Source: Propioniciclava sinopodophylli
GTDB lineage: Bacteria > Actinomycetota > Actinomycetes > Propionibacteriales > Propionibacteriaceae
DNA length: 64,000 nucleotides
Reading direction: 5' to 3'
NCBI RefSeq assembly: GCF_004324755.1
Contig: NZ_SDMQ01000002.1
Span: 248,001-312,000 of the forward strand
Made by a program: the position numbers and the translations under genes. The notes below the pieces were generated by a model. The model was not told where the DNA came from. It ran no database searches and was given only the letters and a program-made list of their open reading frames with translations. Positions 1 through 64,000 of this stretch are shown piece by piece (position 1 is the stretch's first letter; every line of letters starts with the position of its first letter).

Positions 1-736
1 AGATCAGGGCGAACGCGCCGGGCAGGGCCTGCCAGTTGAGGCCGAGGACCACCAGCGCGCCGACGACGTAGATGATGATCATGACGGGCACGAAGCCGGC
101 GGTGACGCGACCGATGACCCTGATGCCACCCAGCAGCACCGCCGCGGTGAGCACCGAGACGAAGATCGCGGTGACGATCGGGTCGACCGCGAACGTCTCC
201 TGCAGCGTGTGCGCCACGGTGTTGGCCTGGGTCATGTTGCCGATGCCGAACGAGGCGATGACGGCGGCGACGGCGAAGAACAGGGCCAGGAACTTGCCCA
301 ACCCGCCGCCGATCGCCTTCTGCAGGTAGTACTGCGGGCCGCCGGAGATCTCCCCCTTGGCGTCGAGCGTGCGGAAGCGCACCCCCATGAACGCCTCGGA
401 GTACTTGGCGGCCATGCCGAAGATGGCCGAGACCCACATCCAGAACACCGCACCGGGGCCACCGAGGGTGATGGCCGTGGCCACACCCGCGATGTTGCCG
501 ACACCGACGGTGGCGGCCAGCGCCGTGGTCAGAGCCTGGTAGTGGCTGACGTCACCGTCCTCCTCCAGTCCGTCGTGACGGTTGATGAACGCCAGGCGCA
601 GGGCCGGCACGAGCTTGGTGAACTGCAGGCCGCCGAGGCGGACCGTCAGCCAGATGCCGGTTCCGAGCAGCAGGGGCAGGAGCACGAACGGCCCCCAGAC
701 GATGTTGGCGATGTCGCCGAGCACTTGCTCCAGCAC
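1..736 (-). CDS. Alanine/sodium symporter (AGCS family), partial
   Basis: N-terminal part of a sodium:alanine symporter of the AGCS family; the gene runs off the left edge of the window, so about 245 residues are visible. The protein is a polytopic membrane carrier that couples amino-acid uptake to sodium entry. Visible features are an opening hydrophobic helix (VWGPFVLLPLLLGTG), the family motif ATVGVGNIAGVATAITLGGPGAVFW split around residue 75-100, and AAKYSEAFMGVRFR followed by ISGGPQYYLQ. I chose the GTG at 736 because AGGA lies five bases upstream; an in-frame GTG at 748 is also possible. It points left, away from a hairpin and the dprE genes, so it is a separate unit. Confidence 0.9.
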   Translation of the reverse strand, partial: MLEQVLGDIANIVWGPFVLLPLLLGTGIWLTVRLGGLQFTKLVPALRLAFINRHDGLEEDGDVSHYQALTTALAATVGVGNIAGVATAITLGGPGAVFWMWVSAIFGMAAKYSEAFMGVRFRTLDAKGEISGGPQYYLQKAIGGGLGKFLALFFAVAAVIASFGIGNMTQANTVAHTLQETFAVDPIVTAIFVSVLTAAVLLGGIRVIGRVTAGFVPVMIIIYVVGALVVLGLNWQALPGAFALI

Positions 737-866
737 GATGTTCCTCACGACGGTTGGACGGGCGCTACATGAGACCATCCCGAAAACCGTCGTGGCAAGC
801 ACCCGGCCGACCATTCCACGCCTTGGTCGCTCCAAGCGTTGACGGGCAGGCCGCGTCCAGGGTGTG

Positions 867-886
867 CCTGGGCGGCCCGCCCCAGG
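867..886 (-). terminator. Possible terminator after dprE2
   Basis: The sequence CCTGGGCGGCCCGCCCCAGG folds into a short, slightly bulged GC hairpin just beyond the dprE2 stop codon. There is no U tract, so this is a weak call. Confidence 0.35.
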
Positions 887-894
887 TCTATCGC

Positions 895-1656
895 TCAGAT
901 GGGCAGGCGCTGGAAGATCGGGGCCGGGATGTGCCGCAGGACGAACATGACGGCCTCGAACGCCGGGGGCGTCCAGACGACGCGCTGGCCCTTGCGGGCG
1001 GCCGTGACCACCAGCGAGGCGACCTCGTCCGGGTTGAGGGTGAGCGGGGCCTCCTTGACGTGCGCCGACATGCGGGTGCGCACCTGGCCCGGGCGGACGA
1101 CGAGCACGTTCACCCCCGACGGCGCGAGCGCGTCGCCGAGGTTGGTGTAGAAGCCGTCGAGGCCGGCCTTGGTGGAGCCGTAGACGAAGTTCGAGCGGCG
1201 CACCTTGAGGCCGGCGGCCGAGCTCATGGCGATGATCTGGCCGAAGCCCTGGGCCTTCATCCGCTGTCCGAGCAGCACGCCGACGCTCAGCGCCCCGGTG
1301 TAGTTCACCTGCGCCGCGAGGACCGCCTTGCGCTGGTCGGTCCACAGCTCTTCGTTGTCGCCGAGGACGCCGAACGCCACGATCGCCACGTCGACATCGC
1401 CGCCGGCCCATGCGGACTCCATGAACGCCGGGTGCGCGTCGAAGTCGGTGGCGTCGAAGTCGAGCACCTCGACCTCGCGCGCGCCGGCGTTGGTGAGGGC
1501 GGACACGGTGGCGTCCGTGCGGTCGTCGCCGGGCTGGACGCCCAGGACGACGCGGGCGGGCGCGTGGGAGAGGTACTCCCCCACGATCGCCAGGCCGATC
1601 TCGGACGTGCCGCCCAGCAGCAGGATGGTCTGGGGGTTGCCGGTGGCGTCGATCAC
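895..1656 (-). CDS. dprE2: Decaprenylphosphoryl-2-keto-ribose reductase DprE2
   Basis: NAD(P)H-dependent short-chain dehydrogenase that completes the two-step epimerisation of decaprenyl-phosphoryl ribose to decaprenyl-phosphoryl arabinose, the arabinose donor for cell-wall arabinan. The Rossmann motif [10 protein letters not shown] is near residue 12-21, the catalytic S is in [13 protein letters not shown], and the YxxxK pair is in [13 protein letters not shown] start at GTG 1656, giving 253 residues, the usual family length; this GTG overlaps the dprE1 stop by four bases (GTGA), so the two are translationally coupled. A longer in-frame upstream start exists but would add residues unlike any family member. 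Pairing with dprE1 makes the assignment firm. Confidence 0.92.
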
Positions 1657-3065
1657 ATCAGCTCCAGTCGTCGGGCCATGTCGGAGGCGAAGACCCCCGT
1701 CGGGTCGATCTCGCGGCGCGTGGCGATCCACGCGTCGATGTCGGGGTACATCGCGTGGAAGGTCTGCGCGGTCGTCCGCGAGTCCTTCGAGGTGTAGAGG
1801 CGTCCGCCGAATTCCAGCACGCGGGCGTCCAGCCCACCCAGGAACTCGGACAGTCCGGCCTTGATCGGGAAGTCAACGCACACGTTCCAGCCGGCCATCG
1901 GGTAGGACAGCGGTGCGCGGTTGCCCTCGCCGAACAGTTTGAACACGTTGAGGAAGGAGTAGTGCCCCGAGGCCTGGATGCTCGCGATGATCTTCTTGAA
2001 CTCCCCGACCGCGTCCGGCGGCACCACGAACTGGTACTGCAGGAAGCCGTTGCTGCCGTAGGCGCGGTTCCACTCCCCGAACATGTCCAGTGGGTGGTAG
2101 AAGCCGGTGAGGCTCTGGATCTTGTTGGTGTACGTGCCCGACTTGGCGTACCAGACCTGGCCGAGCGTGCCGAAGGTGAGCTTGTTGGCCAGCCCGTTGG
2201 GGAACACATCGGGCAGCGTGACGAACGTCTTGCCGCCGAACTCCAGTGGGCGGGCCGCGAGCTTGGGCGCGAACTCCTGCAACTGGGCGAGCGTGGCCAG
2301 CGAGCCGCGCGAGATCGCGGCCCGGCCGAGCTTCGGCGGTGCGGAGATCGCGTCGAACCAGGCGCTGGAGTAGTCGTAGCGCTCCTCCGAACCGTCGGAG
2401 TGGACGGCGATGGTCTCCTCGAGGCTGGAGGTGATGATGCCGTCGGCGAGGAACCACGCCGTCTCGACCCGCTCCATCGCCAGCGTTGCGCGCAGGATGA
2501 TGCCGGTCAGTCCGATGCCGCCGACGGTGGCCCAGAACAGGCGGCCGTCGGGGTCGTCGGCGCTGCCCTCGGGCGTGAGGGTGAGGACGCGGCCGTCGGC
2601 CACCAGCAGGTCCATGGAGCGGACGTGGTCGCCGAAGCTGCCCGCCGAGTGGTGGTTCTTGCCGTGGATGTCGTTGCCGATCGCCCCGCCGACCGTGACC
2701 TGGCGCGTGCCGGGCAGGACGGGCACCCACAGCCCGTGCGGGAGCGCCGCCTTCATGAGGGCGTCCAGGCTGACGCCGGCCTCGACCGTGACGGTGGCGT
2801 CCGCGTCGTCGATGTCGAGGATGCGGTCGAGCGCGGTCATGTCGACCACCAGGCCGCCGCCGTTCTGTGCCACGTCGCCGTAGCTGCGGCCCAGTCCGCG
2901 GGCCAGCACGCCGCGCCCGACGCCGGACGCCCGCCGCTCGGCCTCGCGCGCCACGGCCCGCGCAATCACCCCCGCGTCGGTGGTGCGCAGCACCTCGGCG
3001 GTCGTGGGCGCGGTGCGCCCCCAGCCGGTCAGCTTGGAGGGTGTGGTCGTGAGGGACTCGGTCAC
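1653..3065 (-). CDS. dprE1: Decaprenylphosphoryl-beta-D-ribose 2-oxidase DprE1
   Basis: FAD-dependent oxidase of the vanillyl-alcohol-oxidase fold that oxidises C2 of decaprenyl-phosphoryl ribose. The FAD-binding half holds [10 protein letters not shown] (about 56-63), [30 protein letters not shown] (about 117-146) and [13 protein letters not shown]. The substrate half ends with [14 protein letters not shown], whose Cys396 corresponds to the benzothiazinone-reactive Cys387 of the M. tuberculosis enzyme, and SKDSRTT, which carries the conserved lysine. Length (470) fits the family (about 460). The GTG start lies six bases after a TAGGCT box, so the transcript is probably leaderless although the gene is only 22 bases after glnE. 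Confidence 0.95.
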
Positions 3066-3071
3066 CCCGCC

Positions 3072-3077
3072 AGCCTA
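3072..3077 (-). promoter_or_regulatory. -10 box, leaderless promoter of dprE1
   Basis: TAGGCT followed by six bases and the GTG start codon, at the very end of the glnE-dprE1 spacer. It would let dprE1-dprE2 be transcribed independently of glnE. Confidence 0.6.
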
Positions 3078-3087
3078 GTCCTTCGGC

Positions 3088-6045
3088 TCAGCCCAGTCCC
3101 CAGAAGACCCGGTCCATCACCTCGCGCGAGAAGCGCGCGCGGCGCGACCAGTCGTCGATGAGCAGGGACGCCTCGCCCCTGGCGTAGCCGAGCAGCTCGG
3201 CCACGGCGGAGCGCTCGCGGGCGTCGGTGGGGATGGCGTCCGAGGCGCGCCCGCGCAGCAGCATCGTCGCGTTGCGGATGCGGGTCGCCATGACCCACGC
3301 CTCGCGCAGGGCCGCGGCGTCCGACTGCGAGAGGAACCCGCCGCCGACCTCGGCCTCCAGCGCCGCCAGGGTGCGGGGCGTCCGGAGCGCGGGCGCCTCG
3401 TGGCTGTACTCCAGCTGCAGCAGCTGGACGCACCACTCCACGTCCGAGAGGCCGCCCGGGCCGAGCTTGACGTGCCGTCGCGGGTCGAGGCCGCGGGGCA
3501 GCCGCTCATTCTCCATGCGCGCCTTGAGCCGCCGGATCTCGTTGACCTGGCGTGCCGAGATGCCACCCTCGGGGTGCCGGACGGCGTCGATCACGCCCAG
3601 CAGCTCACGCGAGAGCGCGGCGTCGCCGGCCCCGTGACCGGCCCGGACGAGGGCCTGGGCCTCCCAGGTCGAGGACCACTTCTCGTAGTAGGCGCGGTAG
3701 GACGCCAGCGTGCGGACGACGGGGCCGTTCTTCCCCTCGGGGCGCAGGTCCAGGTCGAGTTCCACCGCCGGGTCGGCCCCCGGCTGGCGCAGCAGCTCGC
3801 GCAGGCGCGAAATGACCTTGGTGCCGAGCGCGACCGCGTCACCGTCGGCGTCCGCCACGACGACCATGGCGTCGGCGTCGGAGGAGTAGGACAGCTCGTT
3901 CCCACCCCAGCGGCCCAGGGCGATGATGGCCAGGTCGGGCGCGCCCGGAACCTCGCGGCGCGCGACGTCGAGGGCGGCGTCCATCGTGGCGCACATGACG
4001 TCGGTCAGGCCGTCGCCGACGGCCACGACGTCCATGCGGCCCAGCAGGTCGGCCATGGCGATGCGCAGCAGCTCCTGCCGCCGGACGCCGCGGATCGCCT
4101 CCACGGCGGCGCGCGGGTCGTCGTGGCGGCGGGCGATGGCCGCCATCTCACCGAGGATCTCGGCGCGCGTGCGCACGAGGCCGTCGGTGCGGACGAGCAG
4201 CTGGGCGGTTTGCGGGGCCCGGAGCAGCAGGTCGACCGCGAAGCGGCTGGACGACAGCACGCGGGCGAGGTTCTCGGCCATCGCCCCCTCGTCGCGCAGG
4301 GCGCGTAGGTACCAGGACGAGGAGCCGAGCGCCTCCGACACCTGGCGGAACGCCAGCAGGCCGTGGTCGGGATTGGGCCCGTCAGCGAACCAGCCGAGCA
4401 TCGCAGGCAGGAGCTGCCGCTGGATCTCCGCCGGGCGGGACATGCCCGCAGACAGCGCCTCGATGTGGCGCAGCGCGGCCCGGGTGTCGTTGAAGCCCAG
4501 CGCGCGCAGGCGGGTCTCGGCGGCCTCCGAGGTGAGCCGGACGGCCCCGGACGGCACGCGGGCGACCGCCTCGAGCAGTGGCGAGTAGAAGATGCGCTGG
4601 TGCAGTCGCAGGACGCGTCGGGTCGAGGCGCGCCATGCGGACGTCAGCGCGGTGGCGTCCGCCAGCCCCATGCTGCGGGCGATCCGGCGCAGGCTGAGCT
4701 CGTCGGTGGGCATGAGGTGGGTGCGGCGCAGCTGGAACAGCTGGAGGCGGTGCTCGACCACGCGCTGGAACCGGTAGGACTCCCCCAGGCCCCGCCCGTC
4801 GGCGCGCCCCACGTACCCGGCGGCGACGAGGGCGTCCAGCGCCGCGAAGGTGCCGCGCAGGCGCAGGCGCTCGTCCGCGCGGCCGTGGACCAGCTGCAGC
4901 AGTTGGACGCTGAACTCGGTGTCGCGCAGTCCGCCCGCACCGAGCTTGATCTCGAGGTCGGCCTCCTTCGCCGGGATGTGCGCGATGACGCGCTTGCGCA
5001 TGGCCTGGGTCTCACCGACGAACCGGTCGTCGTCGGCAACCGCCCACACCCGGGGTGCGACGAGGTCGACGAACTCCTGGCCGAGCGCACGGTCGCCGGC
5101 CATCGGGCGGGCCTTGAGCAGGGCCTGGAACTCCCAGTTCTTGGCCCACTTCTCGTAGTAGGTGCCCATGCTCGCCAGCGACCGGACCAGCGGCCCGGCC
5201 TTTCCCTCGGGCCGCAGGTTGGCGTCCACCTGCCAGATCGTGCCGGCGGCGGTGTGCGCGGAGCAGGTGCGGGCGATGGACGCCGCGAGCTTGGTCGCGA
5301 CCGTGATCGCCTCGCCCGAGCTGACCAGCGGCTCGCCGGCACCGTCGAGCGCCGGCTCGGCGACGTAGAGGACGTCCACGTCGGAGACGTAGTTGAGCTC
5401 GCGGGCCCCGCACTTGCCCATGGCCAGCACCGCGAGCCGGACGCGCTCGTGCCCCGGGACCTCAGCGCGGGCGAGCGCCAGGGCGGCCTCCACGACGGCG
5501 TCGGCGAGGTCGGCGAGCTCGCGGGAAATGTCCTCGACGGCCTCGAAGGGGTCGGGCGCGATGAGGTCCCGGGCGGCGATGCGCAGCAGGGCCTCCCGGT
5601 AGGCCAGGCGCAGGCGGTCGGACGTGCCCGCCTCGGCGACCGGGGCCGGGGCGTCCGGGTCGGCGCCGACGGCGCGCAGGAGGTCGGCACGCAGGGCCTC
5701 CGCCCCGCGCGGTTCGGGCCAGTCGTGCAGGACGCCCAGCGCCTCCGGCCGGACGCAGACGTGCTGGTTGAGGGCCACGGACGCCCCCAGGACGCGAGCG
5801 ACCCGGCGGACGCGGTCGGGGTCATCGATGACGGAACGGAAGATGTCGGGGTGGGCGTCGAGCCGGGCGAAGCCGCTCATCGCGAGGTCGGGGTCGGCGC
5901 TGGCGAGGATCTCGTCGACCAGCCGGCGGATGAGTGCCTCGTCCTCGCAACGCTCGATCCACGGCTCGATGACGGTGACGGCGTGGTGGGGGTCGCCGAA
6001 GCCACGGCGGGCGAGACGTCCGGCGGGGGTCGACATCCGGTCCAT
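3088..6045 (-). CDS. glnE: Bifunctional glutamine synthetase adenylyltransferase/deadenylase GlnE
   Basis: Transfers AMP to, and removes it from, a tyrosine of glutamine synthetase, so it sets nitrogen assimilation. It has 985 residues and the family's two nucleotidyltransferase halves. The N-terminal half contains KCGARELNYVSDVDVLYV, the deadenylase site, with the accompanying IKLGAGGLRDTEFSVQLLQLVHG. The C-terminal half contains LGRWGGNELSYSSDADAMVVV, the adenylylase site, with VKLGPGGLSDVEWCVQLLQLEYS. ATG 6045 follows TAGCAT by six bases, supporting this start over the internal Met at residue 4. It heads a glnE-dprE1-dprE2 run. In M. tuberculosis glnE is next to glnA2; here the MacAB-like operon lies between them. 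Confidence 0.96.
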   Translation of the reverse strand: MDRMSTPAGRLARRGFGDPHHAVTVIEPWIERCEDEALIRRLVDEILASADPDLAMSGFARLDAHPDIFRSVIDDPDRVRRVARVLGASVALNQHVCVRPEALGVLHDWPEPRGAEALRADLLRAVGADPDAPAPVAEAGTSDRLRLAYREALLRIAARDLIAPDPFEAVEDISRELADLADAVVEAALALARAEVPGHERVRLAVLAMGKCGARELNYVSDVDVLYVAEPALDGAGEPLVSSGEAITVATKLAASIARTCSAHTAAGTIWQVDANLRPEGKAGPLVRSLASMGTYYEKWAKNWEFQALLKARPMAGDRALGQEFVDLVAPRVWAVADDDRFVGETQAMRKRVIAHIPAKEADLEIKLGAGGLRDTEFSVQLLQLVHGRADERLRLRGTFAALDALVAAGYVGRADGRGLGESYRFQRVVEHRLQLFQLRRTHLMPTDELSLRRIARSMGLADATALTSAWRASTRRVLRLHQRIFYSPLLEAVARVPSGAVRLTSEAAETRLRALGFNDTRAALRHIEALSAGMSRPAEIQRQLLPAMLGWFADGPNPDHGLLAFRQVSEALGSSSWYLRALRDEGAMAENLARVLSSSRFAVDLLLRAPQTAQLLVRTDGLVRTRAEILGEMAAIARRHDDPRAAVEAIRGVRRQELLRIAMADLLGRMDVVAVGDGLTDVMCATMDAALDVARREVPGAPDLAIIALGRWGGNELSYSSDADAMVVVADADGDAVALGTKVISRLRELLRQPGADPAVELDLDLRPEGKNGPVVRTLASYRAYYEKWSSTWEAQALVRAGHGAGDAALSRELLGVIDAVRHPEGGISARQVNEIRRLKARMENERLPRGLDPRRHVKLGPGGLSDVEWCVQLLQLEYSHEAPALRTPRTLAALEAEVGGGFLSQSDAAALREAWVMATRIRNATMLLRGRASDAIPTDARERSAVAELLGYARGEASLLIDDWSRRARFSREVMDRVFWGLG

Positions 6046-6051
6046 GACCGG

Positions 6052-6057
6052 ATGCTA
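6052..6057 (-). promoter_or_regulatory. -10 box, leaderless promoter of glnE
   Basis: TAGCAT placed six bases before the glnE ATG; no Shine-Dalgarno sequence is present. Confidence 0.55.
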
Positions 6058-6136
6058 GTGCAGCCCCCGACCTCGGGCCGGGACGTCCCGAGCGTCGACT
6101 ACGCTGGAGCGGCACCCGCCGAACCCAGGAGTCGCC

Positions 6137-7314
6137 ATGAACGAGCCGCGCCAGCGCGAGCCCTGGTCGCGCCGCCGCGTGGCGTTGGTCGCAGCCCTCG
6201 CCCTCCTGGCGGTCGCCGCCGCGGCCGTCCTCGTCATCTGGAACTCGGGGCGCAGCGCCGCCGAGCCCGGCACCCAAGTGGTCCGCGCGCTGATGTCGGA
6301 CGAGACGACCACCGTCTCCCTCGCGGGCGTCCTGGCGCCGCAGCAGCAGGCCAACGTGTCCTTCGCCGTGCCGGGCACGGTGCGAACCATCGACGTCAAG
6401 GTCGGCGACGAGGTGACGGTCGACCAGCCGCTCGCCTCCGTCGAGGACCGCGACCTCCGCAACGCCCTCACGCTCGCCGAGGCCCAGGCCACGGCCGCGC
6501 GTGCCCAACTCCAGACGGTCCGGGACTCCGACCGCGCCACGTCCGGCCAGATCGCGGCGGCGCGCGCCCAGGTCGAGTCGGCGGACGCCGGGGTCGCCCA
6601 GGCCCGCGACCGGCTCGACGACGCCCTCCTGACCTCCCCGCTGGCCGGGGTGGTCGCGGCGATCTCCATCGAGGTGGGCGACCAGGTCTCCGGGACGGGT
6701 TCGGTGGCCACCGGTTCGCTGGGCAGCAGCCTCGGCGGCCTCTCCGGCATGGCGGGCATCGGCTCCACCGGCCAGGTCTCCGGCGGCGGGGCCGCGCACA
6801 TCGTTGTCGTGGTGCCGGACGCGTGGAAGCTCGAGGCCAAGGTCGGCACCGCAGACCTGCCGCTGCTGGCCCCCGGCCAGCCCGCCATCGTCACCCCAAC
6901 GGGCACCTCCCAGCACGTGTCGGCCACCGTTGACACGGTCGGCATCGTCGCCGAGGCGGCGTCCGGCCAGGCCGCGACCTTCCCGGTGACGCTGAAAGTG
7001 ACCGACGCGTCCGCCACCCTCTTCTCGGGCGCGAACGCGGACGCCGTGGTCACGACCGGCACCGTCACCGACGTCCTGACCGTCCCCGCCGAGGCCATCT
7101 GGATCGCCGACGGCCGACCGACGGTCCGGCGCCCCTCGGGCGAGGCCGTCGAGGTCACCACCGGGCGCCGCTTCGGCGAGCGCATCGAGATCACCACCGG
7201 TCTGGCCGAGGGCGAGGAGGTCGTCGCGCGGCAGAGCATGGTCGTCACCGCCCCGGCACGCCCGCAGTTCGGCCCCAACGGCACCATCGCCTCCCCCGAC
7301 CCGACCCCGGGGCG

Positions 7315-7318
<4 letters not shown>
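6137..7318 (+). CDS. HlyD/MacA-type membrane-fusion adaptor
   Basis: Membrane-anchored adaptor subunit of a MacAB-like ABC export system. One N-terminal membrane segment lies at about residues 17-36, after a basic SRRR stretch. It is followed by a barrel-sandwich (lipoyl-like) half motif FAVPGTVRTIDVKVGDEVTVDQPLASVEDRD, a short Ala/Gln-rich helical hairpin (about 105-165), the second half TSPLAGVVAAISIEVGDQV, and a beta-barrel and membrane-proximal region ending GLAEGEEVVARQ. The start ATG has AGGAG five bases upstream. Its stop overlaps the start of the ATPase gene (ATGA), so the two are coupled. In a monoderm cell such an adaptor would act in the wall space; the cargo cannot be read from the sequence. 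Confidence 0.88.
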
Positions 7319-8000
<682 letters not shown>

Positions 8001-8004
<4 letters not shown>

Positions 8005-9224
8005 GTTGGTCCGAGACGTTCCGCACCGCCGTGGAGGCCCTGCTGGGCCGACGCATGCGCTCGCTGCTGACGATGCTGGGCATCCTGATCGGCATCGCCG
8101 CCGTGATGCTCACCGTCGGGCTCGGCGAGGGGGCACGGCAACAGATCACCGCGGAGATCAACAAGCTGGGCAGCAACTTGCTCATCGTGATGCCCGGGTC
8201 GCTGTCCAACGCCAGCCTGCGCTCCTCCTCCAGCGTGATGACCCTGACCCTCGACGACGCCGACCTCATCGCAGACCCGGCCGTCGCCCCCGACGTGGCG
8301 GGCGTCGCGCCCGTGATGGGCACGCGGGTCAGCGTCCAGTACGGCACCGACGACTGGTCGTCGCAGGCCACCGGGACGACGACCGCCTGGCCGGAGGTGC
8401 GCGCCCGCAACCTCATCGACGGCCGGTTCTTCACCGAGGTCGAGCAGGCCTCGGCCGCCCAGGTCGTCGTACTCGGCCCGACAACGGCCGGCAACCTCTT
8501 CTCCGACACCCCGGCCGTCGGCCAGGAGGTCGTGATCAGCGGGCAGACGTTCCTGGTCGTCGGCGTCCTGGAGTCGGTGGGCGCCAACTCCATGACCAAC
8601 GACGACGACCTGGTCGTGCTGCCGATCACCACCGTCGCGCAGCGGCTCGTGCCGCCGTCCTCGGCCCGGAGCCTGCAGGCGATCTACGTCGCCGCCCGCG
8701 ACGACGCCGCGATCTCGTCGGCCCACCAGCAGATCACGCGCGCGATCACGGTGAACCACGCGAGGACGACCGCCGACCAGGACTTCTCGATCATGACCTT
8801 CCAGGCGCTGCTCAGCGCCATGGACACCATGACGGCGGTGCTGACCACCCTGCTGGCCGGGCTGGCCGCCATCTCGCTGGTGGTCGGCGGCATCGGCGTC
8901 ATGAACATCATGCTGGTGTCGGTCACCGAACGCGTCCGGGAGATCGGCCTGCGCAAGGCGCTGGGCGCGACCCCGGCGCTCATCCGGCGCCAGTTCCTCG
9001 TCGAGGCCGGCATTCTCGGCCTTCTGGGCGGCGCCCTGGGCGTCGCGCTCGGCGTCCTCGGGGCGGCCATCCTGACCCCGCTGCTGGACCTGCAGGTCAC
9101 GGTCTCGCTGCCGGCCACGCTGCTGGCGCTGACCGTGTCGCTGGGCATCGGCATCGGCGCCGGCACCTACCCGGCCGCCCGGGCCGCCAACCTGCCCCCG
9201 ATCGACGCGCTGAGGAGCGAGTGA
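8001..9224 (+). CDS. MacB-like ABC transporter permease (FtsX domain)
   Basis: Permease of a MacB/type VII ABC exporter, 407 residues. One N-terminal transmembrane helix (about 17-40, LLTMLGILIGIAAVMLTVGL) is followed by a large extracytoplasmic MacB core domain (about 45-265) and three C-terminal helices carrying the FtsX signature ERVREIGLRKALGATPALIRRQFLVEAG. MacB-type systems do not pump across the membrane but transmit ATPase motion to outside partners, here presumably the two adaptors encoded on either side. Substrates of relatives include peptides, lipoproteins and antibiotics; nothing here narrows that. Confidence 0.93.
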
Positions 9225-11104
9225 TGAAGCGCACCCGAGTGCTCGTCGGTGTTGTCGTCGCCGCCGTCGTGCTGGCCCTCGTCGCGTGGGCGGCGTGGCC
9301 GCGCGCCGCTGAGGCCGCCTACGTGACCGCCCCGGCTTCCCGCGGGGGCATCACCCAGACCATCTCGTTGGTCGGCCCGGTCGAACGGGACGGGCAGGCG
9401 GAGGTCACCTACCGCAGCAACGGCATGGTCACCGCGGTCCACGTGCGCGTGGGCGACCAGGTTGCTGCCGGCCAGCAGGTCGTCAGCATCGACTCGGCCC
9501 CGCTGCGGCTGGCCGTGTTGCAGGCGCAGGCCCAGGTCGCCCAGGCCGAGGCGCAGTTGGACGCCGACCTGGCGGCCCAACGGTCCGGCGCCCCGGCCAT
9601 CGGCACACCGTCCACCGGCAACCCGCCAGCCGCCGCAACCCCCGGATTGCTCCCCGGCACCCCGTCCCCGGGCGGCCCGTCGCCCGGAAGTCCCCCGGCC
9701 GACGCCGCTCCGCCGGCCTACCTGACCCGGATGAACACCTCCCTGGTTAGCCTGCAGCAGGCCGTCCAGTTCCAGCAGCAGCAGTGCACCCCGGTCTTCC
9801 AGGCGCTCCAGCAGCTGCGCGAGCTCCAGGAGAACCTGCCCACCGCGATCCCCACGGCGCTGCCGACCGCCCTGCCCACGGCCGTGCCGACGGCGCTGCC
9901 CACCCGACAGCCGACCGCCGAGCCCACCGCGACGCCGACCCCGCAGGCCTCCCCCGAGCCCACGGCGTCCGCCTCCCCCGAGCCCACGGCGTCCGCCTCC
10001 CCCGAGCCGACGACCGGGCCCACGGCGTCCGCCTCCCCGAGCGCGACCCCGACGGCCCTCCCGTCGATCCCCCCGCTGGATGAGCTGACCCCCGAACTGC
10101 GCCAGCGTCTGGCCGAACTCCTTGGCATGGCCGGGCAGCTGGAGGCCTGCTCCGAGGCGATGGTCGGGCTCGCCCGCGCCGAGGGCGAGGCGGGCACGGC
10201 GATCGGCGAGGCCGTCCAGGGCTTCGCCGCCCAGACCCAGCAGGCGCAGGTGGCCCTGTCGCAGGCGCGGGCCGAGCTCGAACAGGCGATGCAGGCGGCC
10301 CAGGCGCAGGTCGAGGCCGCCGCCCGCAAGGCCGCCGAGGACGCCATCCGTCAGGCACAGGCCCAACTCGAGGCCCAGATGGCCGCCACGTACGGCGGGG
10401 TGGTGACCGACGCGACGATCGCCAGCGACCGCGCGCGGCTCGTGCAGGCCCGCCAGCAGCTCGACTCGGCGCAGGCCGACCTGGCGGCCGCCACCCAGTC
10501 CACCCCCATCGCCGGCGTCGTCGGCGCGATCGACTACGCGGTCGGCGAGAGCTCCGCCGGTCGATCGGCGGTCATCGTCGGCGACGGCGGGGCTCGCGTG
10601 AGCGTGGACGTCCCGCTCGCCGTCCGCGGTCTGGTCGCCCCCGGCGTCCCCGCCCGGGTCGGCCAGCTGGCCGCGCCCGCCACCCTGAACGGGCAGGTCA
10701 CCGGGGTCAGCGTGCTGCCCAGCACCGCCACCGGGCAGTCCTACCGCACCGAGGTCGTCGCCGACGACCCCGACCAGACGCTGCGCTCCGGGTCGTGGGC
10801 CGACGTCACGCTGACGCTCGCGCAGGCGTCCGACGTGCTCACCGTGCCGGCCTCGGCGGTGACCAAGATCACCGACACCACCGCCACCGTCGAGGTCGTG
10901 GACGCCCCCCTCGACCAGACGGCGCGCACCGTGACCGTCGTCACCGGCCGCACCGGCGGCGGGCGGGTCGAGATCGTCTCGGGCCTGGCCGAGGGGCAGA
11001 TCATCGTGCTGTCGGACACGCGCCTCCCCGTACCGGGCGGCATCGACCAGTACCAACCGATGGCCCGTTCGGGCGGCGGCGCGACCCCCACACCGGCACG
11101 ATGA
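9224..11104 (+). CDS. Second HlyD-type adaptor with a Pro/Thr-rich insert
   Basis: A second membrane-fusion protein of 626 residues in the same operon. After a membrane anchor (about 6-27) it has a barrel-sandwich half ending VHVRVGDQVAAGQQVVSID, a Gln/Ala coiled coil (about 93-125), a disordered Pro/Ser patch, another helix, and a striking PT/SPEPTA low-complexity tract at about 205-285. A long Ala/Gln coiled coil (about 320-430) follows, then the second sandwich half STPIAGVVGAIDYAVGESSA and a C-terminal barrel. ATG 9224 overlaps the permease stop by one base and has GAGGAG upstream; a GTG directly before it is possible. The large insert makes it much longer than its paralogue and suggests a wall-spanning spacer; that is inference. 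Confidence 0.85.
   Translation: MKRTRVLVGVVVAAVVLALVAWAAWPRAAEAAYVTAPASRGGITQTISLVGPVERDGQAEVTYRSNGMVTAVHVRVGDQVAAGQQVVSIDSAPLRLAVLQAQAQVAQAEAQLDADLAAQRSGAPAIGTPSTGNPPAAATPGLLPGTPSPGGPSPGSPPADAAPPAYLTRMNTSLVSLQQAVQFQQQQCTPVFQALQQLRELQENLPTAIPTALPTALPTAVPTALPTRQPTAEPTATPTPQASPEPTASASPEPTASASPEPTTGPTASASPSATPTALPSIPPLDELTPELRQRLAELLGMAGQLEACSEAMVGLARAEGEAGTAIGEAVQGFAAQTQQAQVALSQARAELEQAMQAAQAQVEAAARKAAEDAIRQAQAQLEAQMAATYGGVVTDATIASDRARLVQARQQLDSAQADLAAATQSTPIAGVVGAIDYAVGESSAGRSAVIVGDGGARVSVDVPLAVRGLVAPGVPARVGQLAAPATLNGQVTGVSVLPSTATGQSYRTEVVADDPDQTLRSGSWADVTLTLAQASDVLTVPASAVTKITDTTATVEVVDAPLDQTARTVTVVTGRTGGGRVEIVSGLAEGQIIVLSDTRLPVPGGIDQYQPMARSGGGATPTPAR
9947..10040 (+). repeat. 24-bp tandem repeat coding for SPEPTASA units
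   Basis: The unit GCCTCCCCCGAGCCCACGGC plus GTCC occurs at 9947 and 9971, with a diverged copy at 9995 and a partial fourth. It codes for the SPEPTASA tract in the second adaptor. Such exact short repeats can change copy number by slippage. Confidence 0.8.
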
Positions 11105-11484
11105 GGCGCGTCCCGGACGCGGCGGCGCTGGTCGCCGCGGGCAAGGTGGCGGCCCGGCTGGAAGCTGGCGACGAGGTCGGACGCTCCGAGCTCGCCACGG
11201 CCGTCCGCACCACTCTCGCGTGGCTGGCCCACGCCCACCCCGGGAAGCTCGTCGAGGTCCGCGTCCCGCCGTTCGGGGCCGTGCAGGTGGGCGTCCCGGG
11301 CCAGGACTCGGCGCACACGCGCGGCACGCCGCCCAACGTGGTCGAGTCCGACCCGCGCACGTGGCTGGCCCTGGCGTCCGGACGCCTCGGCTGGGCCGAC
11401 GCGCTCGCCGCCCACCGGGTCAGCGCCAGCGGGGCCCACGCCGACATCGCCGGCCTGCTGGCGGCCTTCGCCCAGGACGCGTAG
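11101..11484 (+). CDS. Sterol carrier family protein
   Basis: A 127-residue cytoplasmic protein resembling the actinobacterial sterol-carrier-like family (SCP2 fold, related to the C-terminal domain of mycothiol-dependent maleylpyruvate isomerases). The family-type core is VRVPPFGAVQVGVPG followed by HTRGTPPNVVESDPRTWLALASG and a C-terminal SGAHADIAGLL. Its ATG overlaps the previous stop (ATGA), so it is the last gene of the MacAB-like operon. A lipid-binding role is known only from the fold. The ligand is unknown, but being coupled to an export system that spans the envelope is suggestive. Confidence 0.75.
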   Translation: MRRVPDAAALVAAGKVAARLEAGDEVGRSELATAVRTTLAWLAHAHPGKLVEVRVPPFGAVQVGVPGQDSAHTRGTPPNVVESDPRTWLALASGRLGWADALAAHRVSASGAHADIAGLLAAFAQDA

Positions 11485-11515
11485 TCACCCCGACCACGAG
11501 TCCTGGCGCAGGCGC

Positions 11516-12103
11516 TCAGGAGTGGCGCCGGGCGGCGAGGACGATGACGTCGGCGTCCGGGCGGGCGTCGAGGCGACAGAGGATGCCGTCGGCGTTGGCG
11601 AACACCACGCCGGGCACGACGAAGTCGTCGGTCACCTCGCGGAAACCCAGCTCGGCGTGCAATGTGCGCGAGGCGAGGTTGCTGGCGCTGACGACGTAGA
11701 ACACCGACGAGTCGCGTTCGAGCACCCACTCCACGCGCGCCCGGGTGAGGCGGCGTCCGACCCCGCGCCGCCGGAAGGGCGGGGCCACCACGACGCCGCT
11801 GAGGTACCACCCGTCGGGGGCGTCGCGGCCGCCGTCCGCGCCGGGGGTCAGGTAGGCGAGCCAGCCGTAGGCGATGATGAGGCCCTCGTGCTCGGCCACC
11901 AGCAGTGCCTGGCAGTCGTTGTCCAGCCGGCGGGCGTGCTGGGCGGCCCACTCGGCCGGGTCACCGCCCTCGCGCGACGCCGTCAGCGCGCCGGTGAAGG
12001 CGACGTCGTCGGCGTCGGCCTCCCGAATGGTGACGCCGGCCAGCGGGACGCCGTGGGCGTCCGGCTGGTAGGGGGCGAAGAGCGTGTTCACGATGGGGAA
12101 CAC
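11516..12103 (-). CDS. GNAT family N-acetyltransferase
   Basis: 195-residue acyl-CoA-dependent acetyltransferase. The acetyl-CoA binding loop is VVVAPPFRRRGVGRRLTRA (about 109-127), preceded by strand GWYLSGV and followed by VVSASNLASRTLHAELGF, the typical motif B. Substrate unknown. The start used is GTG 12103; a second in-frame GTG is four codons later. It converges with the sterol-carrier gene and is followed upstream by glnA2 on the same strand. Confidence 0.85.
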   Translation of the reverse strand: MFPIVNTLFAPYQPDAHGVPLAGVTIREADADDVAFTGALTASREGGDPAEWAAQHARRLDNDCQALLVAEHEGLIIAYGWLAYLTPGADGGRDAPDGWYLSGVVVAPPFRRRGVGRRLTRARVEWVLERDSSVFYVVSASNLASRTLHAELGFREVTDDFVVPGVVFANADGILCRLDARPDADVIVLAARRHS

Positions 12104-12158
12104 ACTGGCACAACGGATCGGCCCGACCCCGCGCGTCCCAAACCGCGGGGGCGCACGA

Positions 12159-13496
12159 TCAGAGCGCCGGGAGCTGCTTGCTGAGCTCGAGCGGGGTGAC
12201 CTGCCTGCTGTACTCAGCCCACTCGGCGCGCTTGTTGCGCAGCACGAAGTCGTACACGTGCTCGCCGAGGGTGTCGGCGACGAGCTGGCTGTTCTCCATC
12301 GCGCGGACGGCGGCGTCCAGGCTGTTGGGCAGCGGCTTGATGCCCAGCGCCTCGCGCTGCTTCTCCGTCAGCGACCAGACGTCGTCCTCGGCCGGGTCGG
12401 GCAACTCCATCTCGTTCTCGATGCCGGACAGGCCCGCGGCCAGGATGAGCGCATAGGCGAGGTACGGGTTGACCGAGCTGTCAAGCGACCGGATCTCGAT
12501 GCGCGCCGAGCTCGCCTTGCTGGGCTTGAACATCGGGATGCGCACCATCGCCGAGCGGTTGTTCTGGCCCCACGTGATGTAGGCCGGGGCCTCGCCGCCG
12601 GCGGCGAGCCGCTTGTAGGAGTTCACCCACGGGTTCAGGACGGCGCTCAGCTCCGCCGCGTGGTGCAGCAGGCCGGCGACGAACTGGCGGCCCGTCCGGC
12701 TGAGGTTGTACTCCCCGGAGGCGTCGTAGAAGGCGTTGGTGTCGCCCTCGAACAGCGACACGTGGCTGTGCATGCCCGAGCCCGGCTGGTCGGCCAGCGG
12801 CTTGGGCATGAAGGAGGCGAACAGGTCCTGCATGACCGCCACCTCCTTCACGACCACGCGGAAGGTCATGATGTTGTCGGCCATCGTGAGCGCATCGGCG
12901 TAGCGCAGGTCGATCTCCTGCTGGCCGGGGCCCCCCTCGTGGTGGCTGAACTCGACCGAGATGCCCATCTGCTCCAGCATCGAGATCGCCGTCCGGCGGA
13001 ACTCGGTGCCGGCGGTGTCGGTGGTGTGGTCGAAGTAGCCCGAGGTGTCGACCGGGGTCGGCTCGACGCCGGGCACGATCGGGCGCTTGAACAGGTAGAA
13101 CTCGATCTCCGGGTGTACGTAGAAGGTGAACCCCATGTCGGCGGCCTTCTTCATCGTGCGCTTCAGGACGCCGCGGGGGTCGGCGAAGCTCGCCGACCCG
13201 TCGGGCAGGCCGATGTCGCAGAACAGGCGGGCTGTCCCGCCGGCGGCGCCGCGCCACGGCAGCATCTGGAACGTGGACGGGTCGGGGTGCGCCACCATGT
13301 CCGACTCGTACACACGCGCGAAGCCCTGGATGGCCGAACCGTCGAAGCCGATGCCTTCGCTCAGGGCGCCCTCCAGCTCGGCCGGGGCGATCGCCACGGA
13401 CTTCAGGAACCCCAGCACGTCGGTGAACCAGAGCCGGACGAACCGGACGTCCCGCTCCTCCATCGTGCGCAGGACGAAATCGGTCTGCTTGTCCAT
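12159..13496 (-). CDS. glnA2: Glutamine synthetase type I, GlnA2 class
   Basis: Makes glutamine from glutamate, ammonia and ATP. It has 445 residues and opens like M. tuberculosis GlnA2 (Rv2222c): FVLRTMEERDVRFVRLWFTD. Family motifs present are IGFDGSAIQGFARV, HPEIEFYLF, SHHEGGPGQQEIDLRYADAL, GSGMHSHVSLF, AYITWGQNNRSAMVRIP and IEIRSLDSSVNPYLAYA. The stretch that carries the adenylylated tyrosine in GlnA1 enzymes (NLYDLPPEE) reads DDVWSLTEKQREA here, so the GlnE target residue is missing. The ATG follows CAAGAT by six bases, suggesting a leaderless start. Some GlnA2-type enzymes have been assigned other or minor roles, so physiological glutamine supply may rest on a glnA1 outside this window. 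Confidence 0.92.
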   Translation of the reverse strand: MDKQTDFVLRTMEERDVRFVRLWFTDVLGFLKSVAIAPAELEGALSEGIGFDGSAIQGFARVYESDMVAHPDPSTFQMLPWRGAAGGTARLFCDIGLPDGSASFADPRGVLKRTMKKAADMGFTFYVHPEIEFYLFKRPIVPGVEPTPVDTSGYFDHTTDTAGTEFRRTAISMLEQMGISVEFSHHEGGPGQQEIDLRYADALTMADNIMTFRVVVKEVAVMQDLFASFMPKPLADQPGSGMHSHVSLFEGDTNAFYDASGEYNLSRTGRQFVAGLLHHAAELSAVLNPWVNSYKRLAAGGEAPAYITWGQNNRSAMVRIPMFKPSKASSARIEIRSLDSSVNPYLAYALILAAGLSGIENEMELPDPAEDDVWSLTEKQREALGIKPLPNSLDAAVRAMENSQLVADTLGEHVYDFVLRNKRAEWAEYSRQVTPLELSKQLPAL

Positions 13497-13548
13497 GCAC
13501 CCATCTTGGTCGATGCGGTGTTACACGCGGGTTACGTGGGTGCGTTGT

Positions 13549-13800
13549 CTACGGCTTGAAGGTGTCGAACGCCGAGGTGCCCCAGTCGGACTCGCCATCG
13601 CCGTCCGCGTCGTCCTCGTCCGGGTCGTTGAAGCGGGGGTCGTTCTCCCACTGCTCGTTGCGGAGCTGGGCGTGCTCGAGGGCCTGCTGGGCCTCCTCTC
13701 GGGAGCGGTACGGGCCGAGGCGATCCTCCGCCCGGCCACCCTCGTACTGCTCGACCTGGCCCGTGACCAGGTTGTAGTACCACTCGGTGTCGTGCGTCAT
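13549..13800 (-). CDS. Small acidic SPOR-like protein
   Basis: An 83-residue soluble protein with the pattern [31 protein letters not shown] and an Asp/Glu-rich tail ([16 protein letters not shown]) ending [10 protein letters not shown]. Short actinobacterial proteins of this shape are often annotated as SPOR-domain or hypothetical proteins next to map. I start at ATG 13800, which has GAGGAGGGTGGAGG upstream, rather than at the longer in-frame start 13 codons earlier. It is divergent from map with only 53 bases between the starts. Function unknown. Confidence 0.75.
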
Positions 13801-13841
13801 CGCCTCCACCCTCCTCGCTGAGCCCGTCGGTGCACCCACAC

Positions 13842-13847
13842 TATGAT
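13842..13847 (+). promoter_or_regulatory. -10 box, leaderless promoter of map
   Basis: TATGAT followed by six bases and GTG 13854. No Shine-Dalgarno is present, so transcription probably begins at the start codon. Confidence 0.6.
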
Positions 13848-13853
13848 CGGCGC

Positions 13854-14717
13854 GTGACTCCCATCAAGCCTCACCCGATCTCCGCGCGCCGTCCCGTCCC
13901 CGCCTCCATCGGTCGCCCCCACTACGTGGACCGCCCCGCGCCGGAGCGCTACACGGGATCGCACGTGCAGTCCGCGGAGACCATCGAGCTGATGCGGGAG
14001 AGCTCGCGCATCGCGTCCGGCGCCATGTACGCCGCGGCCGCGGCCATCGCGCCCGGCGTCACCACCGACCAGCTGGACGCCGTCGCCCACGAGTACATGC
14101 TCGACCACGGCGCCTACCCGAGCTCACTCGGCTACCGCGGCTTCCCGAAGGCGTGCTGCACGTCGGTGAACGAGGTCATCTGCCACGGCATCCCGGACGC
14201 CCGCCCGCTGGAGGACGGCGACCTGGTCAAGATCGACGTGACGGCGTTCAAGAACGGCGTCCACGGCGACAACTGCGGCACCTTCCTCTGCGGCGACGTC
14301 GACGAGGAGTCCCGCCTGCTCAGCGAGCGCACCCACGAGGCGATGATGAGGGCCATCCGCGCGGTCAAGCCGGGGCGCGAGACGAACGTGATCGGCCGGG
14401 TGATCGAGGCCTACGCCAAGCGGTTCGGCTACGGGGTGGTGCGCGAGTACACCGGCCACGGCGTCCACACCGCCTTCCACTCCGGCCTGGTGATCCTGCA
14501 CTACGACAACGAGGTGTACCGCGACGTGCTGGAGCCCGGCATGACGTTCACCATCGAGCCGATGCTCACGCTCGGCGACCCCAGCTCCCACGTCTGGGAC
14601 GACCAGTGGACCGTCGTCACCAACGACGGCTCGCGCTGCGCCCAGTGGGAGCACACGGTCGTGGTCACCGACGACGGCGTCGAGATCCTGACCCTGCCGC
14701 CGGACCAGGCCGCCTGA
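13854..14717 (+). CDS. map: Type I methionine aminopeptidase
   Basis: Removes the initiator methionine from nascent proteins. The pita-bread metallopeptidase fold is clear: [14 protein letters not shown], metal ligands D in [20 protein letters not shown] in [14 protein letters not shown] in [10 protein letters not shown] and E in [12 protein letters not shown] 45-residue N-terminal extension with [14 protein letters not shown] is typical of the actinobacterial type 1c enzymes. I prefer GTG 13854 (287 residues) because it sits six bases after TATGAT; a longer start at 13830 would begin upstream of that promoter. The gene is followed with a one-base overlap by a class IV aminotransferase. Confidence 0.95.
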
Positions 14718-15571
14718 TGCGCCAGCTCGTGGCCGTCCTCGGCACCGGCGTCGTCGACGCGTCGGACGCCGTGGTCACGGCCGACGACCTCGGCATCAAC
14801 CGCGGGGACGGGGTCTTCGACGCCGCCCGCGTGGTGTCGGACGCCGCGGGCGTCCGGGTGGAGTTGCTGGAGCCACACCTGGCCCGGTTCGCCCGGTCGC
14901 ACCAGAAGATGGGTATGGCCGAGCCCGACCTCGCCGCCTGGCGCGCGCTCATCGAGGAGGCCGTCGCGGCCTGGGACGTGCCGGGCGAGGCCATCCTGAA
15001 GCTGATCGCCACCCGCGGACTGGAGCACGAGCCGGGCGCACCCGGGGCGTCCTTCCTCACCCTGACCGCCGCCGACACCGCGCCCTGCCCGCCGCTGCGC
15101 GTCATCACCCTGACCACCGGCCGGGCCTCGGACGCCTTCGCCGACGCCCCGTGGCTGCTCGGCGGGGTGAAGTCACTGTCGTACGCGGTCAACGTCGCCA
15201 TGGCCCGCGAGGCCAAGCGCCGGGGCGTGGACGACGTGCTGTTCACCTCCAGCGACGGCTACTGCCTGGAGGGCCCGCGCTCGGGACTCCTGGTCCGGTT
15301 CGGGGACGCCTTCGTCACGACGCCCGTGGCGGGCACGGGCATCCTCGACTCGGTCACGATCGGGGTCGTCGCCGAGGGCCTGCGCTCGCGCGGCCTGGCG
15401 TTCTCTGAGCGCTTGGTCACCCCGGCCGAGCTCATCGCCTCCGACGGCGGGTGGCTGCTGTCGGCCGGGCGCGGCGTGGCCGAGATCGTCGCGCTGAACG
15501 GCTCCCCCCTCGCGACGGACGCCGAGGCGTCCGCCCTGCTGTGCGAGCTGGCGGGCTTCGGCACCGCCTGA
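14717..15571 (+). CDS. Class IV aminotransferase, aminodeoxychorismate lyase-like
   Basis: PLP enzyme of fold type IV (branched-chain aminotransferase / 4-amino-4-deoxychorismate lyase family), 284 residues. The N-terminal DDLGINRGDGVFDAARV is the usual GDGVFE-type opening, the PLP lysine is in LGGVKSLSYAVNVAMAREA, and the phosphate-binding turn is EGPRSGLLVRFGD, with VAGTGILDSVTIG next. Overall it looks most like PabC-type lyases that make p-aminobenzoate for folate, but no other pab gene is nearby and a D-amino-acid or branched-chain transaminase is possible. The ATG overlaps the map stop by one base, so the two are coupled. Confidence 0.85.
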   Translation: MRQLVAVLGTGVVDASDAVVTADDLGINRGDGVFDAARVVSDAAGVRVELLEPHLARFARSHQKMGMAEPDLAAWRALIEEAVAAWDVPGEAILKLIATRGLEHEPGAPGASFLTLTAADTAPCPPLRVITLTTGRASDAFADAPWLLGGVKSLSYAVNVAMAREAKRRGVDDVLFTSSDGYCLEGPRSGLLVRFGDAFVTTPVAGTGILDSVTIGVVAEGLRSRGLAFSERLVTPAELIASDGGWLLSAGRGVAEIVALNGSPLATDAEASALLCELAGFGTA

Positions 15572-15600
15572 GCCTCGGGGAACTCCGGGCACTGTCGCGC

Positions 15601-15606
15601 TAGACT
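15601..15606 (+). promoter_or_regulatory. -10 box of rnpB
   Basis: TAGACT lies about eight bases before the predicted 5' end of RNase P RNA. A clear -35 element is not evident. Confidence 0.5.
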
Positions 15607-15614
15607 GGTCCACT

Positions 15615-15999
15615 GGACGAGTCGGCTGGGTGATCGCGGCGGGAAACCGTCGAGGAAAGTCCGGACTCCACAGAGCAGGGTGGTGGGTAACGCCCACCCG
15701 GGGCGACCCGCGGGACAGTGCCACAGAAATCAGACCGCCCCCATGGGGTAAGGGTGAAACGGCGAGGTAAGAGCTCACCGCGTTCCTGGCGACAGGGACG
15801 GCACGGCAAACCCCACCCGGAGCAAGACCAAGAAGGGCTTCGGCCCGCGGAGGCCGTTCGAGCGTTGCTCGCGCGAGGTCTCCGGGTAGGTTGCACGGCA
15901 CGGTCGGAAGGTCGTGTCGGAGGCGGCTGGCAACAGCCGTCACAGATGGATGATCACCTCTCGCGAGAGATCAGAATCCGGCTTACGGCCGGCTCGTCC
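15615..15999 (+). ncRNA. rnpB: RNase P RNA component, bacterial type A
   Basis: Catalytic RNA that cuts the 5' leader from tRNA precursors. Diagnostic blocks are present in order: GAGGAAAGTCCGGACTCC (about 15651-15668) with CACAGAGCAGG after it, GACAGTGCCACAGAAA (about 15714-15729), GGTAAGGGTGAAACGGCGAG followed by GTAAGAGCTCACCG, GATGGATGATCACC, and the 3' block AGAATCCGGCTTAC. The ends pair as helix P1: GGACGAGTCGGC at the start with GCCGGCTCGTCC at the end. About 385 nt, normal size for actinobacteria. Open reading frames predicted across it are spurious. Confidence 0.96.
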
Positions 16000-16016
16000 C
16001 CCATCCCCAGCCCCCG

Positions 16017-17444
16017 TCAGGCGCGGAACTCGACCTCACCGGTCCGCACGTCCGCCTTGGCCAGGCGTGCCGCCACCTCCTCGCCGAGTTCCGGACGCCG
16101 GCCCGTCAGCCGGGCCGCCACGGCGGGCTCGGCCAGCTGGATCTCGCCGTGGTCGTCCTTCTCGTTCCACTCCACGAGGGTGCCGGTGAAGGTCTCCCCC
16201 ACGCGGTCGGCCAGCACCAGCGCCTCCACGAGGTCGAGGATGCCCCGCTCGTACTTGTTGGAGCGCTGCGTCGCCGACCCCATCGCCTTGGGCAGGGCGT
16301 CCAGCTCGGCGCGCACCCAGTCGGGCACGGGCTCCCCCGCGCACAGCGCGAGGCAGGCCTCGCCGACGTAGCGGTCCACGAGCCGGCGCAGCGGCGCGGT
16401 GGCGTGAGCGTAGGCGGCGTTCATCGCACCGTGCAGCGGCTGCTCGGGCACCTCACCGTCGAAGGCGGCGTATCCCGCCCCGCGGAAAAGCGCCGTGCAG
16501 GCGTTCAGCATCGCCAGGTGCTTGGGCTGGGCGGGGTCGAGCGAGCGGACGAACTCGGGGTAGTTCACCTTGCCAGGCCACGTGATGCCGAGCCCCTTGG
16601 CGACGCGGCGCAGCTTGTCGATGCCGTACTGCTGGGCCGGCGGCAGCGTCCGCAGGATGCCGACCTTCGCGTCCAGCATGATCCCGGCCGCCTGAAGGCC
16701 GGTGAGCAGCGAGATCTGGGCGTTCCAGCCCTCGACCGGCAGCGTGCGGCGGAACTCGAGCTCCCAGCCGCCCGAGGAGGTGACGCGGATCTCCTGCTCG
16801 GGGATCTGCAGGCTCACGCCGCCGCGCGCCGCCTCGAGGGCCTCGCGCTTGCGTCCGACCTCGCGCAGCAGCTGCAGCGACTCGCGCGCGGTGCCGGCGT
16901 CGATGGCGTCCTGGACGCCCGCGTACGTGAGCTGCTCGCGGCTGCGGACCCGAGCGCGGACCACCGTGGTGGAGAGCGCCTCGCCCGCGGCGTCCAGCCT
17001 GTGCTCCCAGAGCAGGGCCGGGCGGAGTTGGTCCGGCAGCAGGGACGCCGCCCCCTCCGACAGCACGGGCGGGTGCAGGGGCGTCCGGCCGTCGGGGGCG
17101 TAGAGCGTGACGCCCCGCTCGTGGGCCTCGCGGTCGATCGCGCCGCCGGGAGTGACGAAGGCGCCCACGTCGGCGATGGCGTACCAGACGACGTACCCGT
17201 CGCCATCGCGCTCGATGAACACCGCCTGGTCCAGGTCGGTGGAGCCGGGCGGGTCGATGGTCACCAGGGCCAGGTCGGTGCGGTCGAGGCCAGGCAGGTC
17301 GACCGCGGACGCCGCGCGCTCGGCCTCGGCCAGCACATCGGCAGGGAAGTCCCCGGGGACCTCGAGTTCCTCGCGCAGCCGGGCCAGGCCGGCGCGGATC
17401 GGCTCGGGGGCGCCGTCACGGATCGCGAGGTGTAGTGCCGGCAC
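16017..17444 (-). CDS. RNB-domain exoribonuclease (RNase II/R family)
   Basis: 3'-5' exoribonuclease of 475 residues. The RNB catalytic core begins TIDPPGSTDLDQAVFIE, whose aspartates bind magnesium, and continues VVWYAIADVGAFVTPGGAIDREAHERGVTLYAPD and LHGAMNAAYAHATAPLRRLVDRYV, the usual RNB closing motif. The protein is compact, without obvious cold-shock domains in front and with only a short possible S1-like end, as in the short actinobacterial RNB proteins. The GTG start follows the zinc-ribbon gene's stop by three bases, so they share a transcript. It converges with rnpB. Confidence 0.92.
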   Translation of the reverse strand: MPALHLAIRDGAPEPIRAGLARLREELEVPGDFPADVLAEAERAASAVDLPGLDRTDLALVTIDPPGSTDLDQAVFIERDGDGYVVWYAIADVGAFVTPGGAIDREAHERGVTLYAPDGRTPLHPPVLSEGAASLLPDQLRPALLWEHRLDAAGEALSTTVVRARVRSREQLTYAGVQDAIDAGTARESLQLLREVGRKREALEAARGGVSLQIPEQEIRVTSSGGWELEFRRTLPVEGWNAQISLLTGLQAAGIMLDAKVGILRTLPPAQQYGIDKLRRVAKGLGITWPGKVNYPEFVRSLDPAQPKHLAMLNACTALFRGAGYAAFDGEVPEQPLHGAMNAAYAHATAPLRRLVDRYVGEACLALCAGEPVPDWVRAELDALPKAMGSATQRSNKYERGILDLVEALVLADRVGETFTGTLVEWNEKDDHGEIQLAEPAVAARLTGRRPELGEEVAARLAKADVRTGEVEFRA

Positions 17445-17447
17445 GGG

Positions 17448-18191
17448 TCAGAGACCCGACTCGGACGTGCGCACGAGGATCCGGTTGCACTCCTCGCAGC
17501 GGAGCACCTCGTCCTCGGCGGCGGCGCGGTAGCGGTTCAGGTCGGCGGCGTTCGCCTCGAGCTGGCAGCCGCCGCAGCGCCCGTGCTGGAGCAGGGCGGC
17601 GCCGACGCCGCCGGACTTCTCGGCAATGCGGGTGTAGAGCGCCAGCAGGTCGGCCGGGACGGCGGCTGCGATCGCGTCGCGCTCGGCCTCGTGGCGGCCG
17701 CGTTCGGAGGCCAGCTCCGCCAGCTTGTCCTGGCGCACGGACAGGACCTGGCGCAGCCCGTCCTCCAGTGTGGACTTGGCCTCCACCGCGCGTTCCGCGG
17801 CCTCGCGGGCGGTCTCCAGGCGCTCCATGGCGTCGAGTTGGGTGTCCTCCAGTTCGCCGATGCGGCGCTTGAGGTGGCCGATCTCCTCCAGCAGGCCCTG
17901 CAGCGCCTTCGGGTCGGTCACCGACCCGTCGGCCACGCGCTGCTCGTTGCGGGCCAGCCGCTGGCGGACGGGCTCGAGGTCGGACTCGGCCTTGGCCTGC
18001 TCGCCCTCGAGGTCGGAGACGATCGTCTCGGCGGCGATGACGCCCTCGGCGGCACGCGCGCGGTCGGCCTGCAACGCCCGGGCCCGGGCGGTCTCGGGGA
18101 GGGTGTTGCGGCGGTGGTCCAACTGGGCGATCGCGGTGTCGCTGGCCTGTAGGTCGAGCAGCCTGCGCTGCGCCTCGGCGGCAGCCTTCAT
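17448..18191 (-). CDS. C4 zinc-ribbon coiled-coil protein
   Basis: 247-residue cytoplasmic protein equivalent to M. tuberculosis Rv2229c (CT398/zf-RING_7-type). Residues about 5-175 form a long antiparallel coiled coil rich in Glu, Arg and Ala; the C-terminus holds a zinc ribbon with CGGC and CEEC pairs about 25 residues apart. Relatives are thought to bind nucleic acid or scaffold partners; the precise role is not established. ATG 18191 has AGGAGG seven bases upstream, which rules out the much longer in-frame extension. It is transcribed with the RNB exonuclease and divergent from the histidine phosphatase. Confidence 0.88.
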   Translation of the reverse strand: MKAAAEAQRRLLDLQASDTAIAQLDHRRNTLPETARARALQADRARAAEGVIAAETIVSDLEGEQAKAESDLEPVRQRLARNEQRVADGSVTDPKALQGLLEEIGHLKRRIGELEDTQLDAMERLETAREAAERAVEAKSTLEDGLRQVLSVRQDKLAELASERGRHEAERDAIAAAVPADLLALYTRIAEKSGGVGAALLQHGRCGGCQLEANAADLNRYRAAAEDEVLRCEECNRILVRTSESGL

Positions 18192-18269
18192 GGGGGAATC
18201 CTCCTGATCGCGACGGCGTGTTGGCACGATACCGCAGCGCGCGCGGGCCCCTGGTGCGACGATGGCGCC

Positions 18270-18833
18270 ATGACGATCCTGTACCTCGTCCGCCACGGTG
18301 AAACCGAGTGGAGCAAGTCGGGCCAGCACACCTCCCACACCGACCTCGACCTCACCGAACGGGGCGTCGAGCAGGCCCGCGCCCTGCGCGAGAAGCTCGA
18401 CCCGGCCGAGTTCGGGCTCGTGCTGAGCAGCCCCCGGCTGCGGGCGCGCAGGACGGCCGCCCTGGCTGGGTTCGGTGACCCCGAGGTGACCGACGACCTC
18501 GCCGAGTGGGACTACGGCGACTACGAGGGGCTGACCAGCCAGCAGATCCGCACCAACCACCACCCGGGCTGGCGCCTGTGGTTCAACGGCGTCCCCGGCG
18601 GCGAGACCCACGACGAGGTGCGCGAGCGGCTCAGCCGGGTCGTCCGTCGTGTCCGTGACTCGGGCGTGGACAAGGCGATCTGCTTCGGGCACGGCCACGC
18701 CTCGCGGGTGCTGGCGCTGTGCTGGCTCGACTTCCCGCTCATCTTCGGGCAGGCCTTCCCCGTCGAGACGGCATCCGTGTCGATCCTCGGGCGCGAAAAG
18801 GAGTCGTGGGCCGTCCTGCGCTGGAACAGCTGA
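18270..18833 (+). CDS. Histidine phosphatase family protein
   Basis: 187-residue phosphoglycerate-mutase-like phosphatase. The catalytic phospho-histidine motif LVRHGETEWSKSGQHTS is at residues 6-22, with the second arginine in SSPRLRARRTA, the acidic residue in LAEWDYGDYEGLT and the second histidine in FGHGHASRVLAL. The WDYGDYEGL pattern is shared with actinobacterial acid phosphatases, which occur next to or fused with RNase HI in mycobacteria. Substrate unknown. Monocistronic or first of a short unit with the peptidase downstream. Confidence 0.9.
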   Translation: MTILYLVRHGETEWSKSGQHTSHTDLDLTERGVEQARALREKLDPAEFGLVLSSPRLRARRTAALAGFGDPEVTDDLAEWDYGDYEGLTSQQIRTNHHPGWRLWFNGVPGGETHDEVRERLSRVVRRVRDSGVDKAICFGHGHASRVLALCWLDFPLIFGQAFPVETASVSILGREKESWAVLRWNS

Positions 18834-18891
18834 ACGCCGGCCCCGCGTAGAGTGGGCGTGATCCGTGCGCTCGACCCGAGGGGAACCCACC

Positions 18892-20403
18892 ATGACGCAG
18901 AAGGAACCCAGACTGCCCAACCGGCAGGTGCCCTTCTCCGACGCCTTCATCGCCTTCATCCCCCAGGACTGGGCCCCGTACCCGTCCGAGTTGCCCGCCC
19001 GCCTGGCCACCGCCGAGCACACGCAGGCGCGCCGCGACGCCGTCAGCGCCGCCTACCCGGGCGAGCGCATCGTCGTCCCCGCCGGCGGGCTGAAGGTGCG
19101 CAGCAACGACACCGACCACCGGTTCCGCCCGCACTCGGCCTTCGCCCACCTGACCGGGCTCGGCACCGATCGCGAGCCGGACGCCGTGCTCGTGCTCGAG
19201 CCGATCTTCGTCGACTCGCCGGACGCCACCCACGCCGTGGACGACGCCGGCCACGTCGCCACCCTGTACTTCAAGCCACGCGCCCCGCGCACCGACCCGG
19301 AGTTCTACGCCGACGCCCGCTACGGCGAGATGTGGGTCGGCCAGCGAGAGTCGCTGGAGGAGATGCAGGCCATGACCGGCCTCCAGTGCGAGGCACTGGC
19401 CGCGCTGCCTGGCGCCCTCAGCGTCCACCTCGACCGCATCCCGAGCCGCGTGGTCCGCAACGTCGACGACCGGATCACCACGCTGCTGGACGAGCTCCGC
19501 CGCACCCACGAGGTCGACTTCGACGTGTGCGTCGACGAGGAGCTCGAGACCATGCTCAGCGAGCTGCGGCTCATCAAGGACGACTTCGAGCTCGAGCAGT
19601 TGCAGCTGGCCTGCGACGCGACGACCGTCGGCTTCGAGGCCGTGGTCGCCGACTTCCCGGCCGCCGTGGCCAACGGACGCGGCGAGCGCTGGTGCGAGGG
19701 CGTGTTCGCCCTGCACGCCCGCCACCTCGGTAACGACGTCGGCTACGGCAGCATCTGCGCCGCCGGCGACCACGCCACCACCCTGCACTGGGTGCGCAAC
19801 GACGGCGAGCTGCGCGAGGGCGACCTCGTCCTGCTCGACATGGGCGTCGAGGTCGACACGCTGTACACCGCCGACGTCACCCGCACCCTGCCTGTCACCG
19901 GCCGGTTCACCCCGGCCCAGCGCACGGTCTACGACGCGGTGCTCGCCGCCCAGCAGGCCGGCATCGACGCGGCCCGCGCCGGGCGCACGTTCCACGAGGT
20001 GCATGACGCCGCGATCCGCGTGGTCGCCGAGCACCTGCACGCCTGGGGCATCCTGCCCGTCTCGGTCGAGGAGTCCCTCGACCCGGTCACCGGCGGCCAG
20101 CACCGCCGGTGGATGGTGCACGGCACCTCGCACCACCTGGGCATCGACGTCCACGACTGCGCCCAGGCCCGCAAGGAGTTCTACCGCGAGGGCACCCTGC
20201 GGCCCGGCATGTGCATCACCGTGGAGCCGGGCATCTACTTCAAGTCGACCGACCTCCTCGTCCCCGAGGAGCTGCGCGGCATCGGCGTCCGCATCGAGGA
20301 CGACATCGTGATCACCGACGACGATCCACTCATCCTGTCCAAGGCGCTGCCCCGCGAGGCGGACGCCGTCGAGGAGTGGATGGCCGGCCTGCTCGGGCGA
20401 TGA
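18892..20403 (+). CDS. pepP: Aminopeptidase P family protein
   Basis: 503-residue M24 metallopeptidase that removes N-terminal residues before proline. The N-terminal creatinase-like domain (about 45-190) includes RFRPHSAFAHLTGLG. The catalytic domain has the metal ligands in VLLDMGVEVDTLYTADVTRTLP, HGTSHHLGIDVHD, ITVEPGIYF and GVRIEDDIVIT. I start at ATG 18892, which has GAGGGG upstream; the longer start at 18865 lies inside the promoter region (TAGAGT at 18848). The gene overlaps corA by four bases (ATGA). Confidence 0.93.
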   Translation: MTQKEPRLPNRQVPFSDAFIAFIPQDWAPYPSELPARLATAEHTQARRDAVSAAYPGERIVVPAGGLKVRSNDTDHRFRPHSAFAHLTGLGTDREPDAVLVLEPIFVDSPDATHAVDDAGHVATLYFKPRAPRTDPEFYADARYGEMWVGQRESLEEMQAMTGLQCEALAALPGALSVHLDRIPSRVVRNVDDRITTLLDELRRTHEVDFDVCVDEELETMLSELRLIKDDFELEQLQLACDATTVGFEAVVADFPAAVANGRGERWCEGVFALHARHLGNDVGYGSICAAGDHATTLHWVRNDGELREGDLVLLDMGVEVDTLYTADVTRTLPVTGRFTPAQRTVYDAVLAAQQAGIDAARAGRTFHEVHDAAIRVVAEHLHAWGILPVSVEESLDPVTGGQHRRWMVHGTSHHLGIDVHDCAQARKEFYREGTLRPGMCITVEPGIYFKSTDLLVPEELRGIGVRIEDDIVITDDDPLILSKALPREADAVEEWMAGLLGR

Positions 20404-21458
20404 CCGTCCACGACTGGGAGGACATGCGGCAGCGCCTGGCCCTGCCGCGCGAGGACCCGGCGCGCCCCCACGTCGGGTGGCACTGGTACGTCGACGGCCA
20501 GGAGCGCGAGGAGGTCGTCCTCAACATCGCCGCCGAGCGCGCCCGGACCGGGCAGGGCTTCGTCTGGTGCGGCCTGAAGGACCCCGACGACGTCACGATG
20601 GCCACCTTCCAGCAGCTGCTCGGCCTGCACGAGCTGGCCGCCGAGGACGCCGTCGAGGGGCACACCCGCTCCAAGCTGGAGGTCTTCGACGACGCCCTGT
20701 TCATGGTGATCTCCACCGTCGACTACGTCGCCCACGCCTCGGTCGACGACACCTCCGAGATCGTGTCCACCGGCCAGGTCATGGCCTACGTCGGGCCGTG
20801 GTTCGTGCTGACCGCCCGCCGCGGTGGGCGTCCGTTCATGAACGCGATCCGGCGCGACCTCGAGGCCCAGCCGACGCTGCTCGCCGAGGGGCCGTGGCGG
20901 GTCCTGTACCGGATCCTCGACCACGTCGTCGACGACTTCACCGAGACGGTCACCGAGATCGAGCAGGACGTCGAGCTCGTCGAGGAGTCCGTGTTCGCTC
21001 CCGGGGTGCGGCCCGACGTCGACGGCGTCTACCACCTCAAGCGGGAGCTGATCGAGTTCAAGCGCTGCCTGACGCCGCTGGCGGCCCCGCTGCAGCGCCT
21101 GGCCCAGGCCGACCCGAGGCTGCCGAACGTGCCCGAGCAGGCGCGCGCCTACTTCCGCGAGGTCTCCGACCACCTGACCGCGGCCCGCGAGTCGACCATG
21201 GCCCTGGACGAGGTGCTCGGCGCGATCATCCAGGCCGCCCTGACCCGGGTCTCGCTGGCCGACAACCAAGACATGCGCCGCATCTCAGCGGCCGTGGCCA
21301 TGTTCGCGGTGCCGACGACGATCGGCGCCATCTACGGCATGAACTTCGACAACATGCCCGAGCTGCACACGGCCTACGGCTACTACGTCGTGCTGGGCGT
21401 GATGGCCCTGTCGATCATCGCGCTGGCGGTGATCTTCCGGCGGCGCGGCTGGCTCTGA
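20400..21458 (+). CDS. corA: CorA-type magnesium/cobalt transporter
   Basis: 352-residue divalent-cation channel. A long cytoplasmic N-terminal domain ends in a helix that leads to two C-terminal membrane segments (about 292-312 and 325-345). The signature YGMNFDNMPEL between them identifies the CorA family. The start ATG overlaps the pepP stop. Translation coupling with a peptidase has no evident metabolic logic beyond shared transcription, although M24 peptidases need divalent metal. Confidence 0.94.
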   Translation: MTVHDWEDMRQRLALPREDPARPHVGWHWYVDGQEREEVVLNIAAERARTGQGFVWCGLKDPDDVTMATFQQLLGLHELAAEDAVEGHTRSKLEVFDDALFMVISTVDYVAHASVDDTSEIVSTGQVMAYVGPWFVLTARRGGRPFMNAIRRDLEAQPTLLAEGPWRVLYRILDHVVDDFTETVTEIEQDVELVEESVFAPGVRPDVDGVYHLKRELIEFKRCLTPLAAPLQRLAQADPRLPNVPEQARAYFREVSDHLTAARESTMALDEVLGAIIQAALTRVSLADNQDMRRISAAVAMFAVPTTIGAIYGMNFDNMPELHTAYGYYVVLGVMALSIIALAVIFRRRGWL

Positions 21459-21513
21459 GGACGCCCCGGTTGGACGCGCCGCGAGATGCCCGCCGCGGCA
21501 TCCGGCCTCGGCC

Positions 21514-21519
21514 TAGAGT
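21514..21519 (+). promoter_or_regulatory. -10 box, leaderless promoter of trpB2
   Basis: TAGAGT, then six bases, then ATG 21526. No ribosome-binding site precedes the start. Confidence 0.6.
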
Positions 21520-21525
21520 TTTGCC

Positions 21526-22836
21526 ATGGCTGATCCCACAAAGGTGTTCCTCGACGAGGACGACATCCCGACGCACTGGTACAACATCGTCGCCGACTTC
21601 CCGACGCCCCCGCCGCCGCCGCTGCACCCGGGCACGAAGGAGCCGCTGGTCCCCGACGACCTGGCCGCGCTGTTCCCGATGGGGCTCATCGCGCAGGAGG
21701 CGTCGACCGAGCGGTGGATCGAGATCCCCGAGAAGGTGCGCGAGATCTACCGCCTGTGGCGTCCCAGCCCGCTGCACCGCGCGCGTCGCCTCGAGGCCGC
21801 CCTCGGCACCACCGCGCGGATCTACTACAAGTACGAGGGCGAGAGCCCCGTGGGCTCGCACAAGACCAACTCGGCGGTGCCGCAGGCGTACTACAACGCC
21901 CAGGAGGGCCGCATGCGGCTCACCACCGAGACCGGGGCCGGCCAGTGGGGATCGGCGCTCGCGTTCGCCACGCAGATCTTCGGCCAGACCTGCGAGGTGT
22001 GGCAGGTCCGCAACACCTACGAGAGCAAGCCGTACCGCCGCATCCTCATGGAGACCTTCGGCGCCACCGTCACGCCGAGCCCGTCCGACAAGACCGAGGT
22101 GGGCCGGGCGCTGCGCGAGCGGTTCCCCGACACCACCGGCTCTCTCGGCATGGCGATCTCGGAAGCCATCGAGGAAGCCGCGAAGGACCCGGGCGCCTCC
22201 TACTCGCTGGGGTCGGTGCTCAACCACGTCACCCTCCACCAGAGCATCATCGGCCTGGAGGCCATCAAGCAGCTGGAGAAGTTCGGCGAGCAGGCCCCCG
22301 ACCTGCTGTTCGCGTGCGCGGGCGGCGGGTCGAACCTGGCCGGCATCGCGTTCCCGTTCCTGCGCGAGAACATCGAGGGCCGGATGAACGTCAAGATCAC
22401 CGCCTGCGAGCCGGCCGCCGCGCCGTCGCTGACGCAGGGCGAGTACCGCTACGACTTCGGCGACTCCTCCGGCATGACGCCGCTGCTGAAGATGTACACG
22501 CTCGGCAACGAGTTCGTGCCCGACCCCGTCCACGCGGGCGGCCTGCGCTACCACGGCATGGCGCCGCTGGTCTCGCACGCCTACCACGAGGGCCTGATGA
22601 AGGCGATCGCGGTCAAGCAGCGCGACGCCTTCGCCGCCGGCGTGGAGTTCGCGCGCGCCGAGGGCATCGTCCCGGCGTCCGAGTCCAACCACGCGATCGC
22701 CGGCGCCCTCGCGGCCGCCCGCAAGGCGACCGAGGACGGCACCTCACCGGTCATCCTGATCGGCGTCTCCGGCTCGGGCCAGCTCGACCTGCCGGCCTAC
22801 TCGGAGTTCCTCGCCGGCAACATGCTGGACGCCTGA
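21526..22836 (+). CDS. TrpB2-type tryptophan synthase beta-like PLP protein
   Basis: 436-residue fold-type II PLP enzyme of the TrpB2 group, which condenses indole with serine or acts on O-phosphoserine in the members that have been studied. It opens [19 protein letters not shown], typical of TrpB2 and absent from TrpB1. The PLP lysine is in [18 protein letters not shown], the catalytic acid is in [15 protein letters not shown], and the phosphate cup is [11 protein letters not shown]. No trpA or other trp gene is close, so it probably serves indole salvage rather than the main tryptophan pathway. Leaderless promoter directly upstream. Confidence 0.92.
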
Positions 22837-22881
22837 GGCTGGGCAGTGCGCCCACCCGCCCCGAACTGCAACAAGAGTGGG

Positions 22882-23724
22882 TCAGCGCTCGGTCGGCGTG
22901 CTGGGGCTCGGCGGACGGTAGGGGCCGTCGGGTTCGGGAGGCGGCTGCGTGCCCGTTCGCTCGGCCGGGTTGGGCGCCGCCCAGCCCTGATGCTGCGGGG
23001 GCTGCTGGGGCGCCGGGGGCTGGTTCGGCCAGCCCTGCTGCTGGGGTGCCTGCCACGGCTGGCCCTGCGGGGTCTGCTGCTGCGGGTACGGGTAGCCCGG
23101 CTGCTGCGGGTACGGCTGGCCCGGCTGCTGCGGGTACGGGAAGCCCTGCTGCGGCTGTTGCTGTGGCCAGCCCTGCTGGGGGGCGCCCTGCTGCCAGGGC
23201 GCCTGACCCGGGTTGCTGAACTGGGACGCCCGCGCGCCGGGTGCCTTCGCGAGCAACTCGCGGGCCTGGCCGACGACCTTGTGCTCGCAGAGGATCTCGT
23301 ACTTGGTGGCGATCGTCTGGGTGACCGACGTGAAGTCGCGCTGGCCGCGGCTGACGACGTAGCCGAGGATCGCGAACAGCAGGCCGATGGCCACACCGAT
23401 CACGAGCGCCGTCAGCAGCTGGCCGAGGAAGTTCTGCGAGGGGAACAGGATCATCATGAAGATCGCGACGATGAAGCCTGTCGACAGGCCGCTCATCACT
23501 CCCTGGCCCAGCACCGTGCCCCACGTGCGGCGTCCGGTCACCCGCTCGACCAAGCGCAGGTCGGTGCCCACGATGGCGAGGTTGCCCACCGGGAAGTTGT
23601 TGTCGGCCAGGTGGTCGACGGCCTTCTGCGCGTCGGCGTAGGTGTCGAACACCCCCAGCGACTGCGGGTACTCCAGCCGGAACAAGGCCTGGTTGCCCGC
23701 GATCGGGTTCTGCTGTTGTGTCAT
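22882..23724 (-). CDS. General stress protein 17M-like, Gln/Pro-rich tail
   Basis: 280-residue membrane-associated protein. Residues about 13-60 match the GSP17M (YflT) domain: LGVFDTYADAQKAVDHLADNNFPVGNLAIVG. Two membrane helices (about 80-103 and 106-128) follow, then a soluble segment KYEILCEHKVVGQARELLAKAP and a long low-complexity tail rich in Gln, Pro and Tyr with repeats such as GFPYPQQPGQPYPQQPG. Its start overlaps the CitE-like stop by four bases. Role in stress is inferred from the family only; the tail may bind partners or form assemblies. Confidence 0.82.
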   Translation of the reverse strand: MTQQQNPIAGNQALFRLEYPQSLGVFDTYADAQKAVDHLADNNFPVGNLAIVGTDLRLVERVTGRRTWGTVLGQGVMSGLSTGFIVAIFMMILFPSQNFLGQLLTALVIGVAIGLLFAILGYVVSRGQRDFTSVTQTIATKYEILCEHKVVGQARELLAKAPGARASQFSNPGQAPWQQGAPQQGWPQQQPQQGFPYPQQPGQPYPQQPGYPYPQQQTPQGQPWQAPQQQGWPNQPPAPQQPPQHQGWAAPNPAERTGTQPPPEPDGPYRPPSPSTPTER

Positions 23725-24677
23725 CGGTGTTCCCTTCCTGCCCCTACGCCGGCGGCCTGTCCACGCGCCACGATAGCCGCGGCGAGCTTGACCCCGGCCT
23801 CGTCCACCATCTCGTCGTCGACCATGATCGCGCCGGTCGCCCCACCCCGTGCCGAGGTGGCGTCGGCGTAGGCGTCCATGATGCGGTGCGCGCGCTCGTA
23901 GTCCTCAACGCGCGGGCTGAAGGCGGCATTCCCGGCCTCGACCTGCGCCGGGTGCAGCACCCACTTCCCGTCGTAACCCAGCGCGGCCGCGCGGGCGGCG
24001 GACGCCTCGAACCCGGCCACGTCGCGGATGGCCACGAACGGCCCGTCGACGGCCTGCAGCCCGTTCGCGCGGGCGGCGACGAGGATCGACATGAGCACGT
24101 GGTGGAAGGCGTCCGCGGGGTAGCCGGCGGGCTGGGACCCCACATTGAGACCGCCCATGCCGAGACTGGCCATGAAGTCGCCGGGCCCGAAGACGAGGCT
24201 CTCCAGCCGCGGCGACGAGGCGGCGATCTCGGCGACGTGGAGCAGGCCCACGGCGTCCTCGACCTGCGCCTCCACCCCGATCATGCCGACCCGTAGGCCG
24301 GCGTCCTGCTCGACCTGGGTGAGCAGGAGGTCGAGAGCGACCACGTGATCGGCGCGGGTCACCTTGGGAAGCACGAGGCAGTCGATGCGGGCGCCGGCGC
24401 CGCCGACGACCTCGGCGACGTCGCGGAAGGTCCAGGGCGTGGTCCAGTCGTTGACGCGGACGGTCACGGTCGGGGCGGCGAACCCGCTGGGGTCGTTGAG
24501 GGCGTCCGCGATGCGCTGCCGCGACTCCTCCTTGACCGCGGGCGCGACGGCGTCCTCGAGGTCGAGGAACAGCGCGTCGACGCGCAGGTCGCGGGCCTTG
24601 GCGATGAACCGGTCGGACGACCCGGGCACGGCGAGCACGGTGCGCCGGACGCGGGCGGGACGGGACGGGCGGGACAT
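23721..24677 (-). CDS. HpcH/HpaI aldolase, CitE-like CoA-ester lyase
   Basis: 318-residue TIM-barrel lyase of the CitE/malyl-CoA lyase family. Motifs are RRTVLAVPGSSDRFIAKA, ALFLDLEDAVAP (metal-binding E/D), VLPKV, a GVEAQVEDAVGL stretch corresponding to the family's glutamate, and LVFGPGDFMASLG with LHPAQVEAGNAAF near the end. No citF or citD partners exist here, so a role in breaking down a beta-hydroxyacyl-CoA such as citramalyl- or malyl-CoA is more likely than citrate lyase. Followed, with overlap, by the stress-protein gene. Confidence 0.88.
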   Translation of the reverse strand: MSRPSRPARVRRTVLAVPGSSDRFIAKARDLRVDALFLDLEDAVAPAVKEESRQRIADALNDPSGFAAPTVTVRVNDWTTPWTFRDVAEVVGGAGARIDCLVLPKVTRADHVVALDLLLTQVEQDAGLRVGMIGVEAQVEDAVGLLHVAEIAASSPRLESLVFGPGDFMASLGMGGLNVGSQPAGYPADAFHHVLMSILVAARANGLQAVDGPFVAIRDVAGFEASAARAAALGYDGKWVLHPAQVEAGNAAFSPRVEDYERAHRIMDAYADATSARGGATGAIMVDDEMVDEAGVKLAAAIVARGQAAGVGAGREHR

Positions 24678-24739
24678 GCGTCCCAGCCTACGGGTGGTTC
24701 GCTCCTTGGCCGGGACGCGGGCGGCTGGGGTGCGCGGGT

Positions 24740-24862
24740 GACCACCGACCGCTCCACGACCCGGTGGCGCTCTCCAACGTGGCCACCGGCACCGCCTCGC
24801 TGCTCGGCGCCGCCTTGGCCCTGGTGCTCGGCGCCGCCGCGGACCGGGGAGTTCTCCCCTGA
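24740..24862 (+). other. Spacer with a possible gene remnant
   Basis: The spacer 24678-24869 separates two minus-strand genes. On the plus strand it can be read as a hydrophobic stretch VALSNVATGTASLLGAALAL ending ADRGVLP and a stop. It has no start codon with a ribosome-binding site in that frame. It may be the tail of a lost membrane-protein gene, or chance reading of GC-rich sequence. Confidence 0.2.
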
Positions 24863-24869
24863 TGTCGGC

Positions 24870-25550
24870 TCAGGCCAGCGGCACGGCCAGGTTGGCCCCG
24901 TAGGCGGTGAGCCCGAGGCGTCCGGCCACGCCGCGGGAGGCCGCGTTCGTGCGGGCGACCCGGAACGCCGCGAAGCCCGACAGGGCGACGCCGGCCGCCA
25001 GCGCTGCCGCCGCGACCCGCGACCCGAGGCCGCGGCCCCGGGCGTCCGGGGCCACGAGGATGCCGACGTCGACGGGCCAGCCCCACAGGGTGGTGAGCAC
25101 GGAGGCGGCGATCAGCCGGTTGTCCTCGACGACGCCGAAGCTGGCGTGCGGGGTGCGGTCGAACCCGGACTCGCGCCACTCCGCGTCCGGCACCTGCGCC
25201 CGCAACTCGTCGCACTGCTCGGGATCCAGCGGGTCGGCGCCAGCAGGCAGCGCGGTGTCGTGGTCGGCCCAGAAGTGGTCGGCGGGCCCCAGGACGGGGC
25301 GGGACGCCTGGGGCGTCCAGACGTACGGGTCCAGCAGCTGGGCGGGACCGTTGGCCAGAGCCAGGCCAGCGACCTCCTCGACGCGGCCCAGCGGGGCGTC
25401 GACGTAGGCGTGATCGCCGAGCAGGACGACCAGGGCGGCGTCCTCGTACCGGCCTGAGGCGCCCACCATCACCGGCGCCAGGCCGGGGACGGGCATGCCG
25501 AAGCGGCGCGACCAGTGCCCGTCGATCCGGGAGCGTGTCTCAGGCTGCAC
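24870..25550 (-). CDS. GNAT family N-acetyltransferase
   Basis: 226-residue protein with a C-terminal GNAT domain: DVGILVAPDARGRGLGSRVAAAALAAG is the acetyl-CoA loop, and FRVARTNAASRGVAGRLGLTAYG is motif B. The N-terminal 120 residues resemble the extra domain of two-part actinobacterial GNATs. The start is GTG 25550, placed six bases after TACGCT, so probably leaderless; a much longer in-frame extension upstream overlaps osmC on the other strand and is rejected. Substrate unknown. Confidence 0.83.
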   Translation of the reverse strand: MQPETRSRIDGHWSRRFGMPVPGLAPVMVGASGRYEDAALVVLLGDHAYVDAPLGRVEEVAGLALANGPAQLLDPYVWTPQASRPVLGPADHFWADHDTALPAGADPLDPEQCDELRAQVPDAEWRESGFDRTPHASFGVVEDNRLIAASVLTTLWGWPVDVGILVAPDARGRGLGSRVAAAALAAGVALSGFAAFRVARTNAASRGVAGRLGLTAYGANLAVPLA

Positions 25551-25556
25551 CCTCGA

Positions 25557-25562
25557 AGCGTA
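25557..25562 (-). promoter_or_regulatory. -10 box, leaderless promoter of the GNAT gene
   Basis: TACGCT six bases before GTG 25550. Confidence 0.45.
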
Positions 25563-25613
25563 GCGCCCGGCCGCCTCCCGCGGGGGGGCACCGGGCGCGG
25601 CATGATGGGCGGC

Positions 25614-26027
25614 ATGAGTGATGCCACCACCGTCTCCCTGAGGCGCTTGGACCTGACCCACTACGAGGCCACCAACGGCCGCGGCGCCCGCATCGAGGTG
25701 GGCGGGGAGGGCAACTTCTCCCCCGTCGAGCTGCTGCTGGCCGCCATCGCGGGCTGCACTGCCGTCGACGTCGACGTGATGACGTCGCGCCGCGCCGCAC
25801 CCGAGGTGTTCGAGGTCGTCTCGTCGGGGCGCAAGTCGACCGAGGGCGGCAACCACATGGAGGACCTCCAGGTCACCTTCCGCCTGCGCTTCGCCGAGGG
25901 CCCCGACGGTGACAAGGCCCGCGCGCGCATCGAGCCCGCGGTCCGCGCCTCCCACGAGCGTGACTGCACGGTCTCCCGCACCGTCGAACTGGGGACGCCG
26001 ATCCGCTTCAAGGTCGCGGAGGGCTGA
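25614..26027 (+). CDS. OsmC family protein
   Basis: 137-residue OsmC/Ohr-fold protein, a class of thiol peroxidases and stress proteins. The core reads FSPVELLLAAIAGCTAVDVDVMTSRR, which contains the first, usually reactive, cysteine, and RASHERDCTVSRTVELGTPI contains the second. The ATG at 25614 lies seven bases after CATGAT and gives the normal domain boundary; upstream in-frame starts at 25515 and around 25601 are less likely. It diverges from the GNAT gene, the two starts being about 63 bases apart. Confidence 0.88.
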   Translation: MSDATTVSLRRLDLTHYEATNGRGARIEVGGEGNFSPVELLLAAIAGCTAVDVDVMTSRRAAPEVFEVVSSGRKSTEGGNHMEDLQVTFRLRFAEGPDGDKARARIEPAVRASHERDCTVSRTVELGTPIRFKVAEG

Positions 26028-26040
26028 CGCGGCGCACCCG

Positions 26041-26161
26041 TGCGACGGAGCTGGCTGACGCGTCCGCGTGCCGGGTGACAAAGCTGGCTGACGCGTCGCA
26101 CGCCCTGGCGTGGGTTCTGTCACTCAGACATGTCGCCCGGACGCCGAGGCGTCACTCAGAC
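26041..26161. repeat. Cluster of short direct repeats between osmC and mrp
   Basis: In the convergent spacer 26028-26182, AGCTGGCTGACGCGTC occurs at 26049 and 26082 (33 bases apart), and GTCACTCAGAC at 26119 and 26151 (32 bases apart). TGCGACG at 26041 and CGTCGCA at 26094 form an inverted pair around the first two copies. It may act as a terminator region or be a degenerate repeat element. Confidence 0.6.
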
Positions 26162-26182
26162 CCGCAACCCACCTTGGGCAGG

Positions 26183-27334
26183 TCAGTTCACCACCAGGTT
26201 GAGCTTGCGTCCTGCCAGCCCCCGCTTGCGGGACGCCAGCCGCTCGGCAAGCCCCGTCAGCGCGGCGGCCGCCGGGTTGTCGGCGTGCGTCTGCACCAGC
26301 GGGACGCCCGCGTCACCGGACGCGCTCATGGCCGGGTCGAGCGGCACCTCGGCCAGCAGCGGCACGTCGTAGCCCAGGCGCAGCGTCAGCGCCTCGGACA
26401 CCCGGGCGCCGCCGCCCGTGCCGAACAAGTCGACGCGGTGGGTCTGGTCGCAGTGCGGGCAGGTCGACTCAAGGTAGGCCATGTTCTCGATGACGCCGAC
26501 GACTTTCTGGTCGACCATGGACGCCATCGTGCCGGCCCGCTCGGCCACCTCGGCGGCGGCCTGCTGCGGGGTCGTCACGACGATGACCTCGGCGTTGGGC
26601 AGCTTCGAGCCGAGCGACATGGCCACGTCGCCGGTGCCCGGGGGCAGGTCGACGAGCAGGAAGTCCAGGTCGCCCCAGTACACGTCGGCGAGGAACTGCT
26701 GCAGCGCCCGGTCGAGGATGGGTCCGCGCCACGCGATCACCTGGTCGCGGGACTGCTTGAGCATGCCGATCGAGATGACCTTCATGTCGCCGACCGGCAC
26801 GGGCAGGATCATGTCGTCGATGCCGGTGACGTCGGCGTCCGCGATGCCGAGCATCGGCGGGATCGAGTGGCCGTAGATGTCGGCGTCCAGCACACCCACC
26901 TTCTTGCCGCGGGCCGCGAGGGCCTGGGCGAGGTTGACGGTGACCGAGGACTTGCCCACGCCACCCTTGCCGGAGGCGATCAGCAGCACCTGGGTCAGGT
27001 TGTCGGCCTGCGCGAACGGGATCACCCGCTCCTGGACGCCGCCGCGCAGCTTGGTCTTCAGTTCGTCGCGCTGCTGGTCGCTCATCACGCCGAACTCCAG
27101 GTCGAGCCCGGTGATGCCCTCCACGCCCTGCAGCGCGGCGTGTACGTCGTGCTCGATGGTGTTGCGCATCGGGCAGCCGGAGATCGTCAGCAGCACCTTC
27201 ACCGACGCCTGGCCCTCGTCGTCAACCTCGACCTTCTCGACCATGCCGAGCTCGGTGATCGGCTTGTGGATCTCGGGGTCGTTGACGCGGGACAGGACGT
27301 CCCAGACGGCTTCGGTCAGGCTCTGAACAGACAT
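26183..27334 (-). CDS. mrp: Mrp/ApbC-type iron-sulfur carrier ATPase
   Basis: 383-residue P-loop NTPase that assembles or carries Fe-S clusters. The N-terminal DUF59/MIP18 domain (about 5-90) contains ISGCPMRNTIEHDV. The NTPase domain has the deviant Walker A SGKGGVGKSSVTVNLA, switch I VLDADIYGHSIPPMLG and Walker B FLLVDLPPGTGD. A CPHCDQTHRVDLFG segment supplies the cluster-binding CxxC. ATG 27334 follows TAAGGT by seven bases and is preferred to the GTG three codons upstream. The equivalent gene in M. tuberculosis (Rv1229c) is in the same neighbourhood. Confidence 0.95.
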   Translation of the reverse strand: MSVQSLTEAVWDVLSRVNDPEIHKPITELGMVEKVEVDDEGQASVKVLLTISGCPMRNTIEHDVHAALQGVEGITGLDLEFGVMSDQQRDELKTKLRGGVQERVIPFAQADNLTQVLLIASGKGGVGKSSVTVNLAQALAARGKKVGVLDADIYGHSIPPMLGIADADVTGIDDMILPVPVGDMKVISIGMLKQSRDQVIAWRGPILDRALQQFLADVYWGDLDFLLVDLPPGTGDVAMSLGSKLPNAEVIVVTTPQQAAAEVAERAGTMASMVDQKVVGVIENMAYLESTCPHCDQTHRVDLFGTGGGARVSEALTLRLGYDVPLLAEVPLDPAMSASGDAGVPLVQTHADNPAAAALTGLAERLASRKRGLAGRKLNLVVN

Positions 27335-27341
27335 GCGCCCC

Positions 27342-27347
27342 ACCTTA
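27342..27347 (-). promoter_or_regulatory. -10 box, leaderless promoter of mrp
   Basis: TAAGGT seven bases before the mrp ATG. Confidence 0.5.
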
Positions 27348-27370
27348 CCGAGCCGCGCGCCCTCCCCCGG

Positions 27371-27910
27371 TCACTGCTCGGGGCGGCGCTTGGCGGGCTT
27401 GTCCCGGCGTTCGCGGCGGGGTTCGGCGTCGGTGTCCGCCTCCCGGTTCAGCTCCTCGACCAGGTCGCGCAGCTCGCCGCGGATGAAGTCACGGGTGGGC
27501 ATGTCGTTCATGCGCATGCGCAGCGAGGCGATCTCGCGGGCCAGGAAGTCCATGTCGGCGCGCGACTGGGCCGCCACCTGCCGGTCGTGCTCGGCGGTGA
27601 CGCGGTCGCGGGCCTCCTGCCGGTTCTGGGCGAGCAGGATCAGCGGCGCCGCGTAGGAGGCCTGCAACGACAGCAGCAGGGTCAAGAAGATGTAGGGGAA
27701 CGGGTCGTTCAGCAGGTCGGGGGCGATGTTGTTGACCACGATCCACGCGATGATGAACACCGTCATCCAGATGAGGAACCGTGCGGTGCCCATGAACCGG
27801 GCAAAGGCCTCGGCGAACGCGCCGAACGCGTCCTCGGAGAACTTCACCTTCGGTAGCCAGGTGCGCTGGCGTCCGGGCGTGTTCAGGCGGTCGGACGGAC
27901 GCTCAGCCAT
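27371..27910 (-). CDS. DUF1003 membrane protein
   Basis: 179 residues. Two membrane helices (about 44-64 and 70-92, FLIWMTVFIIAWIVVNNIAP and FPYIFLTLLLSLQASYAAPLIL) are followed by LAQNRQEARDRVTAEHD, the DUF1003 signature, and a basic C-terminal tail. The start codon lies inside the end of the MgtE-N/CBS gene (8-base overlap), so the two are co-translated. The two families are adjacent in many actinobacteria. The biochemical role is unknown. Confidence 0.9.
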   Translation of the reverse strand: MAERPSDRLNTPGRQRTWLPKVKFSEDAFGAFAEAFARFMGTARFLIWMTVFIIAWIVVNNIAPDLLNDPFPYIFLTLLLSLQASYAAPLILLAQNRQEARDRVTAEHDRQVAAQSRADMDFLAREIASLRMRMNDMPTRDFIRGELRDLVEELNREADTDAEPRRERRDKPAKRRPEQ

Positions 27911-29162
27911 CGCTCACCCCTTGCGCGAGCTGGATGCCGCGCCAGTCGGCCGGGAGGATGTGGTCCAACACGTCGTCCACGGTGACCGCGCCGACCAGCA
28001 GGCCGGCGTCGTTGACCACGGGCGCACAAACCAGGTCGTAGGTCGCGAAGTAGCGGCTGACCTGGGCGACGTCGTGGTGCGGGTGCAGGGGCGCGATCGT
28101 GCTGTCCACCAGGCCGGCGGCCAGTACGGACGGCGGTTCGCGCAGCAGCCGCTGGATGTGCACCGCACCCAGGTAACGCCCGGTCGGGGTGTCGAGCGGA
28201 GGCCGGCAGAGGAACGCCAACGCCGCCAGGGCGGGAGTGACCTCCTCGTTGCGGAGCAGGGCCAGGCAGTCGGCGACCGTGGCGTCCGGGCCGAGCACGA
28301 CCGGCTCGGGAGTCATCAGGCCGCCCGCGGTGGCCGCGTCGTAGTTGAGCAGCAGCCGGACGTCCTCGGCCTCCTCGGGCTCCATCCGCTCCAGCAGGGT
28401 CTCGGCCAGCTCGGGGGCGAGCTCGGCGATGAGATCGGCCGCGTCGTCGGGGTCCATCTCCTCGAGGATGTCGGCGGCGCGTTCGGTGTCGAGGGCCTGG
28501 ATGACCCGCACCTGTTCGGCCTCGGGCAGTTCCTCCAGCGCCTCGGCGAGCAGCTCGTCGTCGAGCGCCTCGACGACCTCGGCCCGCCGCTCGGGGCTCA
28601 TCTCGTGCAGCTCGCGGGCGACGTCGGCGGGCTTCATCTCCGACAGCTGGGCCAGCACCTGGTCGGTGCCCTGCCCGGAGTCGTTGAAGAAGTCGGGCAC
28701 CTCGTCCCAGTCGACGACGACCACGTGGCCGCGCGAGAACGGTGAGCGGCTGGTCACCTCACGCAGGGCGACCTCGCCCACCTCCCAGCTGCCGCGGGTG
28801 CGGGTCTGCTCGATGGCCACGTCGAAGATGGTGGACGCCGGAGCCCCGGCCCGGTTGACCTTCTTGTCGAACAGATCCTCGAACACCAGCGCCTCGGTCT
28901 CGCGCCTCTGGAACGCGACGGTGTTGACCACGCCCGAGATGATCACCTGTTGGGCGTCGATCGAGTGGACGCGCTCCATGGGCAGGAACACGCGGCGCAG
29001 GCGCAGCAGCTCCACCACGAACCCCTTGACACGCGGCGGCCGCGCATTCGTGCGGCTCTGGACGACCACGTCGCGGACCTTCCCGACCTGGTCGCCGCTG
29101 GCGTCCAGCACGGGCAGGCCCTTGATCCGCGAGACGAAGATCGATGACGGCGAAGCACTCAC
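27903..29162 (-). CDS. MgtE N-domain and CBS-domain protein lacking the channel
   Basis: 419-residue cytoplasmic protein. An N-terminal PRC-barrel-like region (about 1-160, with LPVLDASGDQVGKVRDVVVQ) is followed by the MgtE helical N domain (about 165-270, with LSEMKPADVARELHEMSPERRAEVVEALDD) and a CBS pair (about 280-410). The membrane channel of true MgtE magnesium transporters is missing. Relatives such as Rv1232c share this layout, so it is probably a magnesium- or nucleotide-sensing partner of the DUF1003 protein; that is inference. GTG start seven bases after TAACCT. Confidence 0.88.
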   Translation of the reverse strand: MSASPSSIFVSRIKGLPVLDASGDQVGKVRDVVVQSRTNARPPRVKGFVVELLRLRRVFLPMERVHSIDAQQVIISGVVNTVAFQRRETEALVFEDLFDKKVNRAGAPASTIFDVAIEQTRTRGSWEVGEVALREVTSRSPFSRGHVVVVDWDEVPDFFNDSGQGTDQVLAQLSEMKPADVARELHEMSPERRAEVVEALDDELLAEALEELPEAEQVRVIQALDTERAADILEEMDPDDAADLIAELAPELAETLLERMEPEEAEDVRLLLNYDAATAGGLMTPEPVVLGPDATVADCLALLRNEEVTPALAALAFLCRPPLDTPTGRYLGAVHIQRLLREPPSVLAAGLVDSTIAPLHPHHDVAQVSRYFATYDLVCAPVVNDAGLLVGAVTVDDVLDHILPADWRGIQLAQGVSDG

Positions 29163-29169
29163 GGTGCGA

Positions 29170-29175
29170 AGGTTA
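29170..29175 (-). promoter_or_regulatory. -10 box, leaderless promoter of the MgtE-N/DUF1003 pair
   Basis: TAACCT seven bases before GTG 29162. Confidence 0.45.
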
Positions 29176-29197
29176 GCGCAGAGGAATCAGCGGCGGG

Positions 29198-29653
29198 TCA
29201 GGTCGCCTCGGGGTCGAACGGCACGTGCACCGCGGCGGCGGCCACAGGCTCCGTGCCCGCCTTCTCAACCCCCGCACCGGCGGATCCGACGGCGTCCGGG
29301 GTGGGTTCGGCGGTGTCCATGTCGGACGCCGCCGTGCGGCCGCTCTCCAAGGTCTCCCGCACCAGCGAGCCGCTGGCGATCGCCTCCTCGCGGATCTGGC
29401 GCAGATCCTCCACCTCGTCGCCCGAGAGCAGGTGCTTGGCGACGAACGTCTTCGGGTTGAGGTCGGCCAGGCTGATGTCGGCGAACTCGTCGCCGAGCTC
29501 CTTGCGGAGTTGCCCGCGCGCATCGTTGCCGATGCGGCGCAGGTAGTTGAGGACGCGGGCGGCCTTGCGGGCGAGCTCGGGCAGCTTCTCGGGGCCGAAC
29601 ACGATGATCGCGAGGACCACCAGTCCGGTGATCTCCCACAGGTTGAAGTCCAT
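29198..29653 (-). CDS. tatB: Sec-independent translocase protein TatB
   Basis: 151-residue membrane subunit of the twin-arginine export machine. The N-terminal helix LWEITGLVVLAIIVFGPEKLPELARKAAR has the conserved FGPEKLPE hinge of TatB and is followed by an amphipathic helix and an acidic, disordered tail. TatA and TatC are not in the window. ATG 29653 gives the canonical extracytoplasmic start; longer in-frame starts overlap dapA and are rejected. A likely Tat substrate is encoded at 52624-53466. Confidence 0.9.
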   Translation of the reverse strand: MDFNLWEITGLVVLAIIVFGPEKLPELARKAARVLNYLRRIGNDARGQLRKELGDEFADISLADLNPKTFVAKHLLSGDEVEDLRQIREEAIASGSLVRETLESGRTAASDMDTAEPTPDAVGSAGAGVEKAGTEPVAAAAVHVPFDPEAT

Positions 29654-29685
29654 ACCCGAGAGGCCCCCGCCGCGACGTGCCGGGC

Positions 29686-30567
29686 CTAGAGCCCGGCCGC
29701 CTCGAGCAACTGGACGAACGTGCGCGCCTGCGACGGGCTCGCGGCCTTCAGCGGACGCCGCAGCACCGTCTTGTTGAACCCGCGCGAGGCGAGGCCGGCC
29801 TTGACGAGCATGCAGCCCTGGGTCGCGAAGACGCCGGTGTAGACGGGCAGGAGGCGCCGGTAGATCTCCAGGGCGTCCTCGTGGGCGCCCTCGGCGACCA
29901 GGTCCATCCACTCCTTGGTGGCCGCGCCGCTGAAGTGCGTCGAAGTACCCACGACGCCGACGCCGCCCACCGCCATCAGCGGCAGGGTCAGCGCGTCATC
30001 GCCGGAGTAATAGGCCAGGTCGGTGACCGACATCACCTTGGCGGAGCTGACGAGGTCGCCCTTGGCGTCCTTCACCGCGACGATGCGCGGGTGGCGGGCC
30101 AGCTCGATGAGCGTGTCCTCGGGGATCGGGATCGCCGAGCGGCCGGGGATGTCGTAGAGCATGACGGGCAGGTCGGTGGCGTCCGCGACGAGCAGGAAGT
30201 GCTCGAGCAGCGCGTCGGCCGGCGGCTTGCTGTAATACGGGGTGACCACGAGCAGGCCGTCGCAACCCGCCTCCAGCGCGTCGCGGCAGCGCTTGATCGT
30301 CGCCGCTGTCTCGTTGGTGCCGACGCCGGCGATGATCTTGGCGCGGTCACCGACCTCGTTCACGACCGCCTTGAGCAGCTCGCTCTTCTCGCCGTCGTCG
30401 GTCGTCGGGGATTCGCCGGTCGTTCCGTTGATCACGAGCGCGTCGTTGCCCTGCTCATCGACCAGGTACGCCGCCAGGCGGCGCGCCTCGTCGAGGTCGA
30501 GGGAACCGTCATCGCTGAAGGGCGTCACCATGGCCGTGATGAGGCGCCCGAAGGGAGGATTGGCCAT
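29686..30567 (-). CDS. dapA: 4-hydroxy-tetrahydrodipicolinate synthase
   Basis: Condenses pyruvate with aspartate semialdehyde, the first committed step to diaminopimelate and lysine. 293-residue TIM barrel. The catalytic tyrosine region is VVTPYYSKP, the Schiff-base lysine is in RIVAVKDAKGDL, the TT pair is in NGTTGESPTT, and the substrate-binding segment is YDIPGRSAIPI. The ATG follows TAGACT by seven bases (leaderless). dapE, dapD and dapC are within the next 10 kb, so four of the succinylase-branch enzymes are grouped here. Confidence 0.95.
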   Translation of the reverse strand: MANPPFGRLITAMVTPFSDDGSLDLDEARRLAAYLVDEQGNDALVINGTTGESPTTDDGEKSELLKAVVNEVGDRAKIIAGVGTNETAATIKRCRDALEAGCDGLLVVTPYYSKPPADALLEHFLLVADATDLPVMLYDIPGRSAIPIPEDTLIELARHPRIVAVKDAKGDLVSSAKVMSVTDLAYYSGDDALTLPLMAVGGVGVVGTSTHFSGAATKEWMDLVAEGAHEDALEIYRRLLPVYTGVFATQGCMLVKAGLASRGFNKTVLRRPLKAASPSQARTFVQLLEAAGL

Positions 30568-30574
30568 GCTGAGC

Positions 30575-30580
30575 AGTCTA
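30575..30580 (-). promoter_or_regulatory. -10 box, leaderless promoter of dapA
   Basis: TAGACT seven bases before the dapA ATG, about 30 bases from the divergent promoter of the methyltransferase. Confidence 0.55.
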
Positions 30581-30606
30581 GGACACGCCCGCCACAGCTC
30601 TGGCGA

Positions 30607-30612
30607 TAGGGT
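30607..30612 (+). promoter_or_regulatory. -10 box, leaderless promoter of the O-methyltransferase
   Basis: TAGGGT six bases before GTG 30619. Confidence 0.55.
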
Positions 30613-30618
30613 GGGCGC

Positions 30619-31269
30619 GTGAACGCCGCCGCGAAGCCCGCCGCCCCCCGCCCGTCCGTCTACGCCTGGGCGGAATCCTTCGTGCCCGAGGCCGAGGCCG
30701 CCCGCGACGCACGCTCTGCCGCCGAGCGCATGGGCATCGGCTCAGTCTCCCCCGGCGTCGCCGGCGTGCTCGGCTTCCTCGCCGGCACCATCGGCGCCCG
30801 CGCGGTGGCCGAGATCGGCACCGGCACCGGCGTGTCGGGCCTGGCCCTGCTGGACGCCATGGCGCCCGAGGGCGTCCTCACCTCGATCGACTCCGAGCCC
30901 GAGCACCAGGGCGCCGCGCGCACGGTCTTCACGGCCGCCGGCCACGCCAACCGCCGCGCCCGCCTGATCGCCGGCGCGGCGCTCCAGGTGCTGCCCAAGC
31001 TGAGCGACGGCGCCTACGATCTGGTCTTCGTCGACGGCGACCCGCTGGAGTACGTCGAGTACGTCGAGCAGGGCCTGCGCCTGCTCCGCCCCGGCGGCCT
31101 GCTGGTGCTGCACCACGCGCTGGCCGGCGGCCGCGTGGCCGACGAGTCGAACGAGGACGACGAGGTCGTCATCATCCGCGAGGCTCTGGCCGCGGTGAAG
31201 GAGTCCGAGGAACTCTCCCCCGTCCTGCTGCCCCTCGGCGACGGCCTGCTGGTGGCCCGTCGCGCCTGA
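30619..31269 (+). CDS. Class I SAM-dependent O-methyltransferase
   Basis: 216-residue methyltransferase of the catechol-O-methyltransferase/caffeoyl-CoA type, equivalent in context to M. tuberculosis Rv1220c. The SAM-binding loop is VAEIGTGTGVSGLALL, then TSIDSEPEHQGAARTVF with the acidic ribose ligand, and DLVFVDGDPLEYVEYVEQGLRLLRPGGLLVLHHAL carries the metal-binding aspartate. Methyl acceptor unknown. In mycobacteria sigE, rseA and htrA lie between this gene and tatB; here dapA occupies the space. Confidence 0.9.
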   Translation: MNAAAKPAAPRPSVYAWAESFVPEAEAARDARSAAERMGIGSVSPGVAGVLGFLAGTIGARAVAEIGTGTGVSGLALLDAMAPEGVLTSIDSEPEHQGAARTVFTAAGHANRRARLIAGAALQVLPKLSDGAYDLVFVDGDPLEYVEYVEQGLRLLRPGGLLVLHHALAGGRVADESNEDDEVVIIREALAAVKESEELSPVLLPLGDGLLVARRA

Positions 31270-31291
31270 GGCGGACCTCCTCCGGAACGCG

Positions 31292-31327
31292 GAACGGCCC
31301 CGCGGGATCACTCCCGCGGGGCCGTTC
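31292..31327. terminator. Bidirectional terminator between methyltransferase and glgC
   Basis: GAACGGCCCCGCGGGA and its perfect complement TCCCGCGGGGCCGTTC form a 16-bp stem with a TCAC loop between two convergent genes. No U tract is evident on either strand. Confidence 0.85.
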
Positions 31328-31337
31328 GCCGTGCTGG

Positions 31338-32561
31338 TCAGGCGTTGACGCTGCCGTTCTTGCTGACGACCGTGATGCCGGAGTCCGACACGTGGAAGCC
31401 ACGCGCCAGGTCGGCGTCCCGGTTGACGCCGACCTCGGCGCCGTCCTCCACGTGCACACCCTTGTCGAGGATCGCTCGGCGGACGACGGCGTTGCGACCG
31501 ACGCGGGCACCGGAGAAGATCACCGACTCCTCCACCTTCGCCCACTTGTCGACGACGACGTTCGGGCTGAGGACGGAGCGGTCGACGTCGCCGCCGGAGA
31601 TGATGCAGCCGGCCGAGACGATCGAGTCCTCGGCGGTACCGCGGAGGGTGAACTTCGCACCCGGGGCCTGGTACTGCTGCGTGAAGATCGGCCAGTGCCG
31701 GTTGTAGAGGTTGAACTCGGGGTCGACGCTGACGAGGTCCATGTGGGCCGCGTGGTAGGCGTCGATGGTTCCGACGTCGCGCCAGTAGTTGCGGTCCTTG
31801 TCGGTCGAGCCGGGGACGTCGTTCTTGGTGAAGTCGTACACCTGGGCCTGGCCCTTGTTCACGAAGAACGGGACGACGTTGCCGCCCATGTCGTGCTTGG
31901 AGTCCGGGTCCTCGGCGTCCGCCTTGAGCATCTCCACGAACGCCTTGCGGGTGAAGATGTAGTTGCCCATGGACGCGAACGACTCGTCCGGGCTGTCCGG
32001 CAGCCCCGGCGGGTCGGCCGGCTTCTCGAGGAACTGGAGGATCTTGGCGTCGTCCGCGGCGTCGATGATGCCGAAGGCGGACGCCTCGGAGCGCGGCACG
32101 CGGATGCCGGCCACGGTGCACTCCAAACCGGAGTCGATGTGGGCCTCCAGCATGGCGTTGACGTCCATGCGGTAGATGTTGTCGGCACCGAAGACCACGA
32201 TGTAGTCCGGCTCCTCGTCCGTGATGAGGTTCAGGGACTGGTAGATGGCGTCGGCACTGCCCATGTACCACTGCTTGCCCGTGCGCTGCTGCGCGGGCAC
32301 CGAGGCCACGAAGCTGCCCAACAACGTCGACATACGCCACGTCTGGGCGATGTGCCGGTCGAGGGAGTGCGACTTGTACTGGGTGAGCACGGCCATCTTC
32401 GTGAGGCCGGAGTTCGCCAGGTTGGACAGGACGAAGTCGATGAGGCGGTACGTGCCGCCAAAGGGAACCGCCGGCTTGGCCCGGTCGGCGGTGAGGGGCA
32501 TCAGCCTCTTGCCCTCGCCACCGGCCAGGACAATCGACAGGACGTTCGGTCGATTGCGCAT
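31338..32561 (-). CDS. glgC: Glucose-1-phosphate adenylyltransferase
   Basis: Makes ADP-glucose from glucose-1-phosphate and ATP for glycogen or maltose-1-phosphate synthesis. 407 residues. The nucleotide-binding start is [30 protein letters not shown], the catalytic metal site includes [12 protein letters not shown], the substrate region is [10 protein letters not shown] and [13 protein letters not shown], and the C-terminus is a left-handed beta helix with hexapeptide repeats. ATG six bases after TAGGTT. It diverges from glgA, with the two starts 140 bases apart, so both can respond to the same signal. Confidence 0.95.
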
Positions 32562-32567
32562 GAACCC

Positions 32568-32573
32568 AACCTA
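32568..32573 (-). promoter_or_regulatory. -10 box, leaderless promoter of glgC
   Basis: TAGGTT six bases before the glgC ATG. Confidence 0.6.
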
Positions 32574-32700
32574 GGCCACCTCGAGGGCAAAGGGCACCGA
32601 AATCGGAGAATGGTCACGCCACCGTCCCCCCGGCGTTCGCCCCACGGGCGGTCTCGCCTGTTTCCCCTCCCCGGAGGGCACGCTGTGACACGATCGGGCC

Positions 32701-33897
32701 ATGCGCGTTTCGATCCTCACACGTGAGTACCCCCCGTTCATCTATGGCGGCGCCGGCGTCCACGTCGGGCAGCTCGTCCCCCAGTTGGAGAAGTTCACCG
32801 ACCTGGTCGACGTCCAGTGCATGGGCGAGCCCCGCGAGGGTGCCACAGCCCACGCCGAGAACTACCCGGCCGGCGCGAACGGCGCGATCCGCACGCTCGG
32901 CGCCGACGTGGCGATGGCCGCCGCCATCCCCGAGGTGGACGTCGTCCACGCCCATACCTGGTACGCCCAGTTCGCCGGCATCATCGCGAGCCAGTTCCAG
33001 GACATCCCCCTGGTCGTCACCGCCCACAGCCTCGAGCCGGACCGCCCGTGGAAGGTCGAGCAGCTCGGCGGCGGCTACCGCGTCTCAAGCTGGATCGAGA
33101 AGACCGCCTACGAGAACGCGGACGCCGTCATCGCGGTGTCGGCTGCCATGATCAAGAACATTCAGGACGCCTACCCGTTCGTGGAGACAGAGCGCATCCA
33201 TGTGGTGAAGAACGGCATCGACCCCCAGGAGTTCAAGCCCGACCACGACACCGACGTCGTCGAGGGCCTGGGCGTCGACCTCTCCAAGCCGATCGTCACT
33301 TTCGTGGGCCGCATCACCCGCCAGAAGGGGCTGATCCACCTCGTCCGCGCGGCGAAGATGTTCGATCCGGACACCCAGGTGCTGCTGTTGGCCGGCGCCC
33401 CGGACACCCCGGAGATCGCCGCCGAGTTCAACGGCGCCTTCGCCGAGCTCAACGAGGCCCGCGGCAGCGGCGTGAAGTGGGTGCAGGAGATGCTCCCCCG
33501 CGCGTCCGTGCGCCAGGTGCTCACCCACTCGACCGTGTTCGCCTGCCCGTCGATCTACGAGCCGCTCGGCATCGTCAACCTCGAGGCCATGGCCTGCGAG
33601 CTGCCCGTCGTGGCGTCCGCGGTCGGCGGCATCCCGGAGGTCGTCGTCGACGGCGAGACCGGCCTGCTGGTGCCCTACGACCCCGCCAGGGCGGGCGACG
33701 CGGAGTTCATCGCGAACTTCGAGAGGACCTTCGCCGACAAGGTCAACACCATCACGCGCGACCCGGAGCTCGCCGAGAGGATGGGCAAGGCCGGACGCCA
33801 ACGCTGCATCGACGAGTTCAGCTGGGAGAAGATCGCCCAGGAGACCGTCGAGGTCTACAAGGCGGCCCAGCAGCGCAGGCAGGCGCGTCAGGGCTGA
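32701..33897 (+). CDS. glgA: Actinobacterial glycogen synthase / maltose-1-phosphate synthase (GT4)
   Basis: 398-residue GT-B glycosyltransferase of family 4, equivalent to M. tuberculosis Rv1212c (GlgM). Motifs are REYPPFIYGGAGVHVGQLVP at the N-terminus (donor loop), VVHAHTWYAQFAG, VTFVGRITRQKGLIHLVRAA in the linker to the second Rossmann half, and CPSIYEPLGIVNLEAMACELPVVAS with the E-x7-E catalytic pair. The Rv1212c enzyme makes maltose-1-phosphate from ADP-glucose; whether this one builds that or glycogen directly cannot be told here. Start ATG 32701; CACGAT six bases upstream may be a leaderless -10 box. Confidence 0.93.
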   Translation: MRVSILTREYPPFIYGGAGVHVGQLVPQLEKFTDLVDVQCMGEPREGATAHAENYPAGANGAIRTLGADVAMAAAIPEVDVVHAHTWYAQFAGIIASQFQDIPLVVTAHSLEPDRPWKVEQLGGGYRVSSWIEKTAYENADAVIAVSAAMIKNIQDAYPFVETERIHVVKNGIDPQEFKPDHDTDVVEGLGVDLSKPIVTFVGRITRQKGLIHLVRAAKMFDPDTQVLLLAGAPDTPEIAAEFNGAFAELNEARGSGVKWVQEMLPRASVRQVLTHSTVFACPSIYEPLGIVNLEAMACELPVVASAVGGIPEVVVDGETGLLVPYDPARAGDAEFIANFERTFADKVNTITRDPELAERMGKAGRQRCIDEFSWEKIAQETVEVYKAAQQRRQARQG

Positions 33898-33918
33898 GTC
33901 CGCGGCGGAGAAACGAAA

Positions 33919-33947
33919 GCGTCCCCCGGGTTGAACCCGGGGGACGC
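33919..33947. terminator. Terminator after glgA
   Basis: GCGTCCCCCGGG and CCCGGGGGACGC form a 12-bp perfect stem with a TTGAA loop, between convergent glgA and the DUF3117 gene. Confidence 0.85.
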
Positions 33948-33967
33948 CCTGCTTCTCGTGGGGTGTC

Positions 33968-34135
33968 TCAGCCGACGACGCTCTTGAGGGCCTCGAGCAG
34001 CTCGGCTGCCTCGGTCGCGTTCATCTCGATCACGAGCCGGCCACCACCATCGGCCGGGATCCGCATCGCGATGACGCGGGACTCCTTCGCGACCTCGATG
34101 GGGCCCTCACCCGTGCGGGGCTTCATTGCTGCCAT
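33968..34135 (-). CDS. DUF3117 small protein
   Basis: 55 residues: MAAMKPRTGEGPIEVAKESR, then VIAMRIPADGGGRLVIEMNA and TEAAELLEALKSVVG. This is the highly conserved actinobacterial DUF3117 (Rv1211-like) family, which occurs beside glgA/glgC. The ATG at 34135 has GGGAG four bases before it. The first 29 bases overlap the end of the DivIVA-like gene in another frame. Function unknown. Confidence 0.9.
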   Translation of the reverse strand: MAAMKPRTGEGPIEVAKESRVIAMRIPADGGGRLVIEMNATEAAELLEALKSVVG

Positions 34136-34436
34136 GTTCTCCCTCTCTGCCAGACTGCGAGAACTCGCTGACTTCCATTATCGCAGACGCGGGGAAAGGC
34201 CCGTCCAACTGGCCCGCAAGCCGGTCCAGCAGCTCGTCCACCTGGGCGATCGAGTAGCCGCGCGCCGTCACCGCGAACTGCAGGCCGCGCACGTCCGCGC
34301 CGCTCAGGTCGCGCTCCGGAAGGTCGAGGACGGGGGCGTCGTGGACGGGCGGCGGCATCTCCCCGAGCCGCCCGGTGGCAGCCACCGCGGCCACGGCGAG
34401 GACAACGGGCACGAGCAGCCACAGGAACCACTCCAT
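34107..34436 (-). CDS. Membrane-anchored DivIVA-domain protein
   Basis: 109-residue protein with one N-terminal membrane helix (about 2-21, EWFLWLLVPVVLAVAAVAA) and a DivIVA-like segment SGADVRGLQFAVTARGYSIAQVDELLDRLAGQL. The F..xxRGY..xQVDxLLxxL pattern is the family's membrane-targeting turn. Similar short proteins occur next to DUF3117 in mycobacteria (Rv1209). ATG 34436 is chosen because it starts directly at the membrane helix. A role in cell division or polar growth is inferred from the domain only. Confidence 0.8.
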   Translation of the reverse strand: MEWFLWLLVPVVLAVAAVAATGRLGEMPPPVHDAPVLDLPERDLSGADVRGLQFAVTARGYSIAQVDELLDRLAGQLDGPFPASAIMEVSEFSQSGREGEHGSNEAPHG

Positions 34437-34438
34437 GC

Positions 34439-35215
34439 TCAGCCCTCCACCGGCGGGACCGGCACGGCCCCGTTCTCCCGGAAGCTGGTGACGATGCGGA
34501 CCGCCTCGTCGATGTCGTCGGTGATCTGCAGCATGTCCAGGTCGTCGGGGTTGATGTACGCCGAGCCCGCGACCTCCTGGCGGAGCCACTGGACGAGCCC
34601 GGCCCAGTACTCGCTACCGAACAGGACGATCGGGAAGCGGGTGATCTTGCGCGTCTGCACGAGCGTGAGCGCCTCGAAGAGCTCGTCGAAGGTGCCGAAG
34701 CCGCCCGGCATGACGACGAAGCCCTCCGAGTACTTCAGGAACATCACCTTGCGCACGAAGAAGTAGCGGAAGTTGATGCCGAGGGAGACGTACCTGTTCA
34801 GCTGGTCCTCGAACGGGAGCTCGATGCCGAGCCCGACCGAGACACCCCCCGCCTCAAGGGCCCCCTTGTTGGCGGCCTCCATGATGCCGGGACCACCGCC
34901 GGTGATGGTCGCGTACCCAGCCCCGGCCAGCCGGCGGCCGACCTCGACCGCCGCAGCGTACATCGGGTGGTCCTTCGGCGTGCGGGCCGACCCGAACACG
35001 CTGATGCCCGGCCCCACCTTGGCCAGGGTGCCGAAGCCCTCGACGAACTCGGACTGGATACGCATGACGCGCCACGGGTCGGAGTGCACCCAGTCGGTGT
35101 CGCCGCGGCTCTCGAGCAGTCGCTGGTCGGTCGTCGTCGACTGCACCTGGTCGTGCCGTCGGATCACCGGCCCCTGGTGGCGGGTGCCGCGCCGCTTGCC
35201 CTTGTCCTTGCCCAC
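34439..35215 (-). CDS. LOG family protein (TIGR00730 Rossmann fold)
   Basis: 258-residue protein of the Lonely Guy family, phosphoribohydrolases that release free bases from nucleoside 5'-monophosphates such as cytokinin precursors. The signature PGGFGTFDE is in FVVMPGGFGTFDELFEALTLVQ; the N-terminal half has ISVFGSARTPKDHP and ATITGGGPGIMEAANKGA. It has a basic N-terminal extension of about 60 residues. M. tuberculosis Rv1205 is the neighbourhood counterpart. GTG start six bases after TAGGCT. Confidence 0.92.
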   Translation of the reverse strand: MGKDKGKRRGTRHQGPVIRRHDQVQSTTTDQRLLESRGDTDWVHSDPWRVMRIQSEFVEGFGTLAKVGPGISVFGSARTPKDHPMYAAAVEVGRRLAGAGYATITGGGPGIMEAANKGALEAGGVSVGLGIELPFEDQLNRYVSLGINFRYFFVRKVMFLKYSEGFVVMPGGFGTFDELFEALTLVQTRKITRFPIVLFGSEYWAGLVQWLRQEVAGSAYINPDDLDMLQITDDIDEAVRIVTSFRENGAVPVPPVEG

Positions 35216-35221
35216 GCCCGC

Positions 35222-35227
35222 AGCCTA
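35222..35227 (-). promoter_or_regulatory. -10 box, leaderless promoter of the LOG gene
   Basis: TAGGCT six bases before GTG 35215, almost at the stop codon of dapE. Confidence 0.55.
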
Positions 35228-35231
35228 GCCG

Positions 35232-36287
35232 TCAGCCCAGCCAGCGCAGCAGGGCGTCATGGCAGGCGTGCAGGTCGGCGACCGGGCAGAACTCGTCGTC
35301 GGTGTGCGCCTTGCCGGGGTCGGCCGGGCCGAAGTTCACCGCCGGGACGCCGAGCGCTGAGAAGCGCGCCACGTCCGTCCAGCCGTACTTGGCGCGCGGC
35401 TCGCCGCCGACCGCGGTGAGGAATTCGGCGGCGGCCGGGCGGTCCAGGCCGGGGCGGGCGGCGGGCGACTCGTCGGTCCAGACGAGGTCGTGCCCGGCGA
35501 ACACCTGCGCGCAGTGGGCCTTGGCGTCGGCGATGTCGCGGTCGGGCGCGAACCGGAAGTTGACGGTGATCGTGCAGCGGTCGGGGATCACGTTGCCGGC
35601 GATGCCGCCGGTGATGCCGACGGCGTTGAGGCCCTCGCGGTATTCAAGCCCTTCGACCTCGACCGTTCGCGGCTCGTAGTCGGCCAGCGTCCGCAGCAGG
35701 ACGCCCGCGTTGTGGATGGCGTTGTGCCCCAGCCAGCTGCGGGCCGAGTGCGCCGCCGTGCCTGACGTGGTGACCTCGAAGCGCAGGGTGCCCTGGCAGC
35801 CGCCCTCGATCCGGGCACCCGTGGGCTCCATCAGCACCGCGAAGTCGCCGGCGAGCAGGTCCGGGCGGTTGCGCGCGAGGCGTCCGAGGCCGTTCTTGAC
35901 CGCCTCGACCTCCTCGTTGTCGTAGAAGATCCACGTCACGTCGTGGCGCGGCTCGGACAGCTGGGCGGCCGCGGCGAGGGCGACGGTCACGCCACCCTTC
36001 ATGTCGCACGTACCGCGTCCGTAGATGAGGTCGCCCTGGCGCCACGACGGCAGGTTGGCCGCCAGCGGGACGGTGTCGAGGTGCCCGGCGACCACCACGC
36101 GGGTGCCGCGGCCCAGCGTCGTCCGGGCCACGACGGCGTCTCCGTCGCGCTCGACCGTGAGGTGCGGGGGGGCAACGAGGGCCTCCTCCACGGCGTCGGC
36201 GAGGGCGCGCTCGTTGCCGCTGACGGACTCGATGTCGGTCACGGCCATGAGCAGGTCGGGCAGGGCGGCGGAGAGGTCCAGTGCCAT
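35232..36287 (-). CDS. dapE: Succinyl-diaminopimelate desuccinylase
   Basis: M20 metallopeptidase that removes succinate from N-succinyl-LL-diaminopimelate. 351 residues. Metal ligands are visible in VVVAGHLDTVPL, YGRGTCDMKGGV, FYDNEEVEAVKNG and, near the end, VNFGPADPGKAHTDDEFC; the dimerisation lid contains GTAAHSARSWLGHNAIHNAG. I use ATG 36287, which follows TAGGCT by seven bases; the upstream in-frame start at 36332 would precede the promoter. Confidence 0.93.
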   Translation of the reverse strand: MALDLSAALPDLLMAVTDIESVSGNERALADAVEEALVAPPHLTVERDGDAVVARTTLGRGTRVVVAGHLDTVPLAANLPSWRQGDLIYGRGTCDMKGGVTVALAAAAQLSEPRHDVTWIFYDNEEVEAVKNGLGRLARNRPDLLAGDFAVLMEPTGARIEGGCQGTLRFEVTTSGTAAHSARSWLGHNAIHNAGVLLRTLADYEPRTVEVEGLEYREGLNAVGITGGIAGNVIPDRCTITVNFRFAPDRDIADAKAHCAQVFAGHDLVWTDESPAARPGLDRPAAAEFLTAVGGEPRAKYGWTDVARFSALGVPAVNFGPADPGKAHTDDEFCPVADLHACHDALLRWLG

Positions 36288-36294
36288 GCCGGTC

Positions 36295-36300
36295 AGCCTA
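36295..36300 (-). promoter_or_regulatory. -10 box, leaderless promoter of dapE
   Basis: TAGGCT seven bases before the dapE ATG. Confidence 0.55.
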
Positions 36301-36352
36301 GCCCTGCGCCCCCGTGGCAAAATGGCTGTCAATGCCGAAGCCAGGAGACCCC

Positions 36353-37423
36353 ATGCAGCACCCCGACGAGCCCACCCAGGCCCTGCCCTCGTTCGAGGCG
36401 GCCGGCGACACCCCCGAGCTCGACACCACCGTCGAGGGAGGCTCCACCGTCGCGCCCGACGGGCCCGACGCCAAGCCGAGCGGGCCGCGTCCGCTCGTGT
36501 GGCTGCTGTCCGCGCTGCTCGTGGTGGCGCTCATCGCCGGCGTCGTCTGGTTCGCCGTGTCGACCAGCCGCGCCAACCGCGAGGCCGCCATCCGCGACAC
36601 GGCCACCAGCTACCTGACGTCGGTGGCCGACGGTGACGCGGCGCTGGCCCTGGAGCACCTCGCCGAGCAGCCTGCCAACACCGCGCTGCTCACCGACGCC
36701 GTTCTCGCCGCCTCGAAGGAGGCGGCCCCGCTGACCGACGTCCAGGTGGGCGCGATCGGCGGCGAGGAGAACGCACCGACCGTGGACGTCAGCTACCGCC
36801 TCGGGGACCAGCCGGTGGAGACCCGCCTGCAGTTGACCGGCGACGGCCGCTCGTCGTGGAAGCTCGTCGACGGCCTCGGCGAACTGACGCTGGCCAACCT
36901 CGACGCCCTCACCGTCAACGGTGCGGAGCTCACCGAGGCGACCAACCCGGTGTTCCCGGGCACCTACACGGCCGCCCCGGTCAACGACAAGGTGCAGCTG
37001 CACGGCGAACCGACGGCCACCATCGCCTCCCCCACCCAGGACCCGTTCCGCATGGACGTCGTGCCCGGCCTGTCCGAGCTCGGCCACCAGACCGTGCTCA
37101 ACGCGGTGAGGACCCGCTACGACGAGTGCCTGGCCGCCACCGAGTCCCGCCCGGCCAACTGCCCGTTCGGCGTCTCCACCGACGGCGTCGAGGTGGCCGA
37201 GGGCTCGGTCCGCTTCGCTGGCGCCAACGACCCGTGGGCGGCCTTCGCCCCCGTGCTCGACCCGGCCGCGATGACCGCCGGCGGGAAGATCCCGTTCACC
37301 GTGAACGCCACCGCCACCGTGACCCGCGACGGTCTCACCACCGAGGCGACCACCGTCCTCAACGGCGAGCGCGGCTACACCGTCGACCTGACCCAGGACC
37401 CGGCCGTCGTCACCTGGTGGTGA
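36353..37423 (+). CDS. Single-pass membrane protein of unknown function
   Basis: 356 residues. A hydrophilic, acidic N-terminus (about 1-42) is followed by one membrane helix (LVWLLSALLVVALIAGVVWF) and a long extracytoplasmic region. The first part of that region, with TATSYLTSVADGDAALALEHLAE, resembles the NTF2-like fold of DUF4878-type proteins, and later beta-rich repeats follow. Only two cysteines (CLAATESRPANCPFG) are present, which may form a disulfide. The start has AGGAG six bases upstream. It is divergent from dapE and precedes dapD; I do not recognise a named family. Confidence 0.8.
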   Translation: MQHPDEPTQALPSFEAAGDTPELDTTVEGGSTVAPDGPDAKPSGPRPLVWLLSALLVVALIAGVVWFAVSTSRANREAAIRDTATSYLTSVADGDAALALEHLAEQPANTALLTDAVLAASKEAAPLTDVQVGAIGGEENAPTVDVSYRLGDQPVETRLQLTGDGRSSWKLVDGLGELTLANLDALTVNGAELTEATNPVFPGTYTAAPVNDKVQLHGEPTATIASPTQDPFRMDVVPGLSELGHQTVLNAVRTRYDECLAATESRPANCPFGVSTDGVEVAEGSVRFAGANDPWAAFAPVLDPAAMTAGGKIPFTVNATATVTRDGLTTEATTVLNGERGYTVDLTQDPAVVTWW

Positions 37424-37497
37424 CCCACCTGACGTAGGCTGATCCACGCTTCGGGCCCTAGGCGGGCCCTGCCCGAACGACCCGAGGAGACCTTGAG

Positions 37498-38433
37498 ATG
37501 ACGACTGCCGCGCGCCCCGCCTGGGGCTGGGGACTGGCCACGACGACCGACGCCGGGGACGTCCTCGACGTCTGGTACCCCGCCCCGGCCCTCGGCTCCC
37601 CCGAGGCGGACGCCGTCACGCCGGCCGCCCTACTCGCGGCCCAGGTGGCCGACGACATCCGCGGCGTGCGCACCGAGGTCGTCCAGACCGTCATCGACCT
37701 CGACGCCGCCCCGGCCTCGACGGCGGACGCCTACCTGCGCCTCCACCTGCTGAGCGCCCGGGTCTGCGCGCCGCGCACCCCCAACCTCGACGGCATCTTC
37801 GGCGTCCTGCCGAACGTCGTGTGGACCTCGGCCGGCCCCTGCGCCGTCGAGGGCTTCGAGGACGTCCGCGGGGCGCTACGCGCCGCGCGTGGGCACCTGA
37901 CCGTCTTCGGCGTGGACAAGTTCCCGCGCATGGTCGACTACGTCGTGCCCTCCGGCGTGCGGGTGGCGGACGCCGACCGCGTCCGCCTGGGCGCGCACCT
38001 CGCCTCCGGCACCACCGTGATGCACGAGGGCTTCGTGAACTTCAACGCCGGCACCCTCGGGGCGTCCATGGTCGAGGGCCGCATCTCGGCGGGCGTCGTC
38101 GTGGGCGACGGCTCCGACGTTGGCGGCGGCGCCTCGATCATGGGCACGCTGTCCGGCGGCGGCAAGGAGCAGGTCTCGGTCGGCGAGCGCTGCCTGCTGG
38201 GCGCCAACGCCGGCATCGGCATCTCGCTCGGCGACGACTGCGTCGTCGAGGCTGGCCTGTACGTCACCGCGGGCACCAAGGTGACCCTGCCGGACGGCCA
38301 GGTCGTCAAGGCCGCCGAGCTGTCCGGGTCCGACGCCCTGCTCTTCTTCCGCAACTCCGTGACCGGTGCCGTGGCCGTCCGTCCCCGCAAGGGCCAGACG
38401 GTCCAGCTCAACGCCGCGCTGCACGCGAACTGA
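37498..38433 (+). CDS. dapD: Tetrahydrodipicolinate N-succinyltransferase, actinobacterial type
   Basis: 311-residue enzyme that succinylates tetrahydrodipicolinate for diaminopimelate synthesis. The actinobacterial N-terminal domain opens [21 protein letters not shown]; the left-handed beta helix carries [36 protein letters not shown], the typical glutamate- and glycine-containing active-site loops, and [31 protein letters not shown] lies ten bases before ATG. It completes, with dapA, dapE and dapC, the local lysine cluster. Confidence 0.95.
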
Positions 38434-38444
38434 GCGGGCGACCC

Positions 38445-39311
38445 TTGACGGCGATCCGACGCGTCCTCGTGGCGCTGGTCATCACGGCGCTCGTGATGAC
38501 CGGGATCGTCGTCGGGCTGTGGGCGCTGTACGCCTGGAACAAGGAACCCATGCCCCTGGGCGACCAATGCTCGGCGTCCGTGGCGGACATGACCGTGTCG
38601 GTCACGACCGAGCAGGCCGAGAACCTGTCGATGATCGTCGGGGTGGCGACCCAGCGCGGGCTCGCGCCGCGGGCGTCCACCATCGCGATCGCGACGGCCT
38701 ACCAGGAGTCGGGCATCCGCAACCTGACCTACGGCGACCGCGACTCGCTGGGGCTGTTCCAGCAGCGGCCCTCACAGGGCTGGGGCAGCCCGACCGAGGT
38801 GCGCGACCCGTATCACGCGTCCAACCGGTTCTACGATGCCCTGGTCAAGGTGCCGGACTGGCGCAACGGCGACGTCAACGACGTCGCCCAGGAGGTGCAG
38901 CGCAGCGGCCACCCCAACGGCTACGCCAAGCACGTGGAGAACGCCCGCCGCCTCGCGAGCGCGCTGACCGGTGAGACGCCGGCCTCCTTCACCTGCCGCG
39001 TGTTCGACCCGCCGACGGGCGACCCAGAGGGGCTGGCGACCTTCCTGGAGCGGACGCTGCCGGCGTCCAGCCGCGTGACACGGACCGCGGACGAGGTGAC
39101 CATCGAGGCGGAGTCGGCCCAGCTGGCCTGGTCGGCGGCGTCCCTGTCGGTCGCGAACCACCACCGCTTCGGGCTGGCCGGCGTCGACGTCGCGGGCCGC
39201 ACGTGGACGCCGAGCTCGCGCGAGCTGGCGACGTGGGAGGGCGAGCCGACGGGCGGCACCACCGTCGTCGTGCGCTTCGATGTGCGCCCGACGCCCACAC
39301 CGACCCCCTGA
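38445..39311 (+). CDS. Membrane-anchored lysozyme-fold protein
   Basis: 288-residue exported protein with an uncleaved or signal-type N-terminal helix (VLVALVITALVMTGIVVGLWAL). The stretch IAIATAYQESGIRNLTYGDRDSLGLFQQRPSQGWG is the hallmark of a widespread actinobacterial family, often mis-annotated as heavy-metal transporter, whose fold resembles transglycosylase/lysozyme domains, with E in YQESG as the likely catalytic acid. The C-terminal 120 residues form a second small domain. TTG 38445 is chosen since it retains the basic AIRR before the helix; GTG 38469 is an alternative. Probably acts on the cell wall. Confidence 0.8.
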   Translation: MTAIRRVLVALVITALVMTGIVVGLWALYAWNKEPMPLGDQCSASVADMTVSVTTEQAENLSMIVGVATQRGLAPRASTIAIATAYQESGIRNLTYGDRDSLGLFQQRPSQGWGSPTEVRDPYHASNRFYDALVKVPDWRNGDVNDVAQEVQRSGHPNGYAKHVENARRLASALTGETPASFTCRVFDPPTGDPEGLATFLERTLPASSRVTRTADEVTIEAESAQLAWSAASLSVANHHRFGLAGVDVAGRTWTPSSRELATWEGEPTGGTTVVVRFDVRPTPTPTP

Positions 39312-39366
39312 TCCTTGCGGCGGGCCCTTCGAGGCTCCTTCGTCGCAGCTCAGGGGCCGCGGAGCG

Positions 39367-40464
39367 TCAGCCGAGACGGGACCCCGCGGCGGCGATGCGC
39401 TCGTCGGAGGCGGTCAGCGCGATGCGGACGTGCCGGCCGGACGCCGCACCGTAGAAGTCGCCCGGAGCGGCCAGGATGCCCCGCTCGGCGAGCCAGTCGA
39501 CGGTGGCGCGGCAGTCCTCGCCGCGGGTGGCCCACAGGTAGAGCGACCCCTCGGAGTGGTCGATGCGGAAGCCCGCGGCCTCCAGGGCCGGCTTCAGCAC
39601 CGCCCGGCGCGCGAGGTAGCGTCCGCGCTGCTCGGCGACGTGGTCGTGGTCACCCAGCAGGGCCACCATCGCGTCCTGGACGGGGCCGGGCACCATCAGC
39701 CCGGAGTGCTTGCGCACCTCCAGCAGCTCGCCCAGCAACGACGAGCAGCCGGCGAGGAACCCGGCTCGGTAGCCCGCCACGTTGGAACGCTTGCTGAGCG
39801 AGTGGGCGGCGATCAGGCCCTCGGGCGTCCCGCCGCAGACGTCGGGGTGCAGCACCGAGACCGGCTCGACGTCCCAGCCGAACTCGCCGTAGCACTCGTC
39901 GGAGGCCAGCACGGCGCCGACGGAACGGGCGGCGTCCACCCACGCGCGCAGCGCGTCGGCGCCGAGGATGGCGCCGTGGGGGTTGGCCGGGGAGTTGATC
40001 CAGATGAGCCGCGGGCGGGCAGCGGCCGCCTCGACGGGGTCATCGGTGGCGAGCACCTCGGCGCCGGCGATGCGGGCGCCCACCTCGTAGGTCGGGTAGG
40101 CCGTGGTCGGGATGACCACGGTGTCGCCGGGGCCCACGCCGAGCTGGAGCGGCAGGTGCGCCACGAGCTCCTTGGTGCCGATCACGGGTAAAACGTTGGC
40201 GTCCTCCAGCGGGACGCTGCTCCAGCGCCCCTCGAGGTAGCCCCGGATCGCCTCGCGGAGCGCGGGCGTCCCCCACACGGTCGGGTAGCCCGCCCAACCG
40301 GACGCCGACGCCGCGAGCGCGTCGAGGGCCAGCTGCGGGACGGGGTCGACGGGCGTCCCGACCGAGAGGTCGCAGATGCCGTCGGGGTGCGCGCGGGCGC
40401 GGTCACGCGCCCCCGCGATGGTGTCCCACGGGAAGTCGGGCAGGCGGCCCGACAGTCCGGTCAC
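39367..40464 (-). CDS. dapC: N-succinyldiaminopimelate aminotransferase DapC
   Basis: 365-residue class I/II PLP aminotransferase. The opening [36 protein letters not shown] is typical of actinobacterial DapC. The PLP lysine is in [17 protein letters not shown], the [11 protein letters not shown] motif binds the cofactor, [11 protein letters not shown] holds the Asp/Tyr pair, and RHVRIALT carries the carboxylate-binding arginine. It starts within the end of the ferredoxin gene (4-base overlap), as seen in many actinobacteria, so the two are one transcript. Confidence 0.93.
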
Positions 40465-40781
40465 TCGCCCTGGGGCGGGAGTGCTGCGACGACCGGGTGG
40501 TCGGCGTCGATCTTGCCCATCTTGGCGGCGCCGCCGGGGGAACCGAGGTTGTCGAAGAACTTGACGTTGACGTCGTAGAACTCCGCCTGGTCGGCGGGGA
40601 CGTCGTCCTCGTAGTAGATGGCCTCGACGGGGCAGACCGGCTCACAGGCGCCACAGTCGACGCACTCGTCGGGGTGGATGTAGAGCATCCGGTTGCCCTC
40701 GTAGATGCAGTCGACGGGGCACTCCTCGACGCACGCGAGGTCCTTCACGTCGACGCACGTCTGGGTGATGATGTAGGTCAT
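40461..40781 (-). CDS. fdxA: 7Fe ferredoxin (3Fe-4S/4Fe-4S)
   Basis: 106-residue soluble electron carrier. The first cluster site is [17 protein letters not shown] and the second [12 protein letters not shown], the pattern of FdxA/FdxC seven-iron ferredoxins. An acidic, aromatic C-terminal extension ([20 protein letters not shown]) is typical of the actinobacterial form. ATG 40781 has AGGAG eight bases upstream; the longer in-frame start is rejected. Co-transcribed with dapC. Confidence 0.95.
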
Positions 40782-40850
40782 CGAATACGCTCCTGACAGT
40801 TCCCTCGCTTGACTCAGGGCCCCACCATACAACGCTCAACAGGAGGTTCG

Positions 40851-41384
40851 ATGCCCGCGCCGAACGATGTCGTGGGATCGTTGGATCCGCCCCCGTCGCA
40901 GGGCGAGCGGGTGAGCCTGCGGGTGCTCTCCGACGCGGGCGCGCGGGAGGTGATCGGCTTCGTGACCGGCCTGTCGGCGACGGGTGTCAGGGTGGTGGAC
41001 CGGCGGGGTGTCGAGCACGCCCTGGAGCGCGCGCAGGTGGACGCCATCCGTCGCGTCGCCGTCGCGCTGGGCCGGCGTCCCGAGGCCACCCCCCGAGACC
41101 TGCTGGACGCCCTCGCCCAGCGTGCCGGGGCTTCCGGGCCGGCGTGGGTGGGGCGCATCTCGTCCCTGCTCGAGGGCCGGACGCCCCCGGCCACCGTCCC
41201 GGCGTGGGGCGAGTGGGCCGAGGTCGACGGCGTCCGGGCGCGGTTCGAGGGCGAGTGGGTCACGTTGCCCACGGCGTCCGACTCGACGGTCGTGGCCGCG
41301 GCGTGGTGGGCGACGCGCATGGGCGCGCGCTCGGTCCAGGTCCGGGGCGACGCCGCCCCGGACGGGTTCACGCTCCTGGGCTAG
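40851..41384 (+). CDS. Unknown protein with an SH3-like N-terminal domain
   Basis: 177 residues. Residues about 15-65 (GERVSLRVLSDAGAREVIGF followed by a GVRVVDRRGVEHALERAQVD stretch) resemble the small SH3-like barrel found in front of the acetyltransferase domain in Rv0428c-type proteins. No GNAT catalytic motif follows; instead there is a helical middle part and a short beta-rich end. AGGAGG sits four bases before ATG 40851. It may be a degenerate or partner form of that family. Divergent from fdxA. Confidence 0.7.
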   Translation: MPAPNDVVGSLDPPPSQGERVSLRVLSDAGAREVIGFVTGLSATGVRVVDRRGVEHALERAQVDAIRRVAVALGRRPEATPRDLLDALAQRAGASGPAWVGRISSLLEGRTPPATVPAWGEWAEVDGVRARFEGEWVTLPTASDSTVVAAAWWATRMGARSVQVRGDAAPDGFTLLG

Positions 41385-41423
41385 GACGAGTCCTCGCCGG
41401 TCGTTGCACGAGTCCTGGGCGCA

Positions 41424-43193
41424 TCAGCGCTCGATGCGGTCCGCCCGGCGGTTCGGGTTGGTGCACTCCACCGGCGTGAGGGTGTTGTACGTCCACTTGA
41501 ACGGCTCGGTGCGCACCAGCGACCCACCCCGGTAGAACAGGCGGTTGTAGGTCACCGTGAAGCCGTTCATGGCGCTCTGGGGGCTGCAGACCGGCGAGTT
41601 GTCCTTGATGGCGGGGCCGGGCGTCTTCACGTTGCTGCGCACCGGGTCGGACGCCTTCACGTCGTACGTCTTGGTCGACCACACGCGCACCGTCACCGAT
41701 CCCTGGCCGCCGACCTTCGGGTTGTTCGTGAAGGCCTGCATGAGGACGCCGTAGTCGGTGTTGTTGCGGAACTTCATGTCGACCGAGTTGTAGTCGAGCG
41801 TGGCCTCGCGCCCCATCGGGTAGCGGCTGAAGTAGAGCGAGTGGGGCTTGTGGTAGATGTCCTCCAGGCCGGCGAAGAAGATCGCGTTGAAGGTCGTCGT
41901 GGTGGTCTGCGAGATGCCGCCGCCCATGCGCTCGACGACGCGGCCGCCGTCGATGGCGCCGCCGGCCATCCAGCCGCGGGCCAGGGTGCGCGGACCGAGC
42001 ACCTTGTTCATCGAGAACTCCTCGCCCGGCTTCAGGAACACGCCGTTGATGAGGCCGGCCGACTTGCCGATGTTGTTGACCCGGTAGGCGCTGGCCGGGA
42101 AGTTCGTGGTGAACTCGCCGGTGATCTCTTTGACGCCCATCTTCTCGGCCATCTCGGTGGTGAAGTCGGCCTTCTTCTGGGCGACGGTCACGGTGCCGGT
42201 GCGGTCGCCGGCCTTGACCATGGCGGCCTGGACGACCTGGACCAGTTCCTCCTTGTCCACGCCCATGCCGTCGACGGACGGCACGATGACGGGCTTGCCG
42301 CCCTCGAAGCGGAAGCGGGCGTCCTGCGGCTCGTCCAGCCCCAGGCCCTTGAGGGCGGTGCTGGCCTCGTCCATCAGGATGTCGGGGTCGACGTTGGCCT
42401 TGATGCCCCCGTCGGCCGCCTCGAAGGAGAGGGCCTTGGCGATCATGCCCGGCTCGACGGCGAACGTCTTGTCGCCGGCGGTCAGCGTGACCGGGGCCGA
42501 GAGCGCCGGCGCCGCGACCTCGTCGAGGGCCTGCTGGGCCTCCTCGGTTGTCACGTCGGGTTCCTTCTCGACGACGACGGCCGTCACCTCGGTCGCGTCG
42601 AGGTAGGCCGCGGCCACGGCGTCCTTGGTGGCGGCGGCGTCCAGCTTGACGCCGGGGGCGCCCTCCTTGAGCGCAGGCTTGCAGTCTTCCATCACGAGCT
42701 CGGCGTTGACCGGGTCGACGTCGGTGAGCTGCGCGAGTTCGGATGCCGTGGCGTCCAGCTTGGCGTCGTCGCGGGTCAGCACCGCCTCGTACGCCTGGCC
42801 GCCGACGAGGTTCTCCCAGATCTCGAGCGGGTTGAACGACGCGCCCACGCTCGCGGCGGCGACGGACGCGGGGGCGTCCACGCCCAGGCCCAGCTCGGCC
42901 GGGCTCTTGGTGAGCGCGTGCTCGCCGGCCTTGACGGTGATCGGTGCCTCGGATCTAGCGGCCAGCTCGGTGGTCAGCTTGGTCTGGGCCTCGCTGGGGG
43001 TCAGCCCGCCGACCGGGACGCCCTCGACGGTCGTCTTCGGCGCGAGTGTCTCCCCGGAGAGCATGTATCCGGCACCGTAGGCGCCGCCGGCCAGCAGGAC
43101 GATGCCACCCACCAGGACGGCGGCGATCGTGCCGCCGCGCTTTTTGCGGGGGGCTGGGGCCGGTGCTGCGGCCTGGGGGTCGGTGTAGGTCAT
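41424..43193 (-). CDS. VanW family envelope protein with PG-binding-like repeats
   Basis: 589-residue single-pass protein. After a short basic cytoplasmic start (APRKKRGGT) comes a membrane helix (IAAVLVGGIVLLAGGAYGAGYML), then about 300 residues of YoaR-type putative peptidoglycan-binding repeats with conserved segments such as VEGVPVGGLTPSEAQTKL, and the VanW domain: GEFTTNFPASAYRVNNIGKS, then INGVFLKPGEEFSMNKVLGPR and GGGISQTTTTTFNAIFFAGL. A charged C-terminal tail follows. VanW proteins occur in glycopeptide-resistance clusters and elsewhere; no van genes are here. The start at 43193 is likely, but 43226 is possible. Confidence 0.85.
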   Translation of the reverse strand: MTYTDPQAAAPAPAPRKKRGGTIAAVLVGGIVLLAGGAYGAGYMLSGETLAPKTTVEGVPVGGLTPSEAQTKLTTELAARSEAPITVKAGEHALTKSPAELGLGVDAPASVAAASVGASFNPLEIWENLVGGQAYEAVLTRDDAKLDATASELAQLTDVDPVNAELVMEDCKPALKEGAPGVKLDAAATKDAVAAAYLDATEVTAVVVEKEPDVTTEEAQQALDEVAAPALSAPVTLTAGDKTFAVEPGMIAKALSFEAADGGIKANVDPDILMDEASTALKGLGLDEPQDARFRFEGGKPVIVPSVDGMGVDKEELVQVVQAAMVKAGDRTGTVTVAQKKADFTTEMAEKMGVKEITGEFTTNFPASAYRVNNIGKSAGLINGVFLKPGEEFSMNKVLGPRTLARGWMAGGAIDGGRVVERMGGGISQTTTTTFNAIFFAGLEDIYHKPHSLYFSRYPMGREATLDYNSVDMKFRNNTDYGVLMQAFTNNPKVGGQGSVTVRVWSTKTYDVKASDPVRSNVKTPGPAIKDNSPVCSPQSAMNGFTVTYNRLFYRGGSLVRTEPFKWTYNTLTPVECTNPNRRADRIER

Positions 43194-43310
43194 GCGTTCC
43201 ACTTCTGCGGGGGTTTTCCGAGTCATGGTAGGCGAGGCGGGGTTGGTCCTCCGAATCACCGGCGGGATCGTTGCCGAACATTAGCCTCATCACCGGACGA
43301 GAAGGGCAGC

Positions 43311-43460
43311 GTGCGCACCATCATCATCGGCGGCACCGGCATGCTGGGCACCGCCATCGCCGCACGGCGCGTGGCCGAGGGTCACGCGCTAGTCACTTGG
43401 CTGGCCGCGGGCCATGGAACTGTCCGGCACCCACGGAACTGGCATTGCAACGCCAGCTGA
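43311..43460 (+). pseudogene. Truncated NAD-dependent epimerase/dehydrogenase start
   Basis: A GTG with GAAGGG upstream opens the reading frame VRTIIIGGTGMLGTAIAARR followed by VAEGHALV, which is a textbook N-terminal Rossmann beta-alpha-beta of an NAD(P)-binding epimerase/dehydrogenase. Homology-like sequence stops at about 43396; the frame then reads unrelated residues to a TGA at 43458-43460. The rest of the gene is missing, so this is a 5' remnant beside the transketolase terminator. Confidence 0.65.
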
Positions 43461-43472
43461 GTGCACGTTGGC

Positions 43473-43533
43473 CCGCGGGGTGGACGATGCCAAGCTGCTG
43501 CCTCGGACGAGGGCCTGGGAGACCACCCCGCGG
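43473..43533. repeat. 11-bp inverted repeat downstream of the epimerase remnant
   Basis: CCGCGGGGTGG at 43473-43483 and its exact complement CCACCCCGCGG at 43523-43533 are separated by 39 bases. It lies between the broken epimerase and the tkt terminator and may be the footprint of the deletion or a weak stem-loop. Confidence 0.55.
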
Positions 43534-43543
43534 ACAGCAAAGA

Positions 43544-43569
43544 GGGCACCATCCGCGAGGATGGCGCCC
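43544..43569 (-). terminator. Terminator of tkt
   Basis: GGGCACCATCC, loop GCGA and GGATGGCGCCC form an 11-bp stem with one G-U/A-C mismatch position, 18 bases beyond the transketolase stop. Confidence 0.75.
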
Positions 43570-43586
43570 CCTTGGTGCCGGCTGGA

Positions 43587-45656
43587 TCAGCCGATCAGGG
43601 CCTTGGCCTTCTCGACCGCCGCGTCGGAGGTGATGCCGAACTCGGCGAACAGCGTCTTGGCGTCGGCCGAGGCGCCGTAGTGGTCGATGCCCACGGCCTC
43701 GGTGTTGGCGCCCAGCAGGTCCTTCCAGCCGACGGGGGTGCCGGCCTCGATGACGACCCTCGGGACGTCGGGGGGCAGCACCTCGGCCTGGTAGGCCTCG
43801 TCCTGCTCCTTGAACCACTCCACACACGGCAGAGAGACGACGCGAGCGGGGACGCCCTCGCCCTCGAGCTTCTCGGCCGCGGCGACGGCGAGCTCCAGTT
43901 CCGAGCCGGTGCCGACGAGGATGACCCTCGGCTCGGCCGAGGACTCCTTCAAGATGTAGCCGCCCTTGGCCACGCCGGACGCCGCGGCGAAGCCGGAGCC
44001 CTCGGAGCGGTCGAAAGTGGTCACGTTCTGGCGGGACAGGATCAGCGCGGACGGGTGGTCCTTGGTGCGCAGGATCTGCGCCCACGCGTGCGCAGTCTCA
44101 TTGGCGTCGCCCGGGCGGACGACGTTGAGGCCCGGCATGAGCCGCAGGCTCATCACGTGCTCGACCGGCTGGTGGGTGGGGCCGTCCTCGCCGACGCCGA
44201 CGGAGTCGTGCGTCCACACGTACACCGGGTTGACGTGGCTCAGCGCGGCCAGGCGCGGCGGCGTCCGCATGTAGTCGGAGAACACCAGGAACGTGGCGCC
44301 GTAGGGCCGGGTCAGCCCGTCCATGGCCATCGCATTGATGATGTTGCCCATCGCGTGCTCGCGGACGCCGAAGTGCAGCGTCCGGCCGCCGGGGCGTCCG
44401 GTGAAGTCGTGGCTGCTGCGCTCCTCGGGGATGAACGAGTCGACGCCCTTCATCGTCGTGTTGTTCGAGCCGGCGAGGTCGGCCGAGCCGCCCCACAGCT
44501 CGGGCACGGCGGACGCCAGCGCGTTGAGCACCTGCCCGGACGCCGCGCGCGTGGCCAGCGAGCCCGGCTCGAAGACCGGGAGCGCCTCGTCGAGGCCCTC
44601 GGGGGCCTCCTTGGCCAGGATGCGGTCGAGCAGCTTGGCGCCGACGGGGTTGGCCTCGCGCCACGCCTGGTAGCGGGGCTCCCACTCTGCCTTGGCCTCG
44701 GCGGCGCGGTCGGCCGCGTTCTGGCGGGTGTAGGCCACGACGGCGTCGTCGATGGCGAACGGGGTGTTCTCGAAGCCCAGCAGCTCCTTCATCGCGCCGA
44801 TCTCGTCGCCACCCAACTTGGAGCCGTGGACGCTGTGGTCGCCGGCCTTGTTGGGCAGCGGCCAGCCGATGATCGTGGTGACCTTGATGAAGTGCGGCTT
44901 GTCGGTGACCTGGCGGGCCTTCTCGATGACGTCGTAGAGCTCGGCGACCTTCTCCTCATAGGTGGTGAAGCCGTTGGTGAAGTCGACGTGGTGGGTGTCC
45001 CAGCCGTAGGCGGCGTAGCGGGCCTGGACGTCCTCGGAGAAGGCGATCTTGGTGTCGCCCTCGATCGAGATGCGGTTGTCGTCGTAGAACAGGAACAGGT
45101 TGCCCAGGTTCTGGGTGGCGGCCAGCGAGGACGCCTCGGAGGCGACGCCCTCCTGCATGCAGCCGTCACCGGCGATGCAGTAGACGTCGTGGTCGAAGAC
45201 CGACTCGCCCGGGACGGCGCTCGGGTCGAGCATCTCGCGGACACGGCGGGCGCTCATCGCGAAGCCGACCGCGTTGGCGACGCCGGCGCCCAAGGGGCCG
45301 GTGGTGCACTCGACGCCCTTGGTCCAGCCGAACTCGGGGTGGCCGGGGGTCTTGGAGTTCCACGTGCGCAGCGCCTGCAGGTCGGCCATCTCGAGGCCGT
45401 AGCCGGCCAGGTACAGCTGGGAGTACTGCGTGATCGAGCTGTGGCCCGCGGACAGGACGAAGCGGTCGCGGCCGAGCCAGCGGTCGTCGGCGGGATCTCC
45501 CTTCATCACCTTCTGGTAGAGCAGGTAGGCCAGCGGGGCCAGGGAGATCGCAGTACCGGGGTGGCCGTTGCCGACCTTCTCGACGGAATCCGCGGCGAGC
45601 ACGCGCGCGGTGTCGACCGCCTTGCGGTCGAGGTCGGTCCAGGTGAGTTCAGACAT
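43587..45656 (-). CDS. tkt: Transketolase
   Basis: 689-residue thiamine-diphosphate enzyme of the non-oxidative pentose-phosphate pathway. The N-terminal domain has GNGHPGTAISLAPLAYLLYQ, the ThDP/Mg motif GDGCMQEGVASEASSLA...NLFLFYDDNRISIEGDT and PLGAGVANAVGFA. The middle domain has the glutamate in LHFGVREHAMGNIINAMA and EDGPTHQPVEHV, and the C-terminal domain ends with IDHYGASADAKTLFAEFGI. ATG 45656 has GGAGG eleven bases upstream. A long in-frame extension through the repeat array and into the MFS gene is rejected. The 22-bp repeat arrays sit directly upstream. Confidence 0.96.
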   Translation of the reverse strand: MSELTWTDLDRKAVDTARVLAADSVEKVGNGHPGTAISLAPLAYLLYQKVMKGDPADDRWLGRDRFVLSAGHSSITQYSQLYLAGYGLEMADLQALRTWNSKTPGHPEFGWTKGVECTTGPLGAGVANAVGFAMSARRVREMLDPSAVPGESVFDHDVYCIAGDGCMQEGVASEASSLAATQNLGNLFLFYDDNRISIEGDTKIAFSEDVQARYAAYGWDTHHVDFTNGFTTYEEKVAELYDVIEKARQVTDKPHFIKVTTIIGWPLPNKAGDHSVHGSKLGGDEIGAMKELLGFENTPFAIDDAVVAYTRQNAADRAAEAKAEWEPRYQAWREANPVGAKLLDRILAKEAPEGLDEALPVFEPGSLATRAASGQVLNALASAVPELWGGSADLAGSNNTTMKGVDSFIPEERSSHDFTGRPGGRTLHFGVREHAMGNIINAMAMDGLTRPYGATFLVFSDYMRTPPRLAALSHVNPVYVWTHDSVGVGEDGPTHQPVEHVMSLRLMPGLNVVRPGDANETAHAWAQILRTKDHPSALILSRQNVTTFDRSEGSGFAAASGVAKGGYILKESSAEPRVILVGTGSELELAVAAAEKLEGEGVPARVVSLPCVEWFKEQDEAYQAEVLPPDVPRVVIEAGTPVGWKDLLGANTEAVGIDHYGASADAKTLFAEFGITSDAAVEKAKALIG

Positions 45657-45767
45657 GGGCGAAGTAATCCTCCGGTCGGCGATCGGGCAAGCAAACTGCT
45701 TCGTTCGGAGCCTAGGGCACCGTGGCCGGGCTCGTGCCCGATGCGTCAGGAGTTGCCAAACCCGTTC

Positions 45768-45941
45768 GCCGAGGGCTTGGGTCCAGACCGCCGAGGGCTT
45801 GGGTCCAGACCGCCGAGGGCTTGGGTCCAGACCGCCGAGGGCTTGGGTCCAGACCGCCGAACTCAAGCCCTCGCCAGGTTGGAGGCAAGCCCTCGGCGGG
45901 TTGAAGGCAAGCCCTCGGCAGGTTGAAGGCAAGCCCTCGGC
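45768..45941. repeat. Two opposed arrays of 22-bp repeats upstream of tkt
   Basis: The 12-base core GCCGAGGGCTTG recurs at 45768, 45790, 45812 and 45834, exactly 22 bases apart, each followed by GGTCCAGACC. After a GCCGAACTCAAG junction the complementary core CAAGCCCTCGGC (first copy CAAGCCCTCGCC) recurs at 45864, 45886, 45908 and 45930, again 22 bases apart, with GGGTTGAAGG-type spacers. So four forward and four reverse cores face each other between the MFS stop and the tkt start. A transcript could fold into a long stem, and on DNA the sites lie on one face of the helix. Confidence 0.95.
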
Positions 45942-45949
45942 GGGAGGGG

Positions 45950-47296
45950 TCAGGCGGCCAGGGCCGTTGCCCGCTGCTCGGGCAGCAGCAGCGCCGCACC
46001 GGCGGCGACGAGGAACGCGACGCCGAACACGCTGAACGGCAGGGCCACGCCACCGGCGGCGAGAAGCACGGGCACGAACCACGGCGAGGTCGTGATGATG
46101 GACGCGATGCGCCCGAACCCGGCGGCCGCGCCGGTGCCGGTGCCCCGGACGCCGGTCGGGTAGAGTTCGGGGCCCACCGCGTACAGCGCACCCCAGGCGC
46201 CGAGGTTGAAGAAGGACAGCATGCAGCCGAAGACGATGATGAGGGTCTCGGTTGGCGCGAAGCCGAACAGCCCCGCAGAGATCGCCGAGCCGAGCAGGAA
46301 CACCGACAGGGTGATGCGGCGTCCCCACACCTCGATGAGCCAGGCGGCGACCGCGTAGCCGGGCAACTGGGCCAGCGTGATGACCAGCGTGAAGCCGAAG
46401 CTGCGCACCAGCGGGAAGCCCCGGCCGACGAGGATGCTGGGGATCCAGATGAAGGCGCCGTAGTAGGACAGGTTGATGCAGAACCACACGATCCACAGCG
46501 CGGCGGTGCGGACGCGGTACTGCGGCGACCAGATGGACTCGGTCCCGGTGTTGGCGGACGCCCCCTGGTCCGGGCTGGGCACGGCCTGGACGCCGGCGGC
46601 CTCCTCGTAGCTGCGGACGGCGGCCTCGGCCTCCTCGACGCGGCCCTGCTTCTCGAGGTAGCGGACCGACTCCGGCAGCCCGAAGCGGACGTACAGCGCG
46701 TACAGGGTCGGCACGATGCCCACGCCGAGGGCCCAACGCCAGCCGTCCTCGCTCACGGGGATGAGGAAGTAGCCGAGCAGTGCCGCCATGATCCAGCCGA
46801 CGGCCCAGAAGGCCTCCAGGCCGACGATGACGCGTCCGCGGATAGCCTTGGGCGCGTATTCGCTGACCAGCGTGGACGCCACGGGCAGCTCGGCGCCCAG
46901 GCCGAGGCCGACGAAGAAGCGCAGCGTGGCGAGGATCGCGACCGCCGCCATGATGCCGATGCCCTCGGGTCCCGGCACGAGGGCGGACGCCCCGGTTGCG
47001 ATGCCGTACACGACCAGCGTCAGCGCGAACACGTTGCGGCGGCCGATCCGATCGGCGAACCAGCCGCCGAGCGAGGCGCCGACGGCCATGCCGACGAAGC
47101 CGATCATGGCGATGTAGCCGAGCATGTCGGGGGCGAGGCCCCACTGGGCTCCGAGCGCGGCCATCACAAACGAGATGAGGCCGACGTCCATGGCGTCCAG
47201 TGCCCAGCCGACGCCGGACCCGACCAGCAGCTTGGTGTGCTTGCGGGTGAACGGCAGCCGGTCCAGCCGCTGCGCGCGGGTCATCGTCTCAGCCAT
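45950..47296 (-). CDS. MFS transporter, NiaP/sugar-porter-like
   Basis: 448-residue twelve-helix carrier. The first loop motif is GGWFADRIGRRNVFALTL and the N-terminal domain begins LVGSGVGWALDAMDVGLISF, as in the metabolite:proton symporters of the NiaP/aromatic-acid type. A central cytoplasmic loop (about 210-255) is charged, with PESVRYLEKQGRVEEAEAAVRSYEE. Likely substrates are organic acids, nicotinate or sugars; context does not decide. GAGGGGG lies seven bases before ATG 47296. It points toward tkt through the repeat array. Confidence 0.87.
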   Translation of the reverse strand: MAETMTRAQRLDRLPFTRKHTKLLVGSGVGWALDAMDVGLISFVMAALGAQWGLAPDMLGYIAMIGFVGMAVGASLGGWFADRIGRRNVFALTLVVYGIATGASALVPGPEGIGIMAAVAILATLRFFVGLGLGAELPVASTLVSEYAPKAIRGRVIVGLEAFWAVGWIMAALLGYFLIPVSEDGWRWALGVGIVPTLYALYVRFGLPESVRYLEKQGRVEEAEAAVRSYEEAAGVQAVPSPDQGASANTGTESIWSPQYRVRTAALWIVWFCINLSYYGAFIWIPSILVGRGFPLVRSFGFTLVITLAQLPGYAVAAWLIEVWGRRITLSVFLLGSAISAGLFGFAPTETLIIVFGCMLSFFNLGAWGALYAVGPELYPTGVRGTGTGAAAGFGRIASIITTSPWFVPVLLAAGGVALPFSVFGVAFLVAAGAALLLPEQRATALAA

Positions 47297-47358
47297 CGAA
47301 GAGCCCCCTCTGGGCGTCGCACCCCTCTCCGGCGAGGGGATTCCCGCACAGAGTAGGG

Positions 47359-47410
47359 CGACCGGTCGTCCGGACGCCACCTTGTTCTAGTACTCAATAC
47401 AAAATCGAGA
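47359..47410 (-). promoter_or_regulatory. Probable promoter/operator region of the MFS gene
   Basis: An unusually A/T-rich patch (TTGTTCTAGTACTCAATACAAAATC, about 47381-47406) lies upstream of the MFS gene next to a perfect 10-bp palindrome CGACCGGTCG (47359-47368). The patch is the only such stretch for several kb. A particular -35/-10 pair cannot be fixed. Confidence 0.4.
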
Positions 47411-47440
47411 CCGTCGAGTGACGAGCGCCCTGACCGCGAC

Positions 47441-47489
47441 TTTCGACCGACAGCCGCGGGCGTCCTGACGCGCATGACGTCGGTCGAAA
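47441..47489 (-). terminator. Stem-loop downstream of the pullulanase gene
   Basis: TTTCGACCGAC and GTCGGTCGAAA are perfect 11-bp inverted repeats around a 27-base interval, 15 bases beyond the pullulanase stop. It could be a terminator, or an operator for the divergently placed MFS promoter region. Confidence 0.5.
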
Positions 47490-47504
47490 TCGAGAGTCGC
47501 TGGG

Positions 47505-50168
<2,664 letters not shown>

Positions 50169-50175
50169 GCGCCCC

Positions 50176-50181
50176 AGCCTA
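50176..50181 (-). promoter_or_regulatory. -10 box, leaderless promoter of pulA
   Basis: TAGGCT seven bases before the pulA ATG, in the 22-base gap after the ABC transporter gene. Confidence 0.55.
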
Positions 50182-50190
50182 CGACGGACC

Positions 50191-51993
50191 TCAGGCCACG
50201 AGAGCCGCGTAGCGTCCGTCGGCGGCGACGAGTTCGTCGTGCGAGCCGCGCTCAACGATGCGGCCGGCGTCCAGCACGACGATCTCGTCGGCGTCGCGCA
50301 CCGTACTGAGGCGGTGGGCGATGGTGAGCGTCGTCCGGCCCTCGGCGAGGGTGTCGAGGGCGGCCTGGAACTCGCGCTCGGTCTCGGTGTCCAGAGCGCT
50401 GGTGGCCTCGTCGAGGACCAGCACGCGCGGGTCGGCCAGCAGGGTGCGGGCGACCGCGACGCGCTGGCGCTCGCCCCCGGAGAAGCGGTGGCCGCGGGCG
50501 CCGACGATGGTGTCGAGGCCGTCCGGGAGGCGGCGCACCGTCTCCCCCACCTGGGCCGCGTCGAGGGCGACCCACAGGTCGGCGTCCGTCGCGTCGGACT
50601 TGGCCTGCAGGAGGTTCTCGCGGATGGAGGTGTGGGCGAGGTAGGTGTCCTGGGTGACGACGCCGATCGCGCTGGCGAGATCGGCCGAGGAGAGGTCGCG
50701 CAGGTCGACGCCGTCGAGGGTGACGCGGCCCGTGGTCGGGTCGGCCAGCCGGACGAGCAGCGTAGCCAGCGTCGACTTGCCCGAGCCGGTCTCCCCCACC
50801 ACGGCGATGGAGCGGCCGGGCGCGAGGTGGAGGTCGATGCCGGTGAGCACGTCGTTCTCCCCGTCGGGGAAGCGGTAGGAGACGTCCTCGAAGCGGACGT
50901 CACCGCGCACCCGCTCCTTGGGCACGGGCGTGGGGTGGGTGGGCTCGGCGACCTCGACGGGCAGGTCGAGGTAGCCGAAGATGCGGCTGAGCAGGGCCAT
51001 CGAGCTGATCCACTGGGCGCCGACGTTGAGCAGGCCCATCACGGGCCGGAAGATCTGGCTCTGCAGCGCGGTGAACGCCACGACGGTGCCGATCGTGATG
51101 TTGCCGGTGAGTGCCGGGAAGCCTGCGGCCAGGTAGATCAGGGCCGGGATGGCGGCGAAGATGATGCCCATGGTCGCCATGCGCCAGCGTCCGGCGAGCT
51201 GGCTCTGGACCTCGAGGTCGACCAGCTGGGACGAGGTGTCAGCGAAGGCGTCGACGCGGGACTGGGTGGCGCCGAGGGTCTTGGTGAGCATCGCGCCGTT
51301 GACGCTGAGGGCCTCGTCGACCTGCGCGTGGAGGTCGGCCATCGCGCGCTGCCGCTGGGTGGTGATCTCTCGGCGGACCAGCGCGACCTTGCGGGTCAGC
51401 GCGATCGCCGGCGGCAGCACGATCAGCGAGAGCAGCGAGAGGCGCCAGTCGAGGACGACCATGGCGACCGCCGTTCCGACGGCGGTGGTGAGGTTGGACG
51501 CGACCGACGTGGCGGTCGTCGTGATCACCGACTGCAGGCCGGCGATGTCGTTGATGAGGCGGGACTGGATCTCGCCGCCCCGGGTGCGCTTGAAGAAGCT
51601 GATGGACTGCTTCTGGATGTGGCTGAACACGTCGGTGCGCAGCGCGCTCATGACGCGCTGGCCCATCGTGGTGGCCAGCCAGGTCTGCACGACGCCGAGC
51701 ACGGCGGTGAGGATCGCGACGGCGACCATGCCGCCGACGAGCCACGCGAGCAGTTCGGTGTTGCGGTTCGGGAGTGCATCGTCGATCACGGCGCGCAGCA
51801 GGAACGGCTGCGCGAGGCCGACGATGGACGCCGCGACGACCGCGGCGATGACGATGGCGAGAGCCCCCGCGTGGGGCTTGAAGAGTGCGGCCACCCTGGC
51901 CGCGGAGACGGGCGATTCGATGAGCTGGGCGCGGTCGCGCGGGTCGATCCGCTGCGGTCCGCGCGCGTCGGGGCCTCCGATCATCTCAGTCAT
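50191..51993 (-). CDS. ABC exporter, fused permease and ATPase
   Basis: 600-residue MsbA/LmrA-type half-transporter. Six membrane helices occupy about residues 45-330, with the coupling loop RTRGGEIQSRLINDIAGLQSVI. The ATPase domain has Walker A VVGETGSGKST, signature FSGGERQRVAVAR, Walker B VLVLDEATSALD and the switch in TIAHRLSTVRDADEIVVLD. GGAGG lies four bases before ATG. It diverges from a MarR regulator, with a perfect palindrome between them, so the exporter is probably induced by a compound sensed by that regulator. Substrate unknown; drugs or lipids are usual. Confidence 0.94.
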   Translation of the reverse strand: MTEMIGGPDARGPQRIDPRDRAQLIESPVSAARVAALFKPHAGALAIVIAAVVAASIVGLAQPFLLRAVIDDALPNRNTELLAWLVGGMVAVAILTAVLGVVQTWLATTMGQRVMSALRTDVFSHIQKQSISFFKRTRGGEIQSRLINDIAGLQSVITTTATSVASNLTTAVGTAVAMVVLDWRLSLLSLIVLPPAIALTRKVALVRREITTQRQRAMADLHAQVDEALSVNGAMLTKTLGATQSRVDAFADTSSQLVDLEVQSQLAGRWRMATMGIIFAAIPALIYLAAGFPALTGNITIGTVVAFTALQSQIFRPVMGLLNVGAQWISSMALLSRIFGYLDLPVEVAEPTHPTPVPKERVRGDVRFEDVSYRFPDGENDVLTGIDLHLAPGRSIAVVGETGSGKSTLATLLVRLADPTTGRVTLDGVDLRDLSSADLASAIGVVTQDTYLAHTSIRENLLQAKSDATDADLWVALDAAQVGETVRRLPDGLDTIVGARGHRFSGGERQRVAVARTLLADPRVLVLDEATSALDTETEREFQAALDTLAEGRTTLTIAHRLSTVRDADEIVVLDAGRIVERGSHDELVAADGRYAALVA

Positions 51994-52021
51994 GGGGCCT
52001 CCTTCGAGGAAACTAGTTATG

Positions 52022-52036
52022 CTGAGGTTACCTCAG
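52022..52036. promoter_or_regulatory. Palindromic operator between the ABC exporter and marR
   Basis: CTGAGGTTACCTCAG is a perfect 7-1-7 palindrome. It lies directly in front of a TATAAA box for marR and about 30 bases upstream of the exporter start, in the only shared promoter space, as expected for a MarR dimer. Confidence 0.8.
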
Positions 52037-52042
52037 TATAAA
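52037..52042 (+). promoter_or_regulatory. -10 box of marR
   Basis: TATAAA, abutting the palindrome, 13 bases before GTG 52055. Confidence 0.5.
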
Positions 52043-52054
52043 CGGGAGGACGTC

Positions 52055-52483
52055 GTGGATATTCCCGAGACCGAACTGGCCGACCTGATCCTGCGCGTCG
52101 CCCGGCGCCTGCGCCGGGCCAACGCGATCGAGCTGCAGGGGTTGCCGGTTAACCCACACCAGGCGCGTGCGCTGCGTTTGGTGGCACGCCTGGAGCCCGT
52201 TCGTATGGCGGACCTGGCCGAACACCTGCACGTCGCCGCGCGCTCGGCCACCGACGTCGTTGACTCGCTGGTGGCCGGCGGGTGGGTCGCGCGCTCCCCC
52301 GATCCCGCGGACGGCCGGGCCCGGCTCCTATCGCTCACGGCGTCAGGCGAACGCCTTCTCTCCGAGGTGCTGGACGCCCGCACCCGCGCCGCCGACGGCG
52401 CGCTCGCGGGGATCTCGCCCGAGACGCGGACGCACCTCGCGGCCGCTCTCGAAGGTGTGCTGGAGGCAACGGAAGCTGGCTAG
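52055..52483 (+). CDS. MarR family transcriptional regulator
   Basis: 142-residue winged-helix dimer. The DNA-binding part reads RMADLAEHLHVAARSATDVVDSLVAGGWVARSPDPADGRARLLSLT, including the typical wing DPADGRAR; the flanking helices make the dimer and ligand pocket. GTG 52055 has GGGAGG five bases before it. An in-frame extension beginning upstream crosses the operator and the ABC gene and is rejected. It probably represses itself and the divergent exporter through the palindrome. Confidence 0.92.
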   Translation: MDIPETELADLILRVARRLRRANAIELQGLPVNPHQARALRLVARLEPVRMADLAEHLHVAARSATDVVDSLVAGGWVARSPDPADGRARLLSLTASGERLLSEVLDARTRAADGALAGISPETRTHLAAALEGVLEATEAG

Positions 52484-52623
52484 CAGGCGAGCAGTTGCCA
52501 AACCGTTACCTGCTTCGCCCAGAGGTTGCCATCTCAAGGGGACTTGGAGCTTGCCCCGAGGGGGAATAACGCTGATATGTTGTGCCGTGAGAATGAGTCA
52601 CTGACACAGGGGGACCCCACACC

Positions 52624-53466
52624 ATGACTGAAGAGACCAAGTCCGGCATCTCGCGCCGGACCCTGGCCAAGGGCGCAGCATGGAGCGTCCCGGCTGTTGC
52701 GGTTGCGGCAGCTGCGCCGGCCTACGCCAAGTCCAGCGGCGGGCCGACTGTCACCGTCCTCAGCGCCTGCAAGCAACCCGGCAACAGCTGCAACACCGGC
52801 AACCGGCCGTTCGGCTTTGTGAAGGGTTACACGTTCACAGTCGCCCTTTACAACCCGACCGGCGAGACGATCTACGTCTACACGTCGCAGCCCTCCACTC
52901 CCCCGGGGCCTTATCACCCACGATTCCAGGTGACCAGCGCGGTGCCTTTCTCGTACACCACTGCGCGTTACTTCACGCCCGGTCAGGTGCCTCCGGGCAG
53001 CGGCATCGGAGCTCCTGTGGGCGCTTATGTCACCCTTACCCCCGGCCAGACCGTTTACCTCATCATCAACGCGGGGGCCAACGACAACAGCGCCAACCAG
53101 TCGGCGTCCGGCTCGCTGTTCTTCGCCTGGGGGCACACGACTACCGCAGGCGCAGACGCGGAACACAGCTACACCCCGGTGCCGCCGCCGCTGGCGACCG
53201 CGGGTGAGGGGTGGGTAGGGGACTCGTTCACCTTCCCCGACATGCCGCCTTGCGACGATTGTGTCCCAGGCGTGCCCACGACGACGACCACCACCACGGT
53301 CGCATTGCGCCGGGCCGCAGAGACCGAAACGACGACTCAAGCGCCGGTCAAGACCGAGACCACCACCCAGGCGGTGATCGAGACCGAGACCACCACCCAG
53401 GCGGTGATCGAGACCGAGACCACCACCGAGGCCCCGGTCCAGACCGAGACGACCACTCAGGGCTGA
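52624..53466 (+). CDS. Tat-exported protein with Thr-rich C-terminal repeats
   Basis: 280 residues. The N-terminus GISRRTLAKGAAWSVPAVAV followed by AAAAPAYA is a clear twin-arginine signal with cleavage expected after AYA. The mature part is beta-rich, with two N-terminal Cys (CKQPGNSC) and a CDDC motif near residue 217. From about 222 it becomes TTTTTTT and then repeats such as AVIETETTTQ. There is no LPXTG or C-terminal membrane anchor. A possible promoter TTGCCC-19-TATGTT lies at 52551-52581. No family recognised. Two glycosyltransferase-like genes follow, so the Thr tail may be their target; that is inference. Confidence 0.82.
   Translation: MTEETKSGISRRTLAKGAAWSVPAVAVAAAAPAYAKSSGGPTVTVLSACKQPGNSCNTGNRPFGFVKGYTFTVALYNPTGETIYVYTSQPSTPPGPYHPRFQVTSAVPFSYTTARYFTPGQVPPGSGIGAPVGAYVTLTPGQTVYLIINAGANDNSANQSASGSLFFAWGHTTTAGADAEHSYTPVPPPLATAGEGWVGDSFTFPDMPPCDDCVPGVPTTTTTTTVALRRAAETETTTQAPVKTETTTQAVIETETTTQAVIETETTTEAPVQTETTTQG
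53330..53460 (+). repeat. 30-bp tandem repeats coding for the ETETTTQAVI tail
   Basis: The unit around GCGGTGATCGAGACCGAGAC plus CACCACCCAG is repeated almost exactly at about 53371 and 53401, with diverged copies on either side. It codes for the Thr-rich tail. Confidence 0.85.
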
Positions 53467-53484
53467 TCCCGCACAGCACGACCT

Positions 53485-53517
53485 AAGGGCCGGAGAAGTT
53501 CCACTTCTCCGGCCCTT
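53485..53517 (+). terminator. Strong hairpin after the Tat-exported protein gene
   Basis: AAGGGCCGGAGAAG, loop TTCCA, CTTCTCCGGCCCTT: a perfect 14-bp stem about 18 bases after the stop codon, before the glycosyltransferase genes. It should reduce read-through between them. Confidence 0.85.
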
Positions 53518-53556
53518 GGTTGCTCCCCCGCCCGCGTCGGCCGAAGGACGATCTCC

Positions 53557-54489
53557 TTGGAGTTCCTGATCCCCCTCCCCGACCACCCGTACTACCTCTG
53601 GCAGATGCTGGTCCAAACGACCCATCTCCGAGAGATGGGTTACGAGGAGAACACCCACTACCTCGTCGTGTACTTCGACGGTGCGCCAACCGAACAGCTC
53701 CGCACCTTCTTCGAGTCGGACGATCTTCGGTGCTACCTCCACGCCTATCCGGATACCCGGGAGGACAGGTCCTACGGCCCCTCGATGAAGCCGTGGCTCC
53801 TGGCGCAGTTCTTCGACCAGTTCCCCGAGGAGGGGCGCAAGGCCTTCAACTACCTCGACCCGGATGTCCTCTTCACCCGGCCGATGGACTTCTCGCCGTT
53901 CGAACGTGAAAACGGCTGCTGGTACGGCTCAGACACCGGCAGCTACACGAGCGCCTCCTACATCCGCAGCAAGGGCGAGCAGCTGTTCCTGGACCTGTGC
54001 CTCATCGCGGAGGTCGACCCTGACCTGGTGTTGGCCCACGACCACAACTCGATCGGGGCCCAGTACTTCATCAAGCAGACCGACGCGGAGTTCTGGAGGC
54101 ACGTAGAGCGGACCTCCGTCGCCGCCCACCGCCACATGGTCGAGACGGCCGAGCAGTACCACCCCGAGGGCCACGAGCACCCGATCCAAGCGTGGTGCGC
54201 TGAGATGTACATGCAGCAATTCGCGACCGTCCGTGCCGGCATCACGCCGATCGCCAGCCCGTTGATGGACTTCCACTGGGCGGACGCACCCGCGGACAAG
54301 TGGGCCGAGAAGGCTTACTTTCATAATGCCGGGCAGACGGCGGAGAACGGCGGGCATTTCAGCAAGACCACCTGGCAGGTATCCCCTTTCGGGAAGGACA
54401 TCCAGGTGTCTTCGACATCCGCTTCCTCGCGCTATGTGGAACTCATCAGGCGCACCGAAGACATCTTTCCCGACCTCATTTGGGAGTGA
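53557..54489 (+). CDS. Glycosyltransferase-like protein with a DxD motif
   Basis: 310-residue soluble protein. It opens EFLIPLPDHPYYLWQMLVQT, reminiscent of enzymes that track a sugar-nucleotide pocket, and carries KAFNYLDPDVLFTRPMDFS, with DPD at about 101-103 as a GT-A metal site. Later parts include DHNSIGAQYFIK and QAWCAEMYMQQFATVRAGI. The start is TTG 53557, the first codon of the recognisable domain; GAAGGA lies eight bases before it. Codons such as CAT, AAT and ATA are more frequent than in neighbours. I assign it to no numbered GT family; sugar and acceptor are unknown. The next gene begins one base after its stop. Confidence 0.65.
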   Translation: MEFLIPLPDHPYYLWQMLVQTTHLREMGYEENTHYLVVYFDGAPTEQLRTFFESDDLRCYLHAYPDTREDRSYGPSMKPWLLAQFFDQFPEEGRKAFNYLDPDVLFTRPMDFSPFERENGCWYGSDTGSYTSASYIRSKGEQLFLDLCLIAEVDPDLVLAHDHNSIGAQYFIKQTDAEFWRHVERTSVAAHRHMVETAEQYHPEGHEHPIQAWCAEMYMQQFATVRAGITPIASPLMDFHWADAPADKWAEKAYFHNAGQTAENGGHFSKTTWQVSPFGKDIQVSSTSASSRYVELIRRTEDIFPDLIWE

Positions 54490-54490
54490 T

Positions 54491-55585
54491 ATGGCCGACG
54501 ACGCCTTCGAACCGGATTATCATCGCATGGCCATACCCGCCGTGTCCGTACGTGATGCCTCCGGCGGCTTAGTGGGGCTATCAACGTTGGCCAAAGACCG
54601 AGCTTGCCTGCTGATCCTCCTGGAAGGGGCGAGCGAGCCGCCCATCGACATCACCGATATGATGGCGTGGCTCGACGACACGCCCCAGCTGCTCGTCCAC
54701 CCGATGGTGGCAACCACGAGCCGAGTGCCCTTGTTACCTCCCGAAGCACAGGCTCTGTGCCTCTTCGACCCCACGTGCGAAGCCAGGGACGCCCTCGGCC
54801 TGGATGGCACGGACGTGGGGGCGGTACTACTCGGCGTGGACGGGTTGCTCGCGGGCGGTCCCGTGACGGGCCGACACGAAGTCTTGGCCTTCGCAGCCGA
54901 GATCCGAAGTGCGTTGACGAGTGCCTTCGCCCCGCAGGGAGGTTTCCCCGACAGCCCGAGCGACCCGGCCTCCTCAATCGACCTGATCATCCCCTTCAGG
55001 GCAGCATCGCCGCAGCGGATGCGGAATCTGCTGTTCACCGTTTCCTACTACCGCTCACACCTGCCGCAGGCCCGCATCATCCTGGCGGAGGAGAACAACC
55101 GGACCACGCTGCCGATCGGGACTGCCGTCGACGAGCATCTTGTCGTAGAGGGCGATCCCGACCTGTTCAACAAGTCGCGTCTGCTGAATGCGGCGGCCGC
55201 CCTCTCCCACGCTCGTTACCTCGTCTTCGCCGACGCCGACTGCGTTCCGGAGGTCGCAACCCTTGCCACGCTGGAGGGCACACTGCGTTCGATCGGAAAC
55301 AGCTACTTGGTGCCGCACTCGGAGGTGCACTATCTCACGCATCGATCCAGCCTCGACATCATCAGGGAAGGGCGCGTGAACGATGGTTCCGTCGACGGTC
55401 TGGCACGCCACCAGATGGCCGTGACGGTGGGCGGCCTGACAGCATGCGCCGCCGAGTCGTTCGCCAAGATCGGCGGGTACGACCAACAGCGCTTCCTGGG
55501 GTGGGGCGCCGAAGACGACGATCTCTACAACCGGTTCTCGGTCTCAGAATTCGGTGTGTGGCGCACTGAGTATTCGGTCTTCTGA
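54491..55585 (+). pseudogene. 5' part of a redoxin-like/GT2 fusion gene, cut by IS21
   Basis: N-terminal 359 codons of a larger gene. Residues about 14-140 resemble a thioredoxin/redoxin fold without a clear CxxC (AVSVRDASGGLVGLSTLAKD, CLLILLEG). From about 162 a GT2 domain follows: IDLIIPFRAASPQRMRNLL, metal-binding DAD at 248-250, and GGYDQQRFLGWGAEDDDLYNR, the galactosyltransferase C-terminal motif. The element inserts inside the codon for T359; beyond it ten vector-like residues reach a stop. Two rare TTA codons (54569 and codon 82) suggest foreign origin. GGGAG precedes ATG 54491. Confidence 0.85.
55561..55566 (+). repeat. Target-site duplication, left copy
   Basis: GCGCAC immediately left of the IS21-family element, identical to 58153-58158. 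Confidence 0.9.
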
Positions 55586-55727
55586 GCGCCATCTGTATTG
55601 GGTTTGAGCGCCATGTGATGGTGGTCGCGTTCGCGTCCGTGGGCGCCACCGAGTATTCGGGGTGAGCGCCAGTTCCTAGGCTCCCCCTGCCGTGTGGCCA
55701 ATCACGCGGCAGGAGGAGTGATTTCGG

Positions 55728-57287
55728 ATGGTACGCAAGATCAGGGCGAAGCTGGTGCTTCGGCTCCGGGCCGAGGGGTTCTCGGGTCGGCAGATCGCCG
55801 CGCAGGGCATGTCCCGTCACAGCGTGGCGGCCGTCATCGAGGCCGCCGACCGGGAAGGCGTCGGCTGGGACGACATCGCCGATCTGGACGAGGTGGCCGT
55901 GTATGCGCGGTTGTTCCCTGGCCGGGGTGAACACGAGAGCGTCCACGCCCAACCCGACTGGCCGGTGGTGCATCGTGAGCTCGCGCGGGTGGGGGTGACG
56001 TTGAAGCTGCTCCACGGCGAGTACGTCGACCGGTGCCACGCCGAGGGGTCGACGGCGATGGGATATGACCGGTTCTGCAAGAACTACTCCCAGCACGTGC
56101 TGGTCGCGGGGGCGGCCTCACGGGTCAGTCACAAGGCCGGTCAGAGCGTCGAGGTGGACTGGTCGGGGCCGACGATGTCGTTGACCGACCCGGTGTCGGG
56201 GCAGGGCCGGCGGGTGTTCTTGTTCGTGGGTGCCCTGCCCTTTTCGCGGTACGCGTTCGTCGAGCCAACCCTGGACATGCGGCAGGACACGTGGCTGCGG
56301 GCGCACGCGACGATGTTCGCCTGGTTCGGTGGCAGTGTGCCGCGGATCGTGCCAGACAACCTGAAGACCGGCGTCATCAAGCATCCCGCCGAGGGGGAGG
56401 TCGTCCTCAACGACGCCTACCGGGAGTTGGCCGCGCACTACTCGGCAGCGGTGCTGCCCGGCCGGGTCCGCAAACCGAAGGACAAGGCCAGTGTCGAGAA
56501 CACCGTCGGGAACATCGCGACGTGGGTGATCGCCGGCCTGCGGGACCGCCGGTTCGCGACGCTGGCCGAGTTGCGGGCAGCCATCTACGAACGGGTGGAG
56601 GCGTACAACGCCGAACCGTTCCAGAAGCGCCCGGGGTCCCGGCAGGCTGTGTTCGAGGTCGAGGAGAAGCCGCTGCTGCGGCCGCTGCCGACGGTTCCGT
56701 TCGAGATCAGCCGGTGGACGTACGGACGACGGGTGCAGCGCAACGGACACGTGGTGTGGGAGAAGAACTTCTACTCCGTCCCGTACGCGCACATCGGCCG
56801 CAGTGTCGACCTGCGCGTCACCGACACCACCTTGGAGGTGTACGCCGGCCAGCAACGCTTGACCAGCCACCTGCTCGCCCCGCCCGGGGTGGTCAACGAG
56901 TACCGCACCCACGACGCCGACCTGCCCGAGGGGCCCCGCTATCGGCAGTGGGACGCCGCGAGGGTCCGGGAATGGGCGGGTCGGGTCGGGGAGCACGCCC
57001 TCACCGTCGTCAACCGGATCTTCGAGTCCGTACCGGTGGACGAGCAGGGCCTGGATGCCGCGTTGGCCGTGCTGCGCCTCACGCAGCGTTACTCGGCGGC
57101 CCGCGTGGATGCCGCCTGCCGGATCGCGTTGACGCGGGTCCGGTCGCCCCGCTACGCGCACCTGCGCCCGATCCTCGACAGCGGCCAGGACCAGCCCGGT
57201 TGGGGCCGACCAGACCCTGAGACGGCCGGCCCCTTTGCGTCGGCCGGGTACGTGCGTGGCGCCGACTACTACGGGGGTGCCCAGTGA
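55728..57287 (+). CDS. istA: IS21-family transposase IstA
   Basis: 519-residue DDE transposase. N-terminal helix-turn-helix (RAEGFSGRQIAAQGMSRHSVAAVIEAA) precedes a catalytic domain with D in QSVEVDWSGPT, D in RIVPDNLKTGV and E in PKDKASVENTVGN. Its C-terminal part has the Mu-B-type beta barrel region (VVWEKNFYSVPYAHIG). GGAGGAG lies eight bases upstream of ATG. It overlaps istB by four bases. Confidence 0.96.
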   Translation: MVRKIRAKLVLRLRAEGFSGRQIAAQGMSRHSVAAVIEAADREGVGWDDIADLDEVAVYARLFPGRGEHESVHAQPDWPVVHRELARVGVTLKLLHGEYVDRCHAEGSTAMGYDRFCKNYSQHVLVAGAASRVSHKAGQSVEVDWSGPTMSLTDPVSGQGRRVFLFVGALPFSRYAFVEPTLDMRQDTWLRAHATMFAWFGGSVPRIVPDNLKTGVIKHPAEGEVVLNDAYRELAAHYSAAVLPGRVRKPKDKASVENTVGNIATWVIAGLRDRRFATLAELRAAIYERVEAYNAEPFQKRPGSRQAVFEVEEKPLLRPLPTVPFEISRWTYGRRVQRNGHVVWEKNFYSVPYAHIGRSVDLRVTDTTLEVYAGQQRLTSHLLAPPGVVNEYRTHDADLPEGPRYRQWDAARVREWAGRVGEHALTVVNRIFESVPVDEQGLDAALAVLRLTQRYSAARVDAACRIALTRVRSPRYAHLRPILDSGQDQPGWGRPDPETAGPFASAGYVRGADYYGGAQ

Positions 57288-58030
57288 CGCGGATCGACAC
57301 CGAGACCAAACGCAAGCTCCGCGAGATGGGCGTACCCGCCCTGATCGACGCCCTCGAAACCCAGGACGACACGCTCACAATGGGGATGTCGTTCGAGGAA
57401 CGGATCAAGCTGGTCGTCAACGACGCCCACGCCACGTTCACCCACGCAAAGGTCGAAGGACTGATCCGCCGCGCGGGACTGCGGTACCCGAACGCGGACC
57501 TGCGCCGCCTCGACCTGGTCGAGCAACGCGGCCTCGACCGAGGGGTGATCGCCCAGCTGGGGACCTGCACGTTCATCGCCAGGCAGCAGAACGTCGTGTT
57601 CCAAGGCTTCACCGGATCCGGCAAGTCCTACCTCGGTTCAGCGTTGGCCAAGCAAGCCTGCGCGCACCGCTACCGGGCCCACTACATCCGCATGCCCGAC
57701 CTCGAGGAGTCCTGGGCCGCGGCCCGTGACAGGCCCGCCGGGAAGGAGAAGTGGCTCCGCAAGTACGCCGCGTTCACCCTGCTGGTCATCGACGAGTGGC
57801 TCCTCGATCGACCCGACGATCAGGTCCGCAGCATGCTCCTGGAGTTGCTCGAGCGCCGCTACGACGCTACGTCGACCGTGTTCTGCACCCAGTACCCGAA
57901 GAAGGACTGGCACCAACGGCTCGGCTCCGGTGTCCACGCCGACGCGATCATGGACCGCATCGTGCACAACACCATCTGGATCGAGACCGGCGGCACCAAC
58001 ATGCGCGAACACGTCGCCAGCACGGCCTGA
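57284..58030 (+). CDS. istB: IS21-family helper ATPase IstB
   Basis: 248-residue DnaC-like AAA+ ATPase that directs IstA to target DNA. Walker A is GFTGSGKSYLG (about 107-117) and Walker B is FTLLVIDEWLLD; sensor segment VFCTQYPKKDWHQRLG and a C-terminal ETGGTNMREH follow. GTG start overlapping the istA stop. Confidence 0.96.
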   Translation: MTRIDTETKRKLREMGVPALIDALETQDDTLTMGMSFEERIKLVVNDAHATFTHAKVEGLIRRAGLRYPNADLRRLDLVEQRGLDRGVIAQLGTCTFIARQQNVVFQGFTGSGKSYLGSALAKQACAHRYRAHYIRMPDLEESWAAARDRPAGKEKWLRKYAAFTLLVIDEWLLDRPDDQVRSMLLELLERRYDATSTVFCTQYPKKDWHQRLGSGVHADAIMDRIVHNTIWIETGGTNMREHVASTA

Positions 58031-58152
58031 CCCAGAGTCGGTGAGCGCCACCGGCACCACGGCGCTCACCGACGCCGCCAAGCGGCGCTGAAACTGAATA
58101 TCGACTGTGCCCTACCCCGATACCCAGCGGCGCTCAACCGGGCAAATACTCA

Positions 58153-58158
58153 GCGCAC
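58153..58158 (+). repeat. Target-site duplication, right copy
   Basis: GCGCAC immediately right of the IS21-family element. Confidence 0.9.
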
Positions 58159-59072
58159 GGACGGCAACCTCCTCCACCTCGACCACCCGGGCAACGTGTG
58201 GCACGAATTCACCGCCGCCGAGGTGGATACGAAACGCGCAGCCATCCCCCGCCCCAGCATCCCCTCGGTGGCCATCAGGCGAAAGCAGCTCGCCGACTGG
58301 TTCCGGGATCGCAGGGTGCGTCTGGCGACGAATACCCAGAACGAGGCACTCCTCAGGCGATCTCGCCTGTTCTCCGAGCCCGCCTTCCCCCAGTTCCACC
58401 GCGTCGATGGCAGTTTTGGAGCATACGGGCTGCCAGTTTTTCGGGAACTCCTCGGCGCAGGCCTCGAGGGATCATGGGACTACCTCCTGTACACCGATGA
58501 GGACAACTTCATCGTCGACTGGCCAGAAGTTCAGGCGGCCTTTGACGCGTTCGTCAGCGGGGGCTTCGGCTTCGCCGGAATGCCGGACGGCGGCGTCGTC
58601 AGCCATCGATTCCACAATCCGATCGCGATCAATCCCTTCATGGCATTCTTCGACCTGCGCCAGACACGTCACGCGCTCCACAAGTCGGAGGAGTCCTCAG
58701 ATCGCTTTGGCCCCGACCTCATTCAGCACTGGCCCGCCTCGTTGATCAAGCAATGGGACGGGAATCTTCCCCACCGTCGGATCCGAGTCGTAGTCGAAGA
58801 AGGATTCGTACCGTACGGTACGGCGCTGGATGACTTCGAGCCCTACTACTCCCTGTGTCGAACTCCTCCGCAAGGGCTTGGAGCCGATGTACTTGGATGC
58901 GCGTGATGCGCCCGAGATGGACGACGATGGCGCCTGCACCGCGTTGCTGGGTCCATCGGGACGCGTGATGGCCTATCACACGTGGTTCGCGCGTGGCTAC
59001 GGCCATGACCGCGAGCACACGATCAGGATCAACAAGACTTCCCAGCGAGCACGCAGCCACCTGCGATCGTGA
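58159..59072 (+). pseudogene. 3' part of the split glycosyltransferase gene, also frameshifted
   Basis: Continuation of the gene at 54491. Joining ...GVWR at 55566 to base 58159 gives the codon ACG and the in-frame sequence TDGNLLHLDHPGNVWHEF, where LHLDHP is the normal follow-up to the GWGAEDDDLY motif. A second domain then follows, with WDYLLYTDEDNFIVDWPEVQ and FGFAGMPDGGV. At about 58851 (CCC) the frame shifts: the original frame ends at 58906, while the +1 frame continues naturally as CVELLRKGLEPMYLDARDAP to GRVMAYHTWFARGYGHDREH and a stop at 59072. A one-base insertion there explains both. Confidence 0.8.
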
Positions 59073-59074
59073 CT

Positions 59075-59089
59075 TGAGAATGATTCTCA
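59075..59089 (+). promoter_or_regulatory. Zur-like operator of the zinc transport operon
   Basis: TGAGAATGATTCTCA is a perfect 7-1-7 palindrome closely matching the TGAAAATGATTTTCA-type zinc-uptake regulator boxes of actinobacteria. It overlaps the -35 region of the znuA promoter, as expected for repression when zinc is plentiful. Confidence 0.88.
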
Positions 59090-59097
59090 CTATGCTC

Positions 59098-59103
59098 TAT
59101 TGT
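59098..59103 (+). promoter_or_regulatory. -10 box, leaderless promoter of znuA
   Basis: TATTGT is preceded at an 18-base distance by TTGAGA (59074-59079) and followed by six bases and GTG 59110. Confidence 0.55.
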
Positions 59104-59109
59104 CGAGCT

Positions 59110-60114
59110 GTGCGTTCGACCATCCTCGCGATTCTGTTCCTGCTGACCCTCGCCGCGTGCAGCCCGACCGGGCCTGCGGCGTCCCCGCCTGGCGCCCCCT
59201 CGAGGGGTGATGGCCCGGTGGCCATCGCGACCACGACGCAGCTTGGGTCGATCCTGACCGACATCACGGCGTGCGCGGGCACCACGTCAGCCACCCTGAT
59301 GGGCGCGGGCGACGACCCACACGAGTTCTCGGTGTCGTCACGCGACGTGGCCAACCTCACGAAGACGAAGCTTGTCGTCGCCAACGGCCTGGGGCTCGAA
59401 TCAGGCCTGGAGGTTGCCCTCGACGGCGCCCAGGGTGACGGCGCGACGATCTTCGAGGTCGCTCCCCTGCTCGAGCCGCTGACCTATGCCGACATCGAGG
59501 CCAAGGCGGCCGAGCAGCACGCCGGGCACGACCACGCGCACGACGACCACGCTGATGAGGGCCACGACGACGGGCACAACCACGGCGAGTTCGACCCGCA
59601 CGTGCACATGGATGTGAAGCGCATGGCCAAGGCCGCCTCCCTCATCGGCGCCGAGCTGGCGAAGGTCATCGGCGACGACAAGTACGCCACCTGCGGCACC
59701 GAGGTCGAGACCAAGCTCAACCAGACGGACGCCGAGGTGCGGGACATCCTGAGCGCCGTCCCCACCGAGAGGCGCGTCCTCGTCACCGACCACGAGGCCT
59801 ACAACTACTTCGCGGCGGCCTACGACTTCGAGGTGGCCGGGGTGGTCATCCCGGGCGGGTCGACCGACGCCGAGCCCAGCTCCCAGGAGCTGGCCGACCT
59901 GGTCGCGGTCGTCCGCGAGGACAAGGTGTCCGCAATCTTCTCCAACAACACCGTTAACCCGCGTCTGGTCGAGGCCGTCGCCGCCGAGGCGGGCACCGAC
60001 CTGAAGGTCGTCCAGCTGTTCGAGGGCTCCGTGGGCCCGGCCGGCTCGGGCGCCGAGACGTACTCCGACATGATGCTCACCAACGCCCGGCTCATCGCCG
60101 ACGCCCTGAAGTAG
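59110..60114 (+). CDS. znuA: Zinc ABC transporter substrate-binding lipoprotein
   Basis: 334-residue cluster A-I metal-binding protein. The signal peptide ends with the lipobox LTLAAC (Cys about 17), so it is membrane-tethered outside the cell. Metal-binding histidines are DDPHEFSVSSRD and, after a mobile His/Asp-rich loop (EQHAGHDHAHDDHADEGHDD to NHGEFDPHVHMD), HVHMD and TDHEAYNYFAAAY. The His-rich loop between domains is typical of zinc rather than manganese proteins. GTG 59110 is chosen: it follows the Zur box and starts the signal peptide; an upstream in-frame extension crosses the operator. Confidence 0.93.
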   Translation: MRSTILAILFLLTLAACSPTGPAASPPGAPSRGDGPVAIATTTQLGSILTDITACAGTTSATLMGAGDDPHEFSVSSRDVANLTKTKLVVANGLGLESGLEVALDGAQGDGATIFEVAPLLEPLTYADIEAKAAEQHAGHDHAHDDHADEGHDDGHNHGEFDPHVHMDVKRMAKAASLIGAELAKVIGDDKYATCGTEVETKLNQTDAEVRDILSAVPTERRVLVTDHEAYNYFAAAYDFEVAGVVIPGGSTDAEPSSQELADLVAVVREDKVSAIFSNNTVNPRLVEAVAAEAGTDLKVVQLFEGSVGPAGSGAETYSDMMLTNARLIADALK

Positions 60115-60125
60115 GTTGTTCCTCC

Positions 60126-60956
60126 GTGGACTGGTTCCTTGAGCCCTTTCTCCTGGGCTTCCAGCAACGCGCGCTCATCGGCGGCCTCGCCGCCGGCCTC
60201 ATGAGCTCGATCGTGGGCGTCTGGCTCGTGCTGCGCGGCATGAGCTTCTTCGGTGACGCGTTCGTGCACGGTGTACTGCCCGGCATCGCCGCCGCGGTGA
60301 TCTTCGGCTTCAACCCCTACCTGGGGGCGGCCATCGCCGCGCTGGTGATGGTGGGCGGCATCGAGCTGATCCACCGGCAGACCGCCCTGAAGGAGGACAC
60401 GGCCATCGGCCTGCTCTTCGTCGGCATGATGGCCCTGGGCGTGGTGATCATCAGCAAATCGAACTCCTACACGGGCTCGCTCACCAGCATCCTGTTCGGC
60501 GACATCTTCGGCGTGAACGCCGAGACGCTCACGGCGATGCTCGTGCTCGGCGTCCCCGTGCTGGTGGGCTCGCTGCTGCTCTACCGCCCGCTGCTCGCCT
60601 TGTCGTTCTCGGCGACCAAGGCCAAGACGCTGGGCATGAACCCCCGGTTCACCCACGCCGCCCTGTTGGTTCTGATCGCGACCGCGGTGATCGCCAGCTT
60701 CCAGGCGGTGGGCACGCTGCTGGTCTTCGCACTGCTGGTCGGCCCGCCGGCCACCGCCGCGCTCGTCACGCGCACGATCCCGCAGATGTTCGTCATCTCG
60801 GCCGCGCTCGCGGCGTTCACGGTGTGGCTCGGACTGGTGCTCAGCTACTACTGGGGCACCGCGGGTGCCGCCACCATCGCGCTGGTCGCCATCGCGCTGT
60901 TCTTCGTGACACTGGCGGTTAGGCCGCTGTTCCGCCAGAAGGAGGCCACGACGTGA
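60126..60956 (+). CDS. znuB: Zinc ABC transporter permease
   Basis: 276-residue membrane permease of the ZnuB/TroC type with eight or nine helices. It begins FLEPFLLGFQQRALIGGLAAGLMSSIVGVWLVLRGMSFFGDAFVHG, the usual first motif. GTG start 11 bases after the znuA stop codon region; the ribosome-binding site (TTCCTCC complement aside) is weak, so coupling with znuA is likely. It overlaps the ATPase gene by four bases. Confidence 0.93.
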   Translation: MDWFLEPFLLGFQQRALIGGLAAGLMSSIVGVWLVLRGMSFFGDAFVHGVLPGIAAAVIFGFNPYLGAAIAALVMVGGIELIHRQTALKEDTAIGLLFVGMMALGVVIISKSNSYTGSLTSILFGDIFGVNAETLTAMLVLGVPVLVGSLLLYRPLLALSFSATKAKTLGMNPRFTHAALLVLIATAVIASFQAVGTLLVFALLVGPPATAALVTRTIPQMFVISAALAAFTVWLGLVLSYYWGTAGAATIALVAIALFFVTLAVRPLFRQKEATT

Positions 60957-61759
60957 GCAACGACGAACTGTTGGTCGAGGCGTCCGATGTGGTGCTGGGG
61001 TACGAGCGCAACATCGCGGTCAAGGCGTCGAGCTTCACGATCCCACACCGCAAGGTGACAACGATCATCGGCCCCAACGGGTCCGGCAAGTCGACGATCC
61101 TCAACGCGATCGCGGGCGTCATCGAACCCCTGTCGGGCGAGATCAGCGTCTTCGGGCGCAAGCCCGGCGGTCGGCACAGCGAGGTCGCGTACGTGATGCA
61201 GTCGCTGGCGTTCCCCGAGGGGACGCCGATCACCGTCCGCGAGGCCATCGCGATGGGGCTGTACCCCAAGCTGGGCTGGTTCGGACGCCCCAGCGCCGAC
61301 GATCGCGCCCGCGTCCAGCGCGCGATGGAGCGCCTCCGCGTCACCGACCTCGCCCACCGCCACCTCGACGAGCTCTCCGGCGGCCAGCGGCAGCGGGTCT
61401 ACGTGGCCCAGGGCATGACCCAGCGCCACGAGGCCCTCCTGCTCGACGAGCCGCTGACCGGTCTGGACATCCTGTCCGCGCGCACCATCGACGAGATCAT
61501 CCACTCCGAGCGCGACCGGGGGCACGCCGTCGTTCTCACCACCCACGACCTCGACGAGGCCCGCGCGGCGGACTGGGTGATCCTCATGAGCGGGCACGTC
61601 GTGGCGGCCGGGCCGCCGGCCGAGGTGCTGACCCGCCGCAACCTCGAGACGGCCTACGGGCTGGGCTCGTTGCACGCGTCGGACGGCGACTTCCTCGACG
61701 ACCCGCACATCGACGGTGACCACGAGCACGAACACTCGCGGCACCAACACCCCCATTGA
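60953..61759 (+). CDS. znuC: Zinc ABC transporter ATP-binding protein with His-rich tail
   Basis: 268-residue ATPase. Walker A GPNGSGKST, signature ELSGGQRQRVYVAQ, Walker B ALLLDEPLTGLD, H-switch LTTHDLDEA. The C-terminus ends DGDHEHEHSRHQHPH, a histidine cluster that could bind or buffer zinc in the cytoplasm. GTG start overlaps the permease stop (GTGA). Last gene of the Zur-controlled unit. Confidence 0.94.
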   Translation: MSNDELLVEASDVVLGYERNIAVKASSFTIPHRKVTTIIGPNGSGKSTILNAIAGVIEPLSGEISVFGRKPGGRHSEVAYVMQSLAFPEGTPITVREAIAMGLYPKLGWFGRPSADDRARVQRAMERLRVTDLAHRHLDELSGGQRQRVYVAQGMTQRHEALLLDEPLTGLDILSARTIDEIIHSERDRGHAVVLTTHDLDEARAADWVILMSGHVVAAGPPAEVLTRRNLETAYGLGSLHASDGDFLDDPHIDGDHEHEHSRHQHPH

Positions 61760-61763
61760 GGCT

Positions 61764-61807
61764 ATGGTGGAGTCGGCTACTACAACGAGTCGGAGACACT
61801 CCACCAT
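61764..61807 (+). promoter_or_regulatory. Inverted repeat masking the ctaA-like start codon
   Basis: ATGGTGGAGT (61764-61773) and ACTCCACCAT (61798-61807) are perfect 10-bp inverted repeats; the right arm includes the first bases of the ATG at 61806. In a transcript that reads through from znuC the stem would hide the start. It could instead be an operator. Confidence 0.6.
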
Positions 61808-62759
61808 GACGACGGTCCCCCGCTGGGTAAAGATCCTGTTCCGCACCGCAGGCCTCTTCACACTGTTCGCCGTCATCGGCGGGTCGCTGGTCGCCGCCAC
61901 ACACTCGGGCTTCGAGTGCGGCAACTGGCCCGGCTGTGACGCCGACGCGATCCTGCCCGGGGGGCCCGTGAACGAACTGCTCTACCGCAACCCGTGGATC
62001 GAGATGGCGCACCGCGCCTCCGCCGTCCTGTCCGGGCCGCTCGCGCTCATCTCGGGGATCGTCGCGCTGCGGCTCAAGGGCGCCCACCCGCTGGTCAAGG
62101 TGCTGCCGTGGGTGACCGTGGCCTGCGCCATCGTCGCGGGCTTCGTGGGCCGCGGCATCGTGCTGGGCGAGGTCTACCCCACGTGGGTCGGCGCCGCCGA
62201 CCTCGGCGCAGCGCTGGTGGCCCTGACCGCCATGACGACGGCCACCATCGCCCTCGAGCGGACGCCCGCGCAGTGGTTCACCACCCGCACCGGCGTGTAC
62301 GCCTGGGGCGCCCTCGCCACCCTGCTGGTCATGCACCTCGCCGGCCTGTGGGCCGCCGGCCCCAGCTCCTTCACGCGCGTTGTGAGCTGGCCCGTCTGGC
62401 GCCTTCTCGAGGCCGACGTGCACGGCAGCCTGTTCGCCCAGTGGCTCCGGTTCCCGCTCGTCGCGGCCGCTGCCCTGCTCATCTTCCTCGCCGCCCGCGA
62501 GGCCAAGGCCCTCGGCCTGTGGCGCGAGGGCATCACCGCGACGGTGCTGGCCATCGCCAACCTGGCTTTCGGCGCCGGCATCGCCCTGAGCGGCACGGAC
62601 GCCCTCGGCGTCCCGTTCGCGATGAGCTCGGTGGCGGTGTTCTTCACGATGATCCTGCTGGCAGCCCGCTCGACCGTGCTCGCGACGCAGGCCGCCGCCT
62701 CCCGCAGGATGAGCGACCCCACCCCGGCGCCTGAGGCCCCAGGACGCGCCCGCCCCTAG
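61806..62759 (+). CDS. COX15/CtaA-like heme A synthase family protein
   Basis: 317-residue membrane protein with about eight helices. The first external loop reads AATHSGFECGNWPGCDAD, where the paired cysteines and acidic residue are characteristic of CtaA/COX15 heme A synthases. The helix pair EMAHRASAVLSG and GEVYPTWVGAADLGAALVAL contain the heme-ligand histidine of the first half; the second half is more diverged, with MHLAGLW and DVHGSLFAQWLR. Such proteins hydroxylate heme O to heme A for aa3 oxidases. The disordered Pro/Ala tail is unremarkable. There is no Shine-Dalgarno before ATG 61806. Confidence 0.78.
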   Translation: MTTVPRWVKILFRTAGLFTLFAVIGGSLVAATHSGFECGNWPGCDADAILPGGPVNELLYRNPWIEMAHRASAVLSGPLALISGIVALRLKGAHPLVKVLPWVTVACAIVAGFVGRGIVLGEVYPTWVGAADLGAALVALTAMTTATIALERTPAQWFTTRTGVYAWGALATLLVMHLAGLWAAGPSSFTRVVSWPVWRLLEADVHGSLFAQWLRFPLVAAAALLIFLAAREAKALGLWREGITATVLAIANLAFGAGIALSGTDALGVPFAMSSVAVFFTMILLAARSTVLATQAAASRRMSDPTPAPEAPGRARP

Positions 62760-62771
62760 GCCGACGCTTGT

Positions 62772-62799
62772 AGGCGGATCTCGTGCTGACGATCCGCCT
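62772..62799. terminator. Terminator after the ctaA-like gene
   Basis: AGGCGGATC and GATCCGCCT pair with a ten-base loop, 12 bases after the stop codon. Confidence 0.7.
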
Positions 62800-62829
62800 C
62801 GGTGCCAATCTGCCCATATGCCCACGCCA

Positions 62830-62893
62830 GTGTGCACTTCGAGGCGGCGAGCCCATCGCTGTGGCGCTAGTTCTGTGAGCTCGAAGTGCACAC
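62830..62893. repeat. Palindromic repeat element, copy 1
   Basis: GTGTGCACTTCGA (62830-62842) and its perfect complement TCGAAGTGCACAC (62881-62893) bound a 64-bp element with inner sequence GGCGGCGAGCCCATCGCTGT then GGCGCTAGTTCTGTGAGC. The right arm plus inner bases recurs inverted at the end of the window. Confidence 0.9.
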
Positions 62894-62987
62894 GGAGGGC
62901 TGTGGACCAAGCCGGCGAAACTGTGCGGTTGTCCACAGGTGGGGAATCCGGTGACCGGAAGTGACCCTCACCACCGACTGTCCGGGC

Positions 62988-63938
62988 ATGAGTTCCAGCA
63001 CGTTCCCTGACATCCCCGGCCAGCGGGGTTTCGCCACCACCCAGCAACTCCTGAAGGCCGGGGCGTCCGTCTCGCACCTGCAGCACCTCGTCCGCGTGGG
63101 CCGCAGGCCTTTACGAACCGTCTACTCGCGTGCCCCCGGCCCTTGGTCGGACGCCGACCTCCTCTTGGCGGCCACACTCTGGGCTGGGCCACGATCCATC
63201 GTGACGGGAGTGCACGCGCTGCACCTGCATGGCTTCGCGCAGGGACACGACGCCCCGCCTGTCGCGACCCTCCTGGTACCCCAGACCTGTCGGACACGCA
63301 TGCGCGCCGCTGGGTACGAGACGCTGCGGACCAAACGTCTCCCCCGAGCGGTCATGATCCAGGACGTGCGTGCGGCGCCCATCGAGCGGGCACTCGCGGA
63401 TGCGATGCGACTGCGGCAGCTGACCGACCACCAACTGCGAGGGATCTGCCTTGCGGCGCTCCAGAACCGGCGCACGACGGCTGACCGCGTCACGCGAGAG
63501 ATCGAGTGCGGACGCCCCAACGCGGACGGAGGCATGGTCCGAGCCGTCCTGGACTACCGGCGGGGTGCATGGTCCGTGCCCGAGGCGCAGCTGGCCGCTG
63601 CCGTCCGTGAGCACCCAACCCTGCCTGCCATGCTCCTGAACCCGCGCTTGACCACCACCGACGACAAGCTCATCGGCAAGCCCGACGGCTTCTTCCCCGA
63701 CGCAGGCGTCGTGGTGCAGGTTCACTCCCGCCAGTTCCACGAAGGCCACGATGAGGTGGAGGGAGATCGCTGGGCGTCCACCGTCGACCGCGACCTCGAC
63801 TACCAGACCTACGGGATGGTCGTCGTGCCGGTGACCCCGGCCACGATCCGCGACGACTTGCCACGCTACGTCGATCGACTGAGCGCAGTAGTCCGGCCTC
63901 GGCTGGGCTGGCAGTCGGGTCGTGTCCTGGTCGGCTGA
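62988..63938 (+). CDS. AbiEi-like/DUF559-like protein
   Basis: 316 residues. The N-terminal half (about 5-110: GFATTQQLLKAGASVSHLQHLVRVGRRPLRTVYSRAPG) is a winged-helix segment like AbiEi-type antitoxin domains in many actinobacterial proteins. The C-terminal part reads IGKPDGFFPDAGVVVQVHSRQFHEGHDEVE, the spacing of a Vsr/DUF559 endonuclease-like fold, but the usual E-V-D pair is Q-V-H here. ATG 62988 is chosen over GTG 62961. It lies between inverted palindromic repeats. No partner toxin gene is visible. Confidence 0.7.
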   Translation: MSSSTFPDIPGQRGFATTQQLLKAGASVSHLQHLVRVGRRPLRTVYSRAPGPWSDADLLLAATLWAGPRSIVTGVHALHLHGFAQGHDAPPVATLLVPQTCRTRMRAAGYETLRTKRLPRAVMIQDVRAAPIERALADAMRLRQLTDHQLRGICLAALQNRRTTADRVTREIECGRPNADGGMVRAVLDYRRGAWSVPEAQLAAAVREHPTLPAMLLNPRLTTTDDKLIGKPDGFFPDAGVVVQVHSRQFHEGHDEVEGDRWASTVDRDLDYQTYGMVVVPVTPATIRDDLPRYVDRLSAVVRPRLGWQSGRVLVG

Positions 63939-63967
63939 GCCGATCCTCTGGGACGAGACCACCCCCG

Positions 63968-64000
63968 GTGTGCGCTTCGAGCTCACAAAACTAGCGCTAC
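63968..64000. repeat. Palindromic repeat element, copy 2 (cut by the window edge)
   Basis: GTGTGCGCTTCGAGCTCACA then AAACTAGCGCTAC matches the reverse complement of 62861-62893 with only a few differences. The second arm would lie beyond the window. Confidence 0.85.

Follow-up and report, generated by a model that had tools for sequence, protein, structure and literature searches.

A phage-family, GT8-like putative glycosyltransferase paired with a threonine-tailed, Tat-leader protein in Propioniciclava sinopodophylli

Can an actinobacterium decorate a protein with sugars in the cytoplasm and then release it through the Tat pathway? The question is raised by three neighbouring genes (P1, P2 and P3) in a 64 000-nucleotide stretch of the Propioniciclava sinopodophylli genome (the window), for which a sequence-only reading had proposed cytoplasmic glycosylation followed by Tat export. 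The candidate substrate and enzyme and their surroundings are:

52624–53466, + strand: P1, Tat-leader secreted protein of 280 aa, proposed glycosylation substrate (open reading frame; leader by eye; body homology)
52624–52731, + strand: twin-arginine leader MTEETKSGISRRTLAKGAAWSVPAVAVAAAAPAYAK of P1 (sequence)
53278–53463, + strand: Thr-rich tail of P1, TTTTTTTVALRRAAE then five TETTT repeats (sequence)
53485–53517, + strand: hairpin with a 15-bp stem, separating P1 and P2 (fold z −4.5)
53557–54489, + strand: P2, phrog_4417 family, predicted GT8-like GT-A glycosyltransferase of 310 aa (profile and AlphaFold model)
59080–60114, + strand: flanking gene for the binding protein of a metal ABC transporter, labelled znuA-like by eye, marking the syntenic slot

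P1 begins MTEETKSGISRRTLAKGAAWSVPAVAVAAAAPAYA, by eye a twin-arginine leader, with the RR motif, hydrophobic stretch and AxA site of a Tat substrate; TatC is encoded by the genome. Its tail comprises 62 residues, a seven-threonine run preceding the five TETTT repeats. Leader and tail lay where the sequence-only reading had placed them, and the Thr-rich repeats that it described were present, the ten-letter ETETTTQAVI only once and TETTTQAVI twice. Three features went unmentioned there: the TTTTTTT run, an IS element and the hairpin between P1 and P2. The RRxxxKGAAW motif was found in 19 proteins from 16 of 197 family genomes; against NCBIfam formate_TAT, P1 scored under the cut-off (E 0.01). 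The body of P1 was homologous to Tat proteins of two relatives, G005 (E 5e-7) and G053 (E 1e-4). The maximum number of threonines per 20 aa was 11 in both Tat proteins adjacent to P2 versus 5–8 in the 17 without P2 (n = 19), and all 17 of the latter lacked the Thr tail. Tails as such are not unique to P2 loci, since the G053 homologue, which has no P2, carries a differently composed one, made of EATSSQPAEP repeats, and lies near a GT2 gene; this GT2 gene was considered as a P3 relative and dropped, no relationship being detectable (E 0.23). The P1–P2 slot is chromosomal and lies between znuA and ABC-transporter/MarR genes, all labelled by eye, the znuA-like gene being matched in 12 of 13 genus genomes; beside znuA in G005, G007 and G011 stand Tat proteins that lack both a Thr tail and an accompanying P2.

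P2 matched phrog_4417 over its full length (E 1.8e-54; residues 1–301 on profile positions 1–292 of 293), a phage protein family without function recorded in PHROGs, one member of which is recorded as 'prophage pi2 protein 34'. Pfam returned no family for P2 even at E 1, the NCBIfam search led nowhere, and the five Pfam families matched by 16 P2 relatives included no transferase, so that GT8 was not recognized by sequence. Searches of PDB sequences with P2 and its alignment gave no convincing match; the top rows for the alignment, TAL-effector repeats, were taken as chance. The AlphaFold model (pLDDT 94.2) had a GT-A fold, and its nearest structures were of the GT8 type: glycogenin, LgtC, GlyE and UGGT matched with Z 14.7, 14.4, 13.7 and 13.6, respectively (rmsd 3.4–4.3 over 215–245 residues, 7–11% identity), a shared fold that is GT8-like and no proof of family membership. 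Ranked by Foldseek E-value, blood-group transferases came top. The second gene had been read as a DxD protein, rightly: the DxD lies at residues 101–103, and D101, D103, H256, G259 and K270 were invariant in 32 aligned sequences, P2 and its phrog_4417 relatives sharing the pattern DxD, GAQ, QxWxAEM and HxxG...K. The DxD and late His presumably have a role in metal binding, and the conserved His and Lys are assumed to be catalytic. By eye, P2 has neither leader nor membrane segment. We had presumed a likeness to plant hydroxyproline arabinosyltransferases (GT95), an idea neither supported nor excluded by the structure matches listed, none of which was such an enzyme. P2 would be a soluble, metal-dependent GT-A glycosyltransferase of GT8-like type, probably using a UDP-sugar and retaining.

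In all four actinobacterial loci found, P2 or its relative lies directly downstream of a gene with a Thr-rich stretch, and a Tat leader was present on the upstream gene in the three loci whose start is visible. Such pairs are few, occurring in 3 of 198 genomes of the family and 1 of 364 of the class. Chance adjacency was rejected in view of the four pairings; the adjacency of P1 and P2 is real and non-accidental. Hairpins in the other three loci had z −4.9, −6.3 and −2.2, and the element may possibly be an attenuator or an mRNA stabiliser; a U-tract terminator was rejected, as a pattern scan called none between P1 and P2. The locus might alternatively be a decayed prophage or other phage-derived remnant, now without function, given that P2 belongs to a phage family and P3 is broken. 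Against this, P1 has a Tat leader, the P2 frame is intact and 62–73% identical to its relatives in the three other actinobacterial loci, and the pair occupies a chromosomal slot with no phage genes seen by eye in the flanks read, which makes a remnant highly improbable.

We consider it likely that P1 and P2 are instead a substrate–enzyme pair. P2 would add sugars, in the cytoplasm, to threonines in the low-complexity tail of P1, the product of the gene immediately upstream, and P1 thus decorated would then cross the membrane via Tat, which accepts folded cargo. At none of the other three loci does P3 adjoin P2, and the core system was therefore taken to be P1 and P2 only; the expected co-occurrence of all three genes held for P2 with a Thr-rich protein and failed for P3. 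The parts of P3 and its insertion are:

54491–54940, + strand: N-terminal domain of P3, a relative of the MauE-type C-terminal domain (thioredoxin-like by eye)
54980–55566, + strand: second domain of P3, GT2/beta-1,4-galactosyltransferase type (Glyco_transf_7C), truncated by the IS
55561–55566, no strand: target-site duplication GCGCAC, left (sequence)
55567–58152, + strand: IS21-family insertion sequence of 2586 bp inside P3 (terminal inverted repeats, duplication, NCBIfam/Pfam)
55728–57287, + strand: istA transposase (transpos_IS21, E 3.8e-66)
57284–58030, + strand: istB helper ATPase (IstB_IS21, E 6e-42)
58153–58158, no strand: target-site duplication GCGCAC, right (sequence)
58153–59072, + strand: third domain of P3, putative glycosyltransferase (YTDEDNF, by eye)

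The cause of the break noticed earlier in P3 is the IS21 element, identified by istA with istB, terminal repeats and a short target duplication in the range usual for IS21, together with a second frame change (by eye) near 58,850, because of which the third domain is split into two open reading frames (to 58906, and 58830–59072). P3 query matches were obtained in 36 of 197 family genomes, nearly all within the N-terminal domain. This domain had been called redoxin-like; its homology to the C-terminal domain of MauE-type membrane proteins goes some way with that label, but no redoxin profile matched it and the redox-active motif is absent, the Cys pair seen in nine of nine aligned relatives being replaced in P3 by GASEPP, so a working redox centre on P3 was rejected. 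The galactosyltransferase-type assignment of the second domain was confirmed by Glyco_transf_7C (E 4.5e-12; 45.9 bits against a cut-off of 23), with further matches to phrog_1721 and phrog_15655 and a best E of 7.6e-6 against beta4GalT chains. For the third domain, the transferase-like appearance rests on YTDEDNF; no profile matched at E 0.001 or better, one viral relative was found (L277, E 8e-18), none was found in plasmids and only its own copy among the 197 family genomes, and a model built from two sequences was unusable (pLDDT 38). P3 is a probable elongation enzyme that would lengthen or branch the glycan by its galactosyltransferase-type and third, transferase-like domains; a shorter glycan would be expected in this strain because P3 is disrupted by the insertion and the frame change.

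Relatives of P2 were found in 458 viral contigs, and relatives in 74 phage records spanned at least 80% of its length. Loci were taken from the best 80 of the 458 contigs and, as many were near-identical prophages, grouped at a string similarity above 0.85 into 24 clusters; a Thr run was defined as an open reading frame in which 7 or more of 9 consecutive residues are Thr. Thr-run frames were present at 61 of these 80 loci and in 22 of 24 clusters, versus none of 36 control loci, and all 84 such frames shared the strand of the P2 relative. No Thr run occurred within the examined stretch at 19 of the 80 enzyme loci, including all seven loci of two clusters. Homologous virion proteins with and without the enzyme were then compared. 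Capsid family A (71 loci) had tail and enzyme at 56, the tail alone at 2 (where the contig stops 87 nt downstream) and neither at 13; ten of the 13 served as controls, those left out being L222, which is 5'-truncated, and L197 and L202, which extend 884 and 68 nt, respectively, past the capsid gene. In major-tail family C (29 loci), both were present at 3 and neither at 26. These 71 and 29 loci are not independent counts, as the families consist of closely related prophages; in both, the enzyme lay among otherwise collinear genes. Family B (20 loci) gives no contrast because it has no enzyme-free member: 18 had tail and enzyme, and the other two, both with the enzyme, had 8 Thr (cut-off 9) in one case and a frame change in the other. 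Several phages carry the tail on more than one virion protein per genome, and structural-protein tails of phage LP65 (TTTETQTQTQ) resemble that of P1. On plasmids, one Bacteroidota protein joins phrog_4417 with the transferase domain of phrog_15655, which P3 also matches, and a Rhizosphaericola relative of P2 had no Thr run among the six neighbours checked.

For the reverse test, viral contigs were scanned with (ACN)8, which gave at least 80 loci; at 47 of the 80 listed, the Thr run was genuine and lay in a long open reading frame. A P2 relative was present at 7 of the 47 and absent from 40, within stretches of 1.3–15 kb, so a Thr tail alone does not demand a P2-type enzyme. Scanning 91 of the 110 neighbouring frames listed at those 40 loci (19 were removed by hand, many of them opposite-strand frames or frames in crowded regions) gave PF11397, GT25 and TOD1_MUCI70, one protein each, as other transferase families among 25 of 38 Pfam families, and mostly structural, lysis and replication families among 25 of 112 PHROGs families. 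The phage enzyme family tracks Thr tails on virion proteins, a pattern in the sequences that fits cytoplasmic modification; the same enzyme family may decorate Thr tails of virion proteins, those of the capsid and tail included, ahead of release. This suggests that the actinobacterium and the phages have in common a means of coating proteins with sugar in the cell prior to their exit.

The P2-less Thr runs, among the matches listed, also suit a different account, in which P2 acts on a small molecule, a lipid or a cell-surface glycan and the tail is a mere spacer, the two being linked by a common place of need, the cell surface or the virion. GT8-like folds do include LgtC and other glycan-building enzymes, and Thr/Pro-rich stretches can serve as spacers; yet tail and enzyme are jointly present or absent on homologous capsid, tail and Tat proteins, and several tailed virion proteins per genome would be needless for a surface-glycan enzyme. 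We judge this account unlikely.

A second alternative is O-mannosylation of the P1 tail during export by the genome's own PMT (GT39), P2 merely elongating the mannose or being unrelated. PMTs are membrane enzymes with a lipid-linked donor, whereas P2 is a predicted soluble GT-A protein encoded beside its putative substrate, and in the Pfam search the PMT profile matched neither P2 nor P3. The genome does encode one PMT-family protein (E 1.9e-15), which could act on the tail; its gene sits on another contig. Moreover, the 17 Tat proteins without P2 have no Thr tails (the PMT survey covered this genome only), and P2 relatives are paired with tails in phages too, so that tail mannosylation by PMT appears quite improbable. 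Exported actinobacterial proteins are common ground with PMT, and Tat substrates are open to modification: according to PMC11727336, a protein secreted through Tat is O-mannosylated, for which reason the contrast drawn in the sequence-only reading with 'Sec-coupled' mannosylation was too sharp. Its central proposal of glycosylation before Tat export fits the co-occurrence and the phage enzyme–tail tracking, the sugar itself being something we infer and the redoxin Cys pair lost.

On the preferred reading of P1 and P2 as substrate and enzyme, a wider view may tentatively be entertained, at somewhat less than even confidence: phrog_4417 and the poly-Thr tail could form a portable 'glyco-tag' cassette, gained and lost jointly, on unrelated virion proteins in phages and on Tat-exported proteins in actinobacteria, making Tat-coupled cytoplasmic O-glycosylation a distinct secretion and modification route, probably phage-borrowed. 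In an open-access literature search (most subscription papers lay outside it), no paper linked Thr tails to phrog_4417. The family, found in hundreds of viral contigs, gains a testable function, and the poly-Thr tail a use as a sequence tag predicting which virion proteins may be modified. As sugars would here be added in the cytoplasm ahead of Tat export, two small genes offer a direct test of whether Tat carries pre-glycosylated cargo, and a short tail with a single soluble enzyme could be useful for glycosylating proteins in bacteria.

Among known systems, the phrog_4417 phages share with this locus full-length profile membership, the motif pattern and Thr-rich neighbours; they differ in that their partners are virion proteins, whereas in actinobacteria the family is found beside cell proteins that have a Tat leader or a Thr tail. 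Virion glycosylation in mycobacteriophages Che8 and Rita was reportedly described by Freeman et al. in 2023. For these phages, PMC11256854 proposes phage transferases and places glycans on major capsid proteins, a likeness set beside phrog_4417 by description only. The GT8-like GT-A enzymes (glycogenin, LgtC and pneumococcal GlyE; also UGGT) share fold, DxD and late His with P2 but differ in the low identity given above and in the missing Pfam transferase match. Serine-rich repeat adhesins are glycosylated in the cytoplasm (Gtf enzymes, GlyE) before accessory-Sec export. They resemble the proposed P1–P2 system in a low-complexity Ser/Thr substrate, soluble transferases encoded alongside and modification before export (here proposed), the likeness of P2 to Gtf enzymes resting on system description and not on sequence comparison; they use accessory Sec and long Ser repeats, whereas P1 would use Tat and a Thr tail of tens of residues.

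Three forward-strand genes in the 3.07 Mb genome containing the window, flanked by an ABC transporter/MarR pair and a znuA-like gene (flank labels assigned by eye), were analysed:

52624–53466, forward strand: P1, first of the group, Tat-leader protein with a Thr-rich tail
53557–54489, forward strand: P2, second of the group, phrog_4417 member with a predicted GT-A fold
54491–59072 (insertion included), forward strand: P3, third of the group, multi-domain transferase-like protein

P1 starts with a twin-arginine leader and ends in a tail of 62 residues, where an opening run of seven threonines gives way to five TETTT repeats; TatC is encoded in the genome. The leader pattern RRxxxKGAAW was found in 19 proteins from 16 of 197 family genomes; the two adjoining P2 (window genome and G026) contain up to 11 Thr per 20 residues, and the other 17 reach a maximum of 5–8. 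The P1 body has a homologue in the genus member G005 (E 5e-7, 26% identity across 175 residues) that ends where the P1 tail begins, and another in G053, a further genome of the family (31% identity, E 1e-4), that has an EATSSQPAEP-repeat tail and no P2. The znuA-adjoining slot was compared across the genus: in G005, G007 and G011 it is occupied by a Tat protein that lacks a Thr tail, and P2 is absent (the G011 genome is 72% complete, yet its Tat gene and znuA adjoin on the same contig). No Tat protein was seen within 1.5 kb of znuA in G001, G002, G003, G004, G009, G010 and G012, among which the leader pattern was matched in G009 only, away from znuA; G006 gave no znuA match. In G007, a 103-aa ORF rich in Thr, Glu, Pro and Ser lies between the Tat protein and znuA (L271, 5313–5624).

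P2 matched nothing in Pfam or NCBIfam and no PDB sequence convincingly; it is a full-length member (E 1.8e-54) of phrog_4417, a phage family labelled ‘unknown function’ in PHROG. Its predicted fold is that of a GT-A glycosyltransferase (model from 32 sequences, pLDDT 94.2, pTM 0.92). VIA-align of the model returned glycogenin (Z 14.7, rmsd 3.4, 222 residues) and LgtC (Z 14.4, rmsd 3.7, 240 residues) as the best and second rows, followed by GlyE, LARGE1 and UGGT, and Foldseek returned 212 matches at E ≤0.001 with blood-group transferases and glycogenin ranking first. D101, D103, H256, G259 and K270 are invariant in 32/32 aligned sequences; in GT-A enzymes of this type, metal is bound by the DxD motif and a late His. 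Relatives of P2 were found in 74 phage records, 458 viral contigs and 8 plasmid records (7 Enterococcus and 1 Rhizosphaericola); the single Enterococcus plasmid record examined closely (DA9) contains phage structural genes. P2 is rare in cellular genomes: with the window genome counted, it occurs in 3/198 family genomes, 3/391 order genomes (a set overlapping the family set), 1/364 class genomes and 1/396 phylum genomes. A pattern scan of 84,980 species genomes, which detects close P2 relatives only, gave two records, a contig of the genus member G008 and Phycicoccus elongatus Lp2 (62% identical).

At all four actinobacterial loci (window genome, G026, G008 and Phycicoccus) the gene directly upstream of P2 encodes a Thr-rich stretch, and a Tat leader is present in the three with a visible 5' end. 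The G026 gene combines the leader with an (APTTTV)n tail; the G008 contig begins inside the gene, whose last 55 codons read PGTTTSTTTAQPQAQEEVTTTTTTVEVTTTTTTAAATTEAAPAEAAPAETTGADA; and the Phycicoccus gene encodes a Tat leader, then ITTTTTTLPP, and an S/T/P/E-rich end after a frame change. This frame change falls at an eight-C run directly after the Thr run (L039, ~6830–6870), which is either a sequencing error or a phase-variable tract. Each of the four loci has a predicted hairpin between the Thr-rich gene and P2 (z −4.5, −4.9, −6.3 and −2.2; for the weakest, 5/200 shuffles were equally stable), and as a guess it might set the substrate:enzyme ratio. No Thr run was found in 6 checked neighbours of the Rhizosphaericola plasmid relative. 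Varying sets of PqqD-like proteins and low-molecular-weight phosphatases lie near Tat-leader genes in L267 (G053), L268 (G015, also of the family) and L039, together with MauE-type genes in L267 and L268 and a nucleotidyltransferase in L039 (labels from Pfam for part, by eye for the rest); in L267, where the Tat protein has the EATSSQPAEP-repeat tail, a GT2 gene adjoins the MauE gene.

Viral neighbourhoods were counted for the best 80 of the 458 P2 relatives, a Thr tail being defined as a 20-residue window with 9 or more Thr within the last 80 residues. A Thr-tailed ORF was present on the strand of the enzyme (the P2 relative) at 57/80 loci, in 46 of them no more than 700 nt upstream, and on the opposite strand at 0 of these best 80 loci. 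Any run of 7 Thr in 9 residues was found at 61/80 loci, with 84 such ORFs on the enzyme strand and 0 on the opposite strand. When enzymes were clustered (string similarity >0.85), 22/24 clusters had the 7-in-9 run in at least one member, versus 0/36 control loci, which were enzyme-free members of the capsid and tail gene families described below. Among named records, where 2–9 neighbours were translated per record, 11/12 loci had a run of 6 Thr in 9, in proteins annotated as capsid, major tail, structural or hypothetical (e.g. phiFL1A, iLp84, 1706, SA2 and the DA9 prophage), and 521B, the remaining one, has a tail of APTTV repeats; the LP65 tails (TTTETQTQTQ repeats) resemble that of P1 most by eye. 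The Thr run was absent from 19/80 enzyme loci, including every member of two clusters, and among the matches listed 40/47 viral loci with a Thr run had no P2 relative in the stretch covered; a few neighbours of their Thr-run genes are other transferases. In L073, L076, L077, L079, L080 and L119 the Thr runs form linkers inside large proteins and not C-terminal tails, and most such contigs belong to the closest P2 relatives. In L074 (1949–5930), three other genes separate a poly-Thr-tailed protein from the P2 relative downstream; by eye, two of the three look like glycosyltransferases, and this set is possibly a longer glycan cassette.

Joint presence and absence was scored in two phage gene families, both sets consisting of related prophages, so that the counts are not independent draws. 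Among 71 capsid loci, 56 had tail and enzyme, 13 had neither (one of these, L202, with only 68 nt visible downstream) and 2 had a tail without visible enzyme because the sequence stops 87 nt later. Among 29 major-tail loci, 3 had both and 26 neither, three of the latter being 81–91% identical to a tailed one. In enzyme-free loci, the genes that elsewhere follow the enzyme come after the capsid or tail gene in unchanged order; in L239 the enzyme position is taken by two other small ORFs. The same presence/absence contrast is seen in both phage gene families and again among the Tat proteins.

P3 was analysed by domain. Residues 1–150 match the domain that MauE-type membrane proteins carry at their C-terminus (Pfam MauE match in 3/3 checked relatives) and have lost the Cys pair of 9/9 aligned relatives; P3 matches in 36/197 genomes lie nearly all within this N-terminal domain, of which the genome has its own MauE-type paralogue outside the window (L032, 8118–9650, G000:C22). 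Next comes a galactosyltransferase-type domain, and for the third domain one relative was found, in a 134-kb viral contig. P3 matches phrog_15655 (transferase type) at E 6.3e-8, and a Bacteroidota plasmid protein fuses phrog_4417 with phrog_15655; this fusion suggests that both work on one glycan. An IS21 element, flanked by a 6-bp duplication, interrupts the gene, which also has a second lesion, a frame change near 58,850. P2 is followed directly by znuA in G008, by an unrelated, oppositely oriented gene in Phycicoccus, and in G026 by another IS21-type istA/istB pair (by eye; L006, 6452–8877), in the position that P3 with its own IS21 has in the window; P3 therefore lies outside the conserved core.

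The putative substrate of P2 is the Thr tail, as indicated by the enzyme family, the predicted transferase fold and the co-presence and co-absence of tail and enzyme across unrelated proteins. Because phages assemble their virion proteins in the cytoplasm, and by eye P2 carries no leader, glycosylation of the tail by P2 would most likely be cytoplasmic, and Tat would fit as the exit for the finished P1 protein. This mechanism, cytoplasmic tail glycosylation followed by Tat export, had been proposed in the sequence-only reading and is considered probable, though short of firm, because Thr runs occur without the enzyme, 19/80 enzyme loci lack a run and the actinobacterial examples number four. 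A bolder reading is that tail and enzyme form a portable cassette. We would class the system with known cytoplasmic protein glycosylation, as a variant. The nearest host system to the proposed P1–P2 pathway is actinobacterial O-mannosylation, for which the window genome encodes one PMT; PMC11727336 reports O-mannosylation of a Tat-secreted protein, and PMC11256854 reports glycans on capsid proteins of mycobacteriophages.
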